From positions 620,001 through 684,000 of the forward strand of contig JAHBWW010000003.1 in NCBI GenBank assembly GCA_019636795.1: a DNA stretch of 64,000 bases, given 5' to 3'. The notes beneath the pieces were generated by a model. The model searched no databases. It saw nothing but the letters and a program-made list of their open reading frames with translations, and had not been told where the DNA came from. Position 1 is the first letter of the stretch; the number at the start of each line of letters is the position of its first letter. A program made the translations under genes and the position numbers. Shown here one piece after another: positions 1 through 64,000 of this stretch. The stretch comes from Phycisphaeraceae bacterium. GTDB taxonomy: Bacteria; Planctomycetota; Phycisphaerae; Phycisphaerales; UBA1924.

Positions 1-1515
1 CCTCGTGGACAAATTCTCGTTTCCGACAACCAAGGGGCGTGGAAGCCCACGAGTTGCATATACGCGATCGAGCCCGGCGCGTTCTACGGCCACTACAACG
101 CAACCGCAAAGGGCACGCTCTATCCCACTGGTGGTTTCGCAGGACCCTTTGAGAGCAAACCCGTCTCTCCCCCGGCACTGTGGCTGCCGCATGGTGAAGT
201 GAGCAACTCCCCCACCAACATGGTTGTGATTCCTGACGGTCCGTTTGCAGGCCAGATGTATCTGGGCGAACTCACCGCCGGGGGTATTCGTCGCGTCCTG
301 CTCGAAGAAGTAGAAGGCGTCACACAGGGCGCGGTGTTTCGATTCACGCAAGGACTCGAATGCGGCGTGAACCGGCTCGTCGTGGATGATGATGGCACAA
401 TCTACATCGGAGGCACCGGGGCCGGAGGAAACTGGAACTGGCGAGGCACAACATTCGGATTGCAGCGCCTGACGCCGACAGGCAGTCTCGCGTTCGAAAT
501 CGCGGCCGTCCGGGCGGTTGCGGGCGGTTTTCATATCGAGTTCACCAAACCTGTGCATGGCGAACAGCTGACCGACGCATCGCGGTACTTCATCGAGCAG
601 TACCGATACGAACCATCACCCGAGTATGGCGGACCCAAACTCGATGTCGAGCGACTGAGCGTCGAACACATGATCCAGAGCACCGACAGCAAGAGCGCCT
701 GGCTCACCATTCCGGGGCTCAAGGAAGGGCACGTGGTGCATGTCGTGGCCAACATCACAAGCAATGAAGGCGATGAGTTGTGGTCCAACGAAGCGTGGTA
801 CACGCTCAACAAGCAGCCCGCTCCTACACAGCGCGACCGCCTCGCAGTGCTCGTCTATTCTCGAACAGCCGGATTCAGGCATGGTTCAATCGAGCCCGGC
901 ATCGAGGCCCTGCGCAAACTCGGTTTCCAGCATGGATTCGACACAGTGAGCACCGAAAACCCCGCAATGTTCACTGATGGCTCACTCGCAGCCTTCGATG
1001 TGGTCGTCTTCCTCAACACCACCGGCGATGTGCTTGACGATGAACAACAGGCTGCCTTTGAACGCTTCATACAGCGTGGCGGCGGGTTCGTAGGCATTCA
1101 CTCTGCGTCCGACACCGAGTACGACTGGCCCTGGTATGGCCGCCTCGTCGGTGCGTATTTCGCCGGCCACCCGCCGACTCAGCCCGCTGTCGTTGAAGTT
1201 CACGATCACGAGCACTGCTCGACGCGACACCTGCCCGAACGCTGGGGTCGCAATGACGAATGGTACAATTTTCAAAAGGCCCCCGAACACGTCAATGTCC
1301 TCGCGACACTCGACACATCCACCTACACCGGCAGCGCACACGCGGGCAACCACCCGATTGCGTGGTACCACGAAATGGACGGAGGCCGGGCGTTCTACAC
1401 CGCAGGAGGACATACCAACGAATCATTCAGCGAACCCGAGTTTCTCCAGCACCTGCTCGGCGGAATCCTCTGGGCAGCGAGGCGAGAATGTCAAACCGGC
1501 GCGACTCTGCCCTGA
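1..1515 (+). CDS. Beta-propeller/ThuA-domain secreted protein, 5'-truncated
   Basis: The reading frame is open from base 1, so the gene starts outside the window; 504 residues are visible. The first ~175 residues look like the end of a glucose/sorbosone-dehydrogenase-type beta-propeller (IYIGGTGAGGNWNW, FGLQRL). An Ig-like stretch with repeated 'FTKPV/GEQL' style follows. The last ~235 residues form a ThuA (trehalose-utilisation, glutamine-amidotransferase-like) domain: LAVLVYSRTAGFRHGSIEPG, GGGFVGIHSASDTEYDWPWY, GGRAFYTAGGHTNESF. In planctomycetes ThuA proteins usually accompany PVC cytochromes and DUF1080 hydrolases, as they do here. The gene converges on the DUF1080 gene with a 9-bp gap. 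The substrate is not known; modified disaccharide or 3-keto-sugar breakdown is an inference from context. Confidence 0.85.
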   Translation, partial: PRGQILVSDNQGAWKPTSCIYAIEPGAFYGHYNATAKGTLYPTGGFAGPFESKPVSPPALWLPHGEVSNSPTNMVVIPDGPFAGQMYLGELTAGGIRRVLLEEVEGVTQGAVFRFTQGLECGVNRLVVDDDGTIYIGGTGAGGNWNWRGTTFGLQRLTPTGSLAFEIAAVRAVAGGFHIEFTKPVHGEQLTDASRYFIEQYRYEPSPEYGGPKLDVERLSVEHMIQSTDSKSAWLTIPGLKEGHVVHVVANITSNEGDELWSNEAWYTLNKQPAPTQRDRLAVLVYSRTAGFRHGSIEPGIEALRKLGFQHGFDTVSTENPAMFTDGSLAAFDVVVFLNTTGDVLDDEQQAAFERFIQRGGGFVGIHSASDTEYDWPWYGRLVGAYFAGHPPTQPAVVEVHDHEHCSTRHLPERWGRNDEWYNFQKAPEHVNVLATLDTSTYTGSAHAGNHPIAWYHEMDGGRAFYTAGGHTNESFSEPEFLQHLLGGILWAARRECQTGATLP

Positions 1516-1524
1516 CCAAACGAA

Positions 1525-2853
1525 TCACTCGGCCTCAATCGGCACCCACCTGCTCGGCTTGAGTTCACGGATGCGAACGTTGCGAAACCTGACTTCAAGC
1601 GGGTCTTCGCGTCCCCCCACGCTGTGAACTTGAAGTCCGATGAATCCCTCAGAAGCCGCTTCATCCACAAGATCCGCAGCAGGTACGCCGTTGATCCATG
1701 TACGAATGCGAGAGCCCTCAGCCAGGACGCGCAGGCGATTCCACTCGCCTTGTCTGAATGCATCGCGTGCAGTTGAGTTTTCCTTCAGGTGCGCAAGCCA
1801 GCCTCGTCGACTTCGCTCTTCATAAATACCCCCCGTCCACGCTCGAGGCGATGGATCGATCTCAACCTGATACCCCGTCACAGACGGACGACCATTCGCA
1901 TCTTTCTCCACCCGGCTGCGAATCTGCAAGCCTGAGTTGAGTTCCGGGTGAACAAGAAATTCCAGATCAAGTTCAAAGTCAGAATACACGCGATCTGTGC
2001 AGAGAAATGAGTTCGGCTGATGTGGCTTCGTTGTGCCGATGACCTGACCCTCGGCTATCCGAAACTCAGCCTGACCTTCACCCCGCCGCGACCAGCCGTC
2101 AGCGCTGTCGGGGGAGAAGAGCGGGTACAGAAGCGGCCAGGCTCTCGATTCTTGATTCTTGATGGGCCGCACGCTGATATGACGAAATCGCACCGACTCG
2201 TTGTGCGGACCACCGATCCTCAGCCCGATATGGCCGGATGTCATCAGCCGAAGCGAAGAGAAGTCCTCTACCCGCGCCGCACCTGTAACCCGCTCATGCA
2301 CCACAAGGCCGTTATGAATGACGCTGACCGAAGGAGGCTGAACCTTGAGATCAACATCCACCCATGCCGGGTAATACACGATCTCAACCATCTGCCAATC
2401 CGTTGTCGCAACACCAGCCGGCATCTGAGGCTCAATGCGCCGCAAGCCATCAACCAGCACCACCGACTCATACGCACGCGGCACGGCCTTGAACAATTCA
2501 ACCAACAGCCCACACGGCATCAACACCGCACTCATGCCTCGCCGACCGTTCCAACTCGGCTCGGGCTCATCTCGTGATGCAGGCAAGGCATACTCAACGC
2601 GCAGGTGAAAAGCCTCGAATCGGGCAGTCGTTTGCCGGTACGATCCATTCTCACTGCTGAGCACGCCATCACGAATAGTCCAGTCACTGAACTCCTCCTG
2701 ACCGCTGTCCACACGCCAAGCGTCGAGACTGGTGCCATCGAACAGCACTTCTCGCGGCCCATCGTCGCGCCACTCCGGCACATCCCATTGCTTCTGAGCA
2801 TGAGCCGCTGTTGTCAGTACGACGACGGCAACGACCAAGACATGGGTACGCAT
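1525..2853 (-). CDS. Secreted DUF1080 (3-keto-disaccharide hydrolase-like) protein, two domains
   Basis: 442 residues. I chose the ATG at 2853 because an AGGAG lies 7 bases upstream and translation then begins with a clean signal peptide (MRTHVLVVAVVVLTTAAHAQ). There are two tandem DUF1080 jelly-roll domains: ~30-230 (VLFDGTSLDAWRVDSGQEEF, WTIRDGVLSSENGS) and ~245-440 (GWSRRGEGQAEFRIAEGQVI, DFELDLEFLVHPELNSGLQI). Family members include 3-keto-disaccharide hydrolases. The exported location suggests action on periplasmic or surface glycosides. It lies 22 bases downstream of the PVC cytochrome gene on the same strand and is probably co-transcribed with it. The enzymatic activity is inferred from the family only. 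Confidence 0.85.
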   Translation of the reverse strand: MRTHVLVVAVVVLTTAAHAQKQWDVPEWRDDGPREVLFDGTSLDAWRVDSGQEEFSDWTIRDGVLSSENGSYRQTTARFEAFHLRVEYALPASRDEPEPSWNGRRGMSAVLMPCGLLVELFKAVPRAYESVVLVDGLRRIEPQMPAGVATTDWQMVEIVYYPAWVDVDLKVQPPSVSVIHNGLVVHERVTGAARVEDFSSLRLMTSGHIGLRIGGPHNESVRFRHISVRPIKNQESRAWPLLYPLFSPDSADGWSRRGEGQAEFRIAEGQVIGTTKPHQPNSFLCTDRVYSDFELDLEFLVHPELNSGLQIRSRVEKDANGRPSVTGYQVEIDPSPRAWTGGIYEERSRRGWLAHLKENSTARDAFRQGEWNRLRVLAEGSRIRTWINGVPAADLVDEAASEGFIGLQVHSVGGREDPLEVRFRNVRIRELKPSRWVPIEAE

Positions 2854-2875
2854 CGTTGTACTCCTGTACTCACAC

Positions 2876-5389
2876 TCATTCCAGTTCATCCGCCCGCCAT
2901 GGTCGGTTTCGGCCGCGCGTCTCGCGCCGCACTTGTTCCACAAGCTGAGCATCCACCGCTTCGGCATCATTGCCCCACGATCGTCGAATATATGTCATCA
3001 CCGCAGCAAAATCGCGGTCACTGCCCAGCGGCGCGGGCGGCATGGATTCGTTGTAAGTGCGGCCTTCGCGCGTCAACTGACCCTCAAGGCCATGCAGTAA
3101 CACGCGCGTCAAAAGTCCCGCATCGGCAAGCACCCGCGGCGAACCAGCCAGCGGCGGATACTGCGAACCCATGCCTTCACCATCCGCACCGTGACACCCC
3201 TGGCAATATGTATACAAACGTGCGCCGCGCGCAAACAATTGCTCCTGATCCGAAGTCAGTTGAACCGGTGCATCCTGAATCCGCCCCGGCCACGCAAGAT
3301 GCCCATCGATACGAGCTGCAAGATCGCCAAGGCGGCCCGAACGTTGCGAGAGCATTTGAGACCAGCCGGTCGGTTCGTGCGAAAGTGCAAGCCGCCGCGG
3401 CCTCGCATCATTGAGCCTCTGCCACGCCGCAACTCGGGCAAGCAGTAGTTCCGCAGTTGTAGTGCGATCTGAGGCCAGCATCGCTGCAAGTTCGACCACC
3501 TCCACCGCTCCTGAACCTCGCAGGGCCGCATCGGCAAGCTCCGAAAGCATCGCGCGATCCGCGTCGTGTCCCGGCCACGCAGCATCAACAGCAAGTTCGC
3601 GCAGCGCGCGGCCGTGGTTCGCCCCCAGGCTCGCAATAATCGCAGAACGCAGAATCGCATCCCCAGCATGCCCGCGTGCAAGACCAACCAGCGCACCGAA
3701 CGCTGCATCCGAATCGGCCCCAAGCGAAAGTGCTGCCTGTGCTCGAAGCAGGATCGGCCCGGCAGCAGCCAGCGCGGCAAGTTTCTCAATCAGTTCGGCA
3801 TCCAGTTCGCGCTCCGCCAGTTGACAGCCTGCACTCGCCACTGCCGGATGCGCATCGCTCAAAGCGCGTTCGATATCCTCCCGCGCCAAGGCTCCGATGC
3901 CCTCGAGTGTCCACAGTCCATGCAGGCGGGCCCAAGGCGAAAGATTGTCACCAAGCGCTCGAATCGCGGGTGCAACGCCGATCGCGCGCCGCTCCACGAG
4001 CAACCGTTGTGCCGTCAGCCTGTACCACTGATCCTCATGGGCCAGCAGTTCGACAAGCTGCTCATCCCTCGCCTGCGAGAGTTGCCGCGTGGGTATCACC
4101 TCGCTCTTTTCCGGCGTAATGCGCCAGATCCTCCCCATACCCATCGGCTTTTCGAGATTGCGGGCGCGAATCTCCTTCGAGAGATACTCCGTCAGGTAGA
4201 TGCGGTGCTGAATGACGCCGCGATACATATCCGCGATATAGAGCGCCCCGTCCGGGCCGAACTGCGCTTCCACCGGGCGAAACCGCTCGTCCCGCGACGC
4301 GAGAAACTCGCGATCCTTGAACGCATTGACCCAGAACGGCAGGCCCGCCGCATCGTGGTCGCGGTGGATGACTTTGACAAGATTTCCCGCAGGTTCGCAA
4401 ACAAAAACGCCTCCTCGCATCGCGTCGTCCCAGCGCGAAGAGTGGCACATCGCCGGCCCGCACGCCGCGGTCAGCGAAGCCAGTCGCCCGTCTTCGCGCA
4501 GGATCCGAGGCTGATAGCCACGGTTCACGCCGGTGTTCGGGCGAATCGAAAAGGTCGCGGCGTCGCGACCAACCTTGTGATACACCGTGCGAATGTTCGG
4601 GCTGCTCGCGTCGCGCCGAGCATAATGCCTGGGCAGCAGATCGCCGCGCAATGACTCGGAGTTGGGCGTGGTATACAACCGCCCCCACTCGTCGAGTGTC
4701 ATGCCCCACTGGCCTTGCACCGGCACGGGCCGCGTCAGCACCGTCTGGCCATCAAACTTCAAGTCGATCTTGAACTGCGACAGGTGAATCCAGTTGTCAA
4801 CGCCCCAGCGCAGCGCATTCCCGGCGTGCTCCGGATTCTCGTGCCCATCAAAGCCCGTGAGCAGCACTCGCTTCTGGTCCGCCTTGCCATCGCCGTTGGT
4901 GTCGCGACAGAACAGCAGGTTCGGAGGCTCGATCACCAGAAGCCCGCCAAAGCACGGCAGAATCGCACGCGGCAGCACCAGCCCGTCGAGAAACACCGTC
5001 GATCGATCAGCACGCCCGTCTGCGTCGGTGTCTTCAAGCACCACCACGCGGCTGACCGGCACCAGTTCGCCCGCGCCCTCGACGTTGGGCATGTAACTCC
5101 GCATCTCGACGACCCAGAGCCGACCGTCTTCATCGAACGCCATCGCCACCGGGTCTTCGATCATCGGCTCGGCAGCAAAGAGAGCGATTTCATACCCCGG
5201 CTCGATCTCGAAGGCCGCGAGTGCCTCATCGGGCATGAGCACGGGCGATTCCGCGCGCTGCTTCTCTCCCTCTGCTACCGCCTCGACATCCACCAGCCGC
5301 CCGCCACGTGCCACCAGCGCCGCGCCCACCACCAGCACAACCCACAGGATCGTCAGCGGACGCAGGCGTGTGATCGCACGCAGGACCAT
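2876..5389 (-). CDS. PVC-type heme-binding membrane-bound dehydrogenase-like protein with HEAT region and cytochrome c
   Basis: 837 residues. The N-terminus is a signal anchor (TILWVVLVVGAALVARGG). The ~50-430 region matches the planctomycete/verrucomicrobial 'putative membrane-bound dehydrogenase' propeller (EIEPGYEIALFAAEPMIEDP, MAFDEDGRLWVVEMRSY, GPDGALYIADMYRGVIQHR). Alanine-rich HEAT-like helices follow at ~450-690. A cytochrome c domain near the C-terminus has heme motif CQGCH at 729-733 and a later Met (ESMPP) as likely axial ligand. The family is thought to oxidise sugars and pass electrons to its own heme. It starts only 6 bases after the prfB stop, so it probably shares the prfB transcript, and it precedes the DUF1080 gene. 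Substrate unknown. Confidence 0.88.
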   Translation of the reverse strand: MVLRAITRLRPLTILWVVLVVGAALVARGGRLVDVEAVAEGEKQRAESPVLMPDEALAAFEIEPGYEIALFAAEPMIEDPVAMAFDEDGRLWVVEMRSYMPNVEGAGELVPVSRVVVLEDTDADGRADRSTVFLDGLVLPRAILPCFGGLLVIEPPNLLFCRDTNGDGKADQKRVLLTGFDGHENPEHAGNALRWGVDNWIHLSQFKIDLKFDGQTVLTRPVPVQGQWGMTLDEWGRLYTTPNSESLRGDLLPRHYARRDASSPNIRTVYHKVGRDAATFSIRPNTGVNRGYQPRILREDGRLASLTAACGPAMCHSSRWDDAMRGGVFVCEPAGNLVKVIHRDHDAAGLPFWVNAFKDREFLASRDERFRPVEAQFGPDGALYIADMYRGVIQHRIYLTEYLSKEIRARNLEKPMGMGRIWRITPEKSEVIPTRQLSQARDEQLVELLAHEDQWYRLTAQRLLVERRAIGVAPAIRALGDNLSPWARLHGLWTLEGIGALAREDIERALSDAHPAVASAGCQLAERELDAELIEKLAALAAAGPILLRAQAALSLGADSDAAFGALVGLARGHAGDAILRSAIIASLGANHGRALRELAVDAAWPGHDADRAMLSELADAALRGSGAVEVVELAAMLASDRTTTAELLLARVAAWQRLNDARPRRLALSHEPTGWSQMLSQRSGRLGDLAARIDGHLAWPGRIQDAPVQLTSDQEQLFARGARLYTYCQGCHGADGEGMGSQYPPLAGSPRVLADAGLLTRVLLHGLEGQLTREGRTYNESMPPAPLGSDRDFAAVMTYIRRSWGNDAEAVDAQLVEQVRRETRGRNRPWRADELE

Positions 5390-5395
5390 AAGTCA

Positions 5396-6506
5396 TCAAT
5401 CTCGTTCCGAGCGTCGCCGCTTGAGCTCGGCGTCGATGAACTTGTCCAGTTCGCCGCGATCGAGCACATCCACAGGGTTGGCTTCCATGCCCGTGCGATG
5501 ATCTTTCACGCGATTGTCGTACAGCACGTAGCTGCGGATCTGCGCCCCCCAGCCGCGGTGTTCGAGCTTGCCGCCCGAGGCTTCGCTGATCTCCTTCTCG
5601 CGGCGTTCATCTTCCAGCAGTTCGAGCTTGGCCATCAGCAGCGACATCGCCTGCCGCTTGTTCTGCCCCTGATCGCGGTACGTGCTCGACACCACCATGA
5701 ACCCCGTTGGCTTGTGCACCAGCCGAATCGCCGAGGCCACCTTGTTGACGTTCTGCCCGCCGGGGCCGCTCGACCGCGCAAAGGCCGTGATCTCCAGATC
5801 CTTCTCCGGGATCTCGACATCCACTTCCTCGATCACCGGCGTGACGTCCACAGTTGCGAAACTTGTCTGCCTCTTGCCCTGGGCGTTGAACGGGCTGACG
5901 CGCGCCAGGCGGTGCGTGCCGCGTTCACACGACATGTATCCAAACGCGTAGGCCCCCTTGATCAGCAGCGTCACGTGGTCGATGCCCACTTCCGTGCCAT
6001 GCGTCAGCGAGACTTCCTCGACCTTCCATCCGGTGCGCTCGAAGTAGAACATATACATCCGCAGCAGCATCTCGGCCCAGTCGTTGGCCTCTGTGCCGCC
6101 GTCGCCGGCCGAGATCGTGAAGTAGCAGTCTCGCGTGTCATACTTGCCGCCCAGCAGCGACTGGAGTTCGATCTTGTCCATCGCGCCCAGCAGCCGCGCC
6201 AGCGCCGCGTCGGCCTCTTCGAGCAGATCGGCATCATCCGACTCGCGTGACATCTCGTAGGCGAGCCTGGCGTCGTCGAACTGGGCCATGAGAATCTTGA
6301 GTGGCTCGGTCTGGGCCTTGATGAGCTTGAGTTCCCCGACGACTTCCTTCGCCTTGTCCTGATGATCCCAGAAATCGGTCGCGCCCATGCGCTCCTCGAG
6401 CGCACTCATGCGCTGGCGTTTGACGTCGTAGTCAAAGAGAGTCGCGGATGGTCAAGATCCGCGCCTCGAGTTCATCGATCACCCGCTGATGTGCTTCCAG
6501 CTGCAT
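5396..6506 (-). CDS. prfB: Peptide chain release factor 2 (programmed +1 frameshift)
   Basis: RF2 ends translation at UGA and UAA. The main frame (to 5396) holds the RF2 signatures SPFNAQGKRQTSF (SPF anticodon-like tripeptide) and SSGPGGQNVNK (GGQ peptidyl-tRNA hydrolysis motif). The true start is the ATG at 6506, 6 bases after an AGGAG. The first 24 codons run in another frame and end at CTT TGA C (6437-6431), the conserved RF2 autoregulatory slip site. Skipping one T joins them to DYDVKRQRMSALEERMG, which matches the DYDAKKERL region of E. coli RF2. The joined product is 369 residues, normal for RF2. Expression should be self-regulated by RF2 level. Automated calls would start it internally at 6409. 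Confidence 0.96.
6431..6437 (-). other. RF2 programmed +1 frameshift site (CTTTGAC)
   Basis: Reading the minus strand, codon 24 is CTT, codon 25 is the in-frame stop TGA, and the next base is C. This is the canonical RF2 slip heptamer. No AGGGGG-like internal Shine-Dalgarno sits 3 bases before the CTT as in E. coli; the preceding codons are ATC CGC GAC TCT. Confidence 0.93.
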
Positions 6507-6596
6507 GCCTTGCTCCTGTGCTCGGAGTTTAGGCCTGCTGCGCCCTGCCCCTTCCGGGCCATGATGCCTGCACTGATGGCGACCTAGCGTTCACCC

Positions 6597-7109
6597 ATGT
6601 TCGACCTGACGCTGGCCACCCTGGATCCCGATCGGCAGCAGGCCATCGCGCAGGCTCTGGCGCTGACCATCGTCGTCCTCGGGCTTCTAGTCGCGCTGGT
6701 TGTCTCGCTCGCGGCGTACGCCGTGGTCCGTCGGCGTCGCCTGCGTCGCAGCGCGGCACGGCCCGCGCCCACCGCCCATGTCGATGCCTGGGCCGCCGCG
6801 GCCGCCCGCATCGCCGTCGAGTCGCATGAAGACGAGTTCGAGGACGACGACTCGTTCGACGAGGACGACGACTCGACCTGGTATGGCGACGACAATGACG
6901 ATGATGACGACGACGACGATGACGAGGACTCGAGCGCCGGCGGCAGCACCTACTACACCACCGACAAGCCCGCAGACGCGCCGGGCGAGCGCGATCCGGG
7001 CAGACCGGGCTCCAGGCCCAGCGGCCCGCAGAGCACCGGCGACGACGACGACACGCCTGACGAAGACTCGTTCGACGGCGACATCCCCGGCAAGCGGCTC
7101 GACTTCTAG
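6597..7109 (+). CDS. Hypothetical membrane protein with poly-Asp cytoplasmic tail
   Basis: 170 residues. One strong membrane segment at ~17-43 (ALALTIVVLGLLVALVVSLAAYAVV) is followed by an Arg cluster (RRRRLRRS), predicting a cytoplasmic C-terminus. The tail from ~78 is extremely acidic, with runs of Asp/Glu including about ten Asp in a row, and is low-complexity to the end (GKRLDF). No known domain. The Shine-Dalgarno sequence is weak. It is divergent from prfB (90 bp between starts) and convergent with rplT. Codon pattern and a clean single frame support a real gene. A charge-based scaffold or cation-binding role is only speculation. Confidence 0.6.
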   Translation: MFDLTLATLDPDRQQAIAQALALTIVVLGLLVALVVSLAAYAVVRRRRLRRSAARPAPTAHVDAWAAAAARIAVESHEDEFEDDDSFDEDDDSTWYGDDNDDDDDDDDDEDSSAGGSTYYTTDKPADAPGERDPGRPGSRPSGPQSTGDDDDTPDEDSFDGDIPGKRLDF

Positions 7110-7165
7110 CCGGCGCGGGCGCGGGCGGGCGCAGCGGCGTGCGGGCCTGGCCGCGCGCGGCGCAT

Positions 7166-7187
7166 AAAAAACCAGCGTCGCCGCTGG
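7166..7187 (-). terminator. Rho-independent terminator after rplT
   Basis: On the minus strand a perfect 6-bp stem (CCAGCG / CGCTGG) with a GCGA tetraloop is followed directly by six T, 60 bases past the rplT stop. Confidence 0.8.
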
Positions 7188-7247
7188 CTGGTGGTGATTC
7201 GTGTTTATCGAGGTTGGGCGCGCCCCGGCGCGGCCGCTCGTCCCTGT

Positions 7248-7622
7248 TCAGGCGGCGGCGGGCACGGCCCGGGAGGCTTTGCTCGCCTGGCTCACCAGTT
7301 GATCGAACAGTTTGGGGTCGTCGATCGCGATCTGGCTGAGCATCTTGCGGTTGAGCGTGATGCCCGCAAGGCGCAGCCCGTTCATGAACAGGCTGTAGCG
7401 GGTGTTGCGCATGCGGCAGGCGGCGGTGATGCGCGTGATCCACAACGCGCGGATGTCGCGCTTGCGCTGGCGGCGGTCGCGGAAGGCGTAGCAGCCGGCG
7501 CGGACGACGGCGTCATAGGCGCGATACGGCGAGCGACGATTGGACCCGAAGTAGCCGCGCGCCAGGCGGCGGAGTTTGCGGCGGGCCTGGTTGCGGGCGG
7601 CGCCCTTGCTGACTCGTGGCAT
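7248..7622 (-). CDS. rplT: 50S ribosomal protein L20 (bL20)
   Basis: 124 residues, normal bL20 length. Typical N-terminus MPRVSKGAARNQARRK with the strongly basic extension, GYFGSNRRSPYRAYDAVVRA, and the globular end MNGLRLAGITLNRKMLSQIA. bL20 binds 23S rRNA early in large-subunit assembly. It lies 119 bases downstream of rpmI in the usual rpmI-rplT order and is followed by a terminator. infC, the frequent third member, is not next to the pair here. Confidence 0.97.
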   Translation of the reverse strand: MPRVSKGAARNQARRKLRRLARGYFGSNRRSPYRAYDAVVRAGCYAFRDRRQRKRDIRALWITRITAACRMRNTRYSLFMNGLRLAGITLNRKMLSQIAIDDPKLFDQLVSQASKASRAVPAAA

Positions 7623-7741
7623 GATTCAATCTCCTTGGCGTCTGGTGCGGAGCGGCACGCGCCGACTTTCCTGAATGTGTCCCGCCAGACCACGATCGGA
7701 CCCATCTGGTCCCTGGTGCTGTATCTGTCCGACTCGAATCG

Positions 7742-8023
7742 TCAATCGTTCTTCGCCTGCGCCTCGCGACGCTGCTGGGGCGAGGGGCTGCGTCGCATGG
7801 CCGAACGCGGCGCATTGCGCCCGCGGAGGCGACGGAACAGCAGCTTCTCGAAGCGCTTGGCGTCCGGCCCCGAAGCGTACGGGTCCTTGCGCAACTGGCG
7901 CAGGCGCTTGCCGCTCTTGTGGCTCGACAAGTGCTTGTGGTTGGCCGAGCGGTGGCGGATCTTGCCGGTCGCGCTGATGCGGATCCGCTTGAGCAGGCCC
8001 TTGTGGGTCTTGAGTTTCGGCAT
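7742..8023 (-). CDS. rpmI: 50S ribosomal protein L35 (bL35)
   Basis: 93 residues. The first ~65 residues are standard bL35 (MPKLKTHKGLLKRIRISATG, NHKHLSSHKSGKRLRQLRK). The C-terminal ~25 residues (RSPSPQQRREAQAKND) are longer than in the usual ~65-residue protein and look disordered. First gene of the rpmI-rplT unit. Upstream lie ~600 bp without infC, containing the 21-bp repeat array. Confidence 0.95.
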   Translation of the reverse strand: MPKLKTHKGLLKRIRISATGKIRHRSANHKHLSSHKSGKRLRQLRKDPYASGPDAKRFEKLLFRRLRGRNAPRSAMRRSPSPQQRREAQAKND

Positions 8024-8246
8024 CGCCCTGTTCCTTCTGCAGACCTGCGGCGGTCTGCGGCTGTGTTCCTCGACAAAACGCCCCGGATGCGTCAGATCCG
8101 AGCCGGGCCACGATCATAGACCGGCCTTGCGGGTCGAGCAAGGCGGGCCAGAGTCGACAACGAGCACCGCGCGGGCAGCACCCGGGGCCGCGCCGCCGCG
8201 TGCGGGTGCCGTTTGGGAGAGAGCAGCGAGCGCCGGGGTGAGCGGG

Positions 8247-8435
8247 GGTCGATACGAGGCGGAGTTTTGTCGCTACGAGATGACAATTGCGCGATGCGAG
8301 TTCATGTTGTGTCGATGCGAGATGAAGTTGTGTCGATTCAACCTCAGGTTTCATCGATGCGAGTTCATGTTTCATCGATACAAGTTCATGTTTTGTCGAT
8401 GCGCGATGATGTTTTGTCGATCAATTCTGACCAAA
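8247..8435. repeat. 21-bp imperfect tandem repeat array, locus 1 (9 units)
   Basis: Nine consecutive units keep an exact 21-base period (8247, 8268, 8289, 8310, 8331, 8352, 8373, 8394, 8415). Typical units are TGTCGATGCGAGATGAAGTTG and relatives that share TCGATGCGAG-TTCATGTT. Units diverge at several positions but show no insertion or deletion. Because 21 is a multiple of three, every frame reads as heptapeptides: on the minus strand around S-T-K-H-E-L-A, on the plus strand around C-R-C-E-M-K-L. I see no start site, gene or terminator here. The rest of 8024-8650 holds nothing recognisable. Confidence 0.85.
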
Positions 8436-8650
8436 AATCGCGCTTATCACGACGTTGTCGCCTGCGGCGTGCTCGGGAATCGACGAATTTCGGCCCTGTC
8501 ACGCGAATAAACCAGCCCGGACGCACCCAGACTCATGTTTGGCTGCTGCACGGAATACCGAACAGAACCCGACGCCGCCGGGGGCTGTGACCATGGCCTT
8601 GCATGGCCACGAGCAGTGGCATAACCGAGGCAAGGGCACCCAGCGCCCGC

Positions 8651-10306
8651 TCACCGCGGCGTCACGCCGAGAATCGGGTCCTCGGGCGCGACAACCTCAG
8701 GCGCTTGCGGGGCGCGCAGCCGCAGCGCGAGCGCCTCGGCCTGACGCGCATAGTCGATCGACTCGCCCAGGATCCGCGCCGCCTCCTGCGGGGCGTGAAA
8801 CCCCTTCGAGTTTTCGCTGCTCACAAAGTCCAGCCGCCACATCGACTTCCGCTGCAGGTCGTAGACCTCGGACAGATCACTCTCGCTTACGCCCGAGAGT
8901 TTGGCCTCCATGATCGCATCGACCATCGACACCATCGCCGCCGCCGCCCGTTCCATCAACGCCTTGTGCCGCGTCTGGATCGTCGCCACCCGCTCGCGCA
9001 GTTCGGCCTCGGACACCTTGTGACACGTCTGGCAGGCGTTGTTGATGTTCTCCATCGGGCTGCGCACGTTGTGATTGCTCAGTTTCATGGCGCCTACCCG
9101 CTCGTAGGGCATGTGGCAATCGGCGCAGCTCACCCCCGCCCGCGCGTGCACGCCCTGGTTCCACAGCTCGAACTCCGGGTGCTGCGCCTTGTAGAGCGCC
9201 GCGCCCGTCTCGGCGTGCACGTAGTCCTTGAACGCCGTACCGTCGGGAAACGTCAACTCATCCCAGTACCGCTCCATGTCCTCGACCCTGAGCCCGAAGC
9301 CCCACGGGAACGTCAGCGTGTCCTGCGTCGCGCAGTAATACTCGACATGGCACTGCCCGCACGCGAACGAACGCATCTCGGCGCGCGTCGCGAGCTTGTT
9401 GGGGTCGTACGGCTCCTTGCGGTCGCCGCGCCGCCACCGCTCGACGCTGGGCATCGCGTGCACCTGTCCATCGCCGGCCGCCAGTTTGGCCATCCCCAGC
9501 ATGAACCCGGGACGCGTGATGCGCACCGCCATCGTCTTGGGATCATGGCAGTCGATGCAGCTGACCGGGTGAGCCTCGCTCATCGCAAAGTGCCCCTCGG
9601 GCATCGCCTTGGGATCAAACCCGCCCACCGGCGGCTCGCCGAACACCGCCGGACTGCCCGGCGCTGTGCCGTCGGGCATCTGCGTGAGCATCGCCAGCAC
9701 CTCGTGATAGGGCTTGCGGCTGAGCACCTCGAAACCCTTGATCACCGCCTCCATGTTGAACTCGGCCGCGAGCGCCGCCTCGTCGCTGGGCAGCCCCAGC
9801 GCGTCGAGCCCCGCCTTGCGGTAGAGCACCGTCGTCGAAGCGTGGCAGTGCAGACACGCCCCGGCCTGCTGCCGCTGGTTGACGCGCTCGGTCACGACCT
9901 GGTCGTAGAGCATGTAGGCGTGCCCGCGCGCTTCGCGGTAGTCGATGCTGAAGGCGTAGCCCGCATAGAGCCGCTTGAGCCACGGACTTTCGTCGAGCTT
10001 GCTCTGGGGCATCGCGCTCGAGCCGCCGTAGAACGTGTCGCCGGCCGTCATCGTGTACTGATCGAAGTGGTGCGGCCAGTTGAGCCCCCAGGGCGCGGGG
10101 TCCGTGCTCGTCTCGTTGAGATCGACCACGCGGAAATACGGCGAACGCGCGTCCTGCTTGTGCTCGAACATCGTCACCAGCACGAAGACCACGATCAGCG
10201 TCGTGAGCAGCGTCACGCCGAAGATCGAGCCGAGCAGCAGAAACTGACGCGCGCGGCGGCTGGAACTGCGGGGCGCGGATGGAGGAGTCGGTGCAGTCGT
10301 CGTCAT
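8651..10306 (-). CDS. nrfA: Pentaheme cytochrome c nitrite reductase, ammonia-forming (NrfA)
   Basis: 551 residues. NrfA reduces nitrite to ammonium with six electrons. Five heme motifs are present: CLHCH (151-155), CIDCH (250-254), CGQCH (316-320), CADCH (394-398) and CQTCH (425-429). Residues expected at the active site are there: Arg in REARGHA (~127), Tyr323 in CGQCHVEYY and His376 in KAQHPEFE. The heme-1 site, CxxCK in E. coli, is CxxCH here, as in some epsilon-proteobacterial enzymes. The N-terminus is a long uncleaved-looking membrane segment (~22-46) rather than a simple signal peptide. It follows nrfH by 30 bases and ccsBA further upstream, so one ccsBA-nrfH-nrfA unit is likely. Confidence 0.95.
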   Translation of the reverse strand: MTTTAPTPPSAPRSSSRRARQFLLLGSIFGVTLLTTLIVVFVLVTMFEHKQDARSPYFRVVDLNETSTDPAPWGLNWPHHFDQYTMTAGDTFYGGSSAMPQSKLDESPWLKRLYAGYAFSIDYREARGHAYMLYDQVVTERVNQRQQAGACLHCHASTTVLYRKAGLDALGLPSDEAALAAEFNMEAVIKGFEVLSRKPYHEVLAMLTQMPDGTAPGSPAVFGEPPVGGFDPKAMPEGHFAMSEAHPVSCIDCHDPKTMAVRITRPGFMLGMAKLAAGDGQVHAMPSVERWRRGDRKEPYDPNKLATRAEMRSFACGQCHVEYYCATQDTLTFPWGFGLRVEDMERYWDELTFPDGTAFKDYVHAETGAALYKAQHPEFELWNQGVHARAGVSCADCHMPYERVGAMKLSNHNVRSPMENINNACQTCHKVSEAELRERVATIQTRHKALMERAAAAMVSMVDAIMEAKLSGVSESDLSEVYDLQRKSMWRLDFVSSENSKGFHAPQEAARILGESIDYARQAEALALRLRAPQAPEVVAPEDPILGVTPR

Positions 10307-10336
10307 GGCAGCAGATCCTTGAAGCGCAAACGAAAC

Positions 10337-10879
10337 TCAGTCACGATGGCGATGGCCAACGTCAGAATGACAGTGAACACACGAAAGCATGTCGCCGCCG
10401 GGCTGGGTCGGCAGCATCTGATGCACGAAATCACTGTGGCAGTGCAGACACGCGTTCTGCGCCACCACCTTGTTGCGGGCCTTGATCCGGATCGGCTCGT
10501 GAAACGCGCCGGTCGTGAAGGCCAGCGAGTGAAAAAAGCCGTTGTCACCCTTGACGATCCACTTGCCCACCGGATGATGCGACAGATGACAGTCGTTGCA
10601 CGTCGCCACGTTCTTGTGGCTCGAACTGAGCCACGCGTCGTAATGCCCCTGCATGACATGGCAGTTGGTGCAGCTCAGCGGATCGTTCGACAAATACGAC
10701 GCGCCCTGCCCATAGCCGAACGTGAACACACCCAGCCCGCTCATCATCCCCAGCAGCGCTACCAGCAGCAGCGGAATGACGCCGATGCGGACCAGACGCG
10801 CGGCCGGTGGCGACGCTGCGCCCTCTGCGGGCACAGCAGGCTCCGGACTGCTGGCTGCGACTGTTGTCTCGTGTGTCAT
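10337..10879 (-). CDS. nrfH: Tetraheme quinol dehydrogenase NrfH (NapC/NirT family)
   Basis: 180 residues. One membrane anchor at ~30-57 (VRIGVIPLLLVALLGMMSGL) is followed by four CxxCH motifs: CTNCH 70-74, CNDCH 94-98, CLHCH 144-148 and CVHCH 167-171. NrfH takes electrons from menaquinol and delivers them to NrfA in a membrane NrfHA complex. The N-terminal ~28 residues are Ala/Pro-rich and longer than usual. It is placed directly before nrfA and 57 bases after ccsBA on the same strand. Confidence 0.95.
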   Translation of the reverse strand: MTHETTVAASSPEPAVPAEGAASPPAARLVRIGVIPLLLVALLGMMSGLGVFTFGYGQGASYLSNDPLSCTNCHVMQGHYDAWLSSSHKNVATCNDCHLSHHPVGKWIVKGDNGFFHSLAFTTGAFHEPIRIKARNKVVAQNACLHCHSDFVHQMLPTQPGGDMLSCVHCHSDVGHRHRD

Positions 10880-10936
10880 CGTGCGTCTGCCTGAGCCCGC
10901 TCACTATAGCAAAATCAACGCTGACATGCCGCACGC

Positions 10937-13903
10937 TCACACACTGGCCCCGCTGCGCCACCAACTTCGGGGGGCAAGGCCGATCGCGATGATCGCCATC
11001 TGAGAAGCCACGAACACGATGAGCCAGAAGACCGCCGAATCGACAAAGCCGTAGGAGTGCAAGCCGACGCCGAGCATGTTGGTGCCGAACCAACTCCACG
11101 CCGTGACGATGTTGCCCCCCACCGCCAGCAGCATGATGCCGCGCAGCCGCACCAGCCCGCCCCAGCGCGCGTGCAGGATGATCGCGTTGATCAGCACCAC
11201 CAGCGCCGCGCCGTTCTCCTTCGGGTCCCACCCCCAGAACCTGCCCCAGGACTGATCGGCCCAGATCCCGCCCAGGACCGTGCCGACGAAACTGAGCAGC
11301 AGCGCAAAGCACACCGTGCCATACACCATCCGCCCCAGCGCGCGAGCCCGCTCGGGGTTCAGGTACCGCGAGAAGACCCCCAGCACGAGATACACCATCG
11401 CCAGCGCCCCGGCCAGAAACGTCGCGCTGTAGCCCAGCGTGATCGTCACCACGTGCGTCGCGAGCCAGAAGTTGCTGTCGAGCACCGCCTGCATCATCTG
11501 CATCGTGTCGCCGTCGCTGCCCAGGTGATGCGCCACCAGCAGGGTCGCAAACCCGATCGCCGCCGCGCCCAGCACCGCGATGCCCAGTGCGTGGAGCCGC
11601 TCGAGCACGAGCCCCAGCAGCACCGAAGCCCACCCCACGAACACCGCCGACGAATACAGGTTCGTCACCGGCGGACGTTCCTGCAGAACCATGCGCAGCA
11701 CAATCGCCAGCGTGTGCACCGCCAGCCCCGTCCACATCAGACTCACCGCCGCGAGACGCACACGCCCGCCCGCGCGGCCGCGCAGCATCAGCGCAGCGCA
11801 CGCCAGCACGAACGCGAGCACATACACCGCCGCCGTGCCGACAAACAGCGAAGCGCGGTTGAAGAGCACCTCGAGATCGGCCCGCCGCATCACCCCCGGC
11901 AGGTCGCGCCGCAGCAGCGCGTCGTAGCCGCTGACCGCCCGGTTGAAGCCCTCGGCGTCGCCCTGGCTGGCCGCCGTCATCATCGCGATGTAGTACGCCA
12001 GCGAGGGGTGCAGCGTCGCCGGATCAAAGGACTCCGATTCTCCTCCCCCCAGCACAGCCCCCGCCAGCGGCGCATCCATCAGCGCCGTGTGGAACGATTC
12101 CCACTCGGGGCTCTCGCCCAGCGGCGCGATGACATGCGGCCAGAGCATCCGCGCGTGGCCCAGCAGCGTGTTGACGCGCTCGTGCAGCTCGATCACCGCG
12201 CGCTCGAACGCATCGCGCTGCCGCGGCTCGATCGCAAAGGCCCGCTCGGCCTGCTCGCTGATCGCGCCCCACTTCGGCTCGATCTGGTTCATGCTCAGCC
12301 GCGCTGGCGCGCTGGCCTCGCGTCCCAGCAGCGTCAGCAGATCGGGGTGATCGACGCGCACGACGGGCTGGTCGCCGATGGTTTCGGGCGCCGCCATCAG
12401 CCCGAGCATGAACTCGGCCGCGCTCAATCGCCCCTGCCCCGTCTGAATCGACTGCCGCCCGCCCGCAACCAGCAGCGCGTGCCGCGCCGCGGTGTCCATC
12501 GGTTTGACTCTGCCGCCCGACGAGACCGGCAGCGACGCGAACGTCGCGATATCCATCTCCGTGCGCGCCTCGGGCACCAGCAGCCCGTGGCCCGCGATCA
12601 CCAGCCCCAGCGCGCAGGCAACCGCCGCGAACACCGCCGCGGACCTCTCGCCCGCGCTGTGCGCCGCCGCCGGTTCGACAGCGGACGCCGCGAGCCCGGC
12701 GTTCTTGCGCTCGGCTGCACCGCGCCGACGCAGGAACGTACTCAGCGACAACACCAGGTGCAGCGTCAGCCCGCCGGCCACCATGATGCACGCGATGTAG
12801 GGCAGGGTCGCCCCGGGGTTACGGACCACCTGCAGCACCGTGCCGGTGCCGTCGGGCTTGTACGAGGCCTGATAGAACGTCGCGCCGCGATAGCGCAGCG
12901 GGTTGTTCATCGAGATGAGCACCTCGCGGTCGGTCCCGCGCGCCGGATCGACAATGCGCACCCGGCTCGAAAAGTTCCGCGCAATCTCCGTCCCGACGAA
13001 CCGGTCGTGGCGGAACTCGAGCAGGTGCAGCGTGTACGGCTTTTCGGTGCGGGCGTAGCGCAGCGCGATCTCAATCGCTCCGTCCTCCATCTCGACGACC
13101 TGCGGGTCGATCAGGTTGGTCCACAACAGCCAGGTGCCCAGCAGCGCTCCATGCTCAAACAGGCTCACCACCGCCGCGGGCGCGTCGGGCCGCATGCCAT
13201 CAACGCCGCGCACGCTCGGCAGTTCCTCGGCCACGGCGTCGCGCCCCACCCCACGCATCGCGGGCCCGGCATCATGCGCGTGCAGTAACCTCGCGTTGGG
13301 CATCCAGCGCTCGACCTCGATCTCGAGTGGCCGATCATGCAGCCCGATGCGCTTGTTCTGGCGCGCCGCCCTCTCGAGCATCTCCTGCGGGATCGTGATC
13401 TCGCGGGTCTTGGCGGCCGCCTGGCCCGCGCCGCTCACCCCGGCGAAGACCAGCTCGCTCGTGCGCACGTCCTCGACGAAGGTGCTGCTGCCGCCCACGT
13501 CGATGCTCATCAGGCCTTCGCGGGCCGCCGTCGCCGCAACAAACTCCCCGGCCAGCAGCACGATCAGCCCCGCGTGCAGCACGATGATGCCGATGCGCTT
13601 GCGCGAGAGCCGAAAACGCACCGCGTGGGCCGCGATCAGGTTGACCAGTAGCGCCGCGCCAAGCGTAAGCCCCCCCGGCATCGGCACGGCCCCCGCTGCC
13701 CTCCCCCAGGCCTCGGGCACGAACATCTGCAGGTCTACCCACGCGACTGTGCTGCGAAAGTACACCTCGACCGCCTGCCAGATGCCCATGTTCACCTGCG
13801 CCAGCGTCCCGGCGAAGATAAGCGCCATCGACAGGGCCAGCAGCGCGACCGTGAACTTGAGTGAACCCAGACCTCGCAGCAGCGCGGCACCCTTGCTCTT
13901 CAT
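10937..13903 (-). CDS. ccsBA: Fused ResB-CcsA cytochrome c biogenesis protein (CcsBA/NrfI-like)
   Basis: 988 residues from the ATG at 13903; an in-frame GTG at 13957 next to the helicase stop is the alternative. The N-terminal part (~1-420) is ResB/Ccs1-like, with membrane segments near 10-35, 60-80 and 95-120 and a large periplasmic section (VRIVDPARGTDREVLISMNN, LRYRGATFYQASYK). The C-terminal part is CcsA with many helices and the WWD heme-handling motif (W881-ADQSWGRFWGWDPKENGA). System II synthases export heme and ligate it to CxxCH motifs. The gene sits directly upstream of nrfHA, as NrfI does in Wolinella, so it probably matures these two multiheme proteins, which carry nine heme sites in total. 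Confidence 0.92.
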   Translation of the reverse strand: MKSKGAALLRGLGSLKFTVALLALSMALIFAGTLAQVNMGIWQAVEVYFRSTVAWVDLQMFVPEAWGRAAGAVPMPGGLTLGAALLVNLIAAHAVRFRLSRKRIGIIVLHAGLIVLLAGEFVAATAAREGLMSIDVGGSSTFVEDVRTSELVFAGVSGAGQAAAKTREITIPQEMLERAARQNKRIGLHDRPLEIEVERWMPNARLLHAHDAGPAMRGVGRDAVAEELPSVRGVDGMRPDAPAAVVSLFEHGALLGTWLLWTNLIDPQVVEMEDGAIEIALRYARTEKPYTLHLLEFRHDRFVGTEIARNFSSRVRIVDPARGTDREVLISMNNPLRYRGATFYQASYKPDGTGTVLQVVRNPGATLPYIACIMVAGGLTLHLVLSLSTFLRRRGAAERKNAGLAASAVEPAAAHSAGERSAAVFAAVACALGLVIAGHGLLVPEARTEMDIATFASLPVSSGGRVKPMDTAARHALLVAGGRQSIQTGQGRLSAAEFMLGLMAAPETIGDQPVVRVDHPDLLTLLGREASAPARLSMNQIEPKWGAISEQAERAFAIEPRQRDAFERAVIELHERVNTLLGHARMLWPHVIAPLGESPEWESFHTALMDAPLAGAVLGGGESESFDPATLHPSLAYYIAMMTAASQGDAEGFNRAVSGYDALLRRDLPGVMRRADLEVLFNRASLFVGTAAVYVLAFVLACAALMLRGRAGGRVRLAAVSLMWTGLAVHTLAIVLRMVLQERPPVTNLYSSAVFVGWASVLLGLVLERLHALGIAVLGAAAIGFATLLVAHHLGSDGDTMQMMQAVLDSNFWLATHVVTITLGYSATFLAGALAMVYLVLGVFSRYLNPERARALGRMVYGTVCFALLLSFVGTVLGGIWADQSWGRFWGWDPKENGAALVVLINAIILHARWGGLVRLRGIMLLAVGGNIVTAWSWFGTNMLGVGLHSYGFVDSAVFWLIVFVASQMAIIAIGLAPRSWWRSGASV

Positions 13904-13957
13904 CTTCGACCGTATGCCCCCTGATCGCGTCCCGGCGCGCCTCGTCCGGAGAAACAC

Positions 13958-16012
13958 TCAGCGAATCTCGCGCACCCGCACGCCCGGCGGCAGGGCCGCG
14001 ATGAACTGACGCCCGTAGTTCTTGCTGACCAGTCGCGGATCGAGCACCACCACGCGCCCCCGGTCATGCTTCGAGCGGATCAGGCGGCCGTAGCCCTGCT
14101 TGAAACGCAGGATCGCGCGCGGGAGGCTGTCTTCCATGAACGGGTTGCCGCCCTGCTCGGCGATGCGCTCGCAGCGCGCTTCGCTCAGCGGGCGATCCGG
14201 CGGATCAAAGGGCAGGCGCGTGATGATGACGTTGCGCAGCGCGCTGCCCGCGACGTCCACCCCCTGCCAGAAGCTCGCCGCCCCCAGCAGCACGCTGCGC
14301 TGCCCCGCGCGAAAAGCCTCGAGGTGGGCCGACCGCGAGCCGCCCTGCCCCTGAACGAACATCGGCATCTCGAGCGCGCCCAGCGGCCCGGCGAGCCGCG
14401 CCGCCACCGCCTCGAGCAGGCGCAGGCTCGTGAAAAGCACGAACGCCCCTCCGTCGGTCTCGACGACATGATCGTGGATGCGGCTGACCAGCTGGCGCAG
14501 GTATCCCTCTTCCAGTTCGCCCCTGCTGGGCATCGGCATCGTGCGATCGACGATCAACTCGACCTGCGAACCGTGATCGAACGGGCTGCCCAGCTGCAGC
14601 GCCATCGCGCCTTCGCACCCCAGGCGGCCGATGGTGTGCGCAAAGGCGGTCTCGGCGTGCTCGGTCGTCTCGTCGCGGCCCGCCGTGCGCGTGCTGAGCG
14701 TCGCGCTGGTGAGCGTGACGCTGCACTCTTTCCCGAACAGGTGCGCCCGCAGCAGCGGAGCCACATCGATCGGGCTGCATGCCAGTTCAACGCGCGAGAA
14801 CTGGCTGCGCGTCTGGCCGGACTCGATCCAGTACACGCTGTCCGCCGCCGTCTGCGCCACGAGCGACTCGGCCGCACCGGCGATGGCCGCCGCCCGCATC
14901 GCGTAGGCGTTGAGTTCGTAGCGGTCGGCCTCATCGCTCACGTCTTCGCGCAGCCGTCGCAGACGCAGGGCCAGATCGTTCATTGCGGGCGTCAGCGCGT
15001 TGTCGATCGCGCCCGCGGTGCGCACGCGGCCGCTGCGCACCGCCGGTGTGCGTCGCAGCCGCTCCAGAGCATCGAAGAAATCCTGGCTCGCGCTGCCGGC
15101 CTCGGCGACGAGCTCGATCGCCCCGCTCAGCAGTTCGACATCCACGCCCAGACGCGAGAGCTGCGCCAGATACCCTTTGCGGCCCCGCCCGCCCCAGAGC
15201 GCCCCCAGCAGGTGAGAGACCTGCCCCGAGCTGACACTGAGGCCGAAATGATCGGCCGCGACGTCCTCCACCGCGTGCGCTTCGTCGAGCACGACGTGGT
15301 CATAAGTCGGCAGGAAGCCCACGTCAGCCGCCCGCAGCGCCAGGTCGCTGAAAAACAGCGCGTGGTTGCAGATCAGCAGGTTGCCGCGCTCCATCTCTCT
15401 GCGGGCGCGCTGGTAAAAGCACACCTCGTAGTGCGTGCATCTCCGGCCCATGCAGTTGCCCGAGTCCGAGCGGACGTGCTCGAAGACCCCGGGCCGTTCC
15501 AGCTCGGGCATGGTCGCCAGCGAGCCGTCGTCGGTGCTGCTCGCCCAGTCCTCGATGACGTGCAGCGAGCGCCGCGCGGCCGCATCGCCCAGCAGCACGT
15601 CCTGCCGCTGGCTGGCGAGCACCAGCCGCCGCACGCTGACGTAGTTCCCGCGCCCCTTGACGAGCACCGGCCGCAGAAGATTCTCCCCGTCGGCGCCATA
15701 AACGCGGTCCCCCAGCGCCTCGAAAAGCAGCGGGATGTCCTTGCCGATGAGCTGTTCCTGCAGCGCGATCGTGTTGGTCGCGACAACGACCGTCTCCTTG
15801 TGCGTGACGCAGCGCTCGATCGCCGGCAGCAGGTACGCAAAGCTCTTGCCCACGCCCGTCCCCGCCTCGACGAGCAGGGTGCTGCGGCTGGCCATCGCCC
15901 GCTCCACGGCGCTGGCCATGGCGATCTGCTCGGGCCGCGACTCGAAGCGGTCACCGAGGCGCGAGCGAACCGCGCCGCCGCTGCCGAGCAAACTGGCCAC
16001 GCTGAGCCGCAC
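13958..16012 (-). CDS. DinG/XPD-like ATP-dependent DNA helicase
   Basis: 684 residues, GTG start. Superfamily 2 helicase: Walker A in VEAGTGVGKSFAYLLPAIER, DEAH box in HVVLDEAHAVEDVAADHFG, motif VI-like QGYGRLIRSKHDRGRVVVLD near the end. XPD/DinG-type Fe-S cysteines follow the pattern CMGRRCTHYEVC. The usual first cluster cysteine (in KGRxNYLC) is replaced (KGRGNYVSVRRL). DinG enzymes unwind 5'-3' at forks and R-loops. It is immediately upstream of ccsBA on the same strand; their functions look unrelated. No good Shine-Dalgarno is visible before the GTG. Confidence 0.88.
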   Translation of the reverse strand: MRLSVASLLGSGGAVRSRLGDRFESRPEQIAMASAVERAMASRSTLLVEAGTGVGKSFAYLLPAIERCVTHKETVVVATNTIALQEQLIGKDIPLLFEALGDRVYGADGENLLRPVLVKGRGNYVSVRRLVLASQRQDVLLGDAAARRSLHVIEDWASSTDDGSLATMPELERPGVFEHVRSDSGNCMGRRCTHYEVCFYQRARREMERGNLLICNHALFFSDLALRAADVGFLPTYDHVVLDEAHAVEDVAADHFGLSVSSGQVSHLLGALWGGRGRKGYLAQLSRLGVDVELLSGAIELVAEAGSASQDFFDALERLRRTPAVRSGRVRTAGAIDNALTPAMNDLALRLRRLREDVSDEADRYELNAYAMRAAAIAGAAESLVAQTAADSVYWIESGQTRSQFSRVELACSPIDVAPLLRAHLFGKECSVTLTSATLSTRTAGRDETTEHAETAFAHTIGRLGCEGAMALQLGSPFDHGSQVELIVDRTMPMPSRGELEEGYLRQLVSRIHDHVVETDGGAFVLFTSLRLLEAVAARLAGPLGALEMPMFVQGQGGSRSAHLEAFRAGQRSVLLGAASFWQGVDVAGSALRNVIITRLPFDPPDRPLSEARCERIAEQGGNPFMEDSLPRAILRFKQGYGRLIRSKHDRGRVVVLDPRLVSKNYGRQFIAALPPGVRVREIR

Positions 16013-16091
16013 GCAGTGAGTGTATCAGCTCGCGTGTCCGGGCCGCAAGTCTTTATCGCGCGGGCGCGGGGCGGCGTGGTAGACTTGATTC

Positions 16092-17132
16092 ATGCACACG
16101 CCGCCCGCGCCTGCTTCGCCCCGCCTGCCCGGTCTTTCACAGCCAAAGCCCGGCCTGTCGCGGCGCGACGCCCTGCGCACCGGCGTGGGGGTTTCCATCG
16201 GGTTGCTGGCCCCCGCCGGCCTGCTTTCGGCCCGCCCCGCGCTCCCGCGCACGCCCGACCCGGCGAAACTGCGCTTTCTCTGCATGAATCTGTGGGTCGG
16301 CGGCCGCAAGGGGCTCGACACCGAAGAAGCGTCGATCGCCCGCACGCTGGCGGTCCTGCGCGAGGCCGACTGCGAGGTGCTCGCGCTGCAGGAGCAGAGC
16401 GACCTGGCCGAAACATACGCCGCCGAACTGGGCATGCACTGTCTCGTGCAGGACCGTTCGACCGCCATCCTCTCGCGCCACGAGATTCTTGAGACCACGC
16501 CCCACCGCTGGGGCGCGCGGCTCGACGCCCCCGGCCTGGGACCGCTGTGGGTCTTTAACGTGCACTTTCCCGCCGCGCCCTATCAGCCCTACCAGTTGGC
16601 CGGGATCGACTATCACGACGGGCGGCTGATCGCGACTCCCGCCGAGGCCATCACCGAAGCGAGGCTGGCGCGCGGAGAGCCGGCGCTGCGCTGCCTGCGC
16701 GAGCTCCGCCCGGCCCTGGCCACCGGAGCACCGGTCATCCTGGCCGGAGATTTCAACGAACCTTCGCACCTGGACTGGACCCCTGAGGCCGCGGCGGCCG
16801 CGGTGCGAACCCATGCGGTCGACTGGCCCACCACGCGGCTGTTTTCCGACGCCGGCCTGCTCGACGCCTTCAGAACGCTCTGGCCCGATCCGCTCGCGCG
16901 CCCCGGTCAGACCTGGACGCCCCGGCCCGAGGCACGCGAGGTGCACGACCGCATCGACCTGGTGCTTGCCTCCCCGGCCCTGCGTCCCACCGAGGCCCAG
17001 GTGCTGGGCGAAACCGGCCCGATGAGCGATGTCGCGCTCGACCCATGGCCCAGCGATCACCGGGCGGTGCGCGTGATCTTCGACCGGGCCGGCCCCCAGC
17101 ACGCCGACCAGCCTACTTCGCCTGCGCGCTAG
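16092..17132 (+). CDS. Tat-exported endonuclease/exonuclease/phosphatase-family protein
   Basis: 346 residues. The N-terminus has a twin-arginine signal (LSRRDALRTGVGVSIGLLAP). The EEP fold signatures are in order: FLCMNLWVGG, EVLALQEQSD (metal Glu), WVFNVHFPA, VILAGDFNEPSHLDWT (catalytic Asp/Asn), HDRIDLVLAS and WPSDHRAVRVIF (catalytic His). This superfamily includes nucleases, sphingomyelinases and inositol phosphatases; export through Tat points to an extracytoplasmic phosphodiester or phosphoester substrate. It is divergent from the helicase and lies 42 bases upstream of the FAH gene, possibly co-transcribed. Confidence 0.88.
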   Translation: MHTPPAPASPRLPGLSQPKPGLSRRDALRTGVGVSIGLLAPAGLLSARPALPRTPDPAKLRFLCMNLWVGGRKGLDTEEASIARTLAVLREADCEVLALQEQSDLAETYAAELGMHCLVQDRSTAILSRHEILETTPHRWGARLDAPGLGPLWVFNVHFPAAPYQPYQLAGIDYHDGRLIATPAEAITEARLARGEPALRCLRELRPALATGAPVILAGDFNEPSHLDWTPEAAAAAVRTHAVDWPTTRLFSDAGLLDAFRTLWPDPLARPGQTWTPRPEAREVHDRIDLVLASPALRPTEAQVLGETGPMSDVALDPWPSDHRAVRVIFDRAGPQHADQPTSPAR

Positions 17133-17174
17133 GCTTGCCACGCGACCGCGCCGCGGCGCACGGAGAACCTGCTC

Positions 17175-17894
17175 ATGGACCTGATCCCCGCCGAGTTCGG
17201 CCTTGTTCTGGAAACTGACGACGAACTCCTCCCGCTGCGGGTCATCCTCGGCATTGGTCGCAACTACGCAGCCCATGCTCACGAACAGGGTGCCGCGGTG
17301 CCCGCTCATCCGATGGTGTTCATGAAAAACCCGGCCTCGGCGATCGCTCACGGCGTCGCGGTCGAGATCCCGCCCATCTGCCGCGACCCGGACACCGGGC
17401 GGGGGCAGGTCGATTTCGAGGCTGAGCTGGCCGTCATCATCGGCCGCCCCGCCCGCGACGTGCCGGAAGAGCGCGCCCTCGACCATGTCGTCGGCTACTG
17501 CTGTGCCAATGACGTCAGCGCCCGATGGTGGCAGAAGCACGGCTCCGAGGGCCAGTTCTGCCGGGGCAAGAGTTTCGACACCTTCTGCCCGCTCGGGCCC
17601 CACGTCACACCGGCCGCCGAGGTGCCCGATCCGCAGGCTCTGCGCGTCATCATGCGCCTCAACGGGCAGGTCATGCAGGACGCCCCCACCAGCCAGATGA
17701 TGTTCCCGGTCGCGCGGCTCATCGCGGACCTGTCGCGCGGCACCACCCTCATGCCCGGCACGGTGATCCTCAGCGGCACCCCCAGCGGCGTGGGCATGGC
17801 CCGCACGCCCCCGCTCTGGATCAGGGACGGCGACGTGATGGAAGTCGAGATCCCCGGCCTCGGAATCCTGCGCAACCCCGTGCGCGACGTGTGA
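17175..17894 (+). CDS. Fumarylacetoacetate hydrolase (FAH) family protein
   Basis: 239 residues, the size of single-domain FAH enzymes. Signatures: ILGIGRNYAAHAHEQGA, PMVFMKNPASAI, the metal-binding acidic set in VDFEAELAVIIGRPARD, GYCCANDVSAR, and the C-terminal LIADLSRGTTLMPGTVILSG followed by TPSGVGMARTPP. The family includes acylpyruvases and 2-hydroxyhepta-2,4-diene-1,7-dioate isomerases acting on C-C bonds of diketo acids with Mg2+. The start is supported by GGAGAA 7 bases upstream. Substrate cannot be told from context. Confidence 0.9.
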   Translation: MDLIPAEFGLVLETDDELLPLRVILGIGRNYAAHAHEQGAAVPAHPMVFMKNPASAIAHGVAVEIPPICRDPDTGRGQVDFEAELAVIIGRPARDVPEERALDHVVGYCCANDVSARWWQKHGSEGQFCRGKSFDTFCPLGPHVTPAAEVPDPQALRVIMRLNGQVMQDAPTSQMMFPVARLIADLSRGTTLMPGTVILSGTPSGVGMARTPPLWIRDGDVMEVEIPGLGILRNPVRDV

Positions 17895-17929
17895 GCGCCG
17901 CGCGTCCCTCAACCCGACTGCTTCACGCG

Positions 17930-19075
17930 TCAGTTCCCTTCATACCAGGCGTCCAGCGTCGCCGCGCAGGCCCCGCGATACAGCACCTTCAGGAGCTCCG
18001 GCGGCACAGAGCGCCCGACCAGTCTCGAGGCCGACAGCGGCCCGGCTCCGGCAGGGTCCAGTTTCATCAGGTCAGGATCGGCAATGTTCGACGGGCCGTC
18101 GTGCGCGCTCTCAAACATCGTCCGCATGGCCCAGTAGCGGCTGGCATACAGGTCAAAGGCGTCGGCCTCGCTGGCCGCAAGGCTCGCCCCGTACCGTCCG
18201 TCGCCGCCCGAGCCCAGGTGATCTTCGCTCGCGACAATGTCTGAGCCGAACAGCACGCGCCCGCGATAGCGCTCAAAGAACGCGAGCAACTCGGCCCGCG
18301 GGTGGCGGCTCAGTTCGCGCACCATCCACCGCGTCGCGCTCGTGTCGATGATGAGGTTGGGCCAGCGGTCGAGCAGCCCGCTCAACCGCGACAGATCCTC
18401 GGGGCTCCCGGCCATGTGCGCCGCCAGGCAGCCATTGGGCCAGGCCCGCAGGACGCGCTCGAACGGCGCATAGTGGTCGCTCTTGCGCCCGTAGCGCCCC
18501 GCATCGGCGTAATCGGTGGCAAACCAGGTATCCGGGTCGGCCACATGCACCATCATCATCATGCCCAGCTGCTCCCCGCGCCGGGCCACCATCTGCCGCC
18601 AATGGCTGTCGATCGGAACGATCTCGCGGATCGGCAGCCCGGCCCGCTCGGCGTAGTCGCGAAAGCGCGGCGCGGCCCAGAGTTTGAACATCCGCGCCCC
18701 GAACTCGCCCGCCCACCGCTCAAGAGCATCGACAAACCCCGCGCGCAACGCGTGCCCCGGCTCGGCCGAGGTGTAATCGGGCACCGCGACGAAGCGCACC
18801 CGCTCGCCCAGCACCGCCCGCACCTCGGCCGCCCGATGGATCGGCGTCTGGGAGTAGAACCGCTCGATCCCGAAAGCGTCGGCAGCCGCAGCGAGGATCT
18901 CGGCCGAGCGCGGGCCGTTGATATGGACGTGGGCGTCGATGATCGGGCACACCGGCGGGCCCAGTCGCGCCGCCTCGGCGCGGTACTCGAGCCCGTGAAG
19001 ATTGGCCTGCCGCCGGGCGAGGGCCGCCGGGTCGGTCGGCACGTCCTGCGCGGGTGTGGTACGCTTGTCAGGCAT
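17930..19075 (-). CDS. Amidohydrolase-family (amidohydrolase 2, TIM-barrel) protein
   Basis: 381 residues from the ATG at 19075 (MPDKRTTPAQ); upstream codons in this frame overlap the divergent glycosyltransferase and are unlikely to be used. Metal-site features: PIIDAHVHINGP (HxH), MMMMVHVADPDTWF (His), CLAAHMAGSPEDLSRLSGLL (His) and VLFGSDIVASEDH (Asp). There is no export signal, so it is cytoplasmic. Members hydrolyse or decarboxylate cyclic or carboxylic substrates. It starts 19 bases from the start of the glycosyltransferase gene on the opposite strand, so the two promoters must overlap each other's coding regions. Confidence 0.85.
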   Translation of the reverse strand: MPDKRTTPAQDVPTDPAALARRQANLHGLEYRAEAARLGPPVCPIIDAHVHINGPRSAEILAAAADAFGIERFYSQTPIHRAAEVRAVLGERVRFVAVPDYTSAEPGHALRAGFVDALERWAGEFGARMFKLWAAPRFRDYAERAGLPIREIVPIDSHWRQMVARRGEQLGMMMMVHVADPDTWFATDYADAGRYGRKSDHYAPFERVLRAWPNGCLAAHMAGSPEDLSRLSGLLDRWPNLIIDTSATRWMVRELSRHPRAELLAFFERYRGRVLFGSDIVASEDHLGSGGDGRYGASLAASEADAFDLYASRYWAMRTMFESAHDGPSNIADPDLMKLDPAGAGPLSASRLVGRSVPPELLKVLYRGACAATLDAWYEGN

Positions 19076-19094
19076 CGCCCATCGTAGACAACCC

Positions 19095-20351
19095 ATGAGC
19101 ACACCCCGCCCCTCCGCCAACGAACCGACGCCCGAGCAGGGGCAGGGTGCGTTCAAGTTCGATCGCCAGAAACGCGACGACAAAAAAACCGGCCGCCGCC
19201 GCATCGTCCTCGCCTGCGACTGGCTCGTGAGCCGCCGGGGCGGCGAAGCGGTGCTCGAACGGCTCGCTGCGTACGCCACCACCCATCACGCCCCCGCCGC
19301 CCTGCTCACCCTCTTCGCCCGCGACATGAGCTTCGGCCCCGCCATCGACGCGCTGCCCACGATCCGCGCCCGGCTCGGCCGCCTTCCCGGCGCCTCGGGC
19401 GCCCTGCGCCGCTGGCTACTCCCGCTGTACCCGACCATGATCGCCGACCTCAACGGCTGGGTCGCCAGCCTGCACGAAGACGCCCCCGTCGATCTGCTGT
19501 TGAGCAGTTCCTCGGGCCTCATCAAGAACCTGCGCCCGCCCCCGGGCGTCAACCACCTCTGCTATTGCCACACCCCGGCGCGCTACCTGTGGAGCCAGAC
19601 CGCGGCCTATGGCCGAGGCGGGTCCAGGGGCGCCGCGCGCGGCCTCGGACTGACGCTCTTTGGCGAGCGCCTGCGGACCTTCGACCGCTCGGGCACGCGC
19701 CACGTCAGCGCATTCATCGCCAACAGCACGCACACGCGCGCCGAGATCGAACGCTGCTTCAACCGCGAAGCCCACATCGTGCCCCCGCCGGTGCGGACGG
19801 AGTTCTTCACGCCCGATGCGGCCGTCAACCGCGAAGATTTCTGGCTCATCGTCAGCGCGCTCGAACCCTACAAGCGCGTGGATCTGGCCATCGAGGCCGC
19901 GGCCCGCGCCCGCCAGAAACTGATCGTCGTCGGCGAGGGCTCGCAAGCCGGCTACCTGCGCGCCCACGCCCGCGCGATGAGCCGCAGGCACGCCGCCGGG
20001 GTCAAGGGACTTATCGAGTTCACCGGACGCATCGACGACGAGCCGCTGCGCAACCTCTACCGCCGGGCCGGTCTGTTCCTGTTCCCGCAGATCGAAGATT
20101 TCGGCATCACGGCGGTCGAAGCCCAGGCCTGCGGCTGCCCCGTCGTCGCGCGCGGGCTGGGCGGAGCCCTCGACACCGTCATCGAGGACACAACGGGAGC
20201 GCTCTTTGAAGATGATTCGGCCGAAGCACTGATCGAGGCGGCCCGCGGCATGAAGGCGAGCCACTCTGCCTGCCGCCGCAACGCCGAGCGGTTCAGCGAG
20301 CAACTCTTCGACCAGCGCATGGGCCTGCACATCGAGAGCGCGCTGGGCTAG
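19095..20351 (+). CDS. Glycosyltransferase family 4 protein
   Basis: 418 residues from the ATG at 19095 (MSTPRPSANEP). The N-terminal Rossmann half holds RRIVLACDWLVSRRGGEAVL and CYCHTPARYLW. The C-terminal GT4 half shows the hinge FWLIVSALEPYKRVDLAIEA, IVVGEGSQAGYL, IEFTGRIDDEPLRNLYRRAG and the nucleotide-sugar E-x7-E region FGITAVEAQACGCPVVARG. Similar proteins transfer mannose or related sugars in exopolysaccharide or O-antigen synthesis. The donor is not identifiable. It is single in this neighbourhood, with no other polysaccharide genes nearby. Confidence 0.9.
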   Translation: MSTPRPSANEPTPEQGQGAFKFDRQKRDDKKTGRRRIVLACDWLVSRRGGEAVLERLAAYATTHHAPAALLTLFARDMSFGPAIDALPTIRARLGRLPGASGALRRWLLPLYPTMIADLNGWVASLHEDAPVDLLLSSSSGLIKNLRPPPGVNHLCYCHTPARYLWSQTAAYGRGGSRGAARGLGLTLFGERLRTFDRSGTRHVSAFIANSTHTRAEIERCFNREAHIVPPPVRTEFFTPDAAVNREDFWLIVSALEPYKRVDLAIEAAARARQKLIVVGEGSQAGYLRAHARAMSRRHAAGVKGLIEFTGRIDDEPLRNLYRRAGLFLFPQIEDFGITAVEAQACGCPVVARGLGGALDTVIEDTTGALFEDDSAEALIEAARGMKASHSACRRNAERFSEQLFDQRMGLHIESALG

Positions 20352-20524
20352 GCACGCGACCGGGCGGACGTGGCGCCCACACAGCCAGGCCCTCGGCACC
20401 CCGAACAGAACGCTGGCGGCACAATGGAGGCGCACAAACTGGCATGGGCCGAGAAAAACCGCGTCCGGGCGCGAAGAACGCCGAGCGGACCGGGCGGTGC
20501 GCCGATCGTGCGCCTCGCCGCGTC

Positions 20525-20755
20525 CGGATATGTGCTCGCCGCGGTCATAATTCCTCTCGCCGAGTTCATAATTCCTCGCTCCGCGGCCATAATTCCGCGC
20601 GTCAAGTTGATGTTGACGCGCTCCCCGATGAAGTTGACGCGCGTCAAGTTCATAATTCCTCTCGCCGCGGTCATAATTCCGCGCGTCAAGTTGAAGTTGA
20701 CGCGCTCCGCGATGAAGTTGACGCGCTCCCCGATGGCCGCGACGCCCGCCCGCAT
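20525..20755. repeat. 21-bp tandem repeat array, locus 2 (11 units)
   Basis: Eleven units in strict 21-base register from 20525 (20546, 20567, 20588 ... 20735). Two unit types alternate: CATAATTCCGCGCGTCAAGTT-like and GAAGTTGACGCGCTCCCCGAT-like. They are partly reverse complements (GCGCGTCAA and TTGACGCGC), giving hairpins and a perfect palindrome TTGACGCGCGTCAA at 20634-20647. The minus strand reads as heptads such as L-T-R-G-I-M-T and G-E-R-V-N-F-I. Unit sequence differs from locus 1 although the period is the same. The rest of 20352-20818 shows no gene. Confidence 0.88.
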
Positions 20756-20818
20756 CGGCCGCAGGTCCGATCATGTGCCCGCGACTGAGCCTCCCCGGAC
20801 CGGCCGCACCCGCTGCCC

Positions 20819-21604
20819 TCAATCGCTCGGCACCGCCTCAGGCCCGGCCGCCTCCAGCTCCAGCCCGACCGCCTCGGGCAGCACCTCGAACTCCAGATGG
20901 AAGTGCTGCGGCTCAAGAAAAGTGCCCGGAATCGCCCGCTGCCACGGATCGAGAATGTGCCTGAGCAGGGCGTAGGGCACCCGCGCCTTCATCGAGATCG
21001 ACCCGTCCGCCTCGCGCACCAGTTCCGTCACGCCGTCGGTCGGCTTGCGGCCCGAGAGCGCCCCCAGCCGCGTGTCGTAGCCCGGCCGGATGCGCCCGTT
21101 GAGCGTATCGGACGCATCGGAGGTCAGAAAAAGATTGAACGCGTCCGACGAGATCTGGCACGACTTCATCGCCTCGAGCGCGTACTTGACATGCGCCACC
21201 ACCGTGCCGCGCCGCGGCAGCGCGGGCTGGTTCATCACCACGCCGCTGAGCGTCACCTCGATCATCGAATCGGCCGCGATCTGGTCGAAAAACGCCCGCG
21301 TCGGGTCGAGTTTATAAAACCCCACACGCACCACCGCCCCCTGCGGATGCCCGGCCCCCTTGGCCAGTCGAGCGCCCCCCACCGCTACAAAACCCTCCAC
21401 ATTCGCGCCCATGGCGACACGCTCGGCGTCGGAGGCGTAGGGCAAATCCTTTTCGAACTTCACCATCCTGCCATCGGCCTTCGTCCACGCGATGCTGGCC
21501 TGCGGGACCTTCTCGGTGTCGACCAGCAGGAGCGGAGGTGAATCCTGCAACCCCAATGCAGACGCTGCGAACAAGAGCACGACGGCATAGACGGCGATCT
21601 TCAT
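20819..21604 (-). CDS. Secreted hypothetical protein
   Basis: 261 residues with a signal peptide (MKIAVYAVVLLFAASALG, cleavage near LQD). The mature part is soluble, with beta-rich stretches (GAVVRVGFYKLDPTRAFFDQ, MIEVTLSGVVMNQPALPRRG), a single cysteine and an acidic Ala/Glu-rich end. I recognise no family. It is divergent from the choice-of-anchor-B gene, whose -35 element lies ~40 bases upstream of this start, so the two share a regulatory region. Downstream lies the 21-bp array. Confidence 0.75.
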   Translation of the reverse strand: MKIAVYAVVLLFAASALGLQDSPPLLLVDTEKVPQASIAWTKADGRMVKFEKDLPYASDAERVAMGANVEGFVAVGGARLAKGAGHPQGAVVRVGFYKLDPTRAFFDQIAADSMIEVTLSGVVMNQPALPRRGTVVAHVKYALEAMKSCQISSDAFNLFLTSDASDTLNGRIRPGYDTRLGALSGRKPTDGVTELVREADGSISMKARVPYALLRHILDPWQRAIPGTFLEPQHFHLEFEVLPEAVGLELEAAGPEAVPSD

Positions 21605-21644
21605 GAAGGGATCTTCTCAGGGTGGCCGCGCACAAGCAACCGGG

Positions 21645-21674
21645 TTGACACGCCGATCTGGTTTGTGGTATCTT
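21645..21674 (+). promoter_or_regulatory. Sigma-70-type promoter for the choice-of-anchor-B gene
   Basis: TTGACA (21645-21650), an 18-base spacer and TATCTT (21669-21674), followed ~40 bases later by a Shine-Dalgarno and the TTG start. The -35 hexamer is perfect. Confidence 0.7.
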
Positions 21675-21716
21675 CGTGAGGTCGGGCCGGGGGTTTCCAA
21701 CGGAAGGGGAAAAGTC

Positions 21717-24002
21717 TTGAAAACGCGTTTTGTGTCCCGCGCCATCGTCGGCTGCGCCGCCGCCGCTCTTGCAGCCTCCACGCTCGCCCACGACGACGAT
21801 ATCCGCAAACTGATGTCGCTCGAACCGCCGGTGTACGGCCCCGTCTGGAGACTGGGCGACCCCCTGCCGCGCGGTGAGAACTTCGCCGCCACCGGCATCA
21901 CGCTCCTGTCGTGGATCCCGCTCAACAACTTCGCGGGCAATCAGTCCTCGGGCAACGACTGCTGGGGCTACGTCTCGCCGTCGGGACGCGAGTACGCCAT
22001 CATGGGCCTTCGCGCCGGCTTCGGCTTTGTCGAGATCACCGACCCGACCAACCCCGTCATCCTCACGACCATCCCCGGCCCCACAAGCCTCTGGCACGAT
22101 GTCAAGGTCATCGGCCACATCGCCTATGGCGTCAGCGAGGGCGGCTCGGGCATCCAGGTCATGGACATGTCCAACATCGACAACGGACAGGTCACGCTCC
22201 TGCGCAATCAGATGACCGGCGGCCACACCACAACGCACAACATCGTCTCAAACCCCGACGCCGGCACGCTCTATCTCACGGGCGCCAACATCGGCAACGG
22301 CGGACTTGTCAACCTCAACCTCTCCGACCCCACCCGCCCCACCATCGGCAACGGCTGGACCAACATGTACGTCCACGATGCGTGCGTCGTGTCGTACCAC
22401 GAGGGCCCCTACGCCGGACGTGAGATCGCCTTCTGCGCCAGCGGCCAGAACGGGGGCTGGAACAACACCGGCCTGCGCATCGTCGATGTCACCAACAAGA
22501 ACAACATCTTCACCGTCTCCACGCTCCTCTACTCTTCCCCCGCCTACAGCCACCAGATCTGGGTCACGCCCGACAAAAAGTACGCCTATCTCAACGACGA
22601 ACTCGACGAAGACAACGGCCTCGTCCCGACCACCACCACCCGCATCTTCGACATCTCCAACATCAACAGCCCGTTCGAGGTCGGCACCTTCACAAGCAAC
22701 TCGCCCGCCATCGATCACAACCTCTACGTGCGCGATCAGTTCATCTTCGAAGCCAACTACACCAGCGGCCTGCGCGTCTTTGACGCCTCCGACCCCACAA
22801 GCCCCGTCCAGATCGCCTTCTTTGACACCTACCCCGGCAACGACGGCCGAACCTTCAACGGCGCGTGGAGTTCCTATCCATACTTCCCCTCCGGCACCGT
22901 CATCGTCAGCGACATCAACCGAGGACTCTTCGTCCTCCGCGTTGACGCCATCGACGGCGAGCGCCTGCAGCTGGCCTACGTCGGCGACCACCCACAAACA
23001 CTCAACCCCAACGGCGGTACTCAAATCCTCGCCACCGTCACCGAAGTCGGCGCGACACTCATCCCGTCTTCGGTGCGACTCGTCATCCGCAATGAGCAGG
23101 GCGTCGAGACAACGATCACCGGCCAGCCCACCGGCCAGCCCGACGAGTACCGCTTCATCACCACCGCCCTCACCTGCGGCCAGCGCTACGAGTACTGGGT
23201 CATGGCCGAATCCACCACCACCACCTTCTACTTCGCCCCGCTCACCGCGCCCACGCGCGGCTACTTCGCCCTGGCCGTCGGCGACCAGACCACACCCTTC
23301 CACGACACCTTCGAAACCGACCTCGGCTGGACCACCAGCGGCACGGCGACCGACGGCCACTGGCAACGCGGCGTCCCGGTCGGAGGCGGCAATCGCGGCG
23401 ACCCCGCGGCCGACTACGACGGCTCAGGTCAGTGCTACCTCACCGCCAACCGCGCCGGCGACTCGGACATCGACAACGGTTGGGTCCGCCTCACCTCACC
23501 CACGATGAACGCATCCGGCGGCATCGCCTACATCAACTACGCCCGCTGGTTCCACAACACCTTCGGCGCCAACCCCCAGTCCGACATCATGGAGGTCGAA
23601 GTCTCCAACAACGGCGGCTCGACCTGGACCATGCTCGAAGTCGTCGGACCAGCCGGGCCGGAAGTCTCCGGCGGCTGGATCTACAAGTCCTTGCGCATCA
23701 ATGACACCTTCCCCGAGCCCTCCGATCAGTTCCGCATCCGCTTTACCGCCTACGACACCGGCGCTGGCTCCGTCGTCGAAGCCGCGATCGACGCCGTCTC
23801 GCTCGATGTCTACACCTGCCAGGATCCCATCCCCTGCGAGCCCGATCGCAACGGCGACGGCTCGCTCGACTTCTTCGACATCCAGCACTTCCTCGATGCA
23901 TTCTCAAATCATCAGCCCTCTGCCGACATGAATGGCGACGGCCAGTACAACTTCTTCGACGTGCAGATCTACCTCTCGATCTTCAGCTTCGGCTGTCCTT
24001 AA
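21717..24002 (+). CDS. Secreted choice-of-anchor-B (LVIVD-repeat) protein with GC-type dockerin tail
   Basis: 761 residues. I chose the TTG at 21717 because an AAGGGGA precedes it and it begins a proper signal peptide (KTRFVSRAIVGCAAAALAAS). Residues ~60-430 form the choice-of-anchor-B propeller (YAIMGLRAGFGFVEITDPTN, HDVKVIGHIAYGVSEGGSGI, SHQIWVTPDKKYAYLNDELD). A second, CBM-like beta domain (~535-690) carries DTFETDLGWTTSGTATDGHW. The last ~55 residues are a dockerin-like pair (RNGDGSLDFFDIQHFLDAFS ... MNGDGQYNFFDVQIYLSIFS) ending FGCP, with Ca-binding NGDG loops. The tail marks it for surface anchoring or sorting in Phycisphaerae. A strong terminator follows. Confidence 0.9.
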   Translation: MKTRFVSRAIVGCAAAALAASTLAHDDDIRKLMSLEPPVYGPVWRLGDPLPRGENFAATGITLLSWIPLNNFAGNQSSGNDCWGYVSPSGREYAIMGLRAGFGFVEITDPTNPVILTTIPGPTSLWHDVKVIGHIAYGVSEGGSGIQVMDMSNIDNGQVTLLRNQMTGGHTTTHNIVSNPDAGTLYLTGANIGNGGLVNLNLSDPTRPTIGNGWTNMYVHDACVVSYHEGPYAGREIAFCASGQNGGWNNTGLRIVDVTNKNNIFTVSTLLYSSPAYSHQIWVTPDKKYAYLNDELDEDNGLVPTTTTRIFDISNINSPFEVGTFTSNSPAIDHNLYVRDQFIFEANYTSGLRVFDASDPTSPVQIAFFDTYPGNDGRTFNGAWSSYPYFPSGTVIVSDINRGLFVLRVDAIDGERLQLAYVGDHPQTLNPNGGTQILATVTEVGATLIPSSVRLVIRNEQGVETTITGQPTGQPDEYRFITTALTCGQRYEYWVMAESTTTTFYFAPLTAPTRGYFALAVGDQTTPFHDTFETDLGWTTSGTATDGHWQRGVPVGGGNRGDPAADYDGSGQCYLTANRAGDSDIDNGWVRLTSPTMNASGGIAYINYARWFHNTFGANPQSDIMEVEVSNNGGSTWTMLEVVGPAGPEVSGGWIYKSLRINDTFPEPSDQFRIRFTAYDTGAGSVVEAAIDAVSLDVYTCQDPIPCEPDRNGDGSLDFFDIQHFLDAFSNHQPSADMNGDGQYNFFDVQIYLSIFSFGCP

Positions 24003-24043
24003 CCACCGCGGGCTCGCCCTGCTACATCTTCGCGTCACACTCC

Positions 24044-24078
24044 GCGAACCCGGACCACACGCCGGGTTCGCTTTCATT
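24044..24078 (+). terminator. Rho-independent terminator
   Basis: Perfect 10-bp stem (GCGAACCCGG / CCGGGTTCGC) with an 8-base loop and a TTTCATT tail, 42 bases after the choice-of-anchor-B stop. Confidence 0.85.
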
Positions 24079-24125
24079 GTGCCATGGGGCACGCCACCAC
24101 CGGCCCGTGTACACTGGCGCATCCC

Positions 24126-26030
24126 ATGCCCCTCCCACTGGCACATCTCGACGCCTGCGATGGCTGGCTCAACATCGCTGCACAACCCCCCCGCGCGACC
24201 GACTTCCTCGGCCGCGCCGTCATCGTCCACTTCTGGGATCGCGCCAATCTCCAAAGCATCGACGACGCGCTCCAGATCTCCGCCCTCGCTCGCCATCACC
24301 ACAGCCGCGGACTCGTCGTCATCGGCGTTCACGTCCCCTCACCAGGCGCGCCCGCCTCGCGCCGCATCGTGCGCGCCGCAACCCTCCAGGCCGGCATCAC
24401 TCACCCCATCGCCCTCGACACCCAAGGCCGCATCGCACGCGCACTCAGCATCCGACGCCTGCCAACCACACTCTTCATTGACCCCGCTGGCAACATCACG
24501 GCCCAGCTCGCCGGCGAACACACACGCCAAGTCCTCGAACGAACACTCGGCCAACTCACAAACCCCGTCGCTCCTATAAACCCCGCCATTCAACCTGTGC
24601 CCGAAGACCCGTTCGCCTCACCTTCGGGCCTGCGCTGGCCCACAGCCGTGCTCGCCCAGACCCCCAGCATCGGTCGCGATGGCCGACTCTTCATTTCCGA
24701 CACCAACTCCAGCCGCGTCATCATCGCCGACTGGCCAGACGATGCCGGCTCGTGTCGAGCCACGTGGATCATCAACCGCGAAGGCACCGCCTCGCTTGGC
24801 ATCTCGCGCCCCCGAGGCCTCGCCTTCGACGCCCAGCGCGAAATCCTCTACATCGCCGATAGCGGCTCACACCGCATCCTTCGCGCAAATCTCCGCGATC
24901 ACACCGTCAGCACGCTCCTGGGCGACGCCACCCCCGGAACCGATCGCATCGGCGGTTCCTCCGGCGAACATCAACCCATCAACACCCCCAGCGATCTCGC
25001 CCTCGACCCGACACGCAACAAACTCTTCATCGCCATGACCGGCCTGCATCAAATCTGGGCTCTGGACCTCTCCACCCTCGTCGCAAAACCAGTCATCGGC
25101 ACCGGAGACTCCGGCGTCATCGATGGCCCCGCCAATGTCGCCCGCCTCGCGCGTCCTGCCGCAGTCCTTCTCACCCCCGATCGCAAGCGGATCATCATCG
25201 CAGACGCCCAAGGCCCCGCGATTCGCGAAGTCGAACTGGCTGACCGCACCGTGCGCACCATCATCGGCACCCCCGCCGAACAAGTCGGTACCACGCTCTC
25301 GATCATCGGCAACCGCGATGGCGTATTCCCCGACGCCCGCCTGGCCATGCCCACCGCTCTTGCCGACTGGATCGAGCCCAATCTCGCCGCCGTGCTCGAC
25401 ACCGACAACAACACTGTCCGCATCATCGATCCCAACGCCCGCAGCATTACCACCCTGCACACGCCAATGACCCTTCACCAGCCTCAGGGCATCGCCCTCG
25501 CCCAACGTCTGCCGAGTGCTACCACACCAACTCGCCTCTTCATTGCCGACACCGCTGCCCATCGCATCCTTCAGTTCGACCCCGCATCAAACACCGCACA
25601 CGAACTGCGCATCTCAGGCCTCGCCGCTCCGGGTGATACCGTCGCCCGCATCCCTCCGCACGCCGAACGCGCAGCCATGAACACGCCCCTTGGTCGCCCG
25701 CTCGACCTCGAAGTCGGTTGGACACTACCCGAAGGTTTCTCACTCAGCGATCAGGAACCCGTAGTAATCCGCATCACCGCCGCTCACCGCGATGACACGC
25801 TCGATCAGGTGCTCGTTCAGCGGACATGCGCCGGACTGCCAGGCACACTGACCGTCCCGATCGTGCAGCACGACACCGTACTGCTCGTCGAGCTCGCGCT
25901 TGCCGTCGAGCACCGCACATCGCCGCGCTGCAACGTCCTCGCCCACGCCTGGCGCGTCCGCTTCGGCACCGATGGCGGCGAGCCACGCCTGATCGCTCAC
26001 TTCAGCCCGCTTGCCCCTGTCCCGGCTTGA
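24126..26030 (+). CDS. Redoxin-like/NHL-repeat protein (NHLRC2-like) without redox cysteines
   Basis: 634 residues from the ATG at 24126; an in-frame ATG 14 codons earlier is possible. Residues ~15-150 have a thioredoxin-like fold (GRAVIVHFWDRANLQSIDDA, IRRLPTTLFIDPAGNITAQL with the cis-Pro), but the CxxC position reads DRANL, so it cannot be a thiol oxidoreductase. Residues ~165-500 are NHL six-blade propeller repeats (GRDGRLFISDTNSSRVIIAD, RGLAFDAQREILYIADSGSH). A C-terminal beta region follows. The arrangement resembles NHLRC2. No signal peptide. It converges with the polyprenyl synthase gene with a 5-bp gap. Confidence 0.82.
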   Translation: MPLPLAHLDACDGWLNIAAQPPRATDFLGRAVIVHFWDRANLQSIDDALQISALARHHHSRGLVVIGVHVPSPGAPASRRIVRAATLQAGITHPIALDTQGRIARALSIRRLPTTLFIDPAGNITAQLAGEHTRQVLERTLGQLTNPVAPINPAIQPVPEDPFASPSGLRWPTAVLAQTPSIGRDGRLFISDTNSSRVIIADWPDDAGSCRATWIINREGTASLGISRPRGLAFDAQREILYIADSGSHRILRANLRDHTVSTLLGDATPGTDRIGGSSGEHQPINTPSDLALDPTRNKLFIAMTGLHQIWALDLSTLVAKPVIGTGDSGVIDGPANVARLARPAAVLLTPDRKRIIIADAQGPAIREVELADRTVRTIIGTPAEQVGTTLSIIGNRDGVFPDARLAMPTALADWIEPNLAAVLDTDNNTVRIIDPNARSITTLHTPMTLHQPQGIALAQRLPSATTPTRLFIADTAAHRILQFDPASNTAHELRISGLAAPGDTVARIPPHAERAAMNTPLGRPLDLEVGWTLPEGFSLSDQEPVVIRITAAHRDDTLDQVLVQRTCAGLPGTLTVPIVQHDTVLLVELALAVEHRTSPRCNVLAHAWRVRFGTDGGEPRLIAHFSPLAPVPA

Positions 26031-26035
26031 ACCGT

Positions 26036-27055
26036 TCAATACGCCCGATTCACCGCCGCACGCGCCAGATGCTCCAGAAGATCCCGCGCCTTGCTCGGCT
26101 CGATCGCGCTCAACATCGCGCACGCCTCCGCAACCAGTCTCTCCGCCTCACCCTTCGCGTGCGCAATCGATCCGGTCGACTCGAGCACCGTCGCGAGTTC
26201 CACCGCCGCGCCAGGCCCATGCCTCGCCACATCTTCCAGTACGCCCAGCGTCCGCGCCCGCTGATCCACCGTCGCTGCCAGCAAATGATGAATCATCGGC
26301 AGCGTGAGTTTCCCCTTCTCCGGATCCTTGCCCGTGTCCTTCCCGACCACCGCAGCACGCCCAGTCAGATCGAGCAGATCATCCTGAATCTGAAACGCCG
26401 TCCCCAGACTCATCCCGAACTGCTCGAACAGATCGCACACCTCCGCGCGCGCCCCCGACGCAATCGCCCCAAGTCGGCACGCAGCTCCGATCAACGCGCC
26501 AGTCTTGCGCCGCACGATCTCGTAGTACGTCCGTTCGTCGATCGAAAAATTCTCCCGGTTATGCAGCTGCAGCAGTTCACCGGCACACATGTCCATGCTC
26601 GCCTGCCCCACCACCAGCGAAGCCTCGCGCTGCGAAACCTGACTGCACAGGTGAAACGCACCCGCGATCAGGTAATCGCCCAGAATGACCGCCGCCTCAT
26701 TGCCTCGCAATCGGTTGACGGTCTGCCCGCGCCGCCGCGTCTCCGCTTCATCCAGCACGTCGTCGTGCACCAGCGTCGCCATATGCACCATCTCGCTCAC
26801 CGCTGCCAGCGTGATGTGCTCTTCGCTCACTCGCAGGCCATCGGGTTCGGCCGAACTCGCAACCCCGCACAGCAGCACCAGCGTCGGACGCAGCATCTTC
26901 CCCCGATATCGCTCCACATGCGCGCACAACTCCGACACCGGCGGCAACTCGCACCGCAAGTGCTCATCAAAACGCACCGACACTCGCTCCAGCTGGCTCG
27001 CGAGAAACAGCGCCAGAGGCTCAAGGTCCGAACTCAGATCCTTCAGTGCCTGCAT
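26036..27055 (-). CDS. Polyprenyl (trans-isoprenyl) diphosphate synthase
   Basis: 339 residues. Both aspartate-rich Mg2+ motifs are present: LVHDDVLDEAETRRRG (first, DDVLD 98-102) and FQIQDDLLDLTG (second, 225-229), with RGKMLRPTLVLL before them and KTGALIGAACRLGA between. It condenses isopentenyl diphosphate to a long prenyl chain, probably for the menaquinone side chain. That quinone would feed NrfH. Chain length cannot be read safely. It lies 6 bases downstream of the methyltransferase gene on the same strand, so co-transcription is likely. Confidence 0.93.
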   Translation of the reverse strand: MQALKDLSSDLEPLALFLASQLERVSVRFDEHLRCELPPVSELCAHVERYRGKMLRPTLVLLCGVASSAEPDGLRVSEEHITLAAVSEMVHMATLVHDDVLDEAETRRRGQTVNRLRGNEAAVILGDYLIAGAFHLCSQVSQREASLVVGQASMDMCAGELLQLHNRENFSIDERTYYEIVRRKTGALIGAACRLGAIASGARAEVCDLFEQFGMSLGTAFQIQDDLLDLTGRAAVVGKDTGKDPEKGKLTLPMIHHLLAATVDQRARTLGVLEDVARHGPGAAVELATVLESTGSIAHAKGEAERLVAEACAMLSAIEPSKARDLLEHLARAAVNRAY

Positions 27056-27061
27056 CGAACC

Positions 27062-27928
27062 TCAGCGTAGGACACGCTTGTCCCGCTCGGCGACAACATA
27101 GCACACAAACGTCTGGCACGCCTCACCCTTCATCGTCGGCCTGAACACCCCGTTCCCGCCGCCCTTCCCGTCATCCCCTTCCCAGTACACCGTCACCTCC
27201 CCAAACCCCGCCTCGGCAAGCAACTCCCGAATCTCCGGCAGCGACCACACCCGCCAGTCATACCGAAACGCCCTCTCCATCTTCGTTCCATCCGGAAACT
27301 CAAAGTGGATATAGCACCGGACCTTGTTCGTGATCGGGTTGAACGTCGCCTGCTCCCAGACATACGTATAACCCTTCATTGCACGCTTCTCTTCAACCTC
27401 CAGAATCGACTCGCTCCCCCCATAAAAATCCAGAAAGAACACGCCACCCTTCCCCAGCGAGCGATGCACCGACCGAAAGTACTCCTTCATCAAAGCACGC
27501 GTGTCGAAGATCCAGTAACTGAAGTTCATCGCCAGAATGCAATCCATCCGCTTCGCATTCCCCGGCTTCAGCACATTCCGATTGATCAACTGCACACGCT
27601 CCTGCTCCTCGGGCGACAGCGACGCAACATGCCGCGCTGCGCCCCAATCCAGCGTCTTCTGATCGATGTCCAGCCCCACCGCCACATTCGTAAGCCTTCG
27701 ACGCACCCACTCCACAGAACTGTTTCCCGTTCCGCAAAAATCCTCGCGCAGCCTCGAAGCATGCCGCCCGCGCAACTTCTTGTACACTCGATCAATGAAA
27801 TCGATTTCCGCCACCACGTTCTGCACCGTGCGCTCATACAGCACATGCCGGTCAGCCGTCGCCGCGGTCAATGTCACAGCCTTCTTCTTGCCCGGTTTCG
27901 TCTGGCGCTTCGCAGTCGTTTTGCTCAT
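27062..27928 (-). CDS. Class I SAM-dependent methyltransferase
   Basis: 288 residues from the ATG at 27928 (MSKTTAKRQ). Codons further upstream in this frame run through tRNA-Leu and are not coding. SAM fold: EDFCGTGNSSVEWVRRR (motif I-like), VAVGLDIDQKTLDWGAARH (acidic end of beta2), MDCILAMNFSYWIFDTRALM (motif II), GGVFFLDFYGGSE. The start is Lys/Arg-rich. The substrate is unknown; position before a polyprenyl synthase gene might hint at quinone synthesis, but the sequence is not UbiE/MenG-like. Medium certainty on the role, high on the fold. Confidence 0.85.
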   Translation of the reverse strand: MSKTTAKRQTKPGKKKAVTLTAATADRHVLYERTVQNVVAEIDFIDRVYKKLRGRHASRLREDFCGTGNSSVEWVRRRLTNVAVGLDIDQKTLDWGAARHVASLSPEEQERVQLINRNVLKPGNAKRMDCILAMNFSYWIFDTRALMKEYFRSVHRSLGKGGVFFLDFYGGSESILEVEEKRAMKGYTYVWEQATFNPITNKVRCYIHFEFPDGTKMERAFRYDWRVWSLPEIRELLAEAGFGEVTVYWEGDDGKGGGNGVFRPTMKGEACQTFVCYVVAERDKRVLR

Positions 27929-27968
27929 GGGGCCGAGAGTGTAGCGAACCCGGCACACCTTCGCGCAT

Positions 27969-27992
27969 AAAAAAAGCCCGCCAGACGGCAGG
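27969..27992 (-). terminator. Terminator after tRNA-Leu
   Basis: Minus strand: GCCTGCC, loop GTCT, GGCGGGC, then seven T, just 3' of the tRNA. Confidence 0.75.
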
Positions 27993-27995
27993 CAA

Positions 27996-28081
27996 TGCGG
28001 ATGAGAGGGCTCGAACCTCCACGGGATTTTACTCCCACTAGGACCTGAACCTAGCGCGTCTGCCAATTCCGCCACATCCGC
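27996..28081 (-). tRNA. tRNA-Leu (CAG)
   Basis: 86 bases. Acceptor GCGGATG / CATCCGC with discriminator A; class II long variable arm (GTGGGAGTAAAATCCCGT); T arm GGTTCGAGCCC. The anticodon stem CTAGG/CCTAG encloses the loop TTCAGGT, anticodon CAG. CCA is not encoded. Confidence 0.95.
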
Positions 28082-28129
28082 GAACATTGGGCCCTAAGCC
28101 TAGACCACAACCACCCGGTCGGCAACGTC

Positions 28130-28882
28130 TCATAGGCCAACCTGGCCCGCCTTGTATCTCGACACAAACCGCTCATAGTCCGCCGGTGTATCCACACCCA
28201 CCGAGTTCACCCTCTCAATCGCCACCGCAATCTCATACCCATGCTCCAGCACCCGCAACTGCTCAAGGGCTTCAGCCACTTCCAGAGGCGTCGGTTCCAA
28301 CTCCACATACTGCCGCAGAAACTTCACCCGATACGTGTAAATCCCCACATGCCTCAGACGCCGCACCTCCCCACCATCGCGTGAGCAAGGTATCGGAGAT
28401 CGCGAAAAATACATCGCTCGCTCGATCGCATCAAAACCAGTCCGCGTCACCACCTTCACCACATGCCGACTCACAAAATCCGACTCTTCCTCGATCGGCG
28501 TGGCCACCGTCCCCATGTCCGCCCCCGACATCTCCAGCACCCGGATCGCTGCATCCACCACCGCAGGCTCAAGCTCCGGCTCGTCCCCCTGCACATTCAC
28601 CACCACCTGCTCATCCCCCAGACCAAGCACCTGCGCAGCCTCCGCAAGTCGGCTCGAACCATTCGGATGCGCCTCCGAAGTCAGCACCGCCTCCCCACCA
28701 AACCCCCGCACGCGCTCCGCCACCACCTCGGCGTCCGTCGCCACCACCACGCGCGTCGCCCGGCTCGCACGCGCAGCCTCATACACATGCTGAATCAGAG
28801 GCTTGCCCGTCTTGTCCGCAAGCACCTTCGCAGGAAACCGCGTCGATCCCAGACGGGCCGGAATAATGACCACCGCGTCCAT
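28130..28882 (-). CDS. kdsB: 3-deoxy-manno-octulosonate cytidylyltransferase (CMP-Kdo synthetase)
   Basis: 250 residues, normal for KdsB. The N-terminal nucleotide-binding signature is VVIIPARLGSTRFPAKVLAD; further motifs are RVVVATDAEVVAE, VVNVQGDEPELEPAVVDAAI, YFSRSPIPCSRDG and HVGIYTYRVKFLRQY. It activates Kdo with CTP for lipid A-core assembly, so the organism makes LPS. It follows the TPR-like gene by 6 bases on the same strand. Confidence 0.95.
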   Translation of the reverse strand: MDAVVIIPARLGSTRFPAKVLADKTGKPLIQHVYEAARASRATRVVVATDAEVVAERVRGFGGEAVLTSEAHPNGSSRLAEAAQVLGLGDEQVVVNVQGDEPELEPAVVDAAIRVLEMSGADMGTVATPIEEESDFVSRHVVKVVTRTGFDAIERAMYFSRSPIPCSRDGGEVRRLRHVGIYTYRVKFLRQYVELEPTPLEVAEALEQLRVLEHGYEIAVAIERVNSVGVDTPADYERFVSRYKAGQVGL

Positions 28883-28888
28883 CGCGTG

Positions 28889-30409
28889 TCAGTCCTTCAG
28901 TTCATCGAGCAACTTCTTGATCTCCGCCCGCTTCTCGCGAATGTCGCGATAACTGAACCTCTCCATCGCGATCCCCGCTGCCAGCTCATCCGCCTCTTCC
29001 GCAGAGTTCCGCTCACGCTCGCGCGACGCCTTGACCATCAGCGCCGCCATCAGGTAATACCGAAGCTCCAGCGCCAGTTCGCCGCGATCGTCAACCAATT
29101 CCGTAATCGCTCGCCGAAGCGTCGTGATGGCCTCCGACTCCCACCCACTCAGGTTCGAGAACGCACGGCCCATGTAGTACAGCACCATTGCCCGATTCTT
29201 CGAATCGCCTTGCGCTTCCTGAAAGTACTGGATCGAATCATCAAAACGACCAAGTTCAAACAGTTTCTTGCCCAGCAGAAACTTCAACTGTAGATCAGTC
29301 GGATAGTTCTGCACCCGCAACTCGAGCTCCGCCAGTTCAACCCGGTCCAGTTCCTTGTGCAACGATTCCACCCGCGCCTGCGCATCAACGTCATCGGGCT
29401 TCTTCTCCGCAATCTGCTTCGCATGCGCCAGACTCCGGCGCGCAAGTTGAATCTGAATATCTCCCGACTTCTGCCTGAATCGAAACTGCCTCGTCGTCTC
29501 ATACGCAGAGTTGTACACCGTCATCGCCCGAAGATGGTCCCCAGCCTTCCCACGCTCCAGAAGGCGCTTGGCGTAATTGTCGATCGCAATGACATCTCCC
29601 GGCTTGTCCTGATATTCCTTTTCCGCCGCAACAACCAGCCGGTCCTTCTCGTCATCAGTCCGGACCATGCGGTCACCCGCCTCCAGATCCGCCTGCTTGG
29701 CCGCGTTGCGAATGTTCTTGCGAAATCCACCCTCCTGCCCGATCTGATCGAACCCCCCGCTCGCCATCGTCTGCTGCGCCATCATGTTTCGCACTTCAGC
29801 CTGCAGCGCCCCGTCCGACTGGTCCAACTGCTGGGCAATCACGCCCGCCTCCACCGCCAGCTTGAAGTTCTTGGCCGCGTTGAACACATCCATAAGACGC
29901 ACAAACACGTCCTTGCGAGGCTTCTTTTCCCGCTTGGCCAGCGTAAACGCCCGCTCTCCGAAGAACCCCGCGATCTCTTCAGCGTTCACGCCCCCCGCAG
30001 CTTCCCCAGCCTTCAAATTCGCAATCATGTCCGCAGGCTTGAACGCCACCACGGTCAGTTCCGACAAATACCGCCGCACCGCGCCCTTGGCATCCGACGC
30101 AACCTTCGCAATATCCTTGCTCGGCACCTTCTTGCCGCTCGCATTCATGTACTCACCCGCAGCCTGCATCAGATTCTTAACCGCAGAGAGATCCATCGGA
30201 TCCCATCGCAACCCCCGAAGCCACAACTGCACCGAGTACTCGAAGTTCGATGACTCGTACGTCGTCCGCGCGTGCCCGAAGAAGTTCGCCGCCTTGTCTG
30301 GCGAGAACTCATCCCCACTTTCGCCCGAACTCGAAGCGTCGCCCGCGTCATCGCCCTGCAGCGGCTTCTTTTCGTCTTCGTCCTGAGTCTTTTTGCCGAA
30401 CAATGCCAC
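28889..30409 (-). CDS. TPR-type helical hypothetical protein
   Basis: 506 residues; GTG start with GAGGG 7 bases before it. An N-terminal acidic linker (~8-35, DDAGDASSSGESGDE) follows MALFGKK. The rest is alpha-helical with TPR-like units (FELGRFDDSIQYFQEAQGDS, AMVLYYMGRAFSNLSGWESE near 390-430) and charged coiled regions. No signal peptide. Probably a cytoplasmic protein-protein interaction scaffold; no enzyme motif. It precedes kdsB directly. Similar long TPR proteins beginning MALFGKK may be planctomycete-specific, but I cannot verify this. Confidence 0.75.
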   Translation of the reverse strand: MALFGKKTQDEDEKKPLQGDDAGDASSSGESGDEFSPDKAANFFGHARTTYESSNFEYSVQLWLRGLRWDPMDLSAVKNLMQAAGEYMNASGKKVPSKDIAKVASDAKGAVRRYLSELTVVAFKPADMIANLKAGEAAGGVNAEEIAGFFGERAFTLAKREKKPRKDVFVRLMDVFNAAKNFKLAVEAGVIAQQLDQSDGALQAEVRNMMAQQTMASGGFDQIGQEGGFRKNIRNAAKQADLEAGDRMVRTDDEKDRLVVAAEKEYQDKPGDVIAIDNYAKRLLERGKAGDHLRAMTVYNSAYETTRQFRFRQKSGDIQIQLARRSLAHAKQIAEKKPDDVDAQARVESLHKELDRVELAELELRVQNYPTDLQLKFLLGKKLFELGRFDDSIQYFQEAQGDSKNRAMVLYYMGRAFSNLSGWESEAITTLRRAITELVDDRGELALELRYYLMAALMVKASRERERNSAEEADELAAGIAMERFSYRDIREKRAEIKKLLDELKD

Positions 30410-30513
30410 GCCAAGCCCTCAAGCCAGTTAGGAACCCATTCTGCCGAGCGTCAGTCTAGGTCGCACATGCCCCCGGTGCCCCCGCCGAACCCTCTCCAGC
30501 GTACCATCGGGCC

Positions 30514-31071
30514 ATGAACCCCGATCCGGCAACACTTCGCATCCGGCTCTACCCGGATCCCATTCTGCGGCAAAAGGCACAGCCCATCGACCTCTCCCCA
30601 GGCATTGCCGCCATTGCCAACCGCATGCTCGAACTCATGCGCGAAGCAAACGGTATCGGACTTGCCGCTCCTCAGGTCGGACTCCCCTGGAGACTCTTCG
30701 TCATCGACATCCCCGAAGGCGAAGACCGCGACCCGGGCGCCTCACCCCCGACCGCCACTCAAGGACCCATCGTCTACATCAACCCCGAACTCTCCCAACC
30801 CGCCCGCACCGTCGAGATTCATGAAGAAGGTTGCCTCAGCCTCCCCGACATCCATGGCGATGTCATCCGCCCCAGCGAAATCACCGTCACCGCAACCGAC
30901 CTCCAAGGCAACCGTTTTTCACATCGCGCCACCGGGCTTTTCGCCCGCTGCGTGCAGCACGAGTTCGACCATATCGATGGCGTCCTCTTCCTCGATCGCA
31001 TGGTACAGGCATCTCGCGCCAGCGTGCGCGCGCAGGTGCGAGAACTCGAACGACGCGCCGGTCTCCGCTGA
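30514..31071 (+). CDS. def: Peptide deformylase
   Basis: 185 residues. The three PDF motifs are intact: GIGLAAPQVG (I), EEGCLSLPDI (II, metal Cys) and QHEFDHIDGV (III, two metal His and catalytic Glu). It removes the formyl group from nascent N-terminal Met. It is followed 18 bases later by fmt in the usual def-fmt pair. Confidence 0.96.
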   Translation: MNPDPATLRIRLYPDPILRQKAQPIDLSPGIAAIANRMLELMREANGIGLAAPQVGLPWRLFVIDIPEGEDRDPGASPPTATQGPIVYINPELSQPARTVEIHEEGCLSLPDIHGDVIRPSEITVTATDLQGNRFSHRATGLFARCVQHEFDHIDGVLFLDRMVQASRASVRAQVRELERRAGLR

Positions 31072-31089
31072 TCTCGCATATCCTGCATC

Positions 31090-32070
31090 ATGCGACTCGT
31101 GTTCTTCGGCTCAGGTGCTTTTGGCCAACCCTCCTTCGAGTTTCTCGCCAGGCAGCACACCGTCCTCGCCGTAGTCACCCAACCCGACCGCCCCGCAGGA
31201 CGGGGCTCTCACCTCTCTCCAACTCCGATCGCCACTTGGGCTGCGGACGCTCTGCCCGATGTCCCGCTGCTTCGCCCACCCTCAATCGCCGACCCCGATG
31301 TCGTAGCCCGCCTCCGCACGCTCGAAGCCGACGCTTTCATCGTTATCGCTTTTGGCCAAAAACTCGGGCCAAACCTGCTCGCCGATCGCTTCGCCATCAA
31401 CCTGCACGCTTCACTCCTGCCTCGCTGGCGCGGTGCAGCACCAATCAACGCTGCCATCCTCGCTGGCGACGCCGAAACCGGAAATTCCGTCATCACACTC
31501 GCCAGTCGCATGGATGCGGGCCTTATTCTCAGCCAGTCCACCCGCCCCATCGAGCCTCATCTCACCGCTGGCGAACTTCACGATCTCCTCGCCAGCGACG
31601 GCCCCGCCCTCATCGCCCGCGTCCTCGACGCCCACGCTTCGGGCACTCTGCACCCGCGCGAGCAGGATGAATCCATCATCACCCTTGCTCCCAAACTCCG
31701 TCGCGAAGACGCATGGGTCGATTTCAATGCCCATGCCCGACAGGTCCGCAGCCGCATCCACGCGCTCACCCCCTGGCCCGGGGTCGCCATTTCCATCAAT
31801 TCAGCCCAACTCAAGATCCTCCGTGCGAAATCGCACGACACCCATACCGATCAATCAATCGAAACCGCGCCCGGCATCCTCCTCGACCCCGACCATGGCC
31901 TCATCGCCTGCGCACATCGCTCCGCTCTCGAACTGCTCGAAGTTCAGCCCGCCGGAAAGAAACCCATGACCTGGCAACAATTCCGACTCGGCAAACAATC
32001 CCTCACGAGAGGCGTTCAGGTCGCCTCGGTCGTTCCACCCGCCCCGATCACCCCCTCAACATCGCCATGA
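31090..32070 (+). CDS. fmt: Methionyl-tRNA formyltransferase
   Basis: 326 residues. Signatures: MRLVFFGSGAFGQPSFEFLA, VVTQPDRPAGRG, the formyl-THF catalytic block NLHASLLPRWRGAAPINAAI, and TLASRMDAGLILSQ. The C-terminal OB domain includes DAWVDFNAHARQVRSRIHA. It pairs with def and overlaps the next start by ATGA, indicating translational coupling. Confidence 0.95.
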   Translation: MRLVFFGSGAFGQPSFEFLARQHTVLAVVTQPDRPAGRGSHLSPTPIATWAADALPDVPLLRPPSIADPDVVARLRTLEADAFIVIAFGQKLGPNLLADRFAINLHASLLPRWRGAAPINAAILAGDAETGNSVITLASRMDAGLILSQSTRPIEPHLTAGELHDLLASDGPALIARVLDAHASGTLHPREQDESIITLAPKLRREDAWVDFNAHARQVRSRIHALTPWPGVAISINSAQLKILRAKSHDTHTDQSIETAPGILLDPDHGLIACAHRSALELLEVQPAGKKPMTWQQFRLGKQSLTRGVQVASVVPPAPITPSTSP

Positions 32071-32639
32071 CCACTCTCTGGGATCTTCTTCGCCATCCGA
32101 TTGCGCCCAGGGCCAAACTCAAGCCCCTTGCGCCATCGCTGCGCCCAGCATCGCGCCAGATCTCACGCGCACGCCCCGCACAACTTCGCTATGAAACAAT
32201 GCAGCGCGAAATGCTCTCGCGTTATCAGATTCGCGTGCGCAAATGGCGCAACAGCACCTCCGGCGTCGCGTGGCAGGTCACCTATCGCGATGGCACAGTC
32301 GCACGACTCATCGAGTCCCCACGCCCCTGTGGACCGGTCTCCGCAGCCGTATTTCTCCACGAAATCGGACACCACGCAATCGGGTTCAATGTCTTCTCTC
32401 CACGCTGCCTCGAAGAACGCCAGGCCTGGTGCTTCGCACTCGATCAGATGGAAGCCTGGAACCTGACGATCACCGATGCCGTGCGCAAACGCGTCCACCA
32501 ATCACTCGTCTACGCTGTTGCAAAAGCACGTCGCCGCGGGCTCAAAAGCCTGCCCGCAGTCCTCGTGCCTTATCTGCGCGAAACCGAAGGCGGAACCTTC
32601 CTCGATCCGCGTTCCAGCGACGCCAATGGACCTTCCTGA
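32067..32639 (+). CDS. Hypothetical protein with HExxH motif, coupled to fmt
   Basis: 190 residues. Start at the ATG that overlaps the fmt TGA (ATGA). The central segment AVFLHEIGHHAIGFNVFSPR contains HEIGHH, a zinc-metallopeptidase HExxH pattern. After it come RCLEERQAWCFALDQMEAWN and a basic helix. Two further Cys and a Glu (EERQAW) could supply a third metal ligand. No signal peptide or membrane segment. The N-terminus is basic (ARPAQLRYETMQREMLSRYQ). No family recognised; a zinc-dependent peptidase or toxin-like role is an inference from the motif. The 3' end overlaps the convergent membrane-protein gene by 70 bases. Confidence 0.72.
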   Translation: MTTLWDLLRHPIAPRAKLKPLAPSLRPASRQISRARPAQLRYETMQREMLSRYQIRVRKWRNSTSGVAWQVTYRDGTVARLIESPRPCGPVSAAVFLHEIGHHAIGFNVFSPRCLEERQAWCFALDQMEAWNLTITDAVRKRVHQSLVYAVAKARRRGLKSLPAVLVPYLRETEGGTFLDPRSSDANGPS

Positions 32640-33226
32640 CCAAGCCTGACCACACCCACAGAACTGCTCAGACGCATCGCGTGATCGCGCGCCCACGAAC
32701 CCAGACTCAACATCACGATCAAGTTCCACAGCACCACCGCCGCGCCGAGCAGATACATCGGGTTGCCGGGCGCCAGCGGACACACACTCGCAATCAACCC
32801 CGCCAGTGCAGTCTGCGCCCCAACCGCCGCACTACTCGTAGCAGCACACAGCGACAACCCCATCACTCCGCTCGCCGCCGCGATCGACAACGGCAGCACA
32901 AACCGATCAAGCAGATGCGCATCAGTGAACCCCGCCACATCAACCAGCCCCACGATCAGATGCCCGATCAGACCTTCCAGAGGCTCGAACCAGAATCCAA
33001 CCAATCCCGCCAGCCCGGCTGCAAGCAGCACAGCCCCGTTGAACACCCGCCCAGAAAGTAGAAAAATCCCAAGAAAAACGCACGAAAAAACAAAACCGAC
33101 CCCAAACGCCGTTTCGACGAGCCCACGCTCCCACGATGCCAGCGCCACCAGCCCCAACACCCCCAGACTGCCCGCCCAGACCACCGCTCCGATGGCATTC
33201 AATCGTCGTATCAATTTGTGATCCAT
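32570..33226 (-). CDS. Hypothetical multi-spanning membrane protein
   Basis: 218 residues from the ATG at 33226, with GGAGAA 9 bases upstream. About six hydrophobic helices (AVVWAGSLGVLGLVALASW, VGFVFSCVFLGIFLLSG, GAVLLAAGLAGLVGFWF, LPLSIAAASGVMGLSLCAA, YLLGAAVVLWNLIVMLSLG). The C-terminal ~30 residues are basic and overlap the 3' end of the convergent HExxH gene, so the real stop may be right but the overlap is unusual. No family recognised. Confidence 0.65.
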   Translation of the reverse strand: MDHKLIRRLNAIGAVVWAGSLGVLGLVALASWERGLVETAFGVGFVFSCVFLGIFLLSGRVFNGAVLLAAGLAGLVGFWFEPLEGLIGHLIVGLVDVAGFTDAHLLDRFVLPLSIAAASGVMGLSLCAATSSAAVGAQTALAGLIASVCPLAPGNPMYLLGAAVVLWNLIVMLSLGSWARDHAMRLSSSVGVVRLGQEGPLASLERGSRKVPPSVSRR

Positions 33227-33356
33227 CGCGAGAGTTCTCCATTGTCGCCTCGCAACGTATCGACACAATCGATCTTCGATTTCATATGCACCGCCCGCAC
33301 CATTCGCCCAGGCCGCACCAGACGCACACTTTCTGCTTCTCTGCGTCCGAGAACAG

Positions 33357-34601
33357 TCAATCCGTACCCACAATGACCGGTTCGCCATTCCCGCGCAAAC
33401 GCTCGATCTCGCGTTCTGCCTCCTCAAGCCGTTCGATCAGTTTGGAGCGTTCGCCAGCGAAGTGATCGCGCTCCGATGCCGCGGCACCCAGCAGCTTGCT
33501 CTGCACGTTGAACATCAACGTCATCGTCACCGCAAACGCCAGCACAAGCACAAGAAACCCGCTCGCGACCAGTGACTGCAACCAGTACCGCTGCATCGAC
33601 TTCTGAAGCAGATACCACGCACTGTCTCGCTTGGCCTCGATTGCTTCCCCAGCCAGGAATCGCCGCACATCGCGCCCCAGTTCACCCGCCGTCTGATATC
33701 GGCCCGCCCGACTCTTGCTCAGTGCTTTGAGCACGATCGCATCCACCTCCGAGTGAATCCCCTTGGCCCGCAGACTCGGGCGCACCGGCTCCACTTTGGC
33801 GATCGAATCGAGCACATCACGCAAAGACCCATCCACCTTGTACGGAAACTCCCCGACCAGCAACTGATACAGAATCACACCCAGCGAATACACATCCGTC
33901 CGCACATCAATTTTGTTCGACTCCCCCAAGGCCTGCTCCGGGCTGGCCCAAGGGATCGAACCCACGAACTGGCCCGTCATCGTCATCTGCGTCACCGTGG
34001 ACTCTTCAGACCCGTTTTCATCACCCGTCAGTTTGGCAAGTCCAAAATCAAGCACCTTCGGCACGCCTTGCGGATCCACCCGGATGTTCCCCGGCTTGAG
34101 ATCGCGATGAATTACGCCTTGCAGGTGCGCCGTATTCACCGCTTCACACACCGTCGCAAACAGCCCCAGACGATCCAGCACCGTCAGCTCCATCAACTTC
34201 ACATGCTGATCGAGCGGCAAGCCCGCCACATAGTCCATCACAAAATAGCAGCACCCCCCGCAACTCCCGCTGTCATGAATCGTCACGATGTGCGGGTCGT
34301 TCAACTGCGCAAGCACCTGCACCTCGCGCTCGAAGCGCGCCAGGTCGTGCTCGCCGGCGAACGGCCCCTCGCGCATGACCTTGATCGCGACCTTCCGCCG
34401 CGTCGCTTCCTGAATCGCAAGGTACACAACCCCTTGCCCCCCGCGATGGATCTCCTTGAGCAGGCGATAGCCCGGAATCGACCCGCCACCAGGCCCACGC
34501 GTCCCTCCCACCACGCCGTGCTGCGCCTGAATTCGGGCGGCTTCAATCAGATCCGTCTCTAACGAGCGCGGAGGAGTCGGAGAACTCGGGCTCGTTGACA
34601 T
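33357..34601 (-). CDS. Membrane-anchored Ser/Thr protein kinase (PknB-like, Hanks type)
   Basis: 414 residues. Kinase domain ~44-316: glycine loop IHRGGQGVVYLA, VAIK with Lys74, catalytic loop HRDLKPGNI (165-173), DFG at 185-187, and SIPWASPEQA in the activation segment. One membrane helix lies at ~341-364 (LQSLVASGFLVLVLAFAVTM), then a short coiled coil (~376-403, ERSKLIERLEEAEREIERL). The large WD40/TPR extracellular sensor seen in many planctomycete kinases is absent. It lies 32 bases after the sigma-factor gene on the same strand, a common planctomycete pairing. Start supported by AGAGG. Confidence 0.92.
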   Translation of the reverse strand: MSTSPSSPTPPRSLETDLIEAARIQAQHGVVGGTRGPGGGSIPGYRLLKEIHRGGQGVVYLAIQEATRRKVAIKVMREGPFAGEHDLARFEREVQVLAQLNDPHIVTIHDSGSCGGCCYFVMDYVAGLPLDQHVKLMELTVLDRLGLFATVCEAVNTAHLQGVIHRDLKPGNIRVDPQGVPKVLDFGLAKLTGDENGSEESTVTQMTMTGQFVGSIPWASPEQALGESNKIDVRTDVYSLGVILYQLLVGEFPYKVDGSLRDVLDSIAKVEPVRPSLRAKGIHSEVDAIVLKALSKSRAGRYQTAGELGRDVRRFLAGEAIEAKRDSAWYLLQKSMQRYWLQSLVASGFLVLVLAFAVTMTLMFNVQSKLLGAAASERDHFAGERSKLIERLEEAEREIERLRGNGEPVIVGTD

Positions 34602-34633
34602 CGAAATCCTCTCTCACACGCGACTCTTGCCAA

Positions 34634-35251
34634 TCAACCCGCATCCGTGAAGAACCGCGATGCCGCGCCCATCGACTCCTTGAGCCTCTCGTGCGCCCGC
34701 GCCCGAAGCATGTAGATCGCCCCCGCAGAGCGTCCCAACTGCTCGGCAACTTCTGCCGCGCCAAGACACTCCAGATCGTAAAGCCTTACCACGCGCTCAT
34801 AATCAGGAGGCAAGGTGCCGAGCGCCGCCTCCAGAAACTGCTTGGCCTCATCCTTTGCAGCATGCCGACTCGGTGTCGTATCCGACGACCCCAACATCTC
34901 AACCAGCGCCACAAATGAATCCGAGTTGCCCTTGGGCTGTACTTGCCGCCTCGGGTCCGGCCTCTTGGCAGCCTGCAACCCACGCACCGCATCGCGCAGA
35001 TTGTTCTCCGCCACATGCCCCAGCCATGCCATAAACGAACCAGGCCCACGAGACTGAAACTGATTGATCAGCAGGAACGCCTCCAGGTAGGTCACCTGCA
35101 TCACGTCGTCCTCATCGAGCGCGGTTCGCCACTGAGCCCCGATGCGGCCCTTGACCCGGTCACGGACCATGGGTCCGAAAATCCTCAGCAGATCACACAG
35201 AGCCTCCTCGTCCCCCGCCACCGCGCGCGAAACCAGTTGCTCCTCATTCAT
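34634..35251 (-). CDS. ECF-type RNA polymerase sigma factor
   Basis: 205 residues from the ATG at 35251 (MNEEQLVSRAVAGDEEAL). Sigma region 2: ALDEDDVMQVTYLEAFLLIN and GSFMAWLGHVAENNLRDAVR. Region 4: LGTLPPDYERVVRLYDLECL and GAAEVAEQLGRSAGAIYMLR (HTH). It belongs to the planctomycete ECF sigmas linked to Hanks kinases, and the kinase gene follows directly. Such pairs suggest phosphorylation-controlled transcription. No anti-sigma factor is visible. Confidence 0.88.
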   Translation of the reverse strand: MNEEQLVSRAVAGDEEALCDLLRIFGPMVRDRVKGRIGAQWRTALDEDDVMQVTYLEAFLLINQFQSRGPGSFMAWLGHVAENNLRDAVRGLQAAKRPDPRRQVQPKGNSDSFVALVEMLGSSDTTPSRHAAKDEAKQFLEAALGTLPPDYERVVRLYDLECLGAAEVAEQLGRSAGAIYMLRARAHERLKESMGAASRFFTDAG

Positions 35252-35487
35252 GTCCGATTGAAGCGGATTCGACACGTTCACCCCACCAGTTCTGCACATC
35301 CGTGCGACACCCATAAACCCAGCACCAGACAGTGTACAAATATCCCGGGCCGCGTCAAAGCCCACTTTCACGTCCTGATCAAAATTCCACGCACCCCTCC
35401 CAAAGTCCCCACACCCTCAACAAGCGGTTTCCGAACCTCCCGCTCACACCTTTCCCTCCTCCCACACACTTTCCTACGCTCTCAACC

Positions 35488-38193
35488 GTGTCCAGAGACC
35501 CACGCGACTCCCCAGCCATGCGCCAGTACCTGGCCATGAAGCAGCAGTACCCCGGCTGCATCCTCTTCATGCGCGTCGGGGACTTCTACGAACTTTTCTT
35601 TGACGACGCCGTCCTCATGAGCCGCGCCCTGGGCCTCACCCTCACCGAACGCCCCGCCGGTGTCCCCATGGCCGGAGTTCCACACCACCAACTCAACACC
35701 TACCTCAAGCGAGCCGTCGATCAGGGCCTTCGCATCGCCGTCGCCGACCAGATCGAAGACCCCGCCGAAGCCAAAGGCCTCGTCGAACGCGCCGTCACCT
35801 CCGTCATCACGCCCGGCACGCTGGTCGATGAATCCCTCGTCCGCGACGATCGCACCGCCCACCTCGCAGCCGTCGCCTATGTCGATGACCTCACCATCGC
35901 GGCTGCTCTTGTCGATCTCTCGACGGGCGTCTTCCGCGTGCTCGACTCACGCACCATGGGCGCGCGCACAACGATCGACTCTCTGGCACGCTTCGGCATC
36001 GGCGAACTTCTCTACGCCGAAACCGCCGACGGCCGACTCCCCCCACGCATCGCCGAACTCGCCGAACCACTCGGTGCCGCACCCACGCCTCGCCCCGCAT
36101 GGCACTTTCGCACCGACGAAGCCATGCAGGCCATTCGCCAGCACTTCCACGTTGCCGGAGTAGAAGGTTTCGGCCTCGCACCCGACGACCCCACCATCCC
36201 CGCCATCGGCGTCATCCTTCGATATCTCGAAGAAACCCAGAGCCTCGGCCGATCGCCCTCCGATGCACGTTCAGGGTCTGAGTTCCAGAATCAATCGCGC
36301 TCGCTTCTCCACCTTCGCCCACCTCAGCGCGAAACCAACGACCACATCTGCTGCATCGACGCAGCCTCTCTCCGCTCACTCGAAATCGAACGCACCATCC
36401 GCAGCGAACTCATCGAAGGCTCGCTGCTTGGCATCTTCCTTCGTCCCGCACACACCAAACGCTCGCTCTTCCGCACGCCCATGGGCAAGCGACTCATCAG
36501 AGACTGGCTCTGCGCGCCGAGCCGCGACCTTGACGAAATTCACACGCGCCAACGGTGTGTGCAGGTCTGCGCGACCGACACTCACACCGCTGACGATCTG
36601 GCCACTGCCCTGGCAGGCATGCAGGACATCGCACGCATCGCCGGTCGCATCGCACTCGGACGCGCTACCCCCCGCGATCTTGTCGCACTCGCGCGCTCCG
36701 TCTTGTGCATCGAGCCCGTCATCGACGCCATCCGCCTCGCTCCAGCCTTCAAAGCCCAGTTCGACGCGCTCACCGCCCTCCTCGACACCATCGCCCCCGT
36801 CGCTGCCGAAATCACCCGCACATGCGTCGAAACTCCCCCTCACCACCTGCGCGAAGGCGGGCTCATTCGCGATGGCATCGACCCTGCCCTCGACGAAGCA
36901 CGCACCCTCGCCAACGACGCCAGCACCTGGCTCGCCGACTATCAGGCCCGTCTCATCGCCGAGCACGATCTGCCAAGCCTCAAAGTCGGTTTCAACCGTG
37001 TCTTCGGCTACTACATCGAACTTCCCTCCGCACAGGCACGCCGCGCCCCCGACGCCTTCAGCCGCAAACAAACCCTCAAAAACGCCGAGCGCTACATCAC
37101 ACCCGAACTTCGCGAGTTCGAGCACAAGGTCACCACAGCCGAATCCCGTGCGCTCGAGCGCGAACGCGCCCTCTTCGCATCACTCTGCACCCAGGCCATG
37201 GCCATCGTCAACCCTCTCGGTCACTACGCCGACATCATCGCCTACCTCGACACCGTACTCGCCCTCGGCCAGAAGGCTCAACTTCTCAACTGGACCTGCC
37301 CCGAAGTCGTCGCCCAGCCCGGCATCGACATTCGCGACGGACGCCATCCCGTCCTGGCCGAAACTCTCGAAACCCCCTTCGTCCCCAATGACCTCACACT
37401 CGCAACCGACGGCGAAGCGCCTCTCGCACTCATCACCGGCCCGAACATGGCCGGCAAAAGCACATTCATCCGCCAGACCGCCCTCCTCGTCCTCCTGGCT
37501 CAAACCGGCAGTTTCATTCCCGCTTCGAGCGCCCGCGTCGGCATCGTTGACCGCATCTTCACCCGCGTCGGTGCCGACGACGCCCTCCATCGCGGGCAGT
37601 CCACATTCATGGTCGAAATGATCGAAACTGCCAACATCCTCAACAACGCCACCAGCCAAAGCCTCGTCATTCTCGATGAAATCGGCCGCGGCACCAGCAC
37701 ACTCGATGGCCTGAGTCTCGCGTGGGCGATCACCGAACACCTCGCCGCCCTCGGCCCGCTCACACTCTTCGCCACGCATTACCACGAACTGACCGACCTC
37801 GAAGAACGCATGGGCGGAAAGGTTCGCAATCTCCACGTCGCGGTGCGCGAATGGGAAACAACCCCAGGACGCCCCGAAATCGTGTTCCTGCACGAAATCC
37901 GACCGGGCAGAGCCGATCAGTCCTATGGCGTTCACGTCGCGCGCCTCGCCGGCGTCCCCACGCCAGTCACCGACCGCGCCCGCGAAATTCTCGATTCACT
38001 CGCTGTTGAGCACAACGCCGCACCTGTCGCCCGTTCACGCAAGAAAGCGGATACACGCCCGCAACTCTCGCTCTTTACGCCGTCCGAGCCACACCCGGTG
38101 GTTGACGATCTACGCGAAGTCAAGATCGAATCGCTCACCCCGCTCGCAGCCTTCGATCTCCTGCGCGAACTGGTCCACCGCGCCAACTCCTAA
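35488..38193 (+). CDS. mutS: DNA mismatch repair protein MutS
   Basis: 901 residues if the GTG at 35488 (VSRDPRDSPAMRQYLAMKQQ) is used; an ATG 10 codons later is the alternative. Mismatch-binding F-x-E is in VGDFYELFFDDA. Lever/clamp regions lie mid-protein (PSLKVGFNRVFGYYIELPSA, ERYITPELREFEHKVTTAES). The ATPase has Walker A GPNMAGKSTFIRQ (from 651), Walker B LVILDEIGRGTSTLDG and the ATHYHELTDLEERM signature. Full length for MutS1. It is divergent from the sigma-factor gene. Confidence 0.96.
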   Translation: MSRDPRDSPAMRQYLAMKQQYPGCILFMRVGDFYELFFDDAVLMSRALGLTLTERPAGVPMAGVPHHQLNTYLKRAVDQGLRIAVADQIEDPAEAKGLVERAVTSVITPGTLVDESLVRDDRTAHLAAVAYVDDLTIAAALVDLSTGVFRVLDSRTMGARTTIDSLARFGIGELLYAETADGRLPPRIAELAEPLGAAPTPRPAWHFRTDEAMQAIRQHFHVAGVEGFGLAPDDPTIPAIGVILRYLEETQSLGRSPSDARSGSEFQNQSRSLLHLRPPQRETNDHICCIDAASLRSLEIERTIRSELIEGSLLGIFLRPAHTKRSLFRTPMGKRLIRDWLCAPSRDLDEIHTRQRCVQVCATDTHTADDLATALAGMQDIARIAGRIALGRATPRDLVALARSVLCIEPVIDAIRLAPAFKAQFDALTALLDTIAPVAAEITRTCVETPPHHLREGGLIRDGIDPALDEARTLANDASTWLADYQARLIAEHDLPSLKVGFNRVFGYYIELPSAQARRAPDAFSRKQTLKNAERYITPELREFEHKVTTAESRALERERALFASLCTQAMAIVNPLGHYADIIAYLDTVLALGQKAQLLNWTCPEVVAQPGIDIRDGRHPVLAETLETPFVPNDLTLATDGEAPLALITGPNMAGKSTFIRQTALLVLLAQTGSFIPASSARVGIVDRIFTRVGADDALHRGQSTFMVEMIETANILNNATSQSLVILDEIGRGTSTLDGLSLAWAITEHLAALGPLTLFATHYHELTDLEERMGGKVRNLHVAVREWETTPGRPEIVFLHEIRPGRADQSYGVHVARLAGVPTPVTDRAREILDSLAVEHNAAPVARSRKKADTRPQLSLFTPSEPHPVVDDLREVKIESLTPLAAFDLLRELVHRANS

Positions 38194-38289
38194 AAGAGGC
38201 CCAAGCGCAAGCGCGGTCGCATACCAATACGCAAACGCAAGCGCACGCCCAATCGCAATCACCCCACCCCCTCGCATCCCTCTCCCCCT

Positions 38290-38823
38290 TCAAGTTCTCA
38301 ACTCCGCAAACATCCCCTCCACTCTCCACGCTCCGCCGCACTCCGGGCACACGGTGCATCCATCGTGCTCAGCCGCCAATCCCACCAGTTCATACCCGCA
38401 CACCAGACACGCCGGCTCCGCCTTCGTAAACCGCGCAAACTCGCGCCGAAGCTGCCAACGATCGATGCGGCTTGATAAAAGCACGCTGGTGATCAGCACA
38501 ATTGCAACACATACTGCCATTGCCATCTGCCACCACGCCGTGTTCCCATTGACATGCTCCTCTACCCCAAGAGCGCAAATCAAGGCGCTCAGACTCACAA
38601 TGACCACAACCAGACTCAGCCAGAAAAACTTCTGCATCCGACGCCCCCACATCGTCCGCTGGATCAGCCGCCGACCCGAGCACACATACGCCTGCGCGGG
38701 TGAAAGCCCGTCCCGACCGCTCGACAGTACAAATGATCGAAACGCAGCCTCAACCTCACGCGGCTTCTGTCGCTTCCCTCGATCATCCTCATACTTCCCG
38801 CTGATCCAGATCTGTCGCGCCAT
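38290..38823 (-). CDS. Membrane protein with C-terminal zinc ribbon
   Basis: 177 residues from the ATG at 38823 (MARQIW). Two membrane helices (~67-85, FFWLSLVVVIVSLSALICAL; ~97-115, MAMAVCVAIVLITSVLL). The end has a zinc ribbon CLVCGYELVGL ... CTVCPECGGAWR. Proteins with a CxxCGYxL-CPECG knuckle and two to four helices recur in planctomycetes without known function; two more occur in this window. It is divergent from the aldo/keto reductase gene. Confidence 0.72.
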   Translation of the reverse strand: MARQIWISGKYEDDRGKRQKPREVEAAFRSFVLSSGRDGLSPAQAYVCSGRRLIQRTMWGRRMQKFFWLSLVVVIVSLSALICALGVEEHVNGNTAWWQMAMAVCVAIVLITSVLLSSRIDRWQLRREFARFTKAEPACLVCGYELVGLAAEHDGCTVCPECGGAWRVEGMFAELRT

Positions 38824-38883
38824 CAGGCCCTCACTGTCTAAACTCCCGCACATCCCCACACCAAACCCCACAGAGGAACCCCC

Positions 38884-39972
38884 ATGTCACTCGCCCACTA
38901 TGTCACCCTCGGTCGATCCGGCCTCCGCGTCAGCCCGTTCTGCCTCGGTGCCATGACCTTTGGCAATGAGTGGAGCATCGGCGTTGGGCCCGAAGAATCC
39001 TTCGCCCTCATCAAAGCCTACATCGACGCCGGCGGAAACTTCATCGACACCGCCAACATTTATAACAACGGACACTCCGAAAAGATCCTTGGCGATTACT
39101 TCACCAAAGGCCCAGGCAAGGGAAAACGCGACCGCATCGTCATCGCCACAAAATTCATGGGCAACCTCTACGCTGGCGACCCCAACGGCGGCGGCGCGAA
39201 TCGCAAGAGCATCATCGCAGCCTGCGAACAATCGCTCCGTCGCCTCCAGACCGACTACATCGACCTCTACCTCGCACACTTCTGGGACCAGAACACGCCC
39301 ATCGACGAAACCATGAAAGCCCTCGATGTCCTCGTCCAGCAGGGCAAAGTCCGCTACCTCGGATTCAGCGATCATCCCGCGTGGGTCTGCGCTCAGGCCC
39401 AGTACGAAGCCATCTTCCGCGACTGGACGCCCCTCGTCGCCCTCCAGATCGAATACTCCCTTCTTGAGCGCACCGTCGAAGCCGAACTCATTCCCATGGC
39501 CCGCGCACTCGGACTCGGCGTCACCCCTTGGAGCCCACTTCGCGGCGGCGTTCTCTCGGGGAAATTCCGCCGCGATGCCAGGCCCTCTGATCAGACCCGC
39601 GTCAAGGAAGACAGCAAGCACCTCACCGATCGCGCCTACGACGTCATCGACGCCCTCGTCGCAATCGGGAGCCAGATCGGTGCTTCGCCGGCTCAGGTAG
39701 CGCTGCGGTGGGTGCAGGATCGCCCGGGGGTAGCCAGTACGATCATCGGTGCTCGCCGCCTCGACCAACTCGCCGACAACATCGCTGCACTGTCGATCAC
39801 GCTTTCTCCCGAGCACACACGCCGACTGACTGAACTGACTGAACCAACCCTGCCCTTCCCCTGCGATTTTCTCAACATGGTCAAATCCGGCATCCATGGC
39901 GGGATCACCATCAACGGCGAAACTCCCGACCCTTGGCCTCTGCAGCCAAAGACCGACGGCGAGCGGTGGTGA
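38884..39972 (+). CDS. Aldo/keto reductase
   Basis: 362 residues. AKR signatures: GRSGLRVSPFCLGAMTFGNE, FIDTANIYNNGHSEKILGDY (catalytic Asp/Tyr), IVIATKF (Lys), LYLAHFWDQNTPIDETMKAL (His), and NADPH contacts PWSPLRGGVLSGKF and VASTIIGARRLDQLADN. AGAGGA precedes the ATG. It reduces an unidentified aldehyde or ketone with NADPH in the cytoplasm. Stands alone. Confidence 0.93.
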   Translation: MSLAHYVTLGRSGLRVSPFCLGAMTFGNEWSIGVGPEESFALIKAYIDAGGNFIDTANIYNNGHSEKILGDYFTKGPGKGKRDRIVIATKFMGNLYAGDPNGGGANRKSIIAACEQSLRRLQTDYIDLYLAHFWDQNTPIDETMKALDVLVQQGKVRYLGFSDHPAWVCAQAQYEAIFRDWTPLVALQIEYSLLERTVEAELIPMARALGLGVTPWSPLRGGVLSGKFRRDARPSDQTRVKEDSKHLTDRAYDVIDALVAIGSQIGASPAQVALRWVQDRPGVASTIIGARRLDQLADNIAALSITLSPEHTRRLTELTEPTLPFPCDFLNMVKSGIHGGITINGETPDPWPLQPKTDGERW

Positions 39973-40325
39973 AACAACCAGAACTAAGTGAAATTGCCCC
40001 AGTCCTAACGCCTCGCCTGTACGAGAAACCAGCATCAAACGTGATTATCGGTCCATTTCTCTTGGCCCATTGTGCTTTTCCCTCTTGAAACGCTCACAAC
40101 CACCTGTTTCGGTGCCTGTCCGCCAAGTTTGGAGGAACCGGCGTGTCGGCTTGTCAGGATCGCACTCCTATCTATAGATCCTGTATGCAGTTGTGATATC
40201 ACTCCATTCCCGCCGCATCATTTCTCTGGCTATGCGACTGCTGAGCCGACTGGGCAGGATGGGCAAGAATTTGACTCACCGATAAGATTTTTTCGCGCTT
40301 TTGCTGGCAGAATTCAAAACAAGGG

Positions 40326-40355
40326 TTGACACCGGTACATGGGGTCTGGTATTAC
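40326..40355 (+). promoter_or_regulatory. Sigma-70-type promoter for first PEP-CTERM gene
   Basis: TTGACA (40326-40331), 18-base spacer, TATTAC (40350-40355). It predicts a ~210-base untranslated leader before the ATG at 40572. The earlier part of the 39973-40571 gap shows nothing recognisable. Confidence 0.65.
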
Positions 40356-40571
40356 TACTCTCTGTCAGGAAACCGGAGGCTTGTGTTTTCCGCCATAAGC
40401 CAACCGAGTCGTAGGACGAGTCATAGGGAAAGTTGAGAGAGACAAGGCTTCCCCAAGACATTCAGGATTCAAGCCGTGCATCCGCGCCCGGCTGGATGGA
40501 GATGGGAGTGACGTCGGATAAGTGTTCGGCGTCGAGAGTAGAGGATAGTTCGTTTTTTAGGAGATTGAGAC

Positions 40572-41231
40572 ATGACGAAGCTTGCTGTTCTTGCTGTTGC
40601 TGGTCTGGCTGCCGCCGCCAGCGCGAATCCGCACCTGAGCGCGACCAATGGCAACGCCATTGCTCCGACCCAGGTCGTCAACCTGCTCGACGTTGCTGAT
40701 GTCAGCCTGTCGAACAGCCGTTCCAACGAGTGGAACATCCAACTCACGTTCAATCAGGACATCAACTACACCTTCGGGTTCCCGAACGCCACCGTGTTCG
40801 TGATCGATCTGGCTGCAGTCGTCGGCAAGCCCGCCGGCGCCGAAGCCTACATCCACGCGATCGGTTGGAACACGACTCACACCGCGTTCAGCCCGTCGTG
40901 GCTCAGCGAGTTCCGCATTGAGTTCACCGACGCTGGTGCCACAACCGGCGTCGGCCTGAGCCCGAGCGGCACGGCTGGCTCCGGTGGCCCCGAGAACAAC
41001 AACTCGGGCGGCTCGAAGGTTGACCTCGTCGGTCTCGGCCTCGACTTCACCCTCAACCCGGGTCTCCTCCACCTGACCCTCTGGGACACCTTCAACGACT
41101 TCGGCGGCGGCAACGAAGGCGTGCTCCTCGCGGGCAGCTGGGTTTCCATCGGCACCAAGATCGTTCCGGCCCCCGGCGCTCTGGCCCTCCTCGGCCTCGG
41201 CGGCTTGGCCAGCATCCGTCGTCGCCGCTAA
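40572..41231 (+). CDS. Secreted PEP-CTERM-like sorted protein (paralogue 1)
   Basis: 219 residues; AGGAG 8 bases before the ATG. Signal peptide MTKLAVLAVAGLAAAASANP. The mature domain is beta-rich with FGFPNATVFVIDLAAVVG, SPSWLSEFRIEFTDAGATTG and LHLTLWDTFNDFGGGNEGVL. The C-terminus is a PEP-CTERM-type tripartite signal: VPAPG, a hydrophobic helix (ALALLGLGGLAS) and IRRRR, which is recognised by an exosortase or archaeosortase-like enzyme (not in this window). Function of the domain unknown. Followed by a strong terminator and then a close paralogue. Confidence 0.85.
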   Translation: MTKLAVLAVAGLAAAASANPHLSATNGNAIAPTQVVNLLDVADVSLSNSRSNEWNIQLTFNQDINYTFGFPNATVFVIDLAAVVGKPAGAEAYIHAIGWNTTHTAFSPSWLSEFRIEFTDAGATTGVGLSPSGTAGSGGPENNNSGGSKVDLVGLGLDFTLNPGLLHLTLWDTFNDFGGGNEGVLLAGSWVSIGTKIVPAPGALALLGLGGLASIRRRR

Positions 41232-41267
41232 TCCGGCTTGACGGGTCACCACTCATCTGAGTGATTC

Positions 41268-41304
41268 ACAGCCCCCGTCCTCGTGGCGGGGGCTGTTCAT
41301 TTTG
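41268..41304 (+). terminator. Rho-independent terminator between the PEP-CTERM genes
   Basis: Perfect 10-bp stem (ACAGCCCCCG / CGGGGGCTGT) with a 9-base loop and TCATTTTG, 36 bases past the first paralogue's stop. Confidence 0.85.
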
Positions 41305-41324
41305 TCCCATTCCATCTCTTCTCA

Positions 41325-41353
41325 TTGACAACGACGCCATATCTCGGTATAAA
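41325..41353 (+). promoter_or_regulatory. Near-perfect sigma-70 promoter for second PEP-CTERM gene
   Basis: TTGACA (41325-41330), 17-base spacer, TATAAA (41348-41353). It lies between the terminator and the second paralogue, so the two genes are transcribed separately. Leader of ~90 bases. Confidence 0.75.
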
Positions 41354-41450
41354 CAAATTATTGAGGATATAGATGTCGCAATTCAGGCCCGGCTCAATGC
41401 GTGATATTGATCGTCAATCGCCAGTTTTGCCTGTCCCAGGAGAAAAAATC

Positions 41451-42101
41451 ATGATGAAGCGCGTTGCTCTCGCTGTTGCTGCCCTGGTAACTGCCGCCCA
41501 TGCAGATCCGAACACTCAGCCCAATACTGCTGCCACTCCTCATACTCAGGTCGTCAACGCAGACAATCTGTTCAGCATATCGGTGTCCAATACCCGCAAT
41601 GGAACTCCCGCAAATATCCGTATCACGTTCTTGCAAGACATCAACTACACCTACGGCTTTCCAAACGCCGTCGCCTTCAATATTGATCTCGCTGCTGCTG
41701 CGGGATGGATACCGGAACCGGCTCACATTTATGGCCTCGAATGGGACTTGACTCACACTGCCTTGAGCCCCTCATGGCTCAGCGAGTTTCGCATCGAGTT
41801 CACAGACAAGGACATGACCACAGGGTTCTCGATCAACCCCAGCTCCACCAACACGCCGGGAACCGAGACCAATACCTCGGGGGGTCTGGTTGACCTGATC
41901 AGCCTCGGTCACGACTTCTACGTTCAGCCGCCCCACATTCTTCTGACGCTATGGGACACAGTCGATGACTTCGGAGGCGGCGTGGAAGGCATTCTGCATG
42001 CCGGAAGCACCATGACACTTGCTGTCAAGTTCATCCCTGCTCCGAGTACACTGACGTTACTCTGTATTGGCAGTGTCGCAGCGATGCGCCGTCGCCGCTG
42101 A
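41451..42101 (+). CDS. Secreted PEP-CTERM-like sorted protein (paralogue 2)
   Basis: 216 residues, starting at ATGATG with AGGAG upstream. Signal peptide MMKRVALAVAALVTAAHADP. Clearly a tandem duplicate of the preceding gene: shared INYT(F/Y)GFPNA, the run SPSWLSEFRIEFTD, LTLWDT and DFGGG-EG(V/I)L. C-terminal sorting signal FIPAPSTLTLL ... AAMRRRR. Base composition is visibly more AT-rich than the first copy, and the linker between blocks differs most. Function unknown. Confidence 0.84.
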   Translation: MMKRVALAVAALVTAAHADPNTQPNTAATPHTQVVNADNLFSISVSNTRNGTPANIRITFLQDINYTYGFPNAVAFNIDLAAAAGWIPEPAHIYGLEWDLTHTALSPSWLSEFRIEFTDKDMTTGFSINPSSTNTPGTETNTSGGLVDLISLGHDFYVQPPHILLTLWDTVDDFGGGVEGILHAGSTMTLAVKFIPAPSTLTLLCIGSVAAMRRRR

Positions 42102-42179
42102 GGTCGGACTGGCCAATGGATCCGGTGTCTCGTGCGAGCCCGCCGTCGTTTCCTTCTTGACGACGAGTGTTGTTGCGGT

Positions 42180-43661
42180 TCACCGCTTCGCCGGAGGCAG
42201 TCCTTTGGCTGCACGATCTGCGTCGATGTGCGCATGCACCGCCGAGGCCGCCCGTCTGAGCACCACTTGCGGATCCACCCCGTTCCCCCCGCCCACCGTA
42301 CCAGGCTGACGCAGGTATTCCTGAAGAAGGCTGTGAATCTCGGACTGCAACTTGTCCTGGTAGAGCCCGGTCGCGATCCACCCGGGTGCGCGGCCGATCT
42401 GCTCATCAATCTCCCATGTGTACAGCGTCCACGCTGCCCGATCCTCGAACTTCGATTCAGGCATCGGCTGAATTTCGTATGTCCCCGGCCGCGTCTCACT
42501 CTCAAGCCCTCGCGTCGACCGATACGCCGAAGAGTGCAGCACATTCAGGTTGGCAGGCGGGGCAACCCGCAGGCGATCCCAATAGGCTTCGGCCTGTGCA
42601 TCCTCGACAAGCCACGAGATCATCGACCAACCCGCTGTCTTGTTCTTCGCGTTCGTGCTCATCCCCCAAAGCACCGCCCCCGTCACCACCGCAGGCACAC
42701 GCCCCCGCGGCACGGGCACCACGACAAAATCGAAGTTGGGGTTGTCGTTCTCGAACTTCGGCACGAGCCACGACCCACCATAGAGCATCGCCACGCGCCC
42801 GGCGGGGAAGAACACGGTCGGACCGGTCCCGCCCTCCTGTCCGAACGAAGGCCTCCACGAGCCATCCACAATCAAATCGCGCAGGAACAGCAGCGCATCA
42901 ACTCCGGCTTGCTGGTCAATGTACGTCGTGAGTTGATCTTCGCTCCAGAGTTGGCCTCCGGCTTGTGCGAAGAAGTTGAAGAACGGCCATGACCAGATTT
43001 CGAGGTCAAAGCCCGCAATCACAGCATCCGGGTTTGATGTGCTCGGACCAAAGAGAGTGCGCCGCGGGCCTGTAAGTTTGCGTGCTGCGTCGCGTACATC
43101 CTGCCAAGTCCAGTGTTCGCTTGGATAGGTGAGGGGGCTGTCGGGGTTTGCAGCGTTGTACTCGTCGAAGAGGGTGCGGTTGAAGTACAGGCCGTACATC
43201 GCGTTATCCTCGGGCAGCGCATAGAGCACTCCATCGACCATAAGTTCGTCGATGAGCCTCTGTGGAAAGCGATCGAGGCTGGGCAGCCCGAAGCGGCCGT
43301 CGTTGATGTAAGGGGTGAGGGGTTCGAGCATGCGCCGCTCGACGAACTGGCGGTAGTAGTCGATGCCGAGGCGCATGACCTCAATGCCTTCGCCCTTGGC
43401 GTGCCATGCGTTGTACTTGGCGAAGATGTCGGGGTGGCGTTGATAGTCAACCTGCACCGGCGCGATGCGCTCGTAGCCGCGGGCGTACTGGTCGCGAAAC
43501 AGGCGATCTTCAAACGGCATGCCCCAGACCGCCATAGTGATCGGCGTGCGCCCCGCTGCGGCGCGCCCGCCTCGCACGCCTGTGTCGGTGACGAGGCCTG
43601 GAAGTATCGTCGCGGCAGTTCCTGCTGCCAGGCCGAACAGGACGACCAATGATGTGCGCAC
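42180..43661 (-). CDS. Sugar ABC transporter substrate-binding protein
   Basis: 493 residues; GTG start at 43661 with AGGAG 8 bases upstream, giving an export signal (VRTSLVVLFGLAAGTAATIL). Family 1 extracellular solute-binding features: ITMAVWGMPFEDRLFRDQYA, the EALPEDN-like LYALPEDNAMYGLYFNRTLF and PAGRVAMLYGGSWLVPKFEN. It is the last gene of a minus-strand operon after two permeases. The sugar is unknown. No ATPase gene is adjacent, so a shared MsmX-type ATPase elsewhere is likely. Confidence 0.88.
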   Translation of the reverse strand: MRTSLVVLFGLAAGTAATILPGLVTDTGVRGGRAAAGRTPITMAVWGMPFEDRLFRDQYARGYERIAPVQVDYQRHPDIFAKYNAWHAKGEGIEVMRLGIDYYRQFVERRMLEPLTPYINDGRFGLPSLDRFPQRLIDELMVDGVLYALPEDNAMYGLYFNRTLFDEYNAANPDSPLTYPSEHWTWQDVRDAARKLTGPRRTLFGPSTSNPDAVIAGFDLEIWSWPFFNFFAQAGGQLWSEDQLTTYIDQQAGVDALLFLRDLIVDGSWRPSFGQEGGTGPTVFFPAGRVAMLYGGSWLVPKFENDNPNFDFVVVPVPRGRVPAVVTGAVLWGMSTNAKNKTAGWSMISWLVEDAQAEAYWDRLRVAPPANLNVLHSSAYRSTRGLESETRPGTYEIQPMPESKFEDRAAWTLYTWEIDEQIGRAPGWIATGLYQDKLQSEIHSLLQEYLRQPGTVGGGNGVDPQVVLRRAASAVHAHIDADRAAKGLPPAKR

Positions 43662-43672
43662 GAATCGATCTC

Positions 43673-44527
43673 CTATTCCTTGAGCCCGGTCATTGCGACG
43701 CCCTGCACGAAGGCCCGCTGTGCGAGGAAGAACACCAGAACGAGCGGAACAACAAGCATGGTCCCCGCGGCCATAGTCACAGGCCACGCGCTGAAATACA
43801 TGTTGTTCGACAGATCCGCAATCGCCAGCGGCAGAGTCTTGTTCTTCAGAGAGTCAATGACGATCAGGGGCCAGAAGAAACTGTTCCATGAGTTGACGAA
43901 ACTGAAGATTCCCAGCGCCGCGATCGAAGGCCACACGATTGGGCGCACGACCATCCACACGATATCGAACTCGCCCATGCCGTCCATTCGGGCAGCGTCG
44001 ATCAGATCATCGGGCACCGATGAGATCGCCTGCCTCATATAAAAAATGCCGAACCCGCTGACAAGGAACGGAACGACGAGCGCCTGAAAGTTGTCGACAT
44101 ATCCCAACCAAGAGCAGATGACATACGCAAAGATAAAGAAGACCTGAATGGGCAGCATCATCGTGGCGAGCGTCATGCCAAAGAGAATGCGTTTTCCACG
44201 AAAGCGCAGCTTGGCGAACGCATACCCCGCAAGCAAGTTGTGCGCCACTGCAAGAACCGTCGTGACAACCGCAACGCTTGTACTCATCCAATAAAAATCG
44301 CCAAGTTGGGCGGTTTCGAGTGCCTTGCGATAGTTTTCCCATTGCCAGCCGTGCTGCGGCAGGATAGTGGCCAGCGTAGGCATCTGCCCGGCTTCGAGGT
44401 CGGTCTTGAGGCTGGTGAGCACCATCCAGACGAACGGGATGAGCATGCTCAGCGCAAAGGCGTACACCACCACGTGAGCGATCGCCCGCCACACCACCCC
44501 CGGCCGACTGAACGCGCGACTATCCAT
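43673..44527 (-). CDS. Carbohydrate ABC transporter permease (MalG/LacG type)
   Basis: 284 residues from the ATG at 44527 (MDSRAFSRPGVVW). Six membrane helices are expected; the cytoplasmic EAA loop that contacts the ATPase is DAARMDGMGEFDIVWMVVRP. The end QRAFVQGVAMTGLKE is typical of MalG-type permeases (GL.KG). It starts 2 bases after the stop of the upstream permease and is followed 11 bases later by the binding protein. Confidence 0.92.
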   Translation of the reverse strand: MDSRAFSRPGVVWRAIAHVVVYAFALSMLIPFVWMVLTSLKTDLEAGQMPTLATILPQHGWQWENYRKALETAQLGDFYWMSTSVAVVTTVLAVAHNLLAGYAFAKLRFRGKRILFGMTLATMMLPIQVFFIFAYVICSWLGYVDNFQALVVPFLVSGFGIFYMRQAISSVPDDLIDAARMDGMGEFDIVWMVVRPIVWPSIAALGIFSFVNSWNSFFWPLIVIDSLKNKTLPLAIADLSNNMYFSAWPVTMAAGTMLVVPLVLVFFLAQRAFVQGVAMTGLKE

Positions 44528-44529
44528 GG

Positions 44530-45501
44530 TCAGCGTGTCCCCCTTCTGCGGCCGAACCACGCCAGTTGCCCAGCTGTCGCCAGGAGCGTCATGGCAAAGA
44601 TCAACACTCCGATGGCGGCTGCATACCCATACGCGCCATACGTGAACTGTCGGTAGATTTCGAGATTCAGAACGGTGGTGTAGGGAGTTTCTGATCGCCC
44701 GGTCATGATGAACACGAGGTCGAAGACCTGAAGCGCGCCGATGACGCCAGTGACCAGCAGAAAAGTGGTCATCGGACCAACCATCGGCCATGTGATGCTG
44801 CGCACGACTTCGAAGCGAGATGCACCGTCGAGAGCAGCGGCTTCGTACAGGCTTCGCGGGACACTCTGGAGCGACGCGAGATAGAGCACCGCGCAGAACC
44901 CGATGCTGCGCCAGATCTGCACAACCACGATCCAGAACAACGGCCAGTACCCATCGATAAGCCATCGCGGCGTCGCCGAAATTCCCAACCCACTCAGCGC
45001 CCAGTTGAGAAGCCCCGCTTCGTCGTTGAGCACCCACCGCCACACGAATCCGATCGCAACAATCGAGACAATCGTGGGCATGAAGATCATTGTGCGCACA
45101 AGGGTGCGGCCTCGAAACCACGGCGCATCGAGCAACACCGCAATGACAAACGCGATCAACACCGACACAGGAACCGTCGCAGCGACGAAGACAATCGTGT
45201 TGAAGATGCCGGCAGAGATGTTGGGATCGACCATCAGTCGGCGGAAGTTGGCAAGCCCCACCCATGTCGGCAGTTGCCAGCCGGTCTCACTGGTCCACAA
45301 TGCCCCGCCGCTCCACTGAAAAAACCCGAGCAGCAACCCCGCAACAGTCGGCAAAAGCACAAACGTGGTCAGCACAATCACGGGAAGTGTGAGAAACCCG
45401 TAAGCGGGCACGTTGTGTTCGTTGACGCGAGCCACGATGCGGACAGTCCCTTTCGCCTGCGAGGACAAGAAACGGTGCGAACGATGAACGCTCGCTTGCA
45501 C
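44530..45501 (-). CDS. Carbohydrate ABC transporter permease (MalF/LacF type)
   Basis: 323 residues from the GTG at 45501; another GTG at 45435 would remove 22 residues and leave a tighter N-terminus (VARVNEHNVPAYGFLTLPV). Six helices and the EAA loop EAAALDGASRFEVVRSITWP. With the MalG-type partner it forms the membrane pore of a sugar importer. Order on the minus strand: lipoprotein, this permease, second permease, binding protein. Confidence 0.9.
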   Translation of the reverse strand: MQASVHRSHRFLSSQAKGTVRIVARVNEHNVPAYGFLTLPVIVLTTFVLLPTVAGLLLGFFQWSGGALWTSETGWQLPTWVGLANFRRLMVDPNISAGIFNTIVFVAATVPVSVLIAFVIAVLLDAPWFRGRTLVRTMIFMPTIVSIVAIGFVWRWVLNDEAGLLNWALSGLGISATPRWLIDGYWPLFWIVVVQIWRSIGFCAVLYLASLQSVPRSLYEAAALDGASRFEVVRSITWPMVGPMTTFLLVTGVIGALQVFDLVFIMTGRSETPYTTVLNLEIYRQFTYGAYGYAAAIGVLIFAMTLLATAGQLAWFGRRRGTR

Positions 45502-45510
45502 ACCTCGACT

Positions 45511-46200
45511 TCAAGAACGACGAGCGCTCCCCACAAGCGCCATCCAACCTTCGTAATGCTGCCCGACGCTTTCCTGAGGCCCGACGAGTTTGATGAAGAC
45601 ATTGCCGCGCCCGGTTTGGACAATCGCCCCGAGCACAACCCACCCAGCACGCGGCGTGGCGACACCAGAACCCGGCATGCCATCCATGTAAGTGCCTCGA
45701 AGTTCAACCATTGTGACGGCAAGGCCATTGATCGTTTGCTGTTCTATCTTTGGCTGAGCGGTACGCCCGGTTGTGTCTGTGACCTGTGCTGCCCATCGGT
45801 TGATGTTCGCGTCGATCGAACCCCCAGCGACGCTGAATGTCGTCAGGCAGTCCCCGACGTGCAGTTCAGCAGCCCGCATCGCGTTAGCCGGTTCTACCGA
45901 ACGCCAACCGTTCGGGATCGCGAACGCAACGCCGCCGACTTCAACAGTGTCCGAACCCGCGAGCCGACCCGCGGCTGCTGTGGTCGAGGCATCGCGATTG
46001 CGAACCGAATCCGCCAGATCCCGCCCCGCTGCTGCGGACTTGCCGAGCGAGGACTGGGGCTGATCGATCAGACTCGCGCCCGGTTGAGCATTTGAACTTG
46101 ACGACTCCTCGCACCCGCCCAGGAGTGCGATCGCACCGCTGGCGGAGATCAACATGGCCACACTCGCTGCCAACCTCTTGGGGGACTGTTCAGGTTTCAT
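45511..46200 (-). CDS. Lipoprotein, hypothetical, upstream of the sugar ABC operon
   Basis: 229 residues from the ATG at 46200. A lipobox at IALLGGC (Cys30) is followed by a Ser/Asn-rich linker (EESSSSNAQPG). The mature domain (~75-229) has FAIPNGWRSVEPANAMRAAE, GNVFIKLVGPQESVGQHYEG and WMALVGSARRS. It lies 9 bases before the first permease gene and is probably part of that operon. It is not a solute-binding protein by length or sequence. No family recognised. Confidence 0.75.
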   Translation of the reverse strand: MKPEQSPKRLAASVAMLISASGAIALLGGCEESSSSNAQPGASLIDQPQSSLGKSAAAGRDLADSVRNRDASTTAAAGRLAGSDTVEVGGVAFAIPNGWRSVEPANAMRAAELHVGDCLTTFSVAGGSIDANINRWAAQVTDTTGRTAQPKIEQQTINGLAVTMVELRGTYMDGMPGSGVATPRAGWVVLGAIVQTGRGNVFIKLVGPQESVGQHYEGWMALVGSARRS

Positions 46201-46351
46201 GCCCACAGCGTAGCGAAGATTGGCGGCCGGTGCATGCGGTTTCTGCTAGGGGACGTGACTTATTCGGCGCGCGTTCAGGATCGGCCAAGCACTTGTGCGG
46301 GAGCGCGCGGGCCTCTATCCTGCTGCCTGCCCCACACATCGAGGAGTGCGC

Positions 46352-47818
46352 ATGACCAAGTATCGCTCCACCCCGGACCAGAACCTCAAAGGCATGCCAT
46401 CGGGTGTGCCATTCATCATCGGCAACGAACTGGCCGAGCGATTTTCGTTCTATGGGATGAAGGGGATACTTGTCACCTTTATGACTCTGCACATGCTCAA
46501 CGCAATGGGCGAATCTGCGAACATGACTGAGTCTGAAGCCAAAGCCTGGTACCACGCATTCACCGGGCTTGCGTATACGTTTCCGATTCTGGGGGCACTT
46601 GTTGCGGACGTGTTCTGGGGAAAGTACAAGACAATCTTGATCATCAGTTTGATGTATTGCGTCGGTCATGCGTGTCTGGCGGTGATGGACTATGCCCCGG
46701 CAATGGGAATGGGCATGAAGCCGTGGCTGCTCGCAGGCATGCTCTTTATCGCGATCGGAGCAGGCGCAATCAAGTCGTGTGTGTCGGCGCATGTCGGCGA
46801 CCAGTTTGGATCTGGCAACAAGCGTCTGCTTGCGATCGTCTTCAACTGGTTCTACTTCTCGATCAATGTCGGCGCAGCGGTCTCCAACCTGCTGACCCCA
46901 AAGCTCCTTGAAGGAATCAAGATCGGCACGGACACTCAAACCGGCGAGGCGATCGTCTTTGGAGGGCCATGGATCGCCTTTGGATTGCCTGGAGTTCTCA
47001 TGGCACTCGCAACGTTCGTGTTCTGGCTTGGACGCAACAAGTTCATTCATGTGCCACCCGCAGGTTGGCAAAAATTCAAGCAGGAAACCTTCAGCCCAGA
47101 AGGGATTCAGGCGCTCAAGTCTCTGGCGCCCTTGTTTGTCGTATTCGTGATGATGTTCTGGGCGATTTTCGACCAGACTGGCTCCGCTTGGGTGCTGCAA
47201 GCGCGACAGATGGACAGAAACTTTCTCGGGGTCGAGTGGCTCGAAGCTCAGATTCAGTTCGTCAACCCCATACTCATTCTGACCGGCATTCCGTTCTTCG
47301 CCTATGTTGTGTATCCGCTGATGGGAAAGTTTTTTGACCCAACCCCACTACGCAAGATCGGAATCGGGTTCGTGCTCGCTGCACTCGCATTCGCAATCAG
47401 CGCCTGGATCGAATCACAGATTCAGTCGGGCAAGACACCGAACATCGGATGGCAGTTTGTGGCATACCTTGTGCTGACGGCGGCAGAAATTCTCGTGTCG
47501 ATCGTCTGCCTGGAGTTCGCATACACACAAAGTCCTCCCAAGATGAAAAGCTTCGTCATGGGCATATATTTTCTCGGCGTCGCGGTGGGAAACTACTTCG
47601 CAATGGGAGTCAACTGGGTACTTGAGAGCACCAAAAACGCCGAGGGACAGACGCTGCTTGAAGGCGCAAACTACTACTGGTTCTTCGCAGCGATGATGAT
47701 GATCACCTTTTTCGCCTATCTTGTCTTCGCCAAGTATTTCTACAAAGGCCGCGTCTACATCCAGGGCGAGGCAACCATCACCGCACGCGCCGAAGCCGAA
47801 GCACCCGACGCCCGATAG
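46352..47818 (+). CDS. POT-family proton-dependent oligopeptide transporter (PTR2)
   Basis: 488 residues from the ATG at 46352, with GAGGAG 5 bases upstream. The POT signature ExxERF is intact in IIGNELAERFSFYGMKGILV. PTR2 region: FTGLAYTFPILGALVADVFW and FNWFYFSINVGAAVSNLL. About 12-14 membrane helices. Imports di- and tripeptides with protons. It stands alone and is divergent from the lipoprotein gene. Confidence 0.93.
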   Translation: MTKYRSTPDQNLKGMPSGVPFIIGNELAERFSFYGMKGILVTFMTLHMLNAMGESANMTESEAKAWYHAFTGLAYTFPILGALVADVFWGKYKTILIISLMYCVGHACLAVMDYAPAMGMGMKPWLLAGMLFIAIGAGAIKSCVSAHVGDQFGSGNKRLLAIVFNWFYFSINVGAAVSNLLTPKLLEGIKIGTDTQTGEAIVFGGPWIAFGLPGVLMALATFVFWLGRNKFIHVPPAGWQKFKQETFSPEGIQALKSLAPLFVVFVMMFWAIFDQTGSAWVLQARQMDRNFLGVEWLEAQIQFVNPILILTGIPFFAYVVYPLMGKFFDPTPLRKIGIGFVLAALAFAISAWIESQIQSGKTPNIGWQFVAYLVLTAAEILVSIVCLEFAYTQSPPKMKSFVMGIYFLGVAVGNYFAMGVNWVLESTKNAEGQTLLEGANYYWFFAAMMMITFFAYLVFAKYFYKGRVYIQGEATITARAEAEAPDAR

Positions 47819-47948
47819 AACCGGTCCATCACCTGACCGACTTTCCCCGCGTGAGTTCCGCCGCGTTCTCTCGCTTGAACACATCGGACTTGAACTCGAT
47901 GGACACGCCGCGCGACCGTACCTGACTTCCTCCCCGGAGACCTCACCC

Positions 47949-48242
47949 ATGGGAACCCCAGCTGCACGTGTGACTGACATGACCGCCACCGGCGACCCCA
48001 TCACCGGACCAGGCGTGGCCACCGTCATGATCGGCAAAATGCCCGCCTCGGTCATGGGCGATGTCGTGTCCGGAGGTGTCTGCGTTGGTGCGGTAGTGAT
48101 GGGAAGTGCGACGGTCCTGATCGGCGGCCGGCCTGCGACCAAACTCGGCTCGTCGGTTGCTGGTGCCAACCCCACCAGCGGCGTCCCCGTGTCCACCAGC
48201 GTCCTGACCCCGTGCTGCCCAACCGTCCTCATCGGGGGCTGA
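47949..48242 (+). CDS. Orphan PAAR-domain protein
   Basis: 97 residues; start supported by CGGAGA. N-terminus MGTPAARVTDMTATGDPITG contains a literal PAAR, followed by Gly/Val-rich repeats with VLIGGRPATKLGSSV and a CCPTVLIGG end, matching a full PAAR fold. PAAR proteins sharpen the tip of type VI secretion or related contractile spikes. No VgrG, Hcp, sheath or effector domain is adjacent, and the protein ends right after the domain. It overlaps the convergent GNAT gene by 14 bases. Confidence 0.88.
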   Translation: MGTPAARVTDMTATGDPITGPGVATVMIGKMPASVMGDVVSGGVCVGAVVMGSATVLIGGRPATKLGSSVAGANPTSGVPVSTSVLTPCCPTVLIGG

Positions 48243-48735
48243 TCGCGCTGGCCGCGCACCGCCTGGTCGCCGTTTCGTCGAGCCTGTAGCGCACCGTACC
48301 GCTCGTGCGCTGCGCCCCGAGGCGGTCATAGAACCGCAGCGCCCCCTCGTTGGCCTCGACCGCCGACCACTCCATGCCCATGAATCCCTCGCGGACAGCC
48401 AGCCCCGCCAGCAGCGCCATCGCTGCCCGTCCAAAGCCGCGACCGCGAAACTCGGACGCGATGACAATGTCGTCGATATAGAGCCGGGCGGTGCCCGCAA
48501 ATGTGGACACGACCGCGCTCACCCACGCATGCCCGACGCGCTCAGCCCCGCGCCCATCGCGCTCCACGAGCACAAAGCACCGCCCCATCGGCCTGGGCCC
48601 GAAGAGCAACCGCGCCAGATCCGCCTCGCTCGCTGTCACCGCCTCGGGCCGCCCCTCGACCGCAGCCAGATCGCGCGTCAGCGCCAGCACGAATGGCAAA
48701 TCTGTCGCAGCAGCAGGACGCAGTTCAAGGCTCAT
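48229..48735 (-). CDS. GNAT-family N-acetyltransferase
   Basis: 168 residues from the ATG at 48735 (MSLELRPAAATDLPFVLALT). Acetyl-CoA motif A: LYIDDIVIASEFRGRGFGRA (R/Q-x-x-G-x-G/A). Then GMEWSAVEANEGALRFYDRL (motif B). Resembles the diamine/aminoglycoside-type small GNATs, but substrate is not readable. Stands alone. Confidence 0.88.
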   Translation of the reverse strand: MSLELRPAAATDLPFVLALTRDLAAVEGRPEAVTASEADLARLLFGPRPMGRCFVLVERDGRGAERVGHAWVSAVVSTFAGTARLYIDDIVIASEFRGRGFGRAAMALLAGLAVREGFMGMEWSAVEANEGALRFYDRLGAQRTSGTVRYRLDETATRRCAASAISPR

Positions 48736-48767
48736 GGACAAGCGTAGAACCACTCTCGCCCGCGCCG

Positions 48768-49241
48768 TTACTGCCACAACCACATGGCCAGAGCAAACAG
48801 CCCCAGCGCCATGACATGAATCCCCCAGATCCCGATCGCAAACAGCGCCTGCCGCCGCGTCGTCCACGCCATGATCCGCTGGCGATGCCGATACATCACG
48901 ACCACCATCGCCGCACTGAAAAACCCGAACACATCGGCACCCAACACCGGCCACGGCAGCGTCTGCGACGACCGCTGCTGCCACAGAGTCGCGCCAACCG
49001 GAATCAGCACAAACACCGCCGCAACCCCCGAGAAACACCCCGGCGCCATCGCCAGCACCAGCCATCCAAACATGGCTCGCGGAGAACCGATCTTGAGCAC
49101 CAGTTTCTCGCCGCACTCTGGACACACTGCGGCCTTGGCATCGCGCAGGTCATAGCCGCAGCGCGGACACCCGACCGATCGCCCGCGCAGAAACGCAACC
49201 ACCTCAGCCTGCGCTTGCCCCGCATCCTGCCCCGCCGCCAT
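48768..49241 (-). CDS. Zinc-ribbon membrane protein
   Basis: 157 residues from the ATG at 49241; an in-frame GTG at 49289 would add 16. The N-terminal zinc ribbon GCPRCGYDLRDAKAAVCPEC is followed by about four helices (FGWLVLAMAPGCFSGVAAVF, LGADVFGFFSAAMVVVMY, IWGIHVMALGLFALAMW). This CPxCGYDLR-CPECG plus membrane layout is a recurrent planctomycete type of unknown role. Confidence 0.7.
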   Translation of the reverse strand: MAAGQDAGQAQAEVVAFLRGRSVGCPRCGYDLRDAKAAVCPECGEKLVLKIGSPRAMFGWLVLAMAPGCFSGVAAVFVLIPVGATLWQQRSSQTLPWPVLGADVFGFFSAAMVVVMYRHRQRIMAWTTRRQALFAIGIWGIHVMALGLFALAMWLWQ

Positions 49242-49540
49242 GCCTGTGCCGTCGTCCAAACCCCAACCCTCCAGCCGATCGCGCCACACTTCAACGCACC
49301 GCACCGGCACCAGGTTCGATTGTACAGAGACCACCAGACAAGGGTCCTGCCCCGGCACCCGGCAGGGGGCCGCCCTGACGCCCTCAATAAACGGGATGGG
49401 CGCACACCGATGCCCACCCTGCTTTCCAGAGCCGCTCCCCATGCAAAGAATTCTCATCCCCCTGCCGCGCATCGGGCGTTTTCCGGTATCATGAATCGTG
49501 CCGGGTCGCTGGCGCACCATGGGCTGGGAAGGAGTTGGTC

Positions 49541-50941
49541 ATGCTCAGCACAAATCAGACAAATGTATCCAACGCCTCAGCCTATCTGATAATCTTGCTG
49601 CGGCTGGCCTGTGCCTTGCCCCTGGCACTGCTCTCCGTACCCGCAGCACACGCAGGTGATGAGTGCCAGCCGCAGTGGGTGACCGACTCCGCGTGCCTGC
49701 CGGGTCTCAATGGCACCGTCTACACCGCCGCAGTCTGGGATGACGGCACCGGCAAGGCTCTGTATGTCGGCGGATCCTTCACCATCGCCGGTTGCACTCA
49801 GGCCTCCAACATCGCCCGCTGGGACGGCTCATCGTGGCAGGCGCTCGGTGCCGGCATCAACTACGCCGTGGTCACCCTGAGCGTCTTCGACGATGGCTCA
49901 GGCTCGGCGCTCTACGCCGGTGGCGGCTTCTGGCAGGCAGGCCCGAGCACCGCAAACCGCATCGCCCGCTGGGACGGCTCAACATGGTCGCCCCTCGGCT
50001 CAGGCATGAACGACTGGGTCCGCTCCCTCGCGGTCTTCGACGACGGCTCGGGCCCGGCGCTCTACGCCGGCGGCAGCTTCACGCACGCAGGCGGGAGCGC
50101 GGCCAACCGCATCGCTCGCTGGGACGGCTCAACATGGTCGCCCCTCGGCTCGGGCATCAACGGCGATGTCTACGCCCTCACAGCCTTTAGCGACACCCCG
50201 ACCGGCGAGCCCGCGCTGTATGCCGGCGGCTTCTTCACTCAAGCGGGCGGCACACCGGCCAACGCCATCGCACGCTGGAACGGCTCGGCTTGGTCGCCGC
50301 TAGGGTCGGGCATGAGCAACGGCTTCGTCCTCACCCTGACAGCCTTCGACGATGGCAGCGGCGGGGGTCCGGTGCTGCATGCCGGTGGCTTCTTCACGCA
50401 CGCGGGCGGAACCACAGCCAACTCCATCGCGCGCTGGAACGGCTCAGCATGGTCGCCCCTGGCTTCGGGTATGAACGAACGGGTCCGCAGCCTGAGCGTC
50501 TTCGACGATGGCTCGGGCCCGGCGCTCTACGCAGGCGGACAGTTCACCCTCGCAGGCGGCAGCCCGGCCAACACCATCGCACGCTGGGACGGCTCGGCAT
50601 GGTCGCCGCTGGGCTCAGGGTTCAGCGGCAGCGTCAATGGAATTTTGCCCTCCGTCCGCACCCTGAGCATCTTCGACACCGGCCAAGGCCCGACGCTCTA
50701 CGCAGGCGGCACGTTTACGCAGACTGGTCAAAGCCCGGCCTACCACTTCGCCCACTGGCTGCCGCGCCCGCCCTGCCCGGCTGATCTGAACAATGACTGC
50801 GCCCTCGACTTCTTCGACGTCTCCGCTTTCCTGGCCGCATTTTCAGCTTCCGATCCGATCGCGGACTTCAACAGCGATGGCAACTTCGACTTCTTTGATG
50901 CGCTCGCATACCTCACAGCCTTCGGTGCCGGATGCCCGTGA
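49541..50941 (+). CDS. Secreted ~50-residue-repeat protein with GC-type dockerin tail
   Basis: 466 residues from the ATG at 49541, with AAGGAG 6 bases upstream. Signal peptide LLRLACALPLALLSVPAAHA. Six to seven ~50-residue repeats, each with IARWDGSTWSPLGSGM, a V-x-x-L-x-V-F-D-D-G-S-G stretch and ALYAGGSFTHAGGSAAN, probably one propeller blade each. The nucleotide copies are also very alike, suggesting recent expansion. C-terminal dockerin pair: NDCALDFFDVSAFLAAFS and SDGNFDFFDALAYLTAFG ending AGCP. Function unknown; extracellular adhesin-like or structural role possible. Confidence 0.88.
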   Translation: MLSTNQTNVSNASAYLIILLRLACALPLALLSVPAAHAGDECQPQWVTDSACLPGLNGTVYTAAVWDDGTGKALYVGGSFTIAGCTQASNIARWDGSSWQALGAGINYAVVTLSVFDDGSGSALYAGGGFWQAGPSTANRIARWDGSTWSPLGSGMNDWVRSLAVFDDGSGPALYAGGSFTHAGGSAANRIARWDGSTWSPLGSGINGDVYALTAFSDTPTGEPALYAGGFFTQAGGTPANAIARWNGSAWSPLGSGMSNGFVLTLTAFDDGSGGGPVLHAGGFFTHAGGTTANSIARWNGSAWSPLASGMNERVRSLSVFDDGSGPALYAGGQFTLAGGSPANTIARWDGSAWSPLGSGFSGSVNGILPSVRTLSIFDTGQGPTLYAGGTFTQTGQSPAYHFAHWLPRPPCPADLNNDCALDFFDVSAFLAAFSASDPIADFNSDGNFDFFDALAYLTAFGAGCP

Positions 50942-50968
50942 GCGTAATCTTGTTCTGAGTCAACGGAT

Positions 50969-51733
50969 ATGGACCCTTTGATACAGACACTGACCGTCCT
51001 CACAGAGCGGCTGTTCAGGCCAGTGCAACCAGACGGTGCAGCTTGCCCAGCGTGCGCCTACCCCGATGGTGTGCCTTGCCCCGAATGCGGGCTCGGGGTC
51101 GAATGGCAAGAGCACCTCGCAGCCGAGTGGCGCACAGTGGCGCGGCGGGTCAAACTGACCGGCTGGGCGTGGTACGCAGGCCTGGCTGCGCTCGCATGCC
51201 TTGCCTTTGGATTGTCGCCGATGACGCCGCAGTCCAACATCGTCTTTGAACTGAGCCTGGCAGTGATCGTCGCTGGGGTCTGGCTGATGCATGTCTGGCA
51301 GGCCGCACTGATCATCCGTCAGCCGGTGCCGCTCGTGCGCGGAAAGACCCTCTTCGCGCTGGCGACCTTCCTGGCAATGCCATCAGCGTGGGCAATCATT
51401 CAGTTCCTCTCCCACACTCAGACCTACCGCTACACTGCTTCCATGGCGATAGGCGGGTTGGTTCTTGTTGCGCTCTGGACGGGGTCCGCGTGTCATCGAA
51501 TTGTCGAACTCCGATCAGCAAAGAGCATCAACGACCGTGGCCCCTTGCTGTTCGTGGCCGCTCTGGCCTTGGGCTTCATCCTGATTGCCACCCGGCAGGA
51601 TGGACTCGCGGCTGTGGTCAACTTCATCCTGATTCTTGCCTTGGCAGAGTTTCCCATGCGCCGTGCCGATCGCGTACTCAAGCATAAAAATGTCGATCAA
51701 GAGCGCCAGAACGAGCAGCCTTCAGTCGTGTGA
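50969..51733 (+). CDS. Zinc-ribbon membrane protein
   Basis: 254 residues. The N-terminal zinc ribbon CPACAYPDGVPCPECGLGVE (~26-45) precedes about six hydrophobic helices (YAGLAALACLAFGLSP, LAVIVAGVWLMHVWQ, GGLVLVALWTGSA, LLFVAALALGFILIA). 27 bases after the dockerin gene on the same strand. Related in layout to the protein at 48768-49241. No function known. Confidence 0.75.
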   Translation: MDPLIQTLTVLTERLFRPVQPDGAACPACAYPDGVPCPECGLGVEWQEHLAAEWRTVARRVKLTGWAWYAGLAALACLAFGLSPMTPQSNIVFELSLAVIVAGVWLMHVWQAALIIRQPVPLVRGKTLFALATFLAMPSAWAIIQFLSHTQTYRYTASMAIGGLVLVALWTGSACHRIVELRSAKSINDRGPLLFVAALALGFILIATRQDGLAAVVNFILILALAEFPMRRADRVLKHKNVDQERQNEQPSVV

Positions 51734-51774
51734 GTACCTGAATGCATAAGCCGGCGTTCAACTCCCTCGCCCGC

Positions 51775-52245
51775 TCAAAAGCAGTGTTCACCCGGCAACG
51801 CCGACGCCTGCCCAATCCATTGCGTCAACAGCGCATCATCGATCGGATCACGTTCGTAGATGTGGTGGTAGCGCACGTGATTGATCTTCGACTCAACAGA
51901 TGGCACAGGATCGAGCGATGTGCCGCGGAAGAACGTCACCTTCACATACTTCGTGCAGCAGTGGAACGCGATGAACCAGCCCTCGCCCTCGACGCCATAA
52001 AACGGCGTATTCCAGCGCACCGCCTTGCGCACATCGGGCACTCTCCGCACAATCAGCTCATCAAGGCGGCGCCCGACAGCCTTCTTCCAGCCCGGCATCG
52101 CCGCGATATACGCCTGCACCGGCGCATCGCCGTCGGCCTTGGCAATCTGCGGATTGCCGCCGGTTAGTAGTTTCGGCCCGCGCTCGGCCCGCGCGTGCGG
52201 CGGCTTGGTTGCCTGCTTTGACTTTTGCTGTGATCGCTTGGCCAT
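51775..52245 (-). CDS. DUF1801 (YdhG-like) protein
   Basis: 156 residues from the ATG at 52245. A basic Lys/Arg-rich start is followed by the DUF1801 core: VQAYIAAMPGWKKAVGRRLD, KAVRWNTPFYGVEGEGWFIA, TKYVKVTFFRGTSLDP. This YjbR/CyaY-fold family is common but not biochemically defined. Single gene. Confidence 0.83.
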   Translation of the reverse strand: MAKRSQQKSKQATKPPHARAERGPKLLTGGNPQIAKADGDAPVQAYIAAMPGWKKAVGRRLDELIVRRVPDVRKAVRWNTPFYGVEGEGWFIAFHCCTKYVKVTFFRGTSLDPVPSVESKINHVRYHHIYERDPIDDALLTQWIGQASALPGEHCF

Positions 52246-52347
52246 CGGGAGCACTCGGTCACTTCAGCGTAGGCCGACCCGACCTCAGACTGTTGCACTC
52301 GCTGCTTGCACGACAGACCGCCACAGTTCGACCGCGGCTGACCCCCG

Positions 52348-53016
52348 CTACTTGACCATCGCTTTGACCCAGACCGGCACATACGGCGGCGTGCAGCCCT
52401 TCGAGACCGGCCAATCGCGATAGAGGCCGATCGCCTCGCCGATCGCGATCGCGCGCTCGCGGTGCTCGGGGTGCCTGATGCCGATCGCGCCGAGGGTGTT
52501 GTTCATCGTCCACTGCACTTCGGGCCTGGCTTTGGGCATTTCCTTTTCGATCCGGTCGAGCAGCGCGACAAGGTCGAGGCCTGCGGCGTCCTTGTTCACG
52601 CGGGCAGCCGTCAGATGCCACCCGGCGCGGGAAGCCCAGCGATCCTTGTCCTTCATCCACTTCACACGCAGCGTTTCTTTCTCCGGGTGCTGAGCGACGA
52701 CATAGGTGTTGAGCCATTCGGCGACCTGCGCACACGTCGTCGATCGCGTCAGCGTGTCGATCTCACCAGCGGACAAGGCCGCGGGTTTGACAATGAGCGC
52801 AGCCAGAAGCTGAGCCTCGAGGTTGCCGGTGCTCCAGAGTTCAAACGCGAGCCGCTGATCTGACTTGATGGTCTTGGCAATCGCACGAATATCGCCAAGT
52901 TTCACGCCGAACTGGTTGTCGGGCGCCCCAGCCTTGGTGTTGTGCCTGCGGCGAGCGTCGTCGCCAAGAGTCGCAAACCGGGCGAAAATGTCCTTGACAG
53001 TCATGGCGGAAGACAT
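52348..53016 (-). CDS. DNA alkylation repair protein (AlkD-like HEAT family)
   Basis: 222 residues from the ATG at 53016 (MSSAMTVKDIFARF); a second ATG 4 codons later is also possible. Helical-repeat AlkD-type fold: FGVKLGDIRAIAKTIKSDQR, LAFELWSTGNLEAQLLAALI, AEWLNTYVVAQHP, KDRWASRAGWHLTAARVN and TMNNTLGAIGIRHPEHRERA. AlkD relatives remove or recognise alkylated purines. Codons further upstream in this frame pass through tRNA-Pro. Confidence 0.82.
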   Translation of the reverse strand: MSSAMTVKDIFARFATLGDDARRRHNTKAGAPDNQFGVKLGDIRAIAKTIKSDQRLAFELWSTGNLEAQLLAALIVKPAALSAGEIDTLTRSTTCAQVAEWLNTYVVAQHPEKETLRVKWMKDKDRWASRAGWHLTAARVNKDAAGLDLVALLDRIEKEMPKARPEVQWTMNNTLGAIGIRHPEHRERAIAIGEAIGLYRDWPVSKGCTPPYVPVWVKAMVK

Positions 53017-53048
53017 AAAAGGATTATTGACCCGCTCAGGCTTTTCAA

Positions 53049-53122
53049 TCGGGGTGACAGGATTTGAACCTGCGACCTTTTGACCCCCAGTCAAACGCGC
53101 TACCAAGCTGCGCTACACCCCG
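53049..53122 (-). tRNA. tRNA-Pro (GGG)
   Basis: 74 bases with discriminator A. Acceptor CGGGGTG / CACCCCG; D arm GCGCAGCTTGGTAGCGC; anticodon stem TTTGA/TCAAA around loop CTGGGGG, anticodon GGG; T arm GCAGGTTCAAATCCTG. CCA is not encoded. Confidence 0.95.
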
Positions 53123-53318
53123 CACAGCCTCTTTTACTCGAGGCCGGTGGGGACGATAGGCGCATCGGACCCGGTGTGACGCCCTTGGCCTCTCAGGCAC
53201 CCAGCTCGCAACCGCAACCGTCCAATCACCCACGGTGCCAGGCCAACACCCGCTCTTCATCCCTCGTGTGCTGGCGGGTGCCGCGATTCCTAGGCCGTCG
53301 ATACCGCAAAGTTCGTCA

Positions 53319-53348
53319 TTGACACAACCCCCCGGTTCATGGTAGAAT
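53319..53348 (+). promoter_or_regulatory. Sigma-70-type promoter for dockerin lipoprotein-like gene
   Basis: TTGACA (53319-53324), 18-base spacer, TAGAAT (53343-53348), ~60 bases before the ATG at 53408. Confidence 0.75.
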
Positions 53349-53407
53349 TCCTCAGTTCGCATGCGAAGCCTGCGACGCATCGGATAGAGAGTGTGAGGAG
53401 AGAAATC

Positions 53408-54673
53408 ATGTTATCCGTCATCCGCGATCGCGCTGTGGTCGCGGTGCCTTGTGTTCTGGCGCTCGTGGCCGGTTGCGCCTCGGCCGGAGGCCCGGTGGTC
53501 AGTGTTCATTCCGTCCTCATCACCGGCAACGGCGAGACCTTCATCGCCGGCGGCCCGCTCAGCGATGCCGACGAGTTCGACCTGCTGGGCACCCAGCTCA
53601 ATGCCTACGCCACTGGCTTCGCTGGCGCACTCGTCAGCAACTGCCCCGGCTGCCCCGACAACCTCCTCGGGCTTGCATCTTCCTACGCCCAAGGCATCGC
53701 GCGCAGCCCCTTGCTCCTGCCCGATCAACTGACATGGCGACTTCTTGCTTCGCTCTCCAGCGATGCGGCCAGCGATGCCGTGCCGTACAACTCGGGCACG
53801 CCCGATTTCCAGACCGCGCCGGCTCAGGTCTCGGCCGCGGTCAGCGCTTCGCTCACGCTCACGTTCGACCTTCACCGTCCAGTCAGGACGCACCTCGGTT
53901 CATTTTCTGCTGCTTGCGAATCCGTCAAGGTGCTCACCGCAGGCACCGCCAGCAGCAACGCCGTGCTCACCCTGCTCAATGAACACGGCACCGCCATCGC
54001 GCGCGTCGATACACAGGCCAGCGCCACGCAGGCTGGTGCCACCGTCCGCGACGACGAATCGGCTGCGGGCGCGGCGTTCATTCTCAACGCCGGCCGCTAC
54101 ACACTTATGGCGACGCACTCAATCCTCACCGGGGGCGTCGCGTCGGGCGCTTTGCATGTCGGGCTGACCAGCCTTGCCGAGACTGCAGCCTCGATCGACT
54201 TCACTCCCTGCCCGCTGATTGACAAGCAGCCCGAATCGATCGAGGCTCACCACGGCGCGCAGATCGAGTTTCTCGCGCAGATCGATGTCTGGATTCCCGG
54301 CGGCGGCGGGCGCTGGACATGGCGTCGCAACGGCGTGCCGCTCACGGGCAACGAGCCGGGCATCACGATTCTCTTTCCGACGTTGCCCACGTCGATCCTG
54401 TTCATTGCCAGTGCCAACGTCTCGCATTTGGGCGAATATGACGCGATCTGGTCAGGCGCGTGCGGCCCGGTGCCCAGCGACCCGGCCCAGCTCACCTTCA
54501 AGCCCTGCACGGCCGATCTCAACGGCGACTACATCGCCGACATCTTCGACGTGACCGCGTTCCTCAACGCCTACTCGGCCCACAACCCGATCGCGGACTG
54601 GATCCCCGACGGCATCATCGACTTCTTCGACGTGCAGGCGTACCTGCTCGACTTTGCGCGCGGCTGTCACTGA
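53408..54673 (+). CDS. Secreted protein with GC-type dockerin tail
   Basis: 421 residues, GAGGAG 7 bases before the ATG. Signal sequence RDRAVVAVPCVLALVAGCAS; VAGC at 20-23 could be a lipobox, though cleavage at ASA-G is also possible. The central part has beta-sandwich character (LTLTFDLHRPVRTHLGSFSA, GRYTLMATHSILTGGVASGA) and an Ig-like piece (GGGRWTWRRNGVPLTGNEPG). The C-terminal dockerin pair is DLNGDYIADIFDVTAFLNAY and PDGIIDFFDVQAYLLDFARG, ending GCH instead of the usual GCP. Function unknown. Confidence 0.86.
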   Translation: MLSVIRDRAVVAVPCVLALVAGCASAGGPVVSVHSVLITGNGETFIAGGPLSDADEFDLLGTQLNAYATGFAGALVSNCPGCPDNLLGLASSYAQGIARSPLLLPDQLTWRLLASLSSDAASDAVPYNSGTPDFQTAPAQVSAAVSASLTLTFDLHRPVRTHLGSFSAACESVKVLTAGTASSNAVLTLLNEHGTAIARVDTQASATQAGATVRDDESAAGAAFILNAGRYTLMATHSILTGGVASGALHVGLTSLAETAASIDFTPCPLIDKQPESIEAHHGAQIEFLAQIDVWIPGGGGRWTWRRNGVPLTGNEPGITILFPTLPTSILFIASANVSHLGEYDAIWSGACGPVPSDPAQLTFKPCTADLNGDYIADIFDVTAFLNAYSAHNPIADWIPDGIIDFFDVQAYLLDFARGCH

Positions 54674-54724
54674 TCGCGTGCACTCATCAGGGCGGTCGTG
54701 CGGGGGGCGACCTATTCTCTGGGC

Positions 54725-56038
54725 GTGAGCACGATTCTCATCCGCAGCGCGCGTGTTATTGATCCGGCCAGTCACTTTGACGCCGTGGCCGACATCGCCA
54801 TCGGCGAGGGCCGCATCATCGCCATCGGGCCCGATCTGCCGACCGGTCCGGCCGAGCGCGTCATCGACGCTGCGGGGCTGATCGCATCTCCGGGCCTCAT
54901 CGACCCGCATGTACACCTGCGCGAGCCCGGGCAGACGGGCAAGGAAGACATCGCCTCGGGCGCCCGCGCGGCGGTCAGCGGCGGCTTTACCACCGTCTGC
55001 TGCATGCCCAACACCTCACCCGCACTCGACACGCCGGAGATGATCGAGTACATCGTCCTCAAGGCCGCTGGCGCCGCCTGCCGCGTGTTTCCGGTGGCTG
55101 CGGCGACGAAGGGGAGAAAGGGCGAAGCGCTGGCCGAGATCGGCCTGTGCGCGCAGGCCGGGGCGGTTGGCGTAAGTGACGATGGCGATGTGATCGCGTC
55201 GGCGGCGATGATGCGCTCGGTGCTGCTGGCTGCGCGCGAGGCGGGGCTGGCGGTGATGCAGCACTGCCAGGATCCGACGCTGACCGTCGGCGCGGCGATG
55301 CACGATGGGTACGTCGCGGCGCGGCTCGGGCTCATCGGCTGGCCACGCGAGGCTGAAGAGATCATCATCGAGCGCGACGTGCGCCTGGCTGCGAGCGCCG
55401 GAGCGCGTTATCACGTCCAGCATCTGTCCAGCGGCGGCAGCGTCGAGATCATCCGTCGAGCGCGGGCCGCGCATGGCGCGCTGATCAGCGCCGAAGCCAG
55501 CCCCCACCACCTGCTGCTGACGCACGAAGCCTGTGCCGGGGGCGGGAGCCCGGACGGCGAGGCCTACGACACGAACGCCAAGATGAACCCACCGCTGCGC
55601 GAGCAGGCCGACATCGACGCGATCATCGCCGGGCTTATCGACGGCACCATCACGGTGCTCGCGACCGATCACGCGCCGCACACCGCCGAAGAAAAGGCCC
55701 GGCCGTTCGAGGATGCGCCCTTCGGCATCATCGGGCTCGAGTCGTCGCTGGGGCTGTATGCGCGGGCGCTGATCGAGCCGGGCCACCTCGACTGGCCGAG
55801 GATGCTGGCGCTGATGACGATCGAGCCCGCGCGGCTGTGTAACCTCGACCGCCTGGGTCTGGGTATGCTGGCGGTAGACGGCCCGGCGGACATCACGCTC
55901 ATCGACCCGGCCGCCCGATGGGTGTTCGGGCCTGAGCACTGCAGCGGCAAGAGCCGCAACTCGCCGTTCTTCGGCGCTACGCTGCACGGCCGCGCGGTGA
56001 TGACGATTGTGGAGGGGGTTGTGCGCTTCGAGGTATGA
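54725..56038 (+). CDS. pyrC: Dihydroorotase (type I, PyrC)
   Basis: 437 residues; GTG start at 54725 (STILIRSARVIDP). Signatures: GLIDPHVHLREPGQTGKEDI (HxH metal site), GFTTVCCMPNTSPALDTPEM, AEASPHHLLLTHEACAG, TNAKMNPPLREQAD and TVLATDHAPHTAEEKARPFE (catalytic Asp). It makes dihydroorotate in pyrimidine synthesis. Complete length for the type I enzyme. No pyrB is adjacent. Confidence 0.94.
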   Translation: MSTILIRSARVIDPASHFDAVADIAIGEGRIIAIGPDLPTGPAERVIDAAGLIASPGLIDPHVHLREPGQTGKEDIASGARAAVSGGFTTVCCMPNTSPALDTPEMIEYIVLKAAGAACRVFPVAAATKGRKGEALAEIGLCAQAGAVGVSDDGDVIASAAMMRSVLLAAREAGLAVMQHCQDPTLTVGAAMHDGYVAARLGLIGWPREAEEIIIERDVRLAASAGARYHVQHLSSGGSVEIIRRARAAHGALISAEASPHHLLLTHEACAGGGSPDGEAYDTNAKMNPPLREQADIDAIIAGLIDGTITVLATDHAPHTAEEKARPFEDAPFGIIGLESSLGLYARALIEPGHLDWPRMLALMTIEPARLCNLDRLGLGMLAVDGPADITLIDPAARWVFGPEHCSGKSRNSPFFGATLHGRAVMTIVEGVVRFEV

Positions 56039-56398
56039 ACGTGCGGGAGCGGAGGCGGCGCGCGAATGGGCGGGGGCGCATTAGGATGGAGCAAGAGCGC
56101 TCTGGAGTGACACAAGCGCGTGCCCGACCTGCCCGATTCAGGCTGTTCATTCTTGCGCAATCTTTGTTTGCGACCCGGAATCGCTAATTGAAATCCTAAA
56201 ACCCAGTCCCAGCTCTCCGATGCCGGATGCCGCTTCGCACGCGGGGGAAGACGCTGAGCCCCGAATGCCCCGCATGCCCCGCATGTAAAAAAATCATCGA
56301 CGGCCCGACACCACTTCACACGCTCGTATCTCTCTGCACCCAGCCGAGATACGCCCACGATGAACACCCGACCCCCCGCGACGGGGCCTTGAGCACCC

Positions 56399-56427
56399 TT
56401 GACGCACCTGGGCCACATCGGTACATT
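56399..56427 (+). promoter_or_regulatory. Sigma-70-type promoter for the subtilisin-dockerin gene
   Basis: TTGACG (56399-56404), 17-base spacer, TACATT (56422-56427), ~60 bases before the TTG start. The remainder of the 56039-56398 gap shows nothing recognisable. Confidence 0.6.
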
Positions 56428-56487
56428 GGGGAATATGCTCTAGCGAAGCACGACACCAGGCATGGACCACCGAGAAGGAGCGAAAAC

Positions 56488-57915
56488 TTGTCCAGCGAAA
56501 ACTTGTTCAAGAGGTTGAGCGGGATCGTGGCCACCATCGTGACTGTCGCACTGAGTGCGAGCAGTGCGCTCGGGCAGGCGTTTGTGCCCGGTGAAATTCT
56601 GGTCAGGGCGCGACCTGGCGCGATGGTGGAGGCGCACATGCATCTGTCGACGCGCGGGCTTGTGGTGGCGCAGGTGGATCCGTGGTCGGGGGTCAAGCGC
56701 GTGCTGGTGCCCATCGGAGCCGAACGCGGCATGGCGGACGTCCTGTCAAGGCTCGGTGCGATCGAGTATGCGGAACTCAACGGCATCGGCAGCGGGGGTC
56801 TGGCTCCTGATGACACGTTTTATGCCATTCAATGGCATCTGAAAAACACCGGGCAGTCCGGCGGGCTCGCGGGGGCCGATGTTGATGCCGAGGCGGCATG
56901 GGAGATCACGACGGGTTCGGCCTCGATCGGCATCGCGGTGCTCGATTCAGGGATCCGCGCTGCCCATCCCGAGTTCGCCGGGCGCCTGGCCAGCAACGGG
57001 TGGGATTTTGTCAACAACGACGACGACCCTGAAGACGACCACGGGCACGGCACGTGGGTCACGGGTGTGATCGCGGCCAATGCGAACAACACCTTTGCGG
57101 TCGCGGGGCTGGACTGGTCGTGCACGATTGTGCCGATCAAGGTGCTCAATCAATCGAACGCCGGCACGACCTTCAACCTCGCGCAGGGTCTCAACTATGC
57201 CGCGGCGCAGGCGAACGTCCACATCATCAACCTGAGCCTGATCAACTATCCGGGAAACGCGACGATGACCAACGCGCTGCAGGGGGCACGCAACGCGGGA
57301 AAGATTCTCATCGCGTGCGCCGGAAACAACGGGATCGGCAATGCGGACGTCAGTTTCCCCGGAGCATCGCCATTGACCATCTCGATCGGCGCGACCACGC
57401 GATCTGATGCACGCTGGGCATCGTCGGGAACCGGACAAGCACTCGATTTCGTCGCTCCAGGAGCCAGCATCGCCACGGTGTCGGCGGCCCAGCCGATCAC
57501 TAATACCAGATCGGTCGTGTCGGGATGTTCCTTCGCGACGCCGATCGCATCGGCGATCGCCAGTCTGGTGCTGGCACGGTCGCAGGAGTTGTCGCAGGCG
57601 ATGCCGGATCAGGCGGCACTGTACCTGTTGTTTCTTGCCGGAGCCGACGATCAGGTGGGCCAGCCGGCCGAGGACACCCCCGGGTGGGATGAGTTCCACG
57701 GCTGGGGCAGGCTCAATGCCCGACGGATCCTGCGCGCGATTGAGCCGTGTATCGCGGATTTCAATGGCGACTCAAACGTGGATTTCTTCGACGTGCAGGA
57801 GTTTCTTTCGGCGTTCGCGCTCCAGGATCCGCGTGCGGACCTCAACGGTGATGGCGCGTTGAACTTCTTTGATGTGCAGATCTTCCTGGGGGCCTTTGCC
57901 GTCGGATGCCCTTAG
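56488..57915 (+). CDS. Subtilisin-like (S8) serine protease with GC-type dockerin tail
   Basis: 475 residues. TTG start at 56488, 7 bases after AAGGAG; it begins a signal peptide ending ALGQ (~30). A propeptide-like region at ~31-105 (VPGEILVRARPGAMVEAHMH) precedes the peptidase. Triad: Asp153 (GIAVLDSGIRAAHPEF), His187 (DDHGHGTWVTGVI) and Ser348 (SGCSFATPIASAIASL), with oxyanion Asn280 (IACAGNNG). The C-terminal dockerin pair (421-475) is DFNGDSNVDFFDVQEFLSAF and DLNGDGALNFFDVQIFLGAF ending AVGCP. An exported, surface-sorted endopeptidase. Confidence 0.92.
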   Translation: MSSENLFKRLSGIVATIVTVALSASSALGQAFVPGEILVRARPGAMVEAHMHLSTRGLVVAQVDPWSGVKRVLVPIGAERGMADVLSRLGAIEYAELNGIGSGGLAPDDTFYAIQWHLKNTGQSGGLAGADVDAEAAWEITTGSASIGIAVLDSGIRAAHPEFAGRLASNGWDFVNNDDDPEDDHGHGTWVTGVIAANANNTFAVAGLDWSCTIVPIKVLNQSNAGTTFNLAQGLNYAAAQANVHIINLSLINYPGNATMTNALQGARNAGKILIACAGNNGIGNADVSFPGASPLTISIGATTRSDARWASSGTGQALDFVAPGASIATVSAAQPITNTRSVVSGCSFATPIASAIASLVLARSQELSQAMPDQAALYLLFLAGADDQVGQPAEDTPGWDEFHGWGRLNARRILRAIEPCIADFNGDSNVDFFDVQEFLSAFALQDPRADLNGDGALNFFDVQIFLGAFAVGCP

Positions 57916-58088
57916 ACCAGGGCGCGGTGACCCCGAAGGTCGTGCAGATGCTGGCGCGGTACGCTGATATTTCGACCACGATGCGGGTGTACGGGCAGCT
58001 GGGCTACAGCGAGGCGATCGAGGGGATCGCGGCGCTCGATCGGGCGGCGCGGCGGGCGGGCCGGGAAGCGCCGAAACCCCCGCCGTGA
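57906..58088 (+). pseudogene. Tyrosine-recombinase (integrase) C-terminal remnant
   Basis: 60 codons overlapping the protease stop in another frame: GAVTPKVVQMLARYADISTT, MRVYGQLGYSEAIEGIAALD. This resembles the end of phage-type integrases (helix with V-x-x-M/L-x-R-H-x-D-I-x-T-T-x-x-Y), where the catalytic His/Tyr stretch would be. The rest of an integrase is missing, so this is a decayed fragment at most. Moderate certainty. Confidence 0.45.
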
Positions 58089-58242
58089 CGGGACTTTCCG
58101 CCACCTGGGACGGGGGCGGCAGGAGGGGCCGACCCGTAAACCAAAACACCCCCGCGTTTCCGCGAGGGCGTCAGCAACTCCGCGATCGGAACGGTTTCAA
58201 ATTGAGATCTTGGCCGGCCGAGGGTTCGAGCGGACGGCGCTC

Positions 58243-58590
58243 TCAGGGGCCTTCGGTTAACGCAAACTGCTGAGTCTTCGCCCAGTCTCTCCAAGATTCG
58301 TCGCCGCGCATCGCGATGAGTTCGAGCAACTTGGGCAGGGCGTCGGTACTCCCGTGCCCCCCCGAATGGTGGAACCGGAGCACCGGCGGCAGGTGCGGGT
58401 TGTAGGCGTACTCGGCCTTGGGGATCGCCGGGACGACGCCCTCGGCCGCGATCTTCGCGGGCGGGATGTTCTTGCGGCTGGCCGCGGGGTGGCGGATGTC
58501 GCCCATCCGAATGTCCCGCGTTTCAGCGTTTGCGGATGGCCGGACGCCCGGAGTGGCTGCTTTGTTCGATCGCTTCTTCGCCAAACGCAT
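58243..58590 (-). pseudogene. Fragment resembling N-terminal part of a DNA methyltransferase
   Basis: 115 codons. The segment RKNIPPAKIAAEGVVPAIPK and AEYAYNPHLPPVLRFHHSGG resembles the stretch in adenine-specific, restriction-associated methylases (P-P-A-x-I/L-A, Y-x-Y-D/N-P-H-L-x-P-x-L). No catalytic DPPY or FxGxG follows; the frame stops at 58243 and does not resume nearby. The start could be at the MRLAKKR codon. Could instead be a short stand-alone gene of unknown function; low certainty. Confidence 0.35.
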
Positions 58591-58869
58591 GCCTCAGGGT
58601 ACGGGTCAGGTGCCTGCCCGCATGAGTCAGCTGCGGACCCCGAAGGTGGAGCCACATGAATGTTCCAGTTTCGGGCAGATTCTCGGGCCAGAGTGTACCC
58701 GAGGCTCGCGTTTCCTGCGCGAGGCTGGCTCGGCCGCGAGAGCCCGGAGCGAGGGTCCACCAGCACGAGAGGTAGGCGAATCGCGGATCTGGATGCGAAG
58801 CGAACTCCGCCTCTTGTTCTTCCGCCGACCGATCATGGGGGGGCTCAGGAGCCTCGTCGTGCCTTCGCC

Positions 58870-59210
58870 CAAGAGGGAATTCGCTATGAGTCGTTTGATG
58901 TCACCACCGATGAGCCTGACAGGAGTCCCAAGCCACGAACTGTCGCGGACGCATTTGTGGGCGAGACATCGGATGCGCTGCGGCGAAAGCTGCTCGACCT
59001 GACCATCCGCAATCCGCTGCTCTCGTTTAAGCACAGCACACGCGGGCAGCGGTATGTGCGGGTCATTGATGAGCTGCCCAACCAGCTCTTTGAGCGGCTG
59101 GAAGGCGAGCGATTTCTTCGGTTCAAGTCGATTGGCATCGAACAGGACGAGCGGAGGATTGTGGGGGGTGAATCGCCGGATGTCCGTCTCGTGGCCATGA
59201 AAGGAAGGTC
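58870..59210 (+). pseudogene. DUF4011 (helicase-associated) protein fragment
   Basis: In one frame the block SDALRRKLLDLTIRNPLLSF, KHSTRGQRYVRVIDELPNQL and FERLEGERFLRFKSIG matches the N-terminal DUF4011 domain of very large superfamily I helicase-like proteins (DUF4011-AAA-DUF3320). Similarity is lost after ~59200, where the nitronate monooxygenase gene is met from the other side, so ATPase and nuclease parts are missing. Upstream start unclear. Interpreted as a truncated remnant of a defence-type gene. Confidence 0.6.
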
Positions 59211-59252
59211 CACACGGCATCGGCGGCATGGGCTCGCAGCGTGCGGGTGCCG

Positions 59253-60755
59253 TCAGAGAATTGCCTCGATCACATCCCGCGCGCTGTAGGTGGGGTGATC
59301 GGCTGAGATGAATTGCCGGAGGCAGTCGAGGTCGTCGCCGGCGGTGAGGAGGGGCGGCTCCTCGTAACCATCGGCGCGGCGCTGGGCAAGGCCGATGTTG
59401 GCCAGCAATGCATTGCAGAGGCACTTGCGGCCGACAGTGTCCGCAGCGTCGCCGTCTTTACGCACATAGTCGTCGACCGGCTCGGCGGGGCAGCGGTAGC
59501 CAATGGTTCCGTCGGGCTTGAGGTACGCGCGCCGGAGGTAGCCGAGATCGCAGACGCGGGGGCGGCCGTCATACACCTCTTCGGTGGAGAGTGTCTCGGG
59601 GAGCTCGACGACCTTGAAGGGGAATCGCGTGGGCGAGGCCGCGGGGTCGGTGAAGACATGGGCGTCATTCCTGAGCACCGCATCGAGGCACTTTGCGCGG
59701 AGCGGCGGGTCGAGGCCTGATTCATTGCAGAACGCGAAGGCGGTGCCGATCTGGACGCCGCGCGCACCTGCGGCTACTGCGGCGTGGAACTGTTTGCGGG
59801 TTGCGTAACCGCCGGCAAGCCAGAAGGGCACGCCGAGTGGCGTGAGGTCAGCGGGGTTGACCTCGTCGCGCGGGCCGTAGATGGGTTCGCCCTCGCGGGA
59901 GAGCTGCATCGGTCCGCGCGGGGGGGCGTTGTGGCCTCCGGCGGTGGACCTCTCGACAACGAGCCCGTCGATGCCGCCCGGCGCCTTCTTCAGCAACGCG
60001 CGGCTGAGCGTCACGGAGGACACGATCGCGAGGAACTCGGGGCGTTGCATCGGGGGCGGGCGACGGCCTGAGGCTTCTTCGCTCCACAGCGCGCCGGGGT
60101 CAAAGGACAACTCGCGGCGTTCGGCGCCGGCGTCGAGCAGTTCGAGAGTGAGGCTCGCCGGTCGGTGCTCGACGAATCGGTCGAGCGTCTCGGGGATGTC
60201 GCCTGGAATGCCGGCGCCGATGAGGACGGCGTCAACGCCGGCGAGCATGGCACCGTAGAGGCTGGGCAGAATCGGCAACTGGATCTTGTGCAGGTAGTTG
60301 ATCCCGACCACGCCGTCGTGGCCGGCCTTGGCGAGCCGTACCTCAACGAAGTTGGCGAGCATGAGCAGTAGTGCGCGATCGCGCGTCAGTTTCGTGCGAG
60401 GAAGCGGCAGGAGGGGGTGCCGGGGTCGCGCGGAATCAAGCGATTCTGAAGGGGGCGGAACGCCGTTCCTGTGGTCATGTTCGGTGCCGATCGGAGTCGC
60501 CGTCTCCCCGTATGTGTCGAGGCCGGTTCGGAAGTAGCGTTGCAGAAAACGCTGCGAAAAGGCGCGGAACGGGAACGCGCTGATTGCGCGGCGCATGTGT
60601 CCGCCGAGATCACCGCAGGCGAGGCGCCGGATGAGGATCGTGTCCAGCGCGGTTCCCGAGACGACGCCGAGTTGCCCGTGCAGGGCGACCTCGCGCGCCA
60701 GCGTCCATGAAGAAACCCCCACACCCATTCCGCCCTGTATCAGTCGTGGCAACAT
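59253..60755 (-). CDS. Nitronate monooxygenase-family (NPD/PfaD-like) flavoprotein
   Basis: 500 residues from the ATG at 60755 (MLPRLIQGGMGVGVSSW). FMN-dependent 2-nitropropane-dioxygenase fold: LIQGGMGVGVSSWTLAREVA, GQLGVVSGTALDT, VDGLVVERSTAGGHNAPP-like GIDGLVVERSTAGGHNAPPR, GVPFWLAGGYATRKQFHAAV and AAGARGVQIGTAFAFCNESG. Longer than the usual ~320 residues; resembles the large subgroup with an extra insertion near 110-150. It would oxidise nitroalkanes or propionate 3-nitronate. It lies next to decayed fragments on its 3' side. Confidence 0.88.
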   Translation of the reverse strand: MLPRLIQGGMGVGVSSWTLAREVALHGQLGVVSGTALDTILIRRLACGDLGGHMRRAISAFPFRAFSQRFLQRYFRTGLDTYGETATPIGTEHDHRNGVPPPSESLDSARPRHPLLPLPRTKLTRDRALLLMLANFVEVRLAKAGHDGVVGINYLHKIQLPILPSLYGAMLAGVDAVLIGAGIPGDIPETLDRFVEHRPASLTLELLDAGAERRELSFDPGALWSEEASGRRPPPMQRPEFLAIVSSVTLSRALLKKAPGGIDGLVVERSTAGGHNAPPRGPMQLSREGEPIYGPRDEVNPADLTPLGVPFWLAGGYATRKQFHAAVAAGARGVQIGTAFAFCNESGLDPPLRAKCLDAVLRNDAHVFTDPAASPTRFPFKVVELPETLSTEEVYDGRPRVCDLGYLRRAYLKPDGTIGYRCPAEPVDDYVRKDGDAADTVGRKCLCNALLANIGLAQRRADGYEEPPLLTAGDDLDCLRQFISADHPTYSARDVIEAIL

Positions 60756-61079
60756 CTGGAGTCGCTCAGTGTTCGTATGCGCACCTGGCGGGTGCCGCAA
60801 GGGGGACATTGCAGTCCGCTGTTCTGTCGCTACTCGCGCGTGAACATGCGAAGGTGCTCGACCATCGTGAGTTTGTTAGGCGCGGCCCCGTCCGATGCTC
60901 GGTCACCTGCGAGCCTCTCTCAGTCGGCACCCTCCGCCCGCCCGCGTTCCCGGGTCGGAGTTTTCCCCCTCCTGCGGTGGCCCGAGTCGAAGTCGCCTGG
61001 GAGTCGGACCCACCTCGCCCGCGCGCTCCACGCAAGTGCTCGTAAGCCGTTCTGGAAACCGCGAAAAGTGGATAAGCGG

Positions 61080-61098
61080 ATACATTTGACTTATGTAT
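61080..61098 (+). promoter_or_regulatory. Inverted-repeat operator overlapping a -35 element
   Basis: Perfect inverted repeat ATACAT-N7-ATGTAT (61080-61085 and 61093-61098). The spacer holds TTGACT, a good -35 match, with a weak TACCTT 17 bases later (61109-61114). It is ~260 bases upstream of the hemerythrin gene. The layout suggests repressor control; the regulator is unknown. The rest of 60756-61356 shows no gene. Confidence 0.55.
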
Positions 61099-61356
61099 AT
61101 TCGCTTGGTACCTTGAAGTCTACTCGGCGGCAAAAGGCCGAACTGTGATCGCATTGTGTTCGGCCTGGAGTGGCCCGGGCAAATCGCTCTGCTCCGTCAG
61201 TGATAGCATTATGTGCGGGTTGGCCTACTCAGGTATCGGTTCACCGGGTTTCCGCGGCCTCCGGATGGCCCCCTTGGAGAGCCAGGGGCCTGCTTGCCGG
61301 GCTCTGACCGCAAGCTTCTTTTCGGTTTCCCGCTCACCCATTGAAGGAACAGCACG

Positions 61357-61869
61357 ATGCCCGATTTCGTGAACGCTCCGCTCCGACGCCACGAGGCCCT
61401 CGTCCCGTTCAGCCGCGACCACTTCACCGGGCTCGTCCACGCCTATCGCCTCATCCGCTCGGCCACCCAGGATCGGGCGACCCGGCGTAAGGCCCTGGCC
61501 GGGATCCTTGACGACTGGAACGGCGAAATCGAGCAGCACTTCGAGGATGAGGAGAGACTGCTGATCCCCGTGCTCGATCTCGACGACGCGAGCAGGCTCG
61601 TCCTCGAGCATCGCGAGCTCGTCGCGCTCTTCGACCGAATCCGCGCGCAGCGGTCGGTTCTCGACCCCGACCCCGAGCCCCTCAAGACCATGGGACACGC
61701 ACTCGACGCACACATCCGGTGGGAAGAGCGCGACTTGTTCAATCGTGTGCAGAACTCGCTCACCCCCGCGCAACTGGGACTGCTCGCCGTCGAGACCGTT
61801 CGTATCGAGGCGACGCGCCCGCGCAACAACCCGGCTTCTCCTCCGCCGCCTCTCGGGCGTAGGCCGTGA
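61357..61869 (+). CDS. Hemerythrin-domain protein
   Basis: 170 residues, AAGGA before the ATG. A di-iron hemerythrin four-helix bundle with ligands in FSRDHFTGLVHAYRL, EIEQHFEDEERLLIPVL, ASRLVLEHRELVALFDRI and LDAHIRWEERDLFNRV. Such proteins bind O2 or NO, or repair Fe-S clusters. The C-terminus is Pro-rich. It is followed after 13 bases by the NosR/NapH-like gene, so an operon is likely. Confidence 0.9.
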   Translation: MPDFVNAPLRRHEALVPFSRDHFTGLVHAYRLIRSATQDRATRRKALAGILDDWNGEIEQHFEDEERLLIPVLDLDDASRLVLEHRELVALFDRIRAQRSVLDPDPEPLKTMGHALDAHIRWEERDLFNRVQNSLTPAQLGLLAVETVRIEATRPRNNPASPPPPLGRRP

Positions 61870-61882
61870 CGGAGTTTGTGCC

Positions 61883-63916
61883 ATGCGGTGGAGACTCACG
61901 ATACCTACGCGGGTGCAAACCTCCCGTTCTCGAACGGATCCCGCGATCGCCACGGACAACCCAGTTCCTCGTTCGATTTCCCTGCCCGTCATTTCGCGGC
62001 CTCACCCGCTGCGGTTCACTCGCGCACGCATCGGACGGGTACGACGCCGGCGCACCCTGGCACTCGTCTTCCTGCATGTGCTCATCGCCATTCACCTGTT
62101 GCACTGGCTTGCCTTCGGCAAGACCGCGGGAAGGTTTGTGCTCTCCGACGCGATGGAGGCGCTGGAACTGGGTCGATTGAATCCCGGGTTCCTCCTGTTT
62201 GCTGTCGCCGCCATCGTGACGCTCGTGGGCGGCCGCTGGCTTTGCGGATGGGCTTGCCACATGGGGGCGCTTCAGGAGGCGTGCGCCTGGTTGCTCCGCA
62301 AGTGCGGTGTTCGACCACGCCTCCTGCGGGTGCGGGTGCTCGGGTATGTGCCGATCGTGCTCGCCGCCTACATGTTCATCTGGCCGACGCTTCGGCGGGA
62401 CATCCTCGTCCCGCTCCTCATCCGCACTTGGCCCGATGCCGCCTCTTGGCTTGGACCCGCCTCGCGGTTTCCCGGCTTCTCCGTGGCGCTCACCAGTAAC
62501 GACCTCTGGCGCGGGATGCCCAGCGCCTGGATCGCAATCCCGTTCCTCCTCGTGTGCGGCGGCGCGACCGTCTTCTTCCTCGGGGCCCGTGGATTCTGCC
62601 GCTACGGCTGTCCCTATGGCGGCATCTTCAAGCCTCTCGAACACCTTGCGCCCGCACGCATCACCGTGGACCTGGACTCATGTGATGGGTGCGGACAATG
62701 CACGGCCGCGTGCAGTTCTGGAATCAGAGTCCATGAGGAGGTCCGCGCTTTCGGGCGGGTCGTTTCGAGCGATTGCGTCAAAACGCTCGATTGCGTCGCC
62801 GCTTGCCCTCGCGACGCGTTGGCGTTCCGCTTCTCCGCTCCGTCGATCATCCGCGGCAAACCAGTTCACCAGGCTCCTGCGCCTCGCTACGACACGACCC
62901 TCGGCGAGGAACTGCTTGTCCTGGCTGTTTTCATCTTCTCCTTCATGGTGTTGCGGGGTCTCTACGACCTCGTTCCCATGCTCATGGCTGTCGGACTCGC
63001 CCTCTGCGCGGCCGGCATCGCGTGGTTCGCCTGGCGATGCGTGCGGCGTCCCGATGTCAGACTTGCCGGGGTTCAACTTCGCCGAGCAGGCGCGGTGAGA
63101 CCCGCCGGCACACTCTTCATGCTGCTCTTGCTCGTCAGCGCCGTGTTTCTGACGCACTCCGCTACGGTTCGGGCCTTGCACTTGCGGGCGCGAGTGATCG
63201 ACGACCGCGTGCTCGTTCGAGCCGAAGACATGTTCACGCAGCCACAGCCGGCCCTTCCTCCCGCCACGCGCGCTGACGCCGAGCACGCTCTGCGCCTCTA
63301 TCGCACCGGCTCCTCATGGCGACACGGAGGCATCGGACTACTTGATACCTCCCGCGTCCAGGTTCGTATCGCTTGGCTCGAACTGGTCCTGGGCAACATA
63401 ACCGCGGCGGAGGAGGCATTGCGCAGATCTTTCCATGTCGGCGCCGCCACCGACGCCCTGAGCGTCGACCTCGCCCGCCTCCATCTCATGAGGCGGGATC
63501 TGGAAGGTGCTGAAGATGCGATGCGGGAGAGCCTCGCGAACAACGGTTCCTTCATCCAAACCCGGGACATGCTCGCCCGATTGCTCGCCTCTCGTGGCAG
63601 GATCGCCGAGGCTGAACATCTTTTTCAAGCACGCGTCGCGAGCCATCCGGACGACGCCGCTTGTCGTGCCGCGTACGGCTCATTTCTTCTCGTCCAAGGA
63701 AACACCGAGCACGCACAAAGCCAACTTCGAGAAGCGCTCCGGATCGATTCCACAATAGTCCGCGCCTATGTCGATCTTGCAGCCTCGCTCGCGATGGATG
63801 GATCGTCGGTCCAAGCACTCGCGGTGCTGGAAGCTGGTGCAAGTCGAGTGCCTGCGCAAGCCGAGCACTTCGACGCTCTGGCTCGGCATATCCGAGGGCT
63901 GACACCCGGCGAGTAG
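61883..63916 (+). CDS. NosR/NapH-like 4Fe-4S membrane ferredoxin fused to TPR domain
   Basis: 677 residues from the ATG at 61883, with GGAG upstream. About five helices at ~60-250, with cysteines at the membrane face (GGRWLCGWACHMGALQEACA, ARGFCRYGCPYGG). Two ferredoxin clusters follow: CDGCGQCTAACSSG and CVKTLDCVAACP. Further helices at ~335-440. From ~485 to the end are TPR repeats (ADAEHALRLYRTGSSWRHGG, AEAEHLFQARVASHPDDAAC, GNTEHAQSQLREALRIDSTI). NosR/NapH proteins move electrons across or along the membrane in denitrification and nitrate reduction. Fusion to a C-terminal TPR is unusual. It follows the hemerythrin gene; the partner is unknown. The window ends 84 bases later with nothing recognisable. 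Confidence 0.85.
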   Translation: MRWRLTIPTRVQTSRSRTDPAIATDNPVPRSISLPVISRPHPLRFTRARIGRVRRRRTLALVFLHVLIAIHLLHWLAFGKTAGRFVLSDAMEALELGRLNPGFLLFAVAAIVTLVGGRWLCGWACHMGALQEACAWLLRKCGVRPRLLRVRVLGYVPIVLAAYMFIWPTLRRDILVPLLIRTWPDAASWLGPASRFPGFSVALTSNDLWRGMPSAWIAIPFLLVCGGATVFFLGARGFCRYGCPYGGIFKPLEHLAPARITVDLDSCDGCGQCTAACSSGIRVHEEVRAFGRVVSSDCVKTLDCVAACPRDALAFRFSAPSIIRGKPVHQAPAPRYDTTLGEELLVLAVFIFSFMVLRGLYDLVPMLMAVGLALCAAGIAWFAWRCVRRPDVRLAGVQLRRAGAVRPAGTLFMLLLLVSAVFLTHSATVRALHLRARVIDDRVLVRAEDMFTQPQPALPPATRADAEHALRLYRTGSSWRHGGIGLLDTSRVQVRIAWLELVLGNITAAEEALRRSFHVGAATDALSVDLARLHLMRRDLEGAEDAMRESLANNGSFIQTRDMLARLLASRGRIAEAEHLFQARVASHPDDAACRAAYGSFLLVQGNTEHAQSQLREALRIDSTIVRAYVDLAASLAMDGSSVQALAVLEAGASRVPAQAEHFDALARHIRGLTPGE

Positions 63917-64000
63917 TCCCGACCATGCGGCCGCAGAACTCGAGAAGGGCCCTCGCCATTCGGTATATATACGGCACATGACAGGCTTCCATGCGAACGG

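Follow-up and report, generated by a model that had tools for sequence, protein, structure and literature searches.

The stretch of DNA analysed here, referred to as the window, is 64,000 nucleotides long and corresponds to G000:C3:620001-684000, where G000 is a 3.49-Mb genome in eight contigs. At about 20535-20740 the window contains a tandem array of 21-bp units, A2, to which no strand is assigned. On one side lies a glycosyl transferase group 1 gene (19002-20351, forward strand), identified with Pfam. On the other is an open reading frame (ORF) with no Pfam match at 1e-5 (20819-21604, reverse strand). An earlier note on this DNA had likewise placed the array between genes, which it called unrelated. 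In one gene-caller run a weak ORF was also called over the array itself (20348-20755, reverse strand, score 17). TRF and direct listing of the units agree that the 21-bp register holds strictly between about 20535 and 20740, upholding the exact 21-base period that had been claimed. The accompanying count of eleven units stands if edge units are included; nine units are clear (20542-20730), and degenerate units flank these on both sides. The units are further organised into an 84-bp higher-order repeat (4 × 21) spanning 20563-20726, for which TRF reported a 93% match and 0% indels.

A second array, A1, was recognised by period scan and unit listing at 8248-8421 (no strand assigned), beside a cytochrome c552 family gene found with Pfam (8651-10306, reverse strand). 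Its 21-bp units have a TCGAT-containing core. The best period-21 score over 80 positions in the window was 61, at A1; all other periods from 10 to 59 scored 49 or less, except period 42, which scored 57. The A1 and A2 units are unlike, and BLASTN found no match apart from the part that the two test sequences had in common. Hence, the statement in the earlier note that A2 is not a dispersed copy is correct with respect to A1. It does not hold elsewhere; a similarity search showed that window positions 20402-20648 have a copy, with 96% identity, at G000:C4:191349-191595. The match between this copy, A3, and A2 extends for about 250 bp, of which about 130 bp belong to a left flank (20402-20534, no strand assigned) that starts at CGAACAGAAC. 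The unit content of the two paralogues is not the same.

The two arrays in the window are not the only ones, a condition on which the earlier note had made its proposal depend; G000 has at least 11 period-21 arrays (A1-A11). Those outside the window were found by similarity searches, a pattern search, a positional sample and inspection around sites of the motif GAACAGAAC. They are A3 (C4:191.4k), A4 (C3:422836-423028), A5 (C5:259.5k), A6 (C2:164.7k), A7 (C4:369.6k), A8 (C3:159.7k), A9 (C3:310.5k), A10 (C3:216.7k) and A11 (C4:150.9k), the last two having been found beside GAACAGAAC. A BLAST-type comparison identified A4 as a relative of A1 at about 75-78% identity. A5 and A6 have 605 bp in common at 93% identity, and A7 shares a flank of A5 and A6 plus part of the array. 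Outside the A2/A3, A5/A6/A7 and A1/A4 groups, no close relatives of the remaining G000 arrays were seen. Judged by these comparisons, the units are private to a single array or small group.

The arrays therefore differ from REP/BIME and other dispersed palindromes. REP/BIME palindromes share a family sequence and, like the arrays, they are intergenic and present several times per genome; their palindromic character is matched in the arrays as a group, though individually only in some. Conversely, the G000 arrays divide into several groups that resemble one another little, units are specific to the array or small group, and the 21-bp register is fixed. Plasmid iterons and centromere (par) arrays are also tandem sites of about 17-22 bp at helical-turn spacing, but iterons have one sequence and adjoin a rep or par gene. 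Here there are at least 11 arrays of differing sequence, and no replication or partition gene was found among ten neighbours of six G000 arrays (A1, A2, A3, A5, A6 and A9). The ten neighbour proteins are unrelated by Pfam, and three have no match. No cas genes occur among them. With PADLOC, a generic protein kinase matched kinase models and the other nine proteins had no match. Around 36 arrays gene orientation is mixed: 7 loci are convergent, 6 and 2 are co-directional and 5 are divergent, whilst 13 overlap a called, mostly weak, ORF and 3 are at contig ends.

Relatives of G000 carry arrays with unrelated units and the same 21-bp period. Our collection comprised 44 arrays; G000 contributed 11, and the other 33 came from 14 related genomes of the same family. 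The non-redundant set numbered 39 after five near-duplicates (A3, A6, A7, G014b and G049a) had been dropped. These observations support the proposal in the earlier note that some process makes or maintains 21-bp arrays. In a pattern search, TCGAT occurred three times at 21-bp spacing in 97 of 163 family genomes, many of the 97 being single matches such as coding DNA yields. A backward-pattern control for this search was unfair, since it contains stop codons, and a search with free spacing was added. When each spacing was free between 17 and 29 bp, TCGAT triples gave 282 matches in eight genomes. Among the matches listed, which cover five genomes and G000 in part, there were ten equally spaced TCGAT runs, all of period 21; one 8-bp simple repeat (G019:C5) was likewise among the listed runs. 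The other 77 listed matches include two that belong to this 8-bp repeat, left out of the count at 24, and were equally spaced at 18 (three), 21 (two), 24 (three) or 27 bp (one). Isolated equally spaced triples are no commoner at 21 bp; runs are commoner at 21 bp.

The preference for period 21 was also seen in a positional sample of 1.2 Mb (400 kb each of G000, G144 and G024), which was scanned for periods of 8-69. The stretches were picked by position ahead of any repeat scan, and that from G000 happens to omit stretches with the arrays then known, a bias against 21. Ten arrays scored 50 or more, five of them intergenic and five over called ORFs. The five in called intergenic space had period 21 (four) or 63 (one). 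Those over ORFs, as called with a home-made gene caller, had periods of 21 (L300), 21 (L309), 30, 36 and 54. The 36-bp array may in fact be intergenic, as its ORF has a score of just 16, comparable with the weak ORF called over A2. Weaker arrays classed as intergenic had periods of 63, 33, 14 and 16. Four further weak arrays in G144 (periods 9, 15, 15 and 25) lie outside the coding/intergenic split. No strong array was present in the 400 kb from G024. The G144 sample contained six arrays of period 21 or 63, a count that excludes the clearly coding L300 and includes one weak array (score 34.6) and the ambiguous L309. By extrapolation from this sample, we infer several tens of such arrays per genome.

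Other repeats were encountered along the way. Eighteen G144 loci (within L299-L318) each have about two tandem 81-bp copies. The six that were printed presumably resemble a dockerin-type 27-residue coding motif, and we read these repeats as tandem copies of a protein motif. Similarly, we take L308:7255 to resemble leucine-rich coding sequence. In the window, large repeats of about 150-309 bp are located within an open frame at 49717-50635.

Many of the arrays have dyad symmetry. For the 11 arrays found without TCGAT, self-complementarity exceeded that of dinucleotide-preserving column shuffles (combined p 3.7e-7); this set includes two arrays found beside GAACAGAAC and is not fully independent, since six arrays share one genome. 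Individually, 6 of the 11 were below 0.05; for A2 the dyad was not significant (p 0.30). Among the other 28 arrays, 14 were below 0.05 against the dinucleotide null. An initial test for the dyad, run on 35 arrays, gave a combined p of 2e-23; we set it aside, because most of these arrays had been located through TCGAT, itself a palindromic core. Single 21-mers from the flanks, used as a control, gave 0 of 38 below 0.05, an uninformative result owing to ties. Folded as RNA, the 39 arrays exceeded column-permuted arrays, the mean z being -1.7 on one strand and -2.05 on the other, and in 20 of the 39 z fell below -2 on at least one strand. For A2 this excess was modest (z -1.4 and -1.0). In each of 12 chosen RNA structures, more than half of the pairs had one centre phase modulo 21. 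With the TCGAT block excluded, the dyad of the consensus is weak (5 of 31, combined p 0.036). Unit-by-unit covariation of the arms was not detected (p 0.25), and local compensatory hairpins were rejected on this basis. A4, A8, G014c and G159c have neither a dyad nor a folding excess, and G024b and G144e have no folding excess. Because of these results we place the dyad in the common core of the array; it does not reflect locally compensated hairpins and it is not found in all arrays.

The arrays, then, are mostly intergenic, have a period of 21 bp and array-specific units, in many cases show a dyad, and carry no coding signal. We tentatively favour, at somewhat short of even chances, the reading that A2 is a non-coding minisatellite, of a type recurring in this bacterial family, which has grown by hairpin-assisted slippage. 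A short quasi-palindrome in intergenic DNA would seed the array. A hairpin in the nascent or template strand would then cause the polymerase to re-copy about two helical turns. Subsequent slippage, or unequal exchange between units, could lengthen, shorten or reshuffle the array, giving rise to blocks of 84 bp and of the ABAB type. A step of two turns would have the advantage that slipped units keep the same helical face. Some arrays are duplicated (A2/A3, A5/A6/A7 and A1/A4), and some appear to have been copied to new sites together with one flank. No host function would be required, though one is conceivable. The mosaic, higher-order units and the partial duplications fit slippage and exchange. 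Against this, simple hairpin slippage predicts no single exact length. The lack of a significant dyad in A2, its modest folding excess and the arrays with neither feature also tell against it.

The natural reading of the period is that 21 is 2 × 10.5, or two helical turns; our tests separate none of helical geometry, a protein ruler and selection. A distinctly unlikely version is that local palindromes are copied into phased 21-bp arrays at many intergenic sites of these bacteria by an enzyme, or by a replication-repair pathway, that has a two-turn ruler, so that only the letters would be specific to the site. The usual view is that a tandem repeat can grow out of any unit that slips. Here, across a number of arrays and genomes, the period is dominant and the sequence is free. 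What sets repeat length, be it helical geometry, hairpin size or a protein ruler, becomes directly testable, and the arrays provide a natural test set for this question.

Selection for phase is the basis of an unlikely, though not negligible, alternative. The arrays would be architectural, with a DNA-binding protein of loose specificity polymerising on the DNA or bending it at palindromic sites that recur every two turns, and selection holding the 21-bp phase as the letters drift. The dyad symmetry is as this would predict, as is the strict phase despite unit divergence. For example, A8 has 155 mismatches and 0 indels over 375 bp, although the detector is biased against indels. Low indel counts could point to selection, and are suggestive only, because the detector disfavours indel-bearing arrays and the extended alignments ran into flanks. 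However, AT content showed no phasing at 21 or 10.5 bp, no site sequence is common to the arrays within a genome and the surrounding gene orientations are mixed.

It is rather improbable that the arrays are transcribed and act as hairpin RNAs, whether as terminators, mRNA stabilisers or sponges. Such a role draws on the folding data. Compared with dinucleotide shuffles, folding was better for A1 (one strand) and A2 (both strands), with z from -3.2 to -3.9, and there is the folding excess across arrays given above. Conversely, the two strands fold about equally, the arms lack local compensatory covariation and position relative to gene ends is not fixed. Rfam gave no match in 20 array loci; in the window, its matches were two tRNAs away from the arrays.

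That the arrays are part of an element able to move or duplicate, with the 11-mer CCGAACAGAAC as its marker in G000, is a decidedly doubtful explanation. The earlier note had remarked on the proximity of this sequence to both arrays. In the window it occurs only at 8558-8568, about 140 bp from A1, and at 20401-20411, about 130 bp from A2, on the forward strand in both cases (shuffle mean 0.02). The proximity holds throughout G000, where all four exact copies lie 12-165 bp from an array (A1, A2, A10 and A11). The shorter GAACAGAAC occurs 29 times in G000, compared with 13 for a backward control. On inspection of all 29 contexts, seven sites were within 600 bp of a known array. Exactly four of the 29 are preceded by CC, and all four are beside arrays. 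Since A1 and A2 came from the earlier note, and inspection of the motif's surroundings led to A10 and A11, the test proper concerns the other two CC sites, each of which had an array.

Further support for mobility comes from shared flanks. As described above, A2/A3 homology begins at CGAACAGAAC, and A5 and A6 have 605 bp in common. Moreover, arrays with differing units can share a leader-like flank, as seen for L313 (G144f left) and L311 (G144g right; 103 bp, 82%) and for L107 (G008) and L108 (G123; 183 bp, 86%). Against this, the orientation and distance of the 11-mer relative to the array are variable, and GAACAGAAC was absent within 600 bp of the relatives' 33 arrays in the flanking sequence available. 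The 11-mer is a feature of G000, perhaps the remnant of a duplicated flank. Flank alignment, for which the earlier note had called, yielded no common insertion motif general to all arrays or across genomes. Among the BLAST matches between array flanks were the duplications of the A arrays, a REP-like palindrome of dispersed type, a gene end and several shared flanks, which include one of 128 bp at both sides of G115; none of them is general. We interpret the match between G144a/b and G146b flanks as a gene end plus a terminator-like hairpin. The word TGTTCGG was within 300 bp of 12 of the 39 arrays, where about 0.12 per array was expected from the G000 and G144 samples; G000 accounts for six of the 12, including two to which GAACAGAAC had led.

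No clear IS21 helper was found in a search of G000 for the IstB type. The sequence TGAAGTTGAC in A2 may resemble IS21-type transposon ends. This candidate was tentatively set aside, as G000 gives only partial IstB-type matches. There are three partial matches to PF01695, two of them at or over the cut-off and the best scoring 31.1 bits over positions 96-194 of 238. We read them as AAA-domain cross-matches.

Several other elements were noted in array flanks. The dispersed REP-like palindrome, about 40 bp long with the core TGCATGGCCACGA / TGGTCATGGC, recurs in at least three genomes, both close to several arrays and at other places. Its sites include window positions 8578-8629, L289 (the right flank of A9), L103 (the right flank of A8) and L020 at about 8248-8317, as well as flanks of G024b, G024c and G014c. 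A few copies of palindromic GTGCCACC...GGTGGCAC repeats sit within about 4 kb beside A6 (L020 8203-8250, 8720-8870, 11049-11297 and 12235-12389). Word excesses were also present in G144 array flanks.

Since 21 is a multiple of 3, the arrays could encode peptides with a seven-residue (heptad) repeat, at seven codons per unit; we disfavour this explanation as very improbable. At least one open frame was present in 38 of 39 arrays, close to the permuted null of 35.9. Whole-array open frames numbered 145, in excess of the 99 found after permutation, 108 after dinucleotide shuffling and 86 or 74 for mutated flank-derived arrays. For consensus units the excess disappeared, with 202 of 234 frames open compared with 203.7 ± 4.2 for GC-matched flank 21-mers. 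We put the whole-array excess down to an artefact of how the nulls place variants (the mutation model), as it is missing at the unit level. Unit variation showed no codon-phase heterogeneity (p 0.70), so that an open frame is not accompanied by codon-phase constraint, and A5 has stops in all six frames. Reading TCGAT as Arg-Ser/Cys is attractive; yet it follows from the search motif, and it was rejected in view of the negative coding tests. Guide-type (CRISPR-like) arrays of short repeats and variable spacers are barely credible; some arrays, such as G024a, do keep a short core with a variable remainder, but in arrays inspected by eye the variation is mostly graded rather than split between repeat and unique spacer, and the generic protein kinase was the only defence-model match among the 10 proteins flanking six G000 arrays.

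The minisatellite reading of A2 accords with known bacterial intergenic minisatellites (VNTR), a survey of which was reportedly made by Shelenkov and colleagues in 2006. Like these, the arrays are tandem units of tens of bp in non-coding DNA, with higher-order units and partial homogenisation; about a third of the loci overlap a mostly weak ORF. The differences are that period 21 dominates across unrelated units and that many arrays have a dyad. In pepper, 21 bp is among the commonest periods of highly diverged tandem repeats, and has been tied tentatively to 2 × 10.5 bp (PMC10211496). That study concerns a eukaryotic genome and statistical detection, and bacterial arrays or palindromes do not feature in the part available. 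Heptamer repeats detected with SPADE are described, in the available part of the report, as abundant in intergenic DNA of prokaryotes and of unclear function (PMC6344855). Their period is 7, whereas our 21-bp units contain no lag-7 signal (z 0.6). PMC5274682 also belongs to this literature. In the titles and abstract openings that searches of the open-licence literature listed, 21-bp phased intergenic arrays of bacteria are unreported.

Three contigs of relatives were found to start inside a 21-bp array (L148 and L149 in G049:C25 and C44, and L147 in G154:C341). This suggests that assemblies break at the arrays and that copies are under-counted. Similar arrays occur in several phyla, for example in Phycisphaerae, Nostoc, Bacillales and Thermoanaerobaculia, with at least 119 loci when coding repeats are included; units were inspected for 80 of these 119 loci. 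Their flanks contained 40 further arrays, and 15 of these had period 21, 42 or 63, in genomes preselected for a 21-bp array and with coding and non-coding repeats pooled. Arrays of 21-bp units with a short conserved core were seen in Clostridiales and Bacillales (L178, L189, L200, L208, L209 and L212) and in cyanobacteria (L174, L177, L188, L203 and L225). Possibly, these short-core arrays of distant phyla are the same phenomenon.
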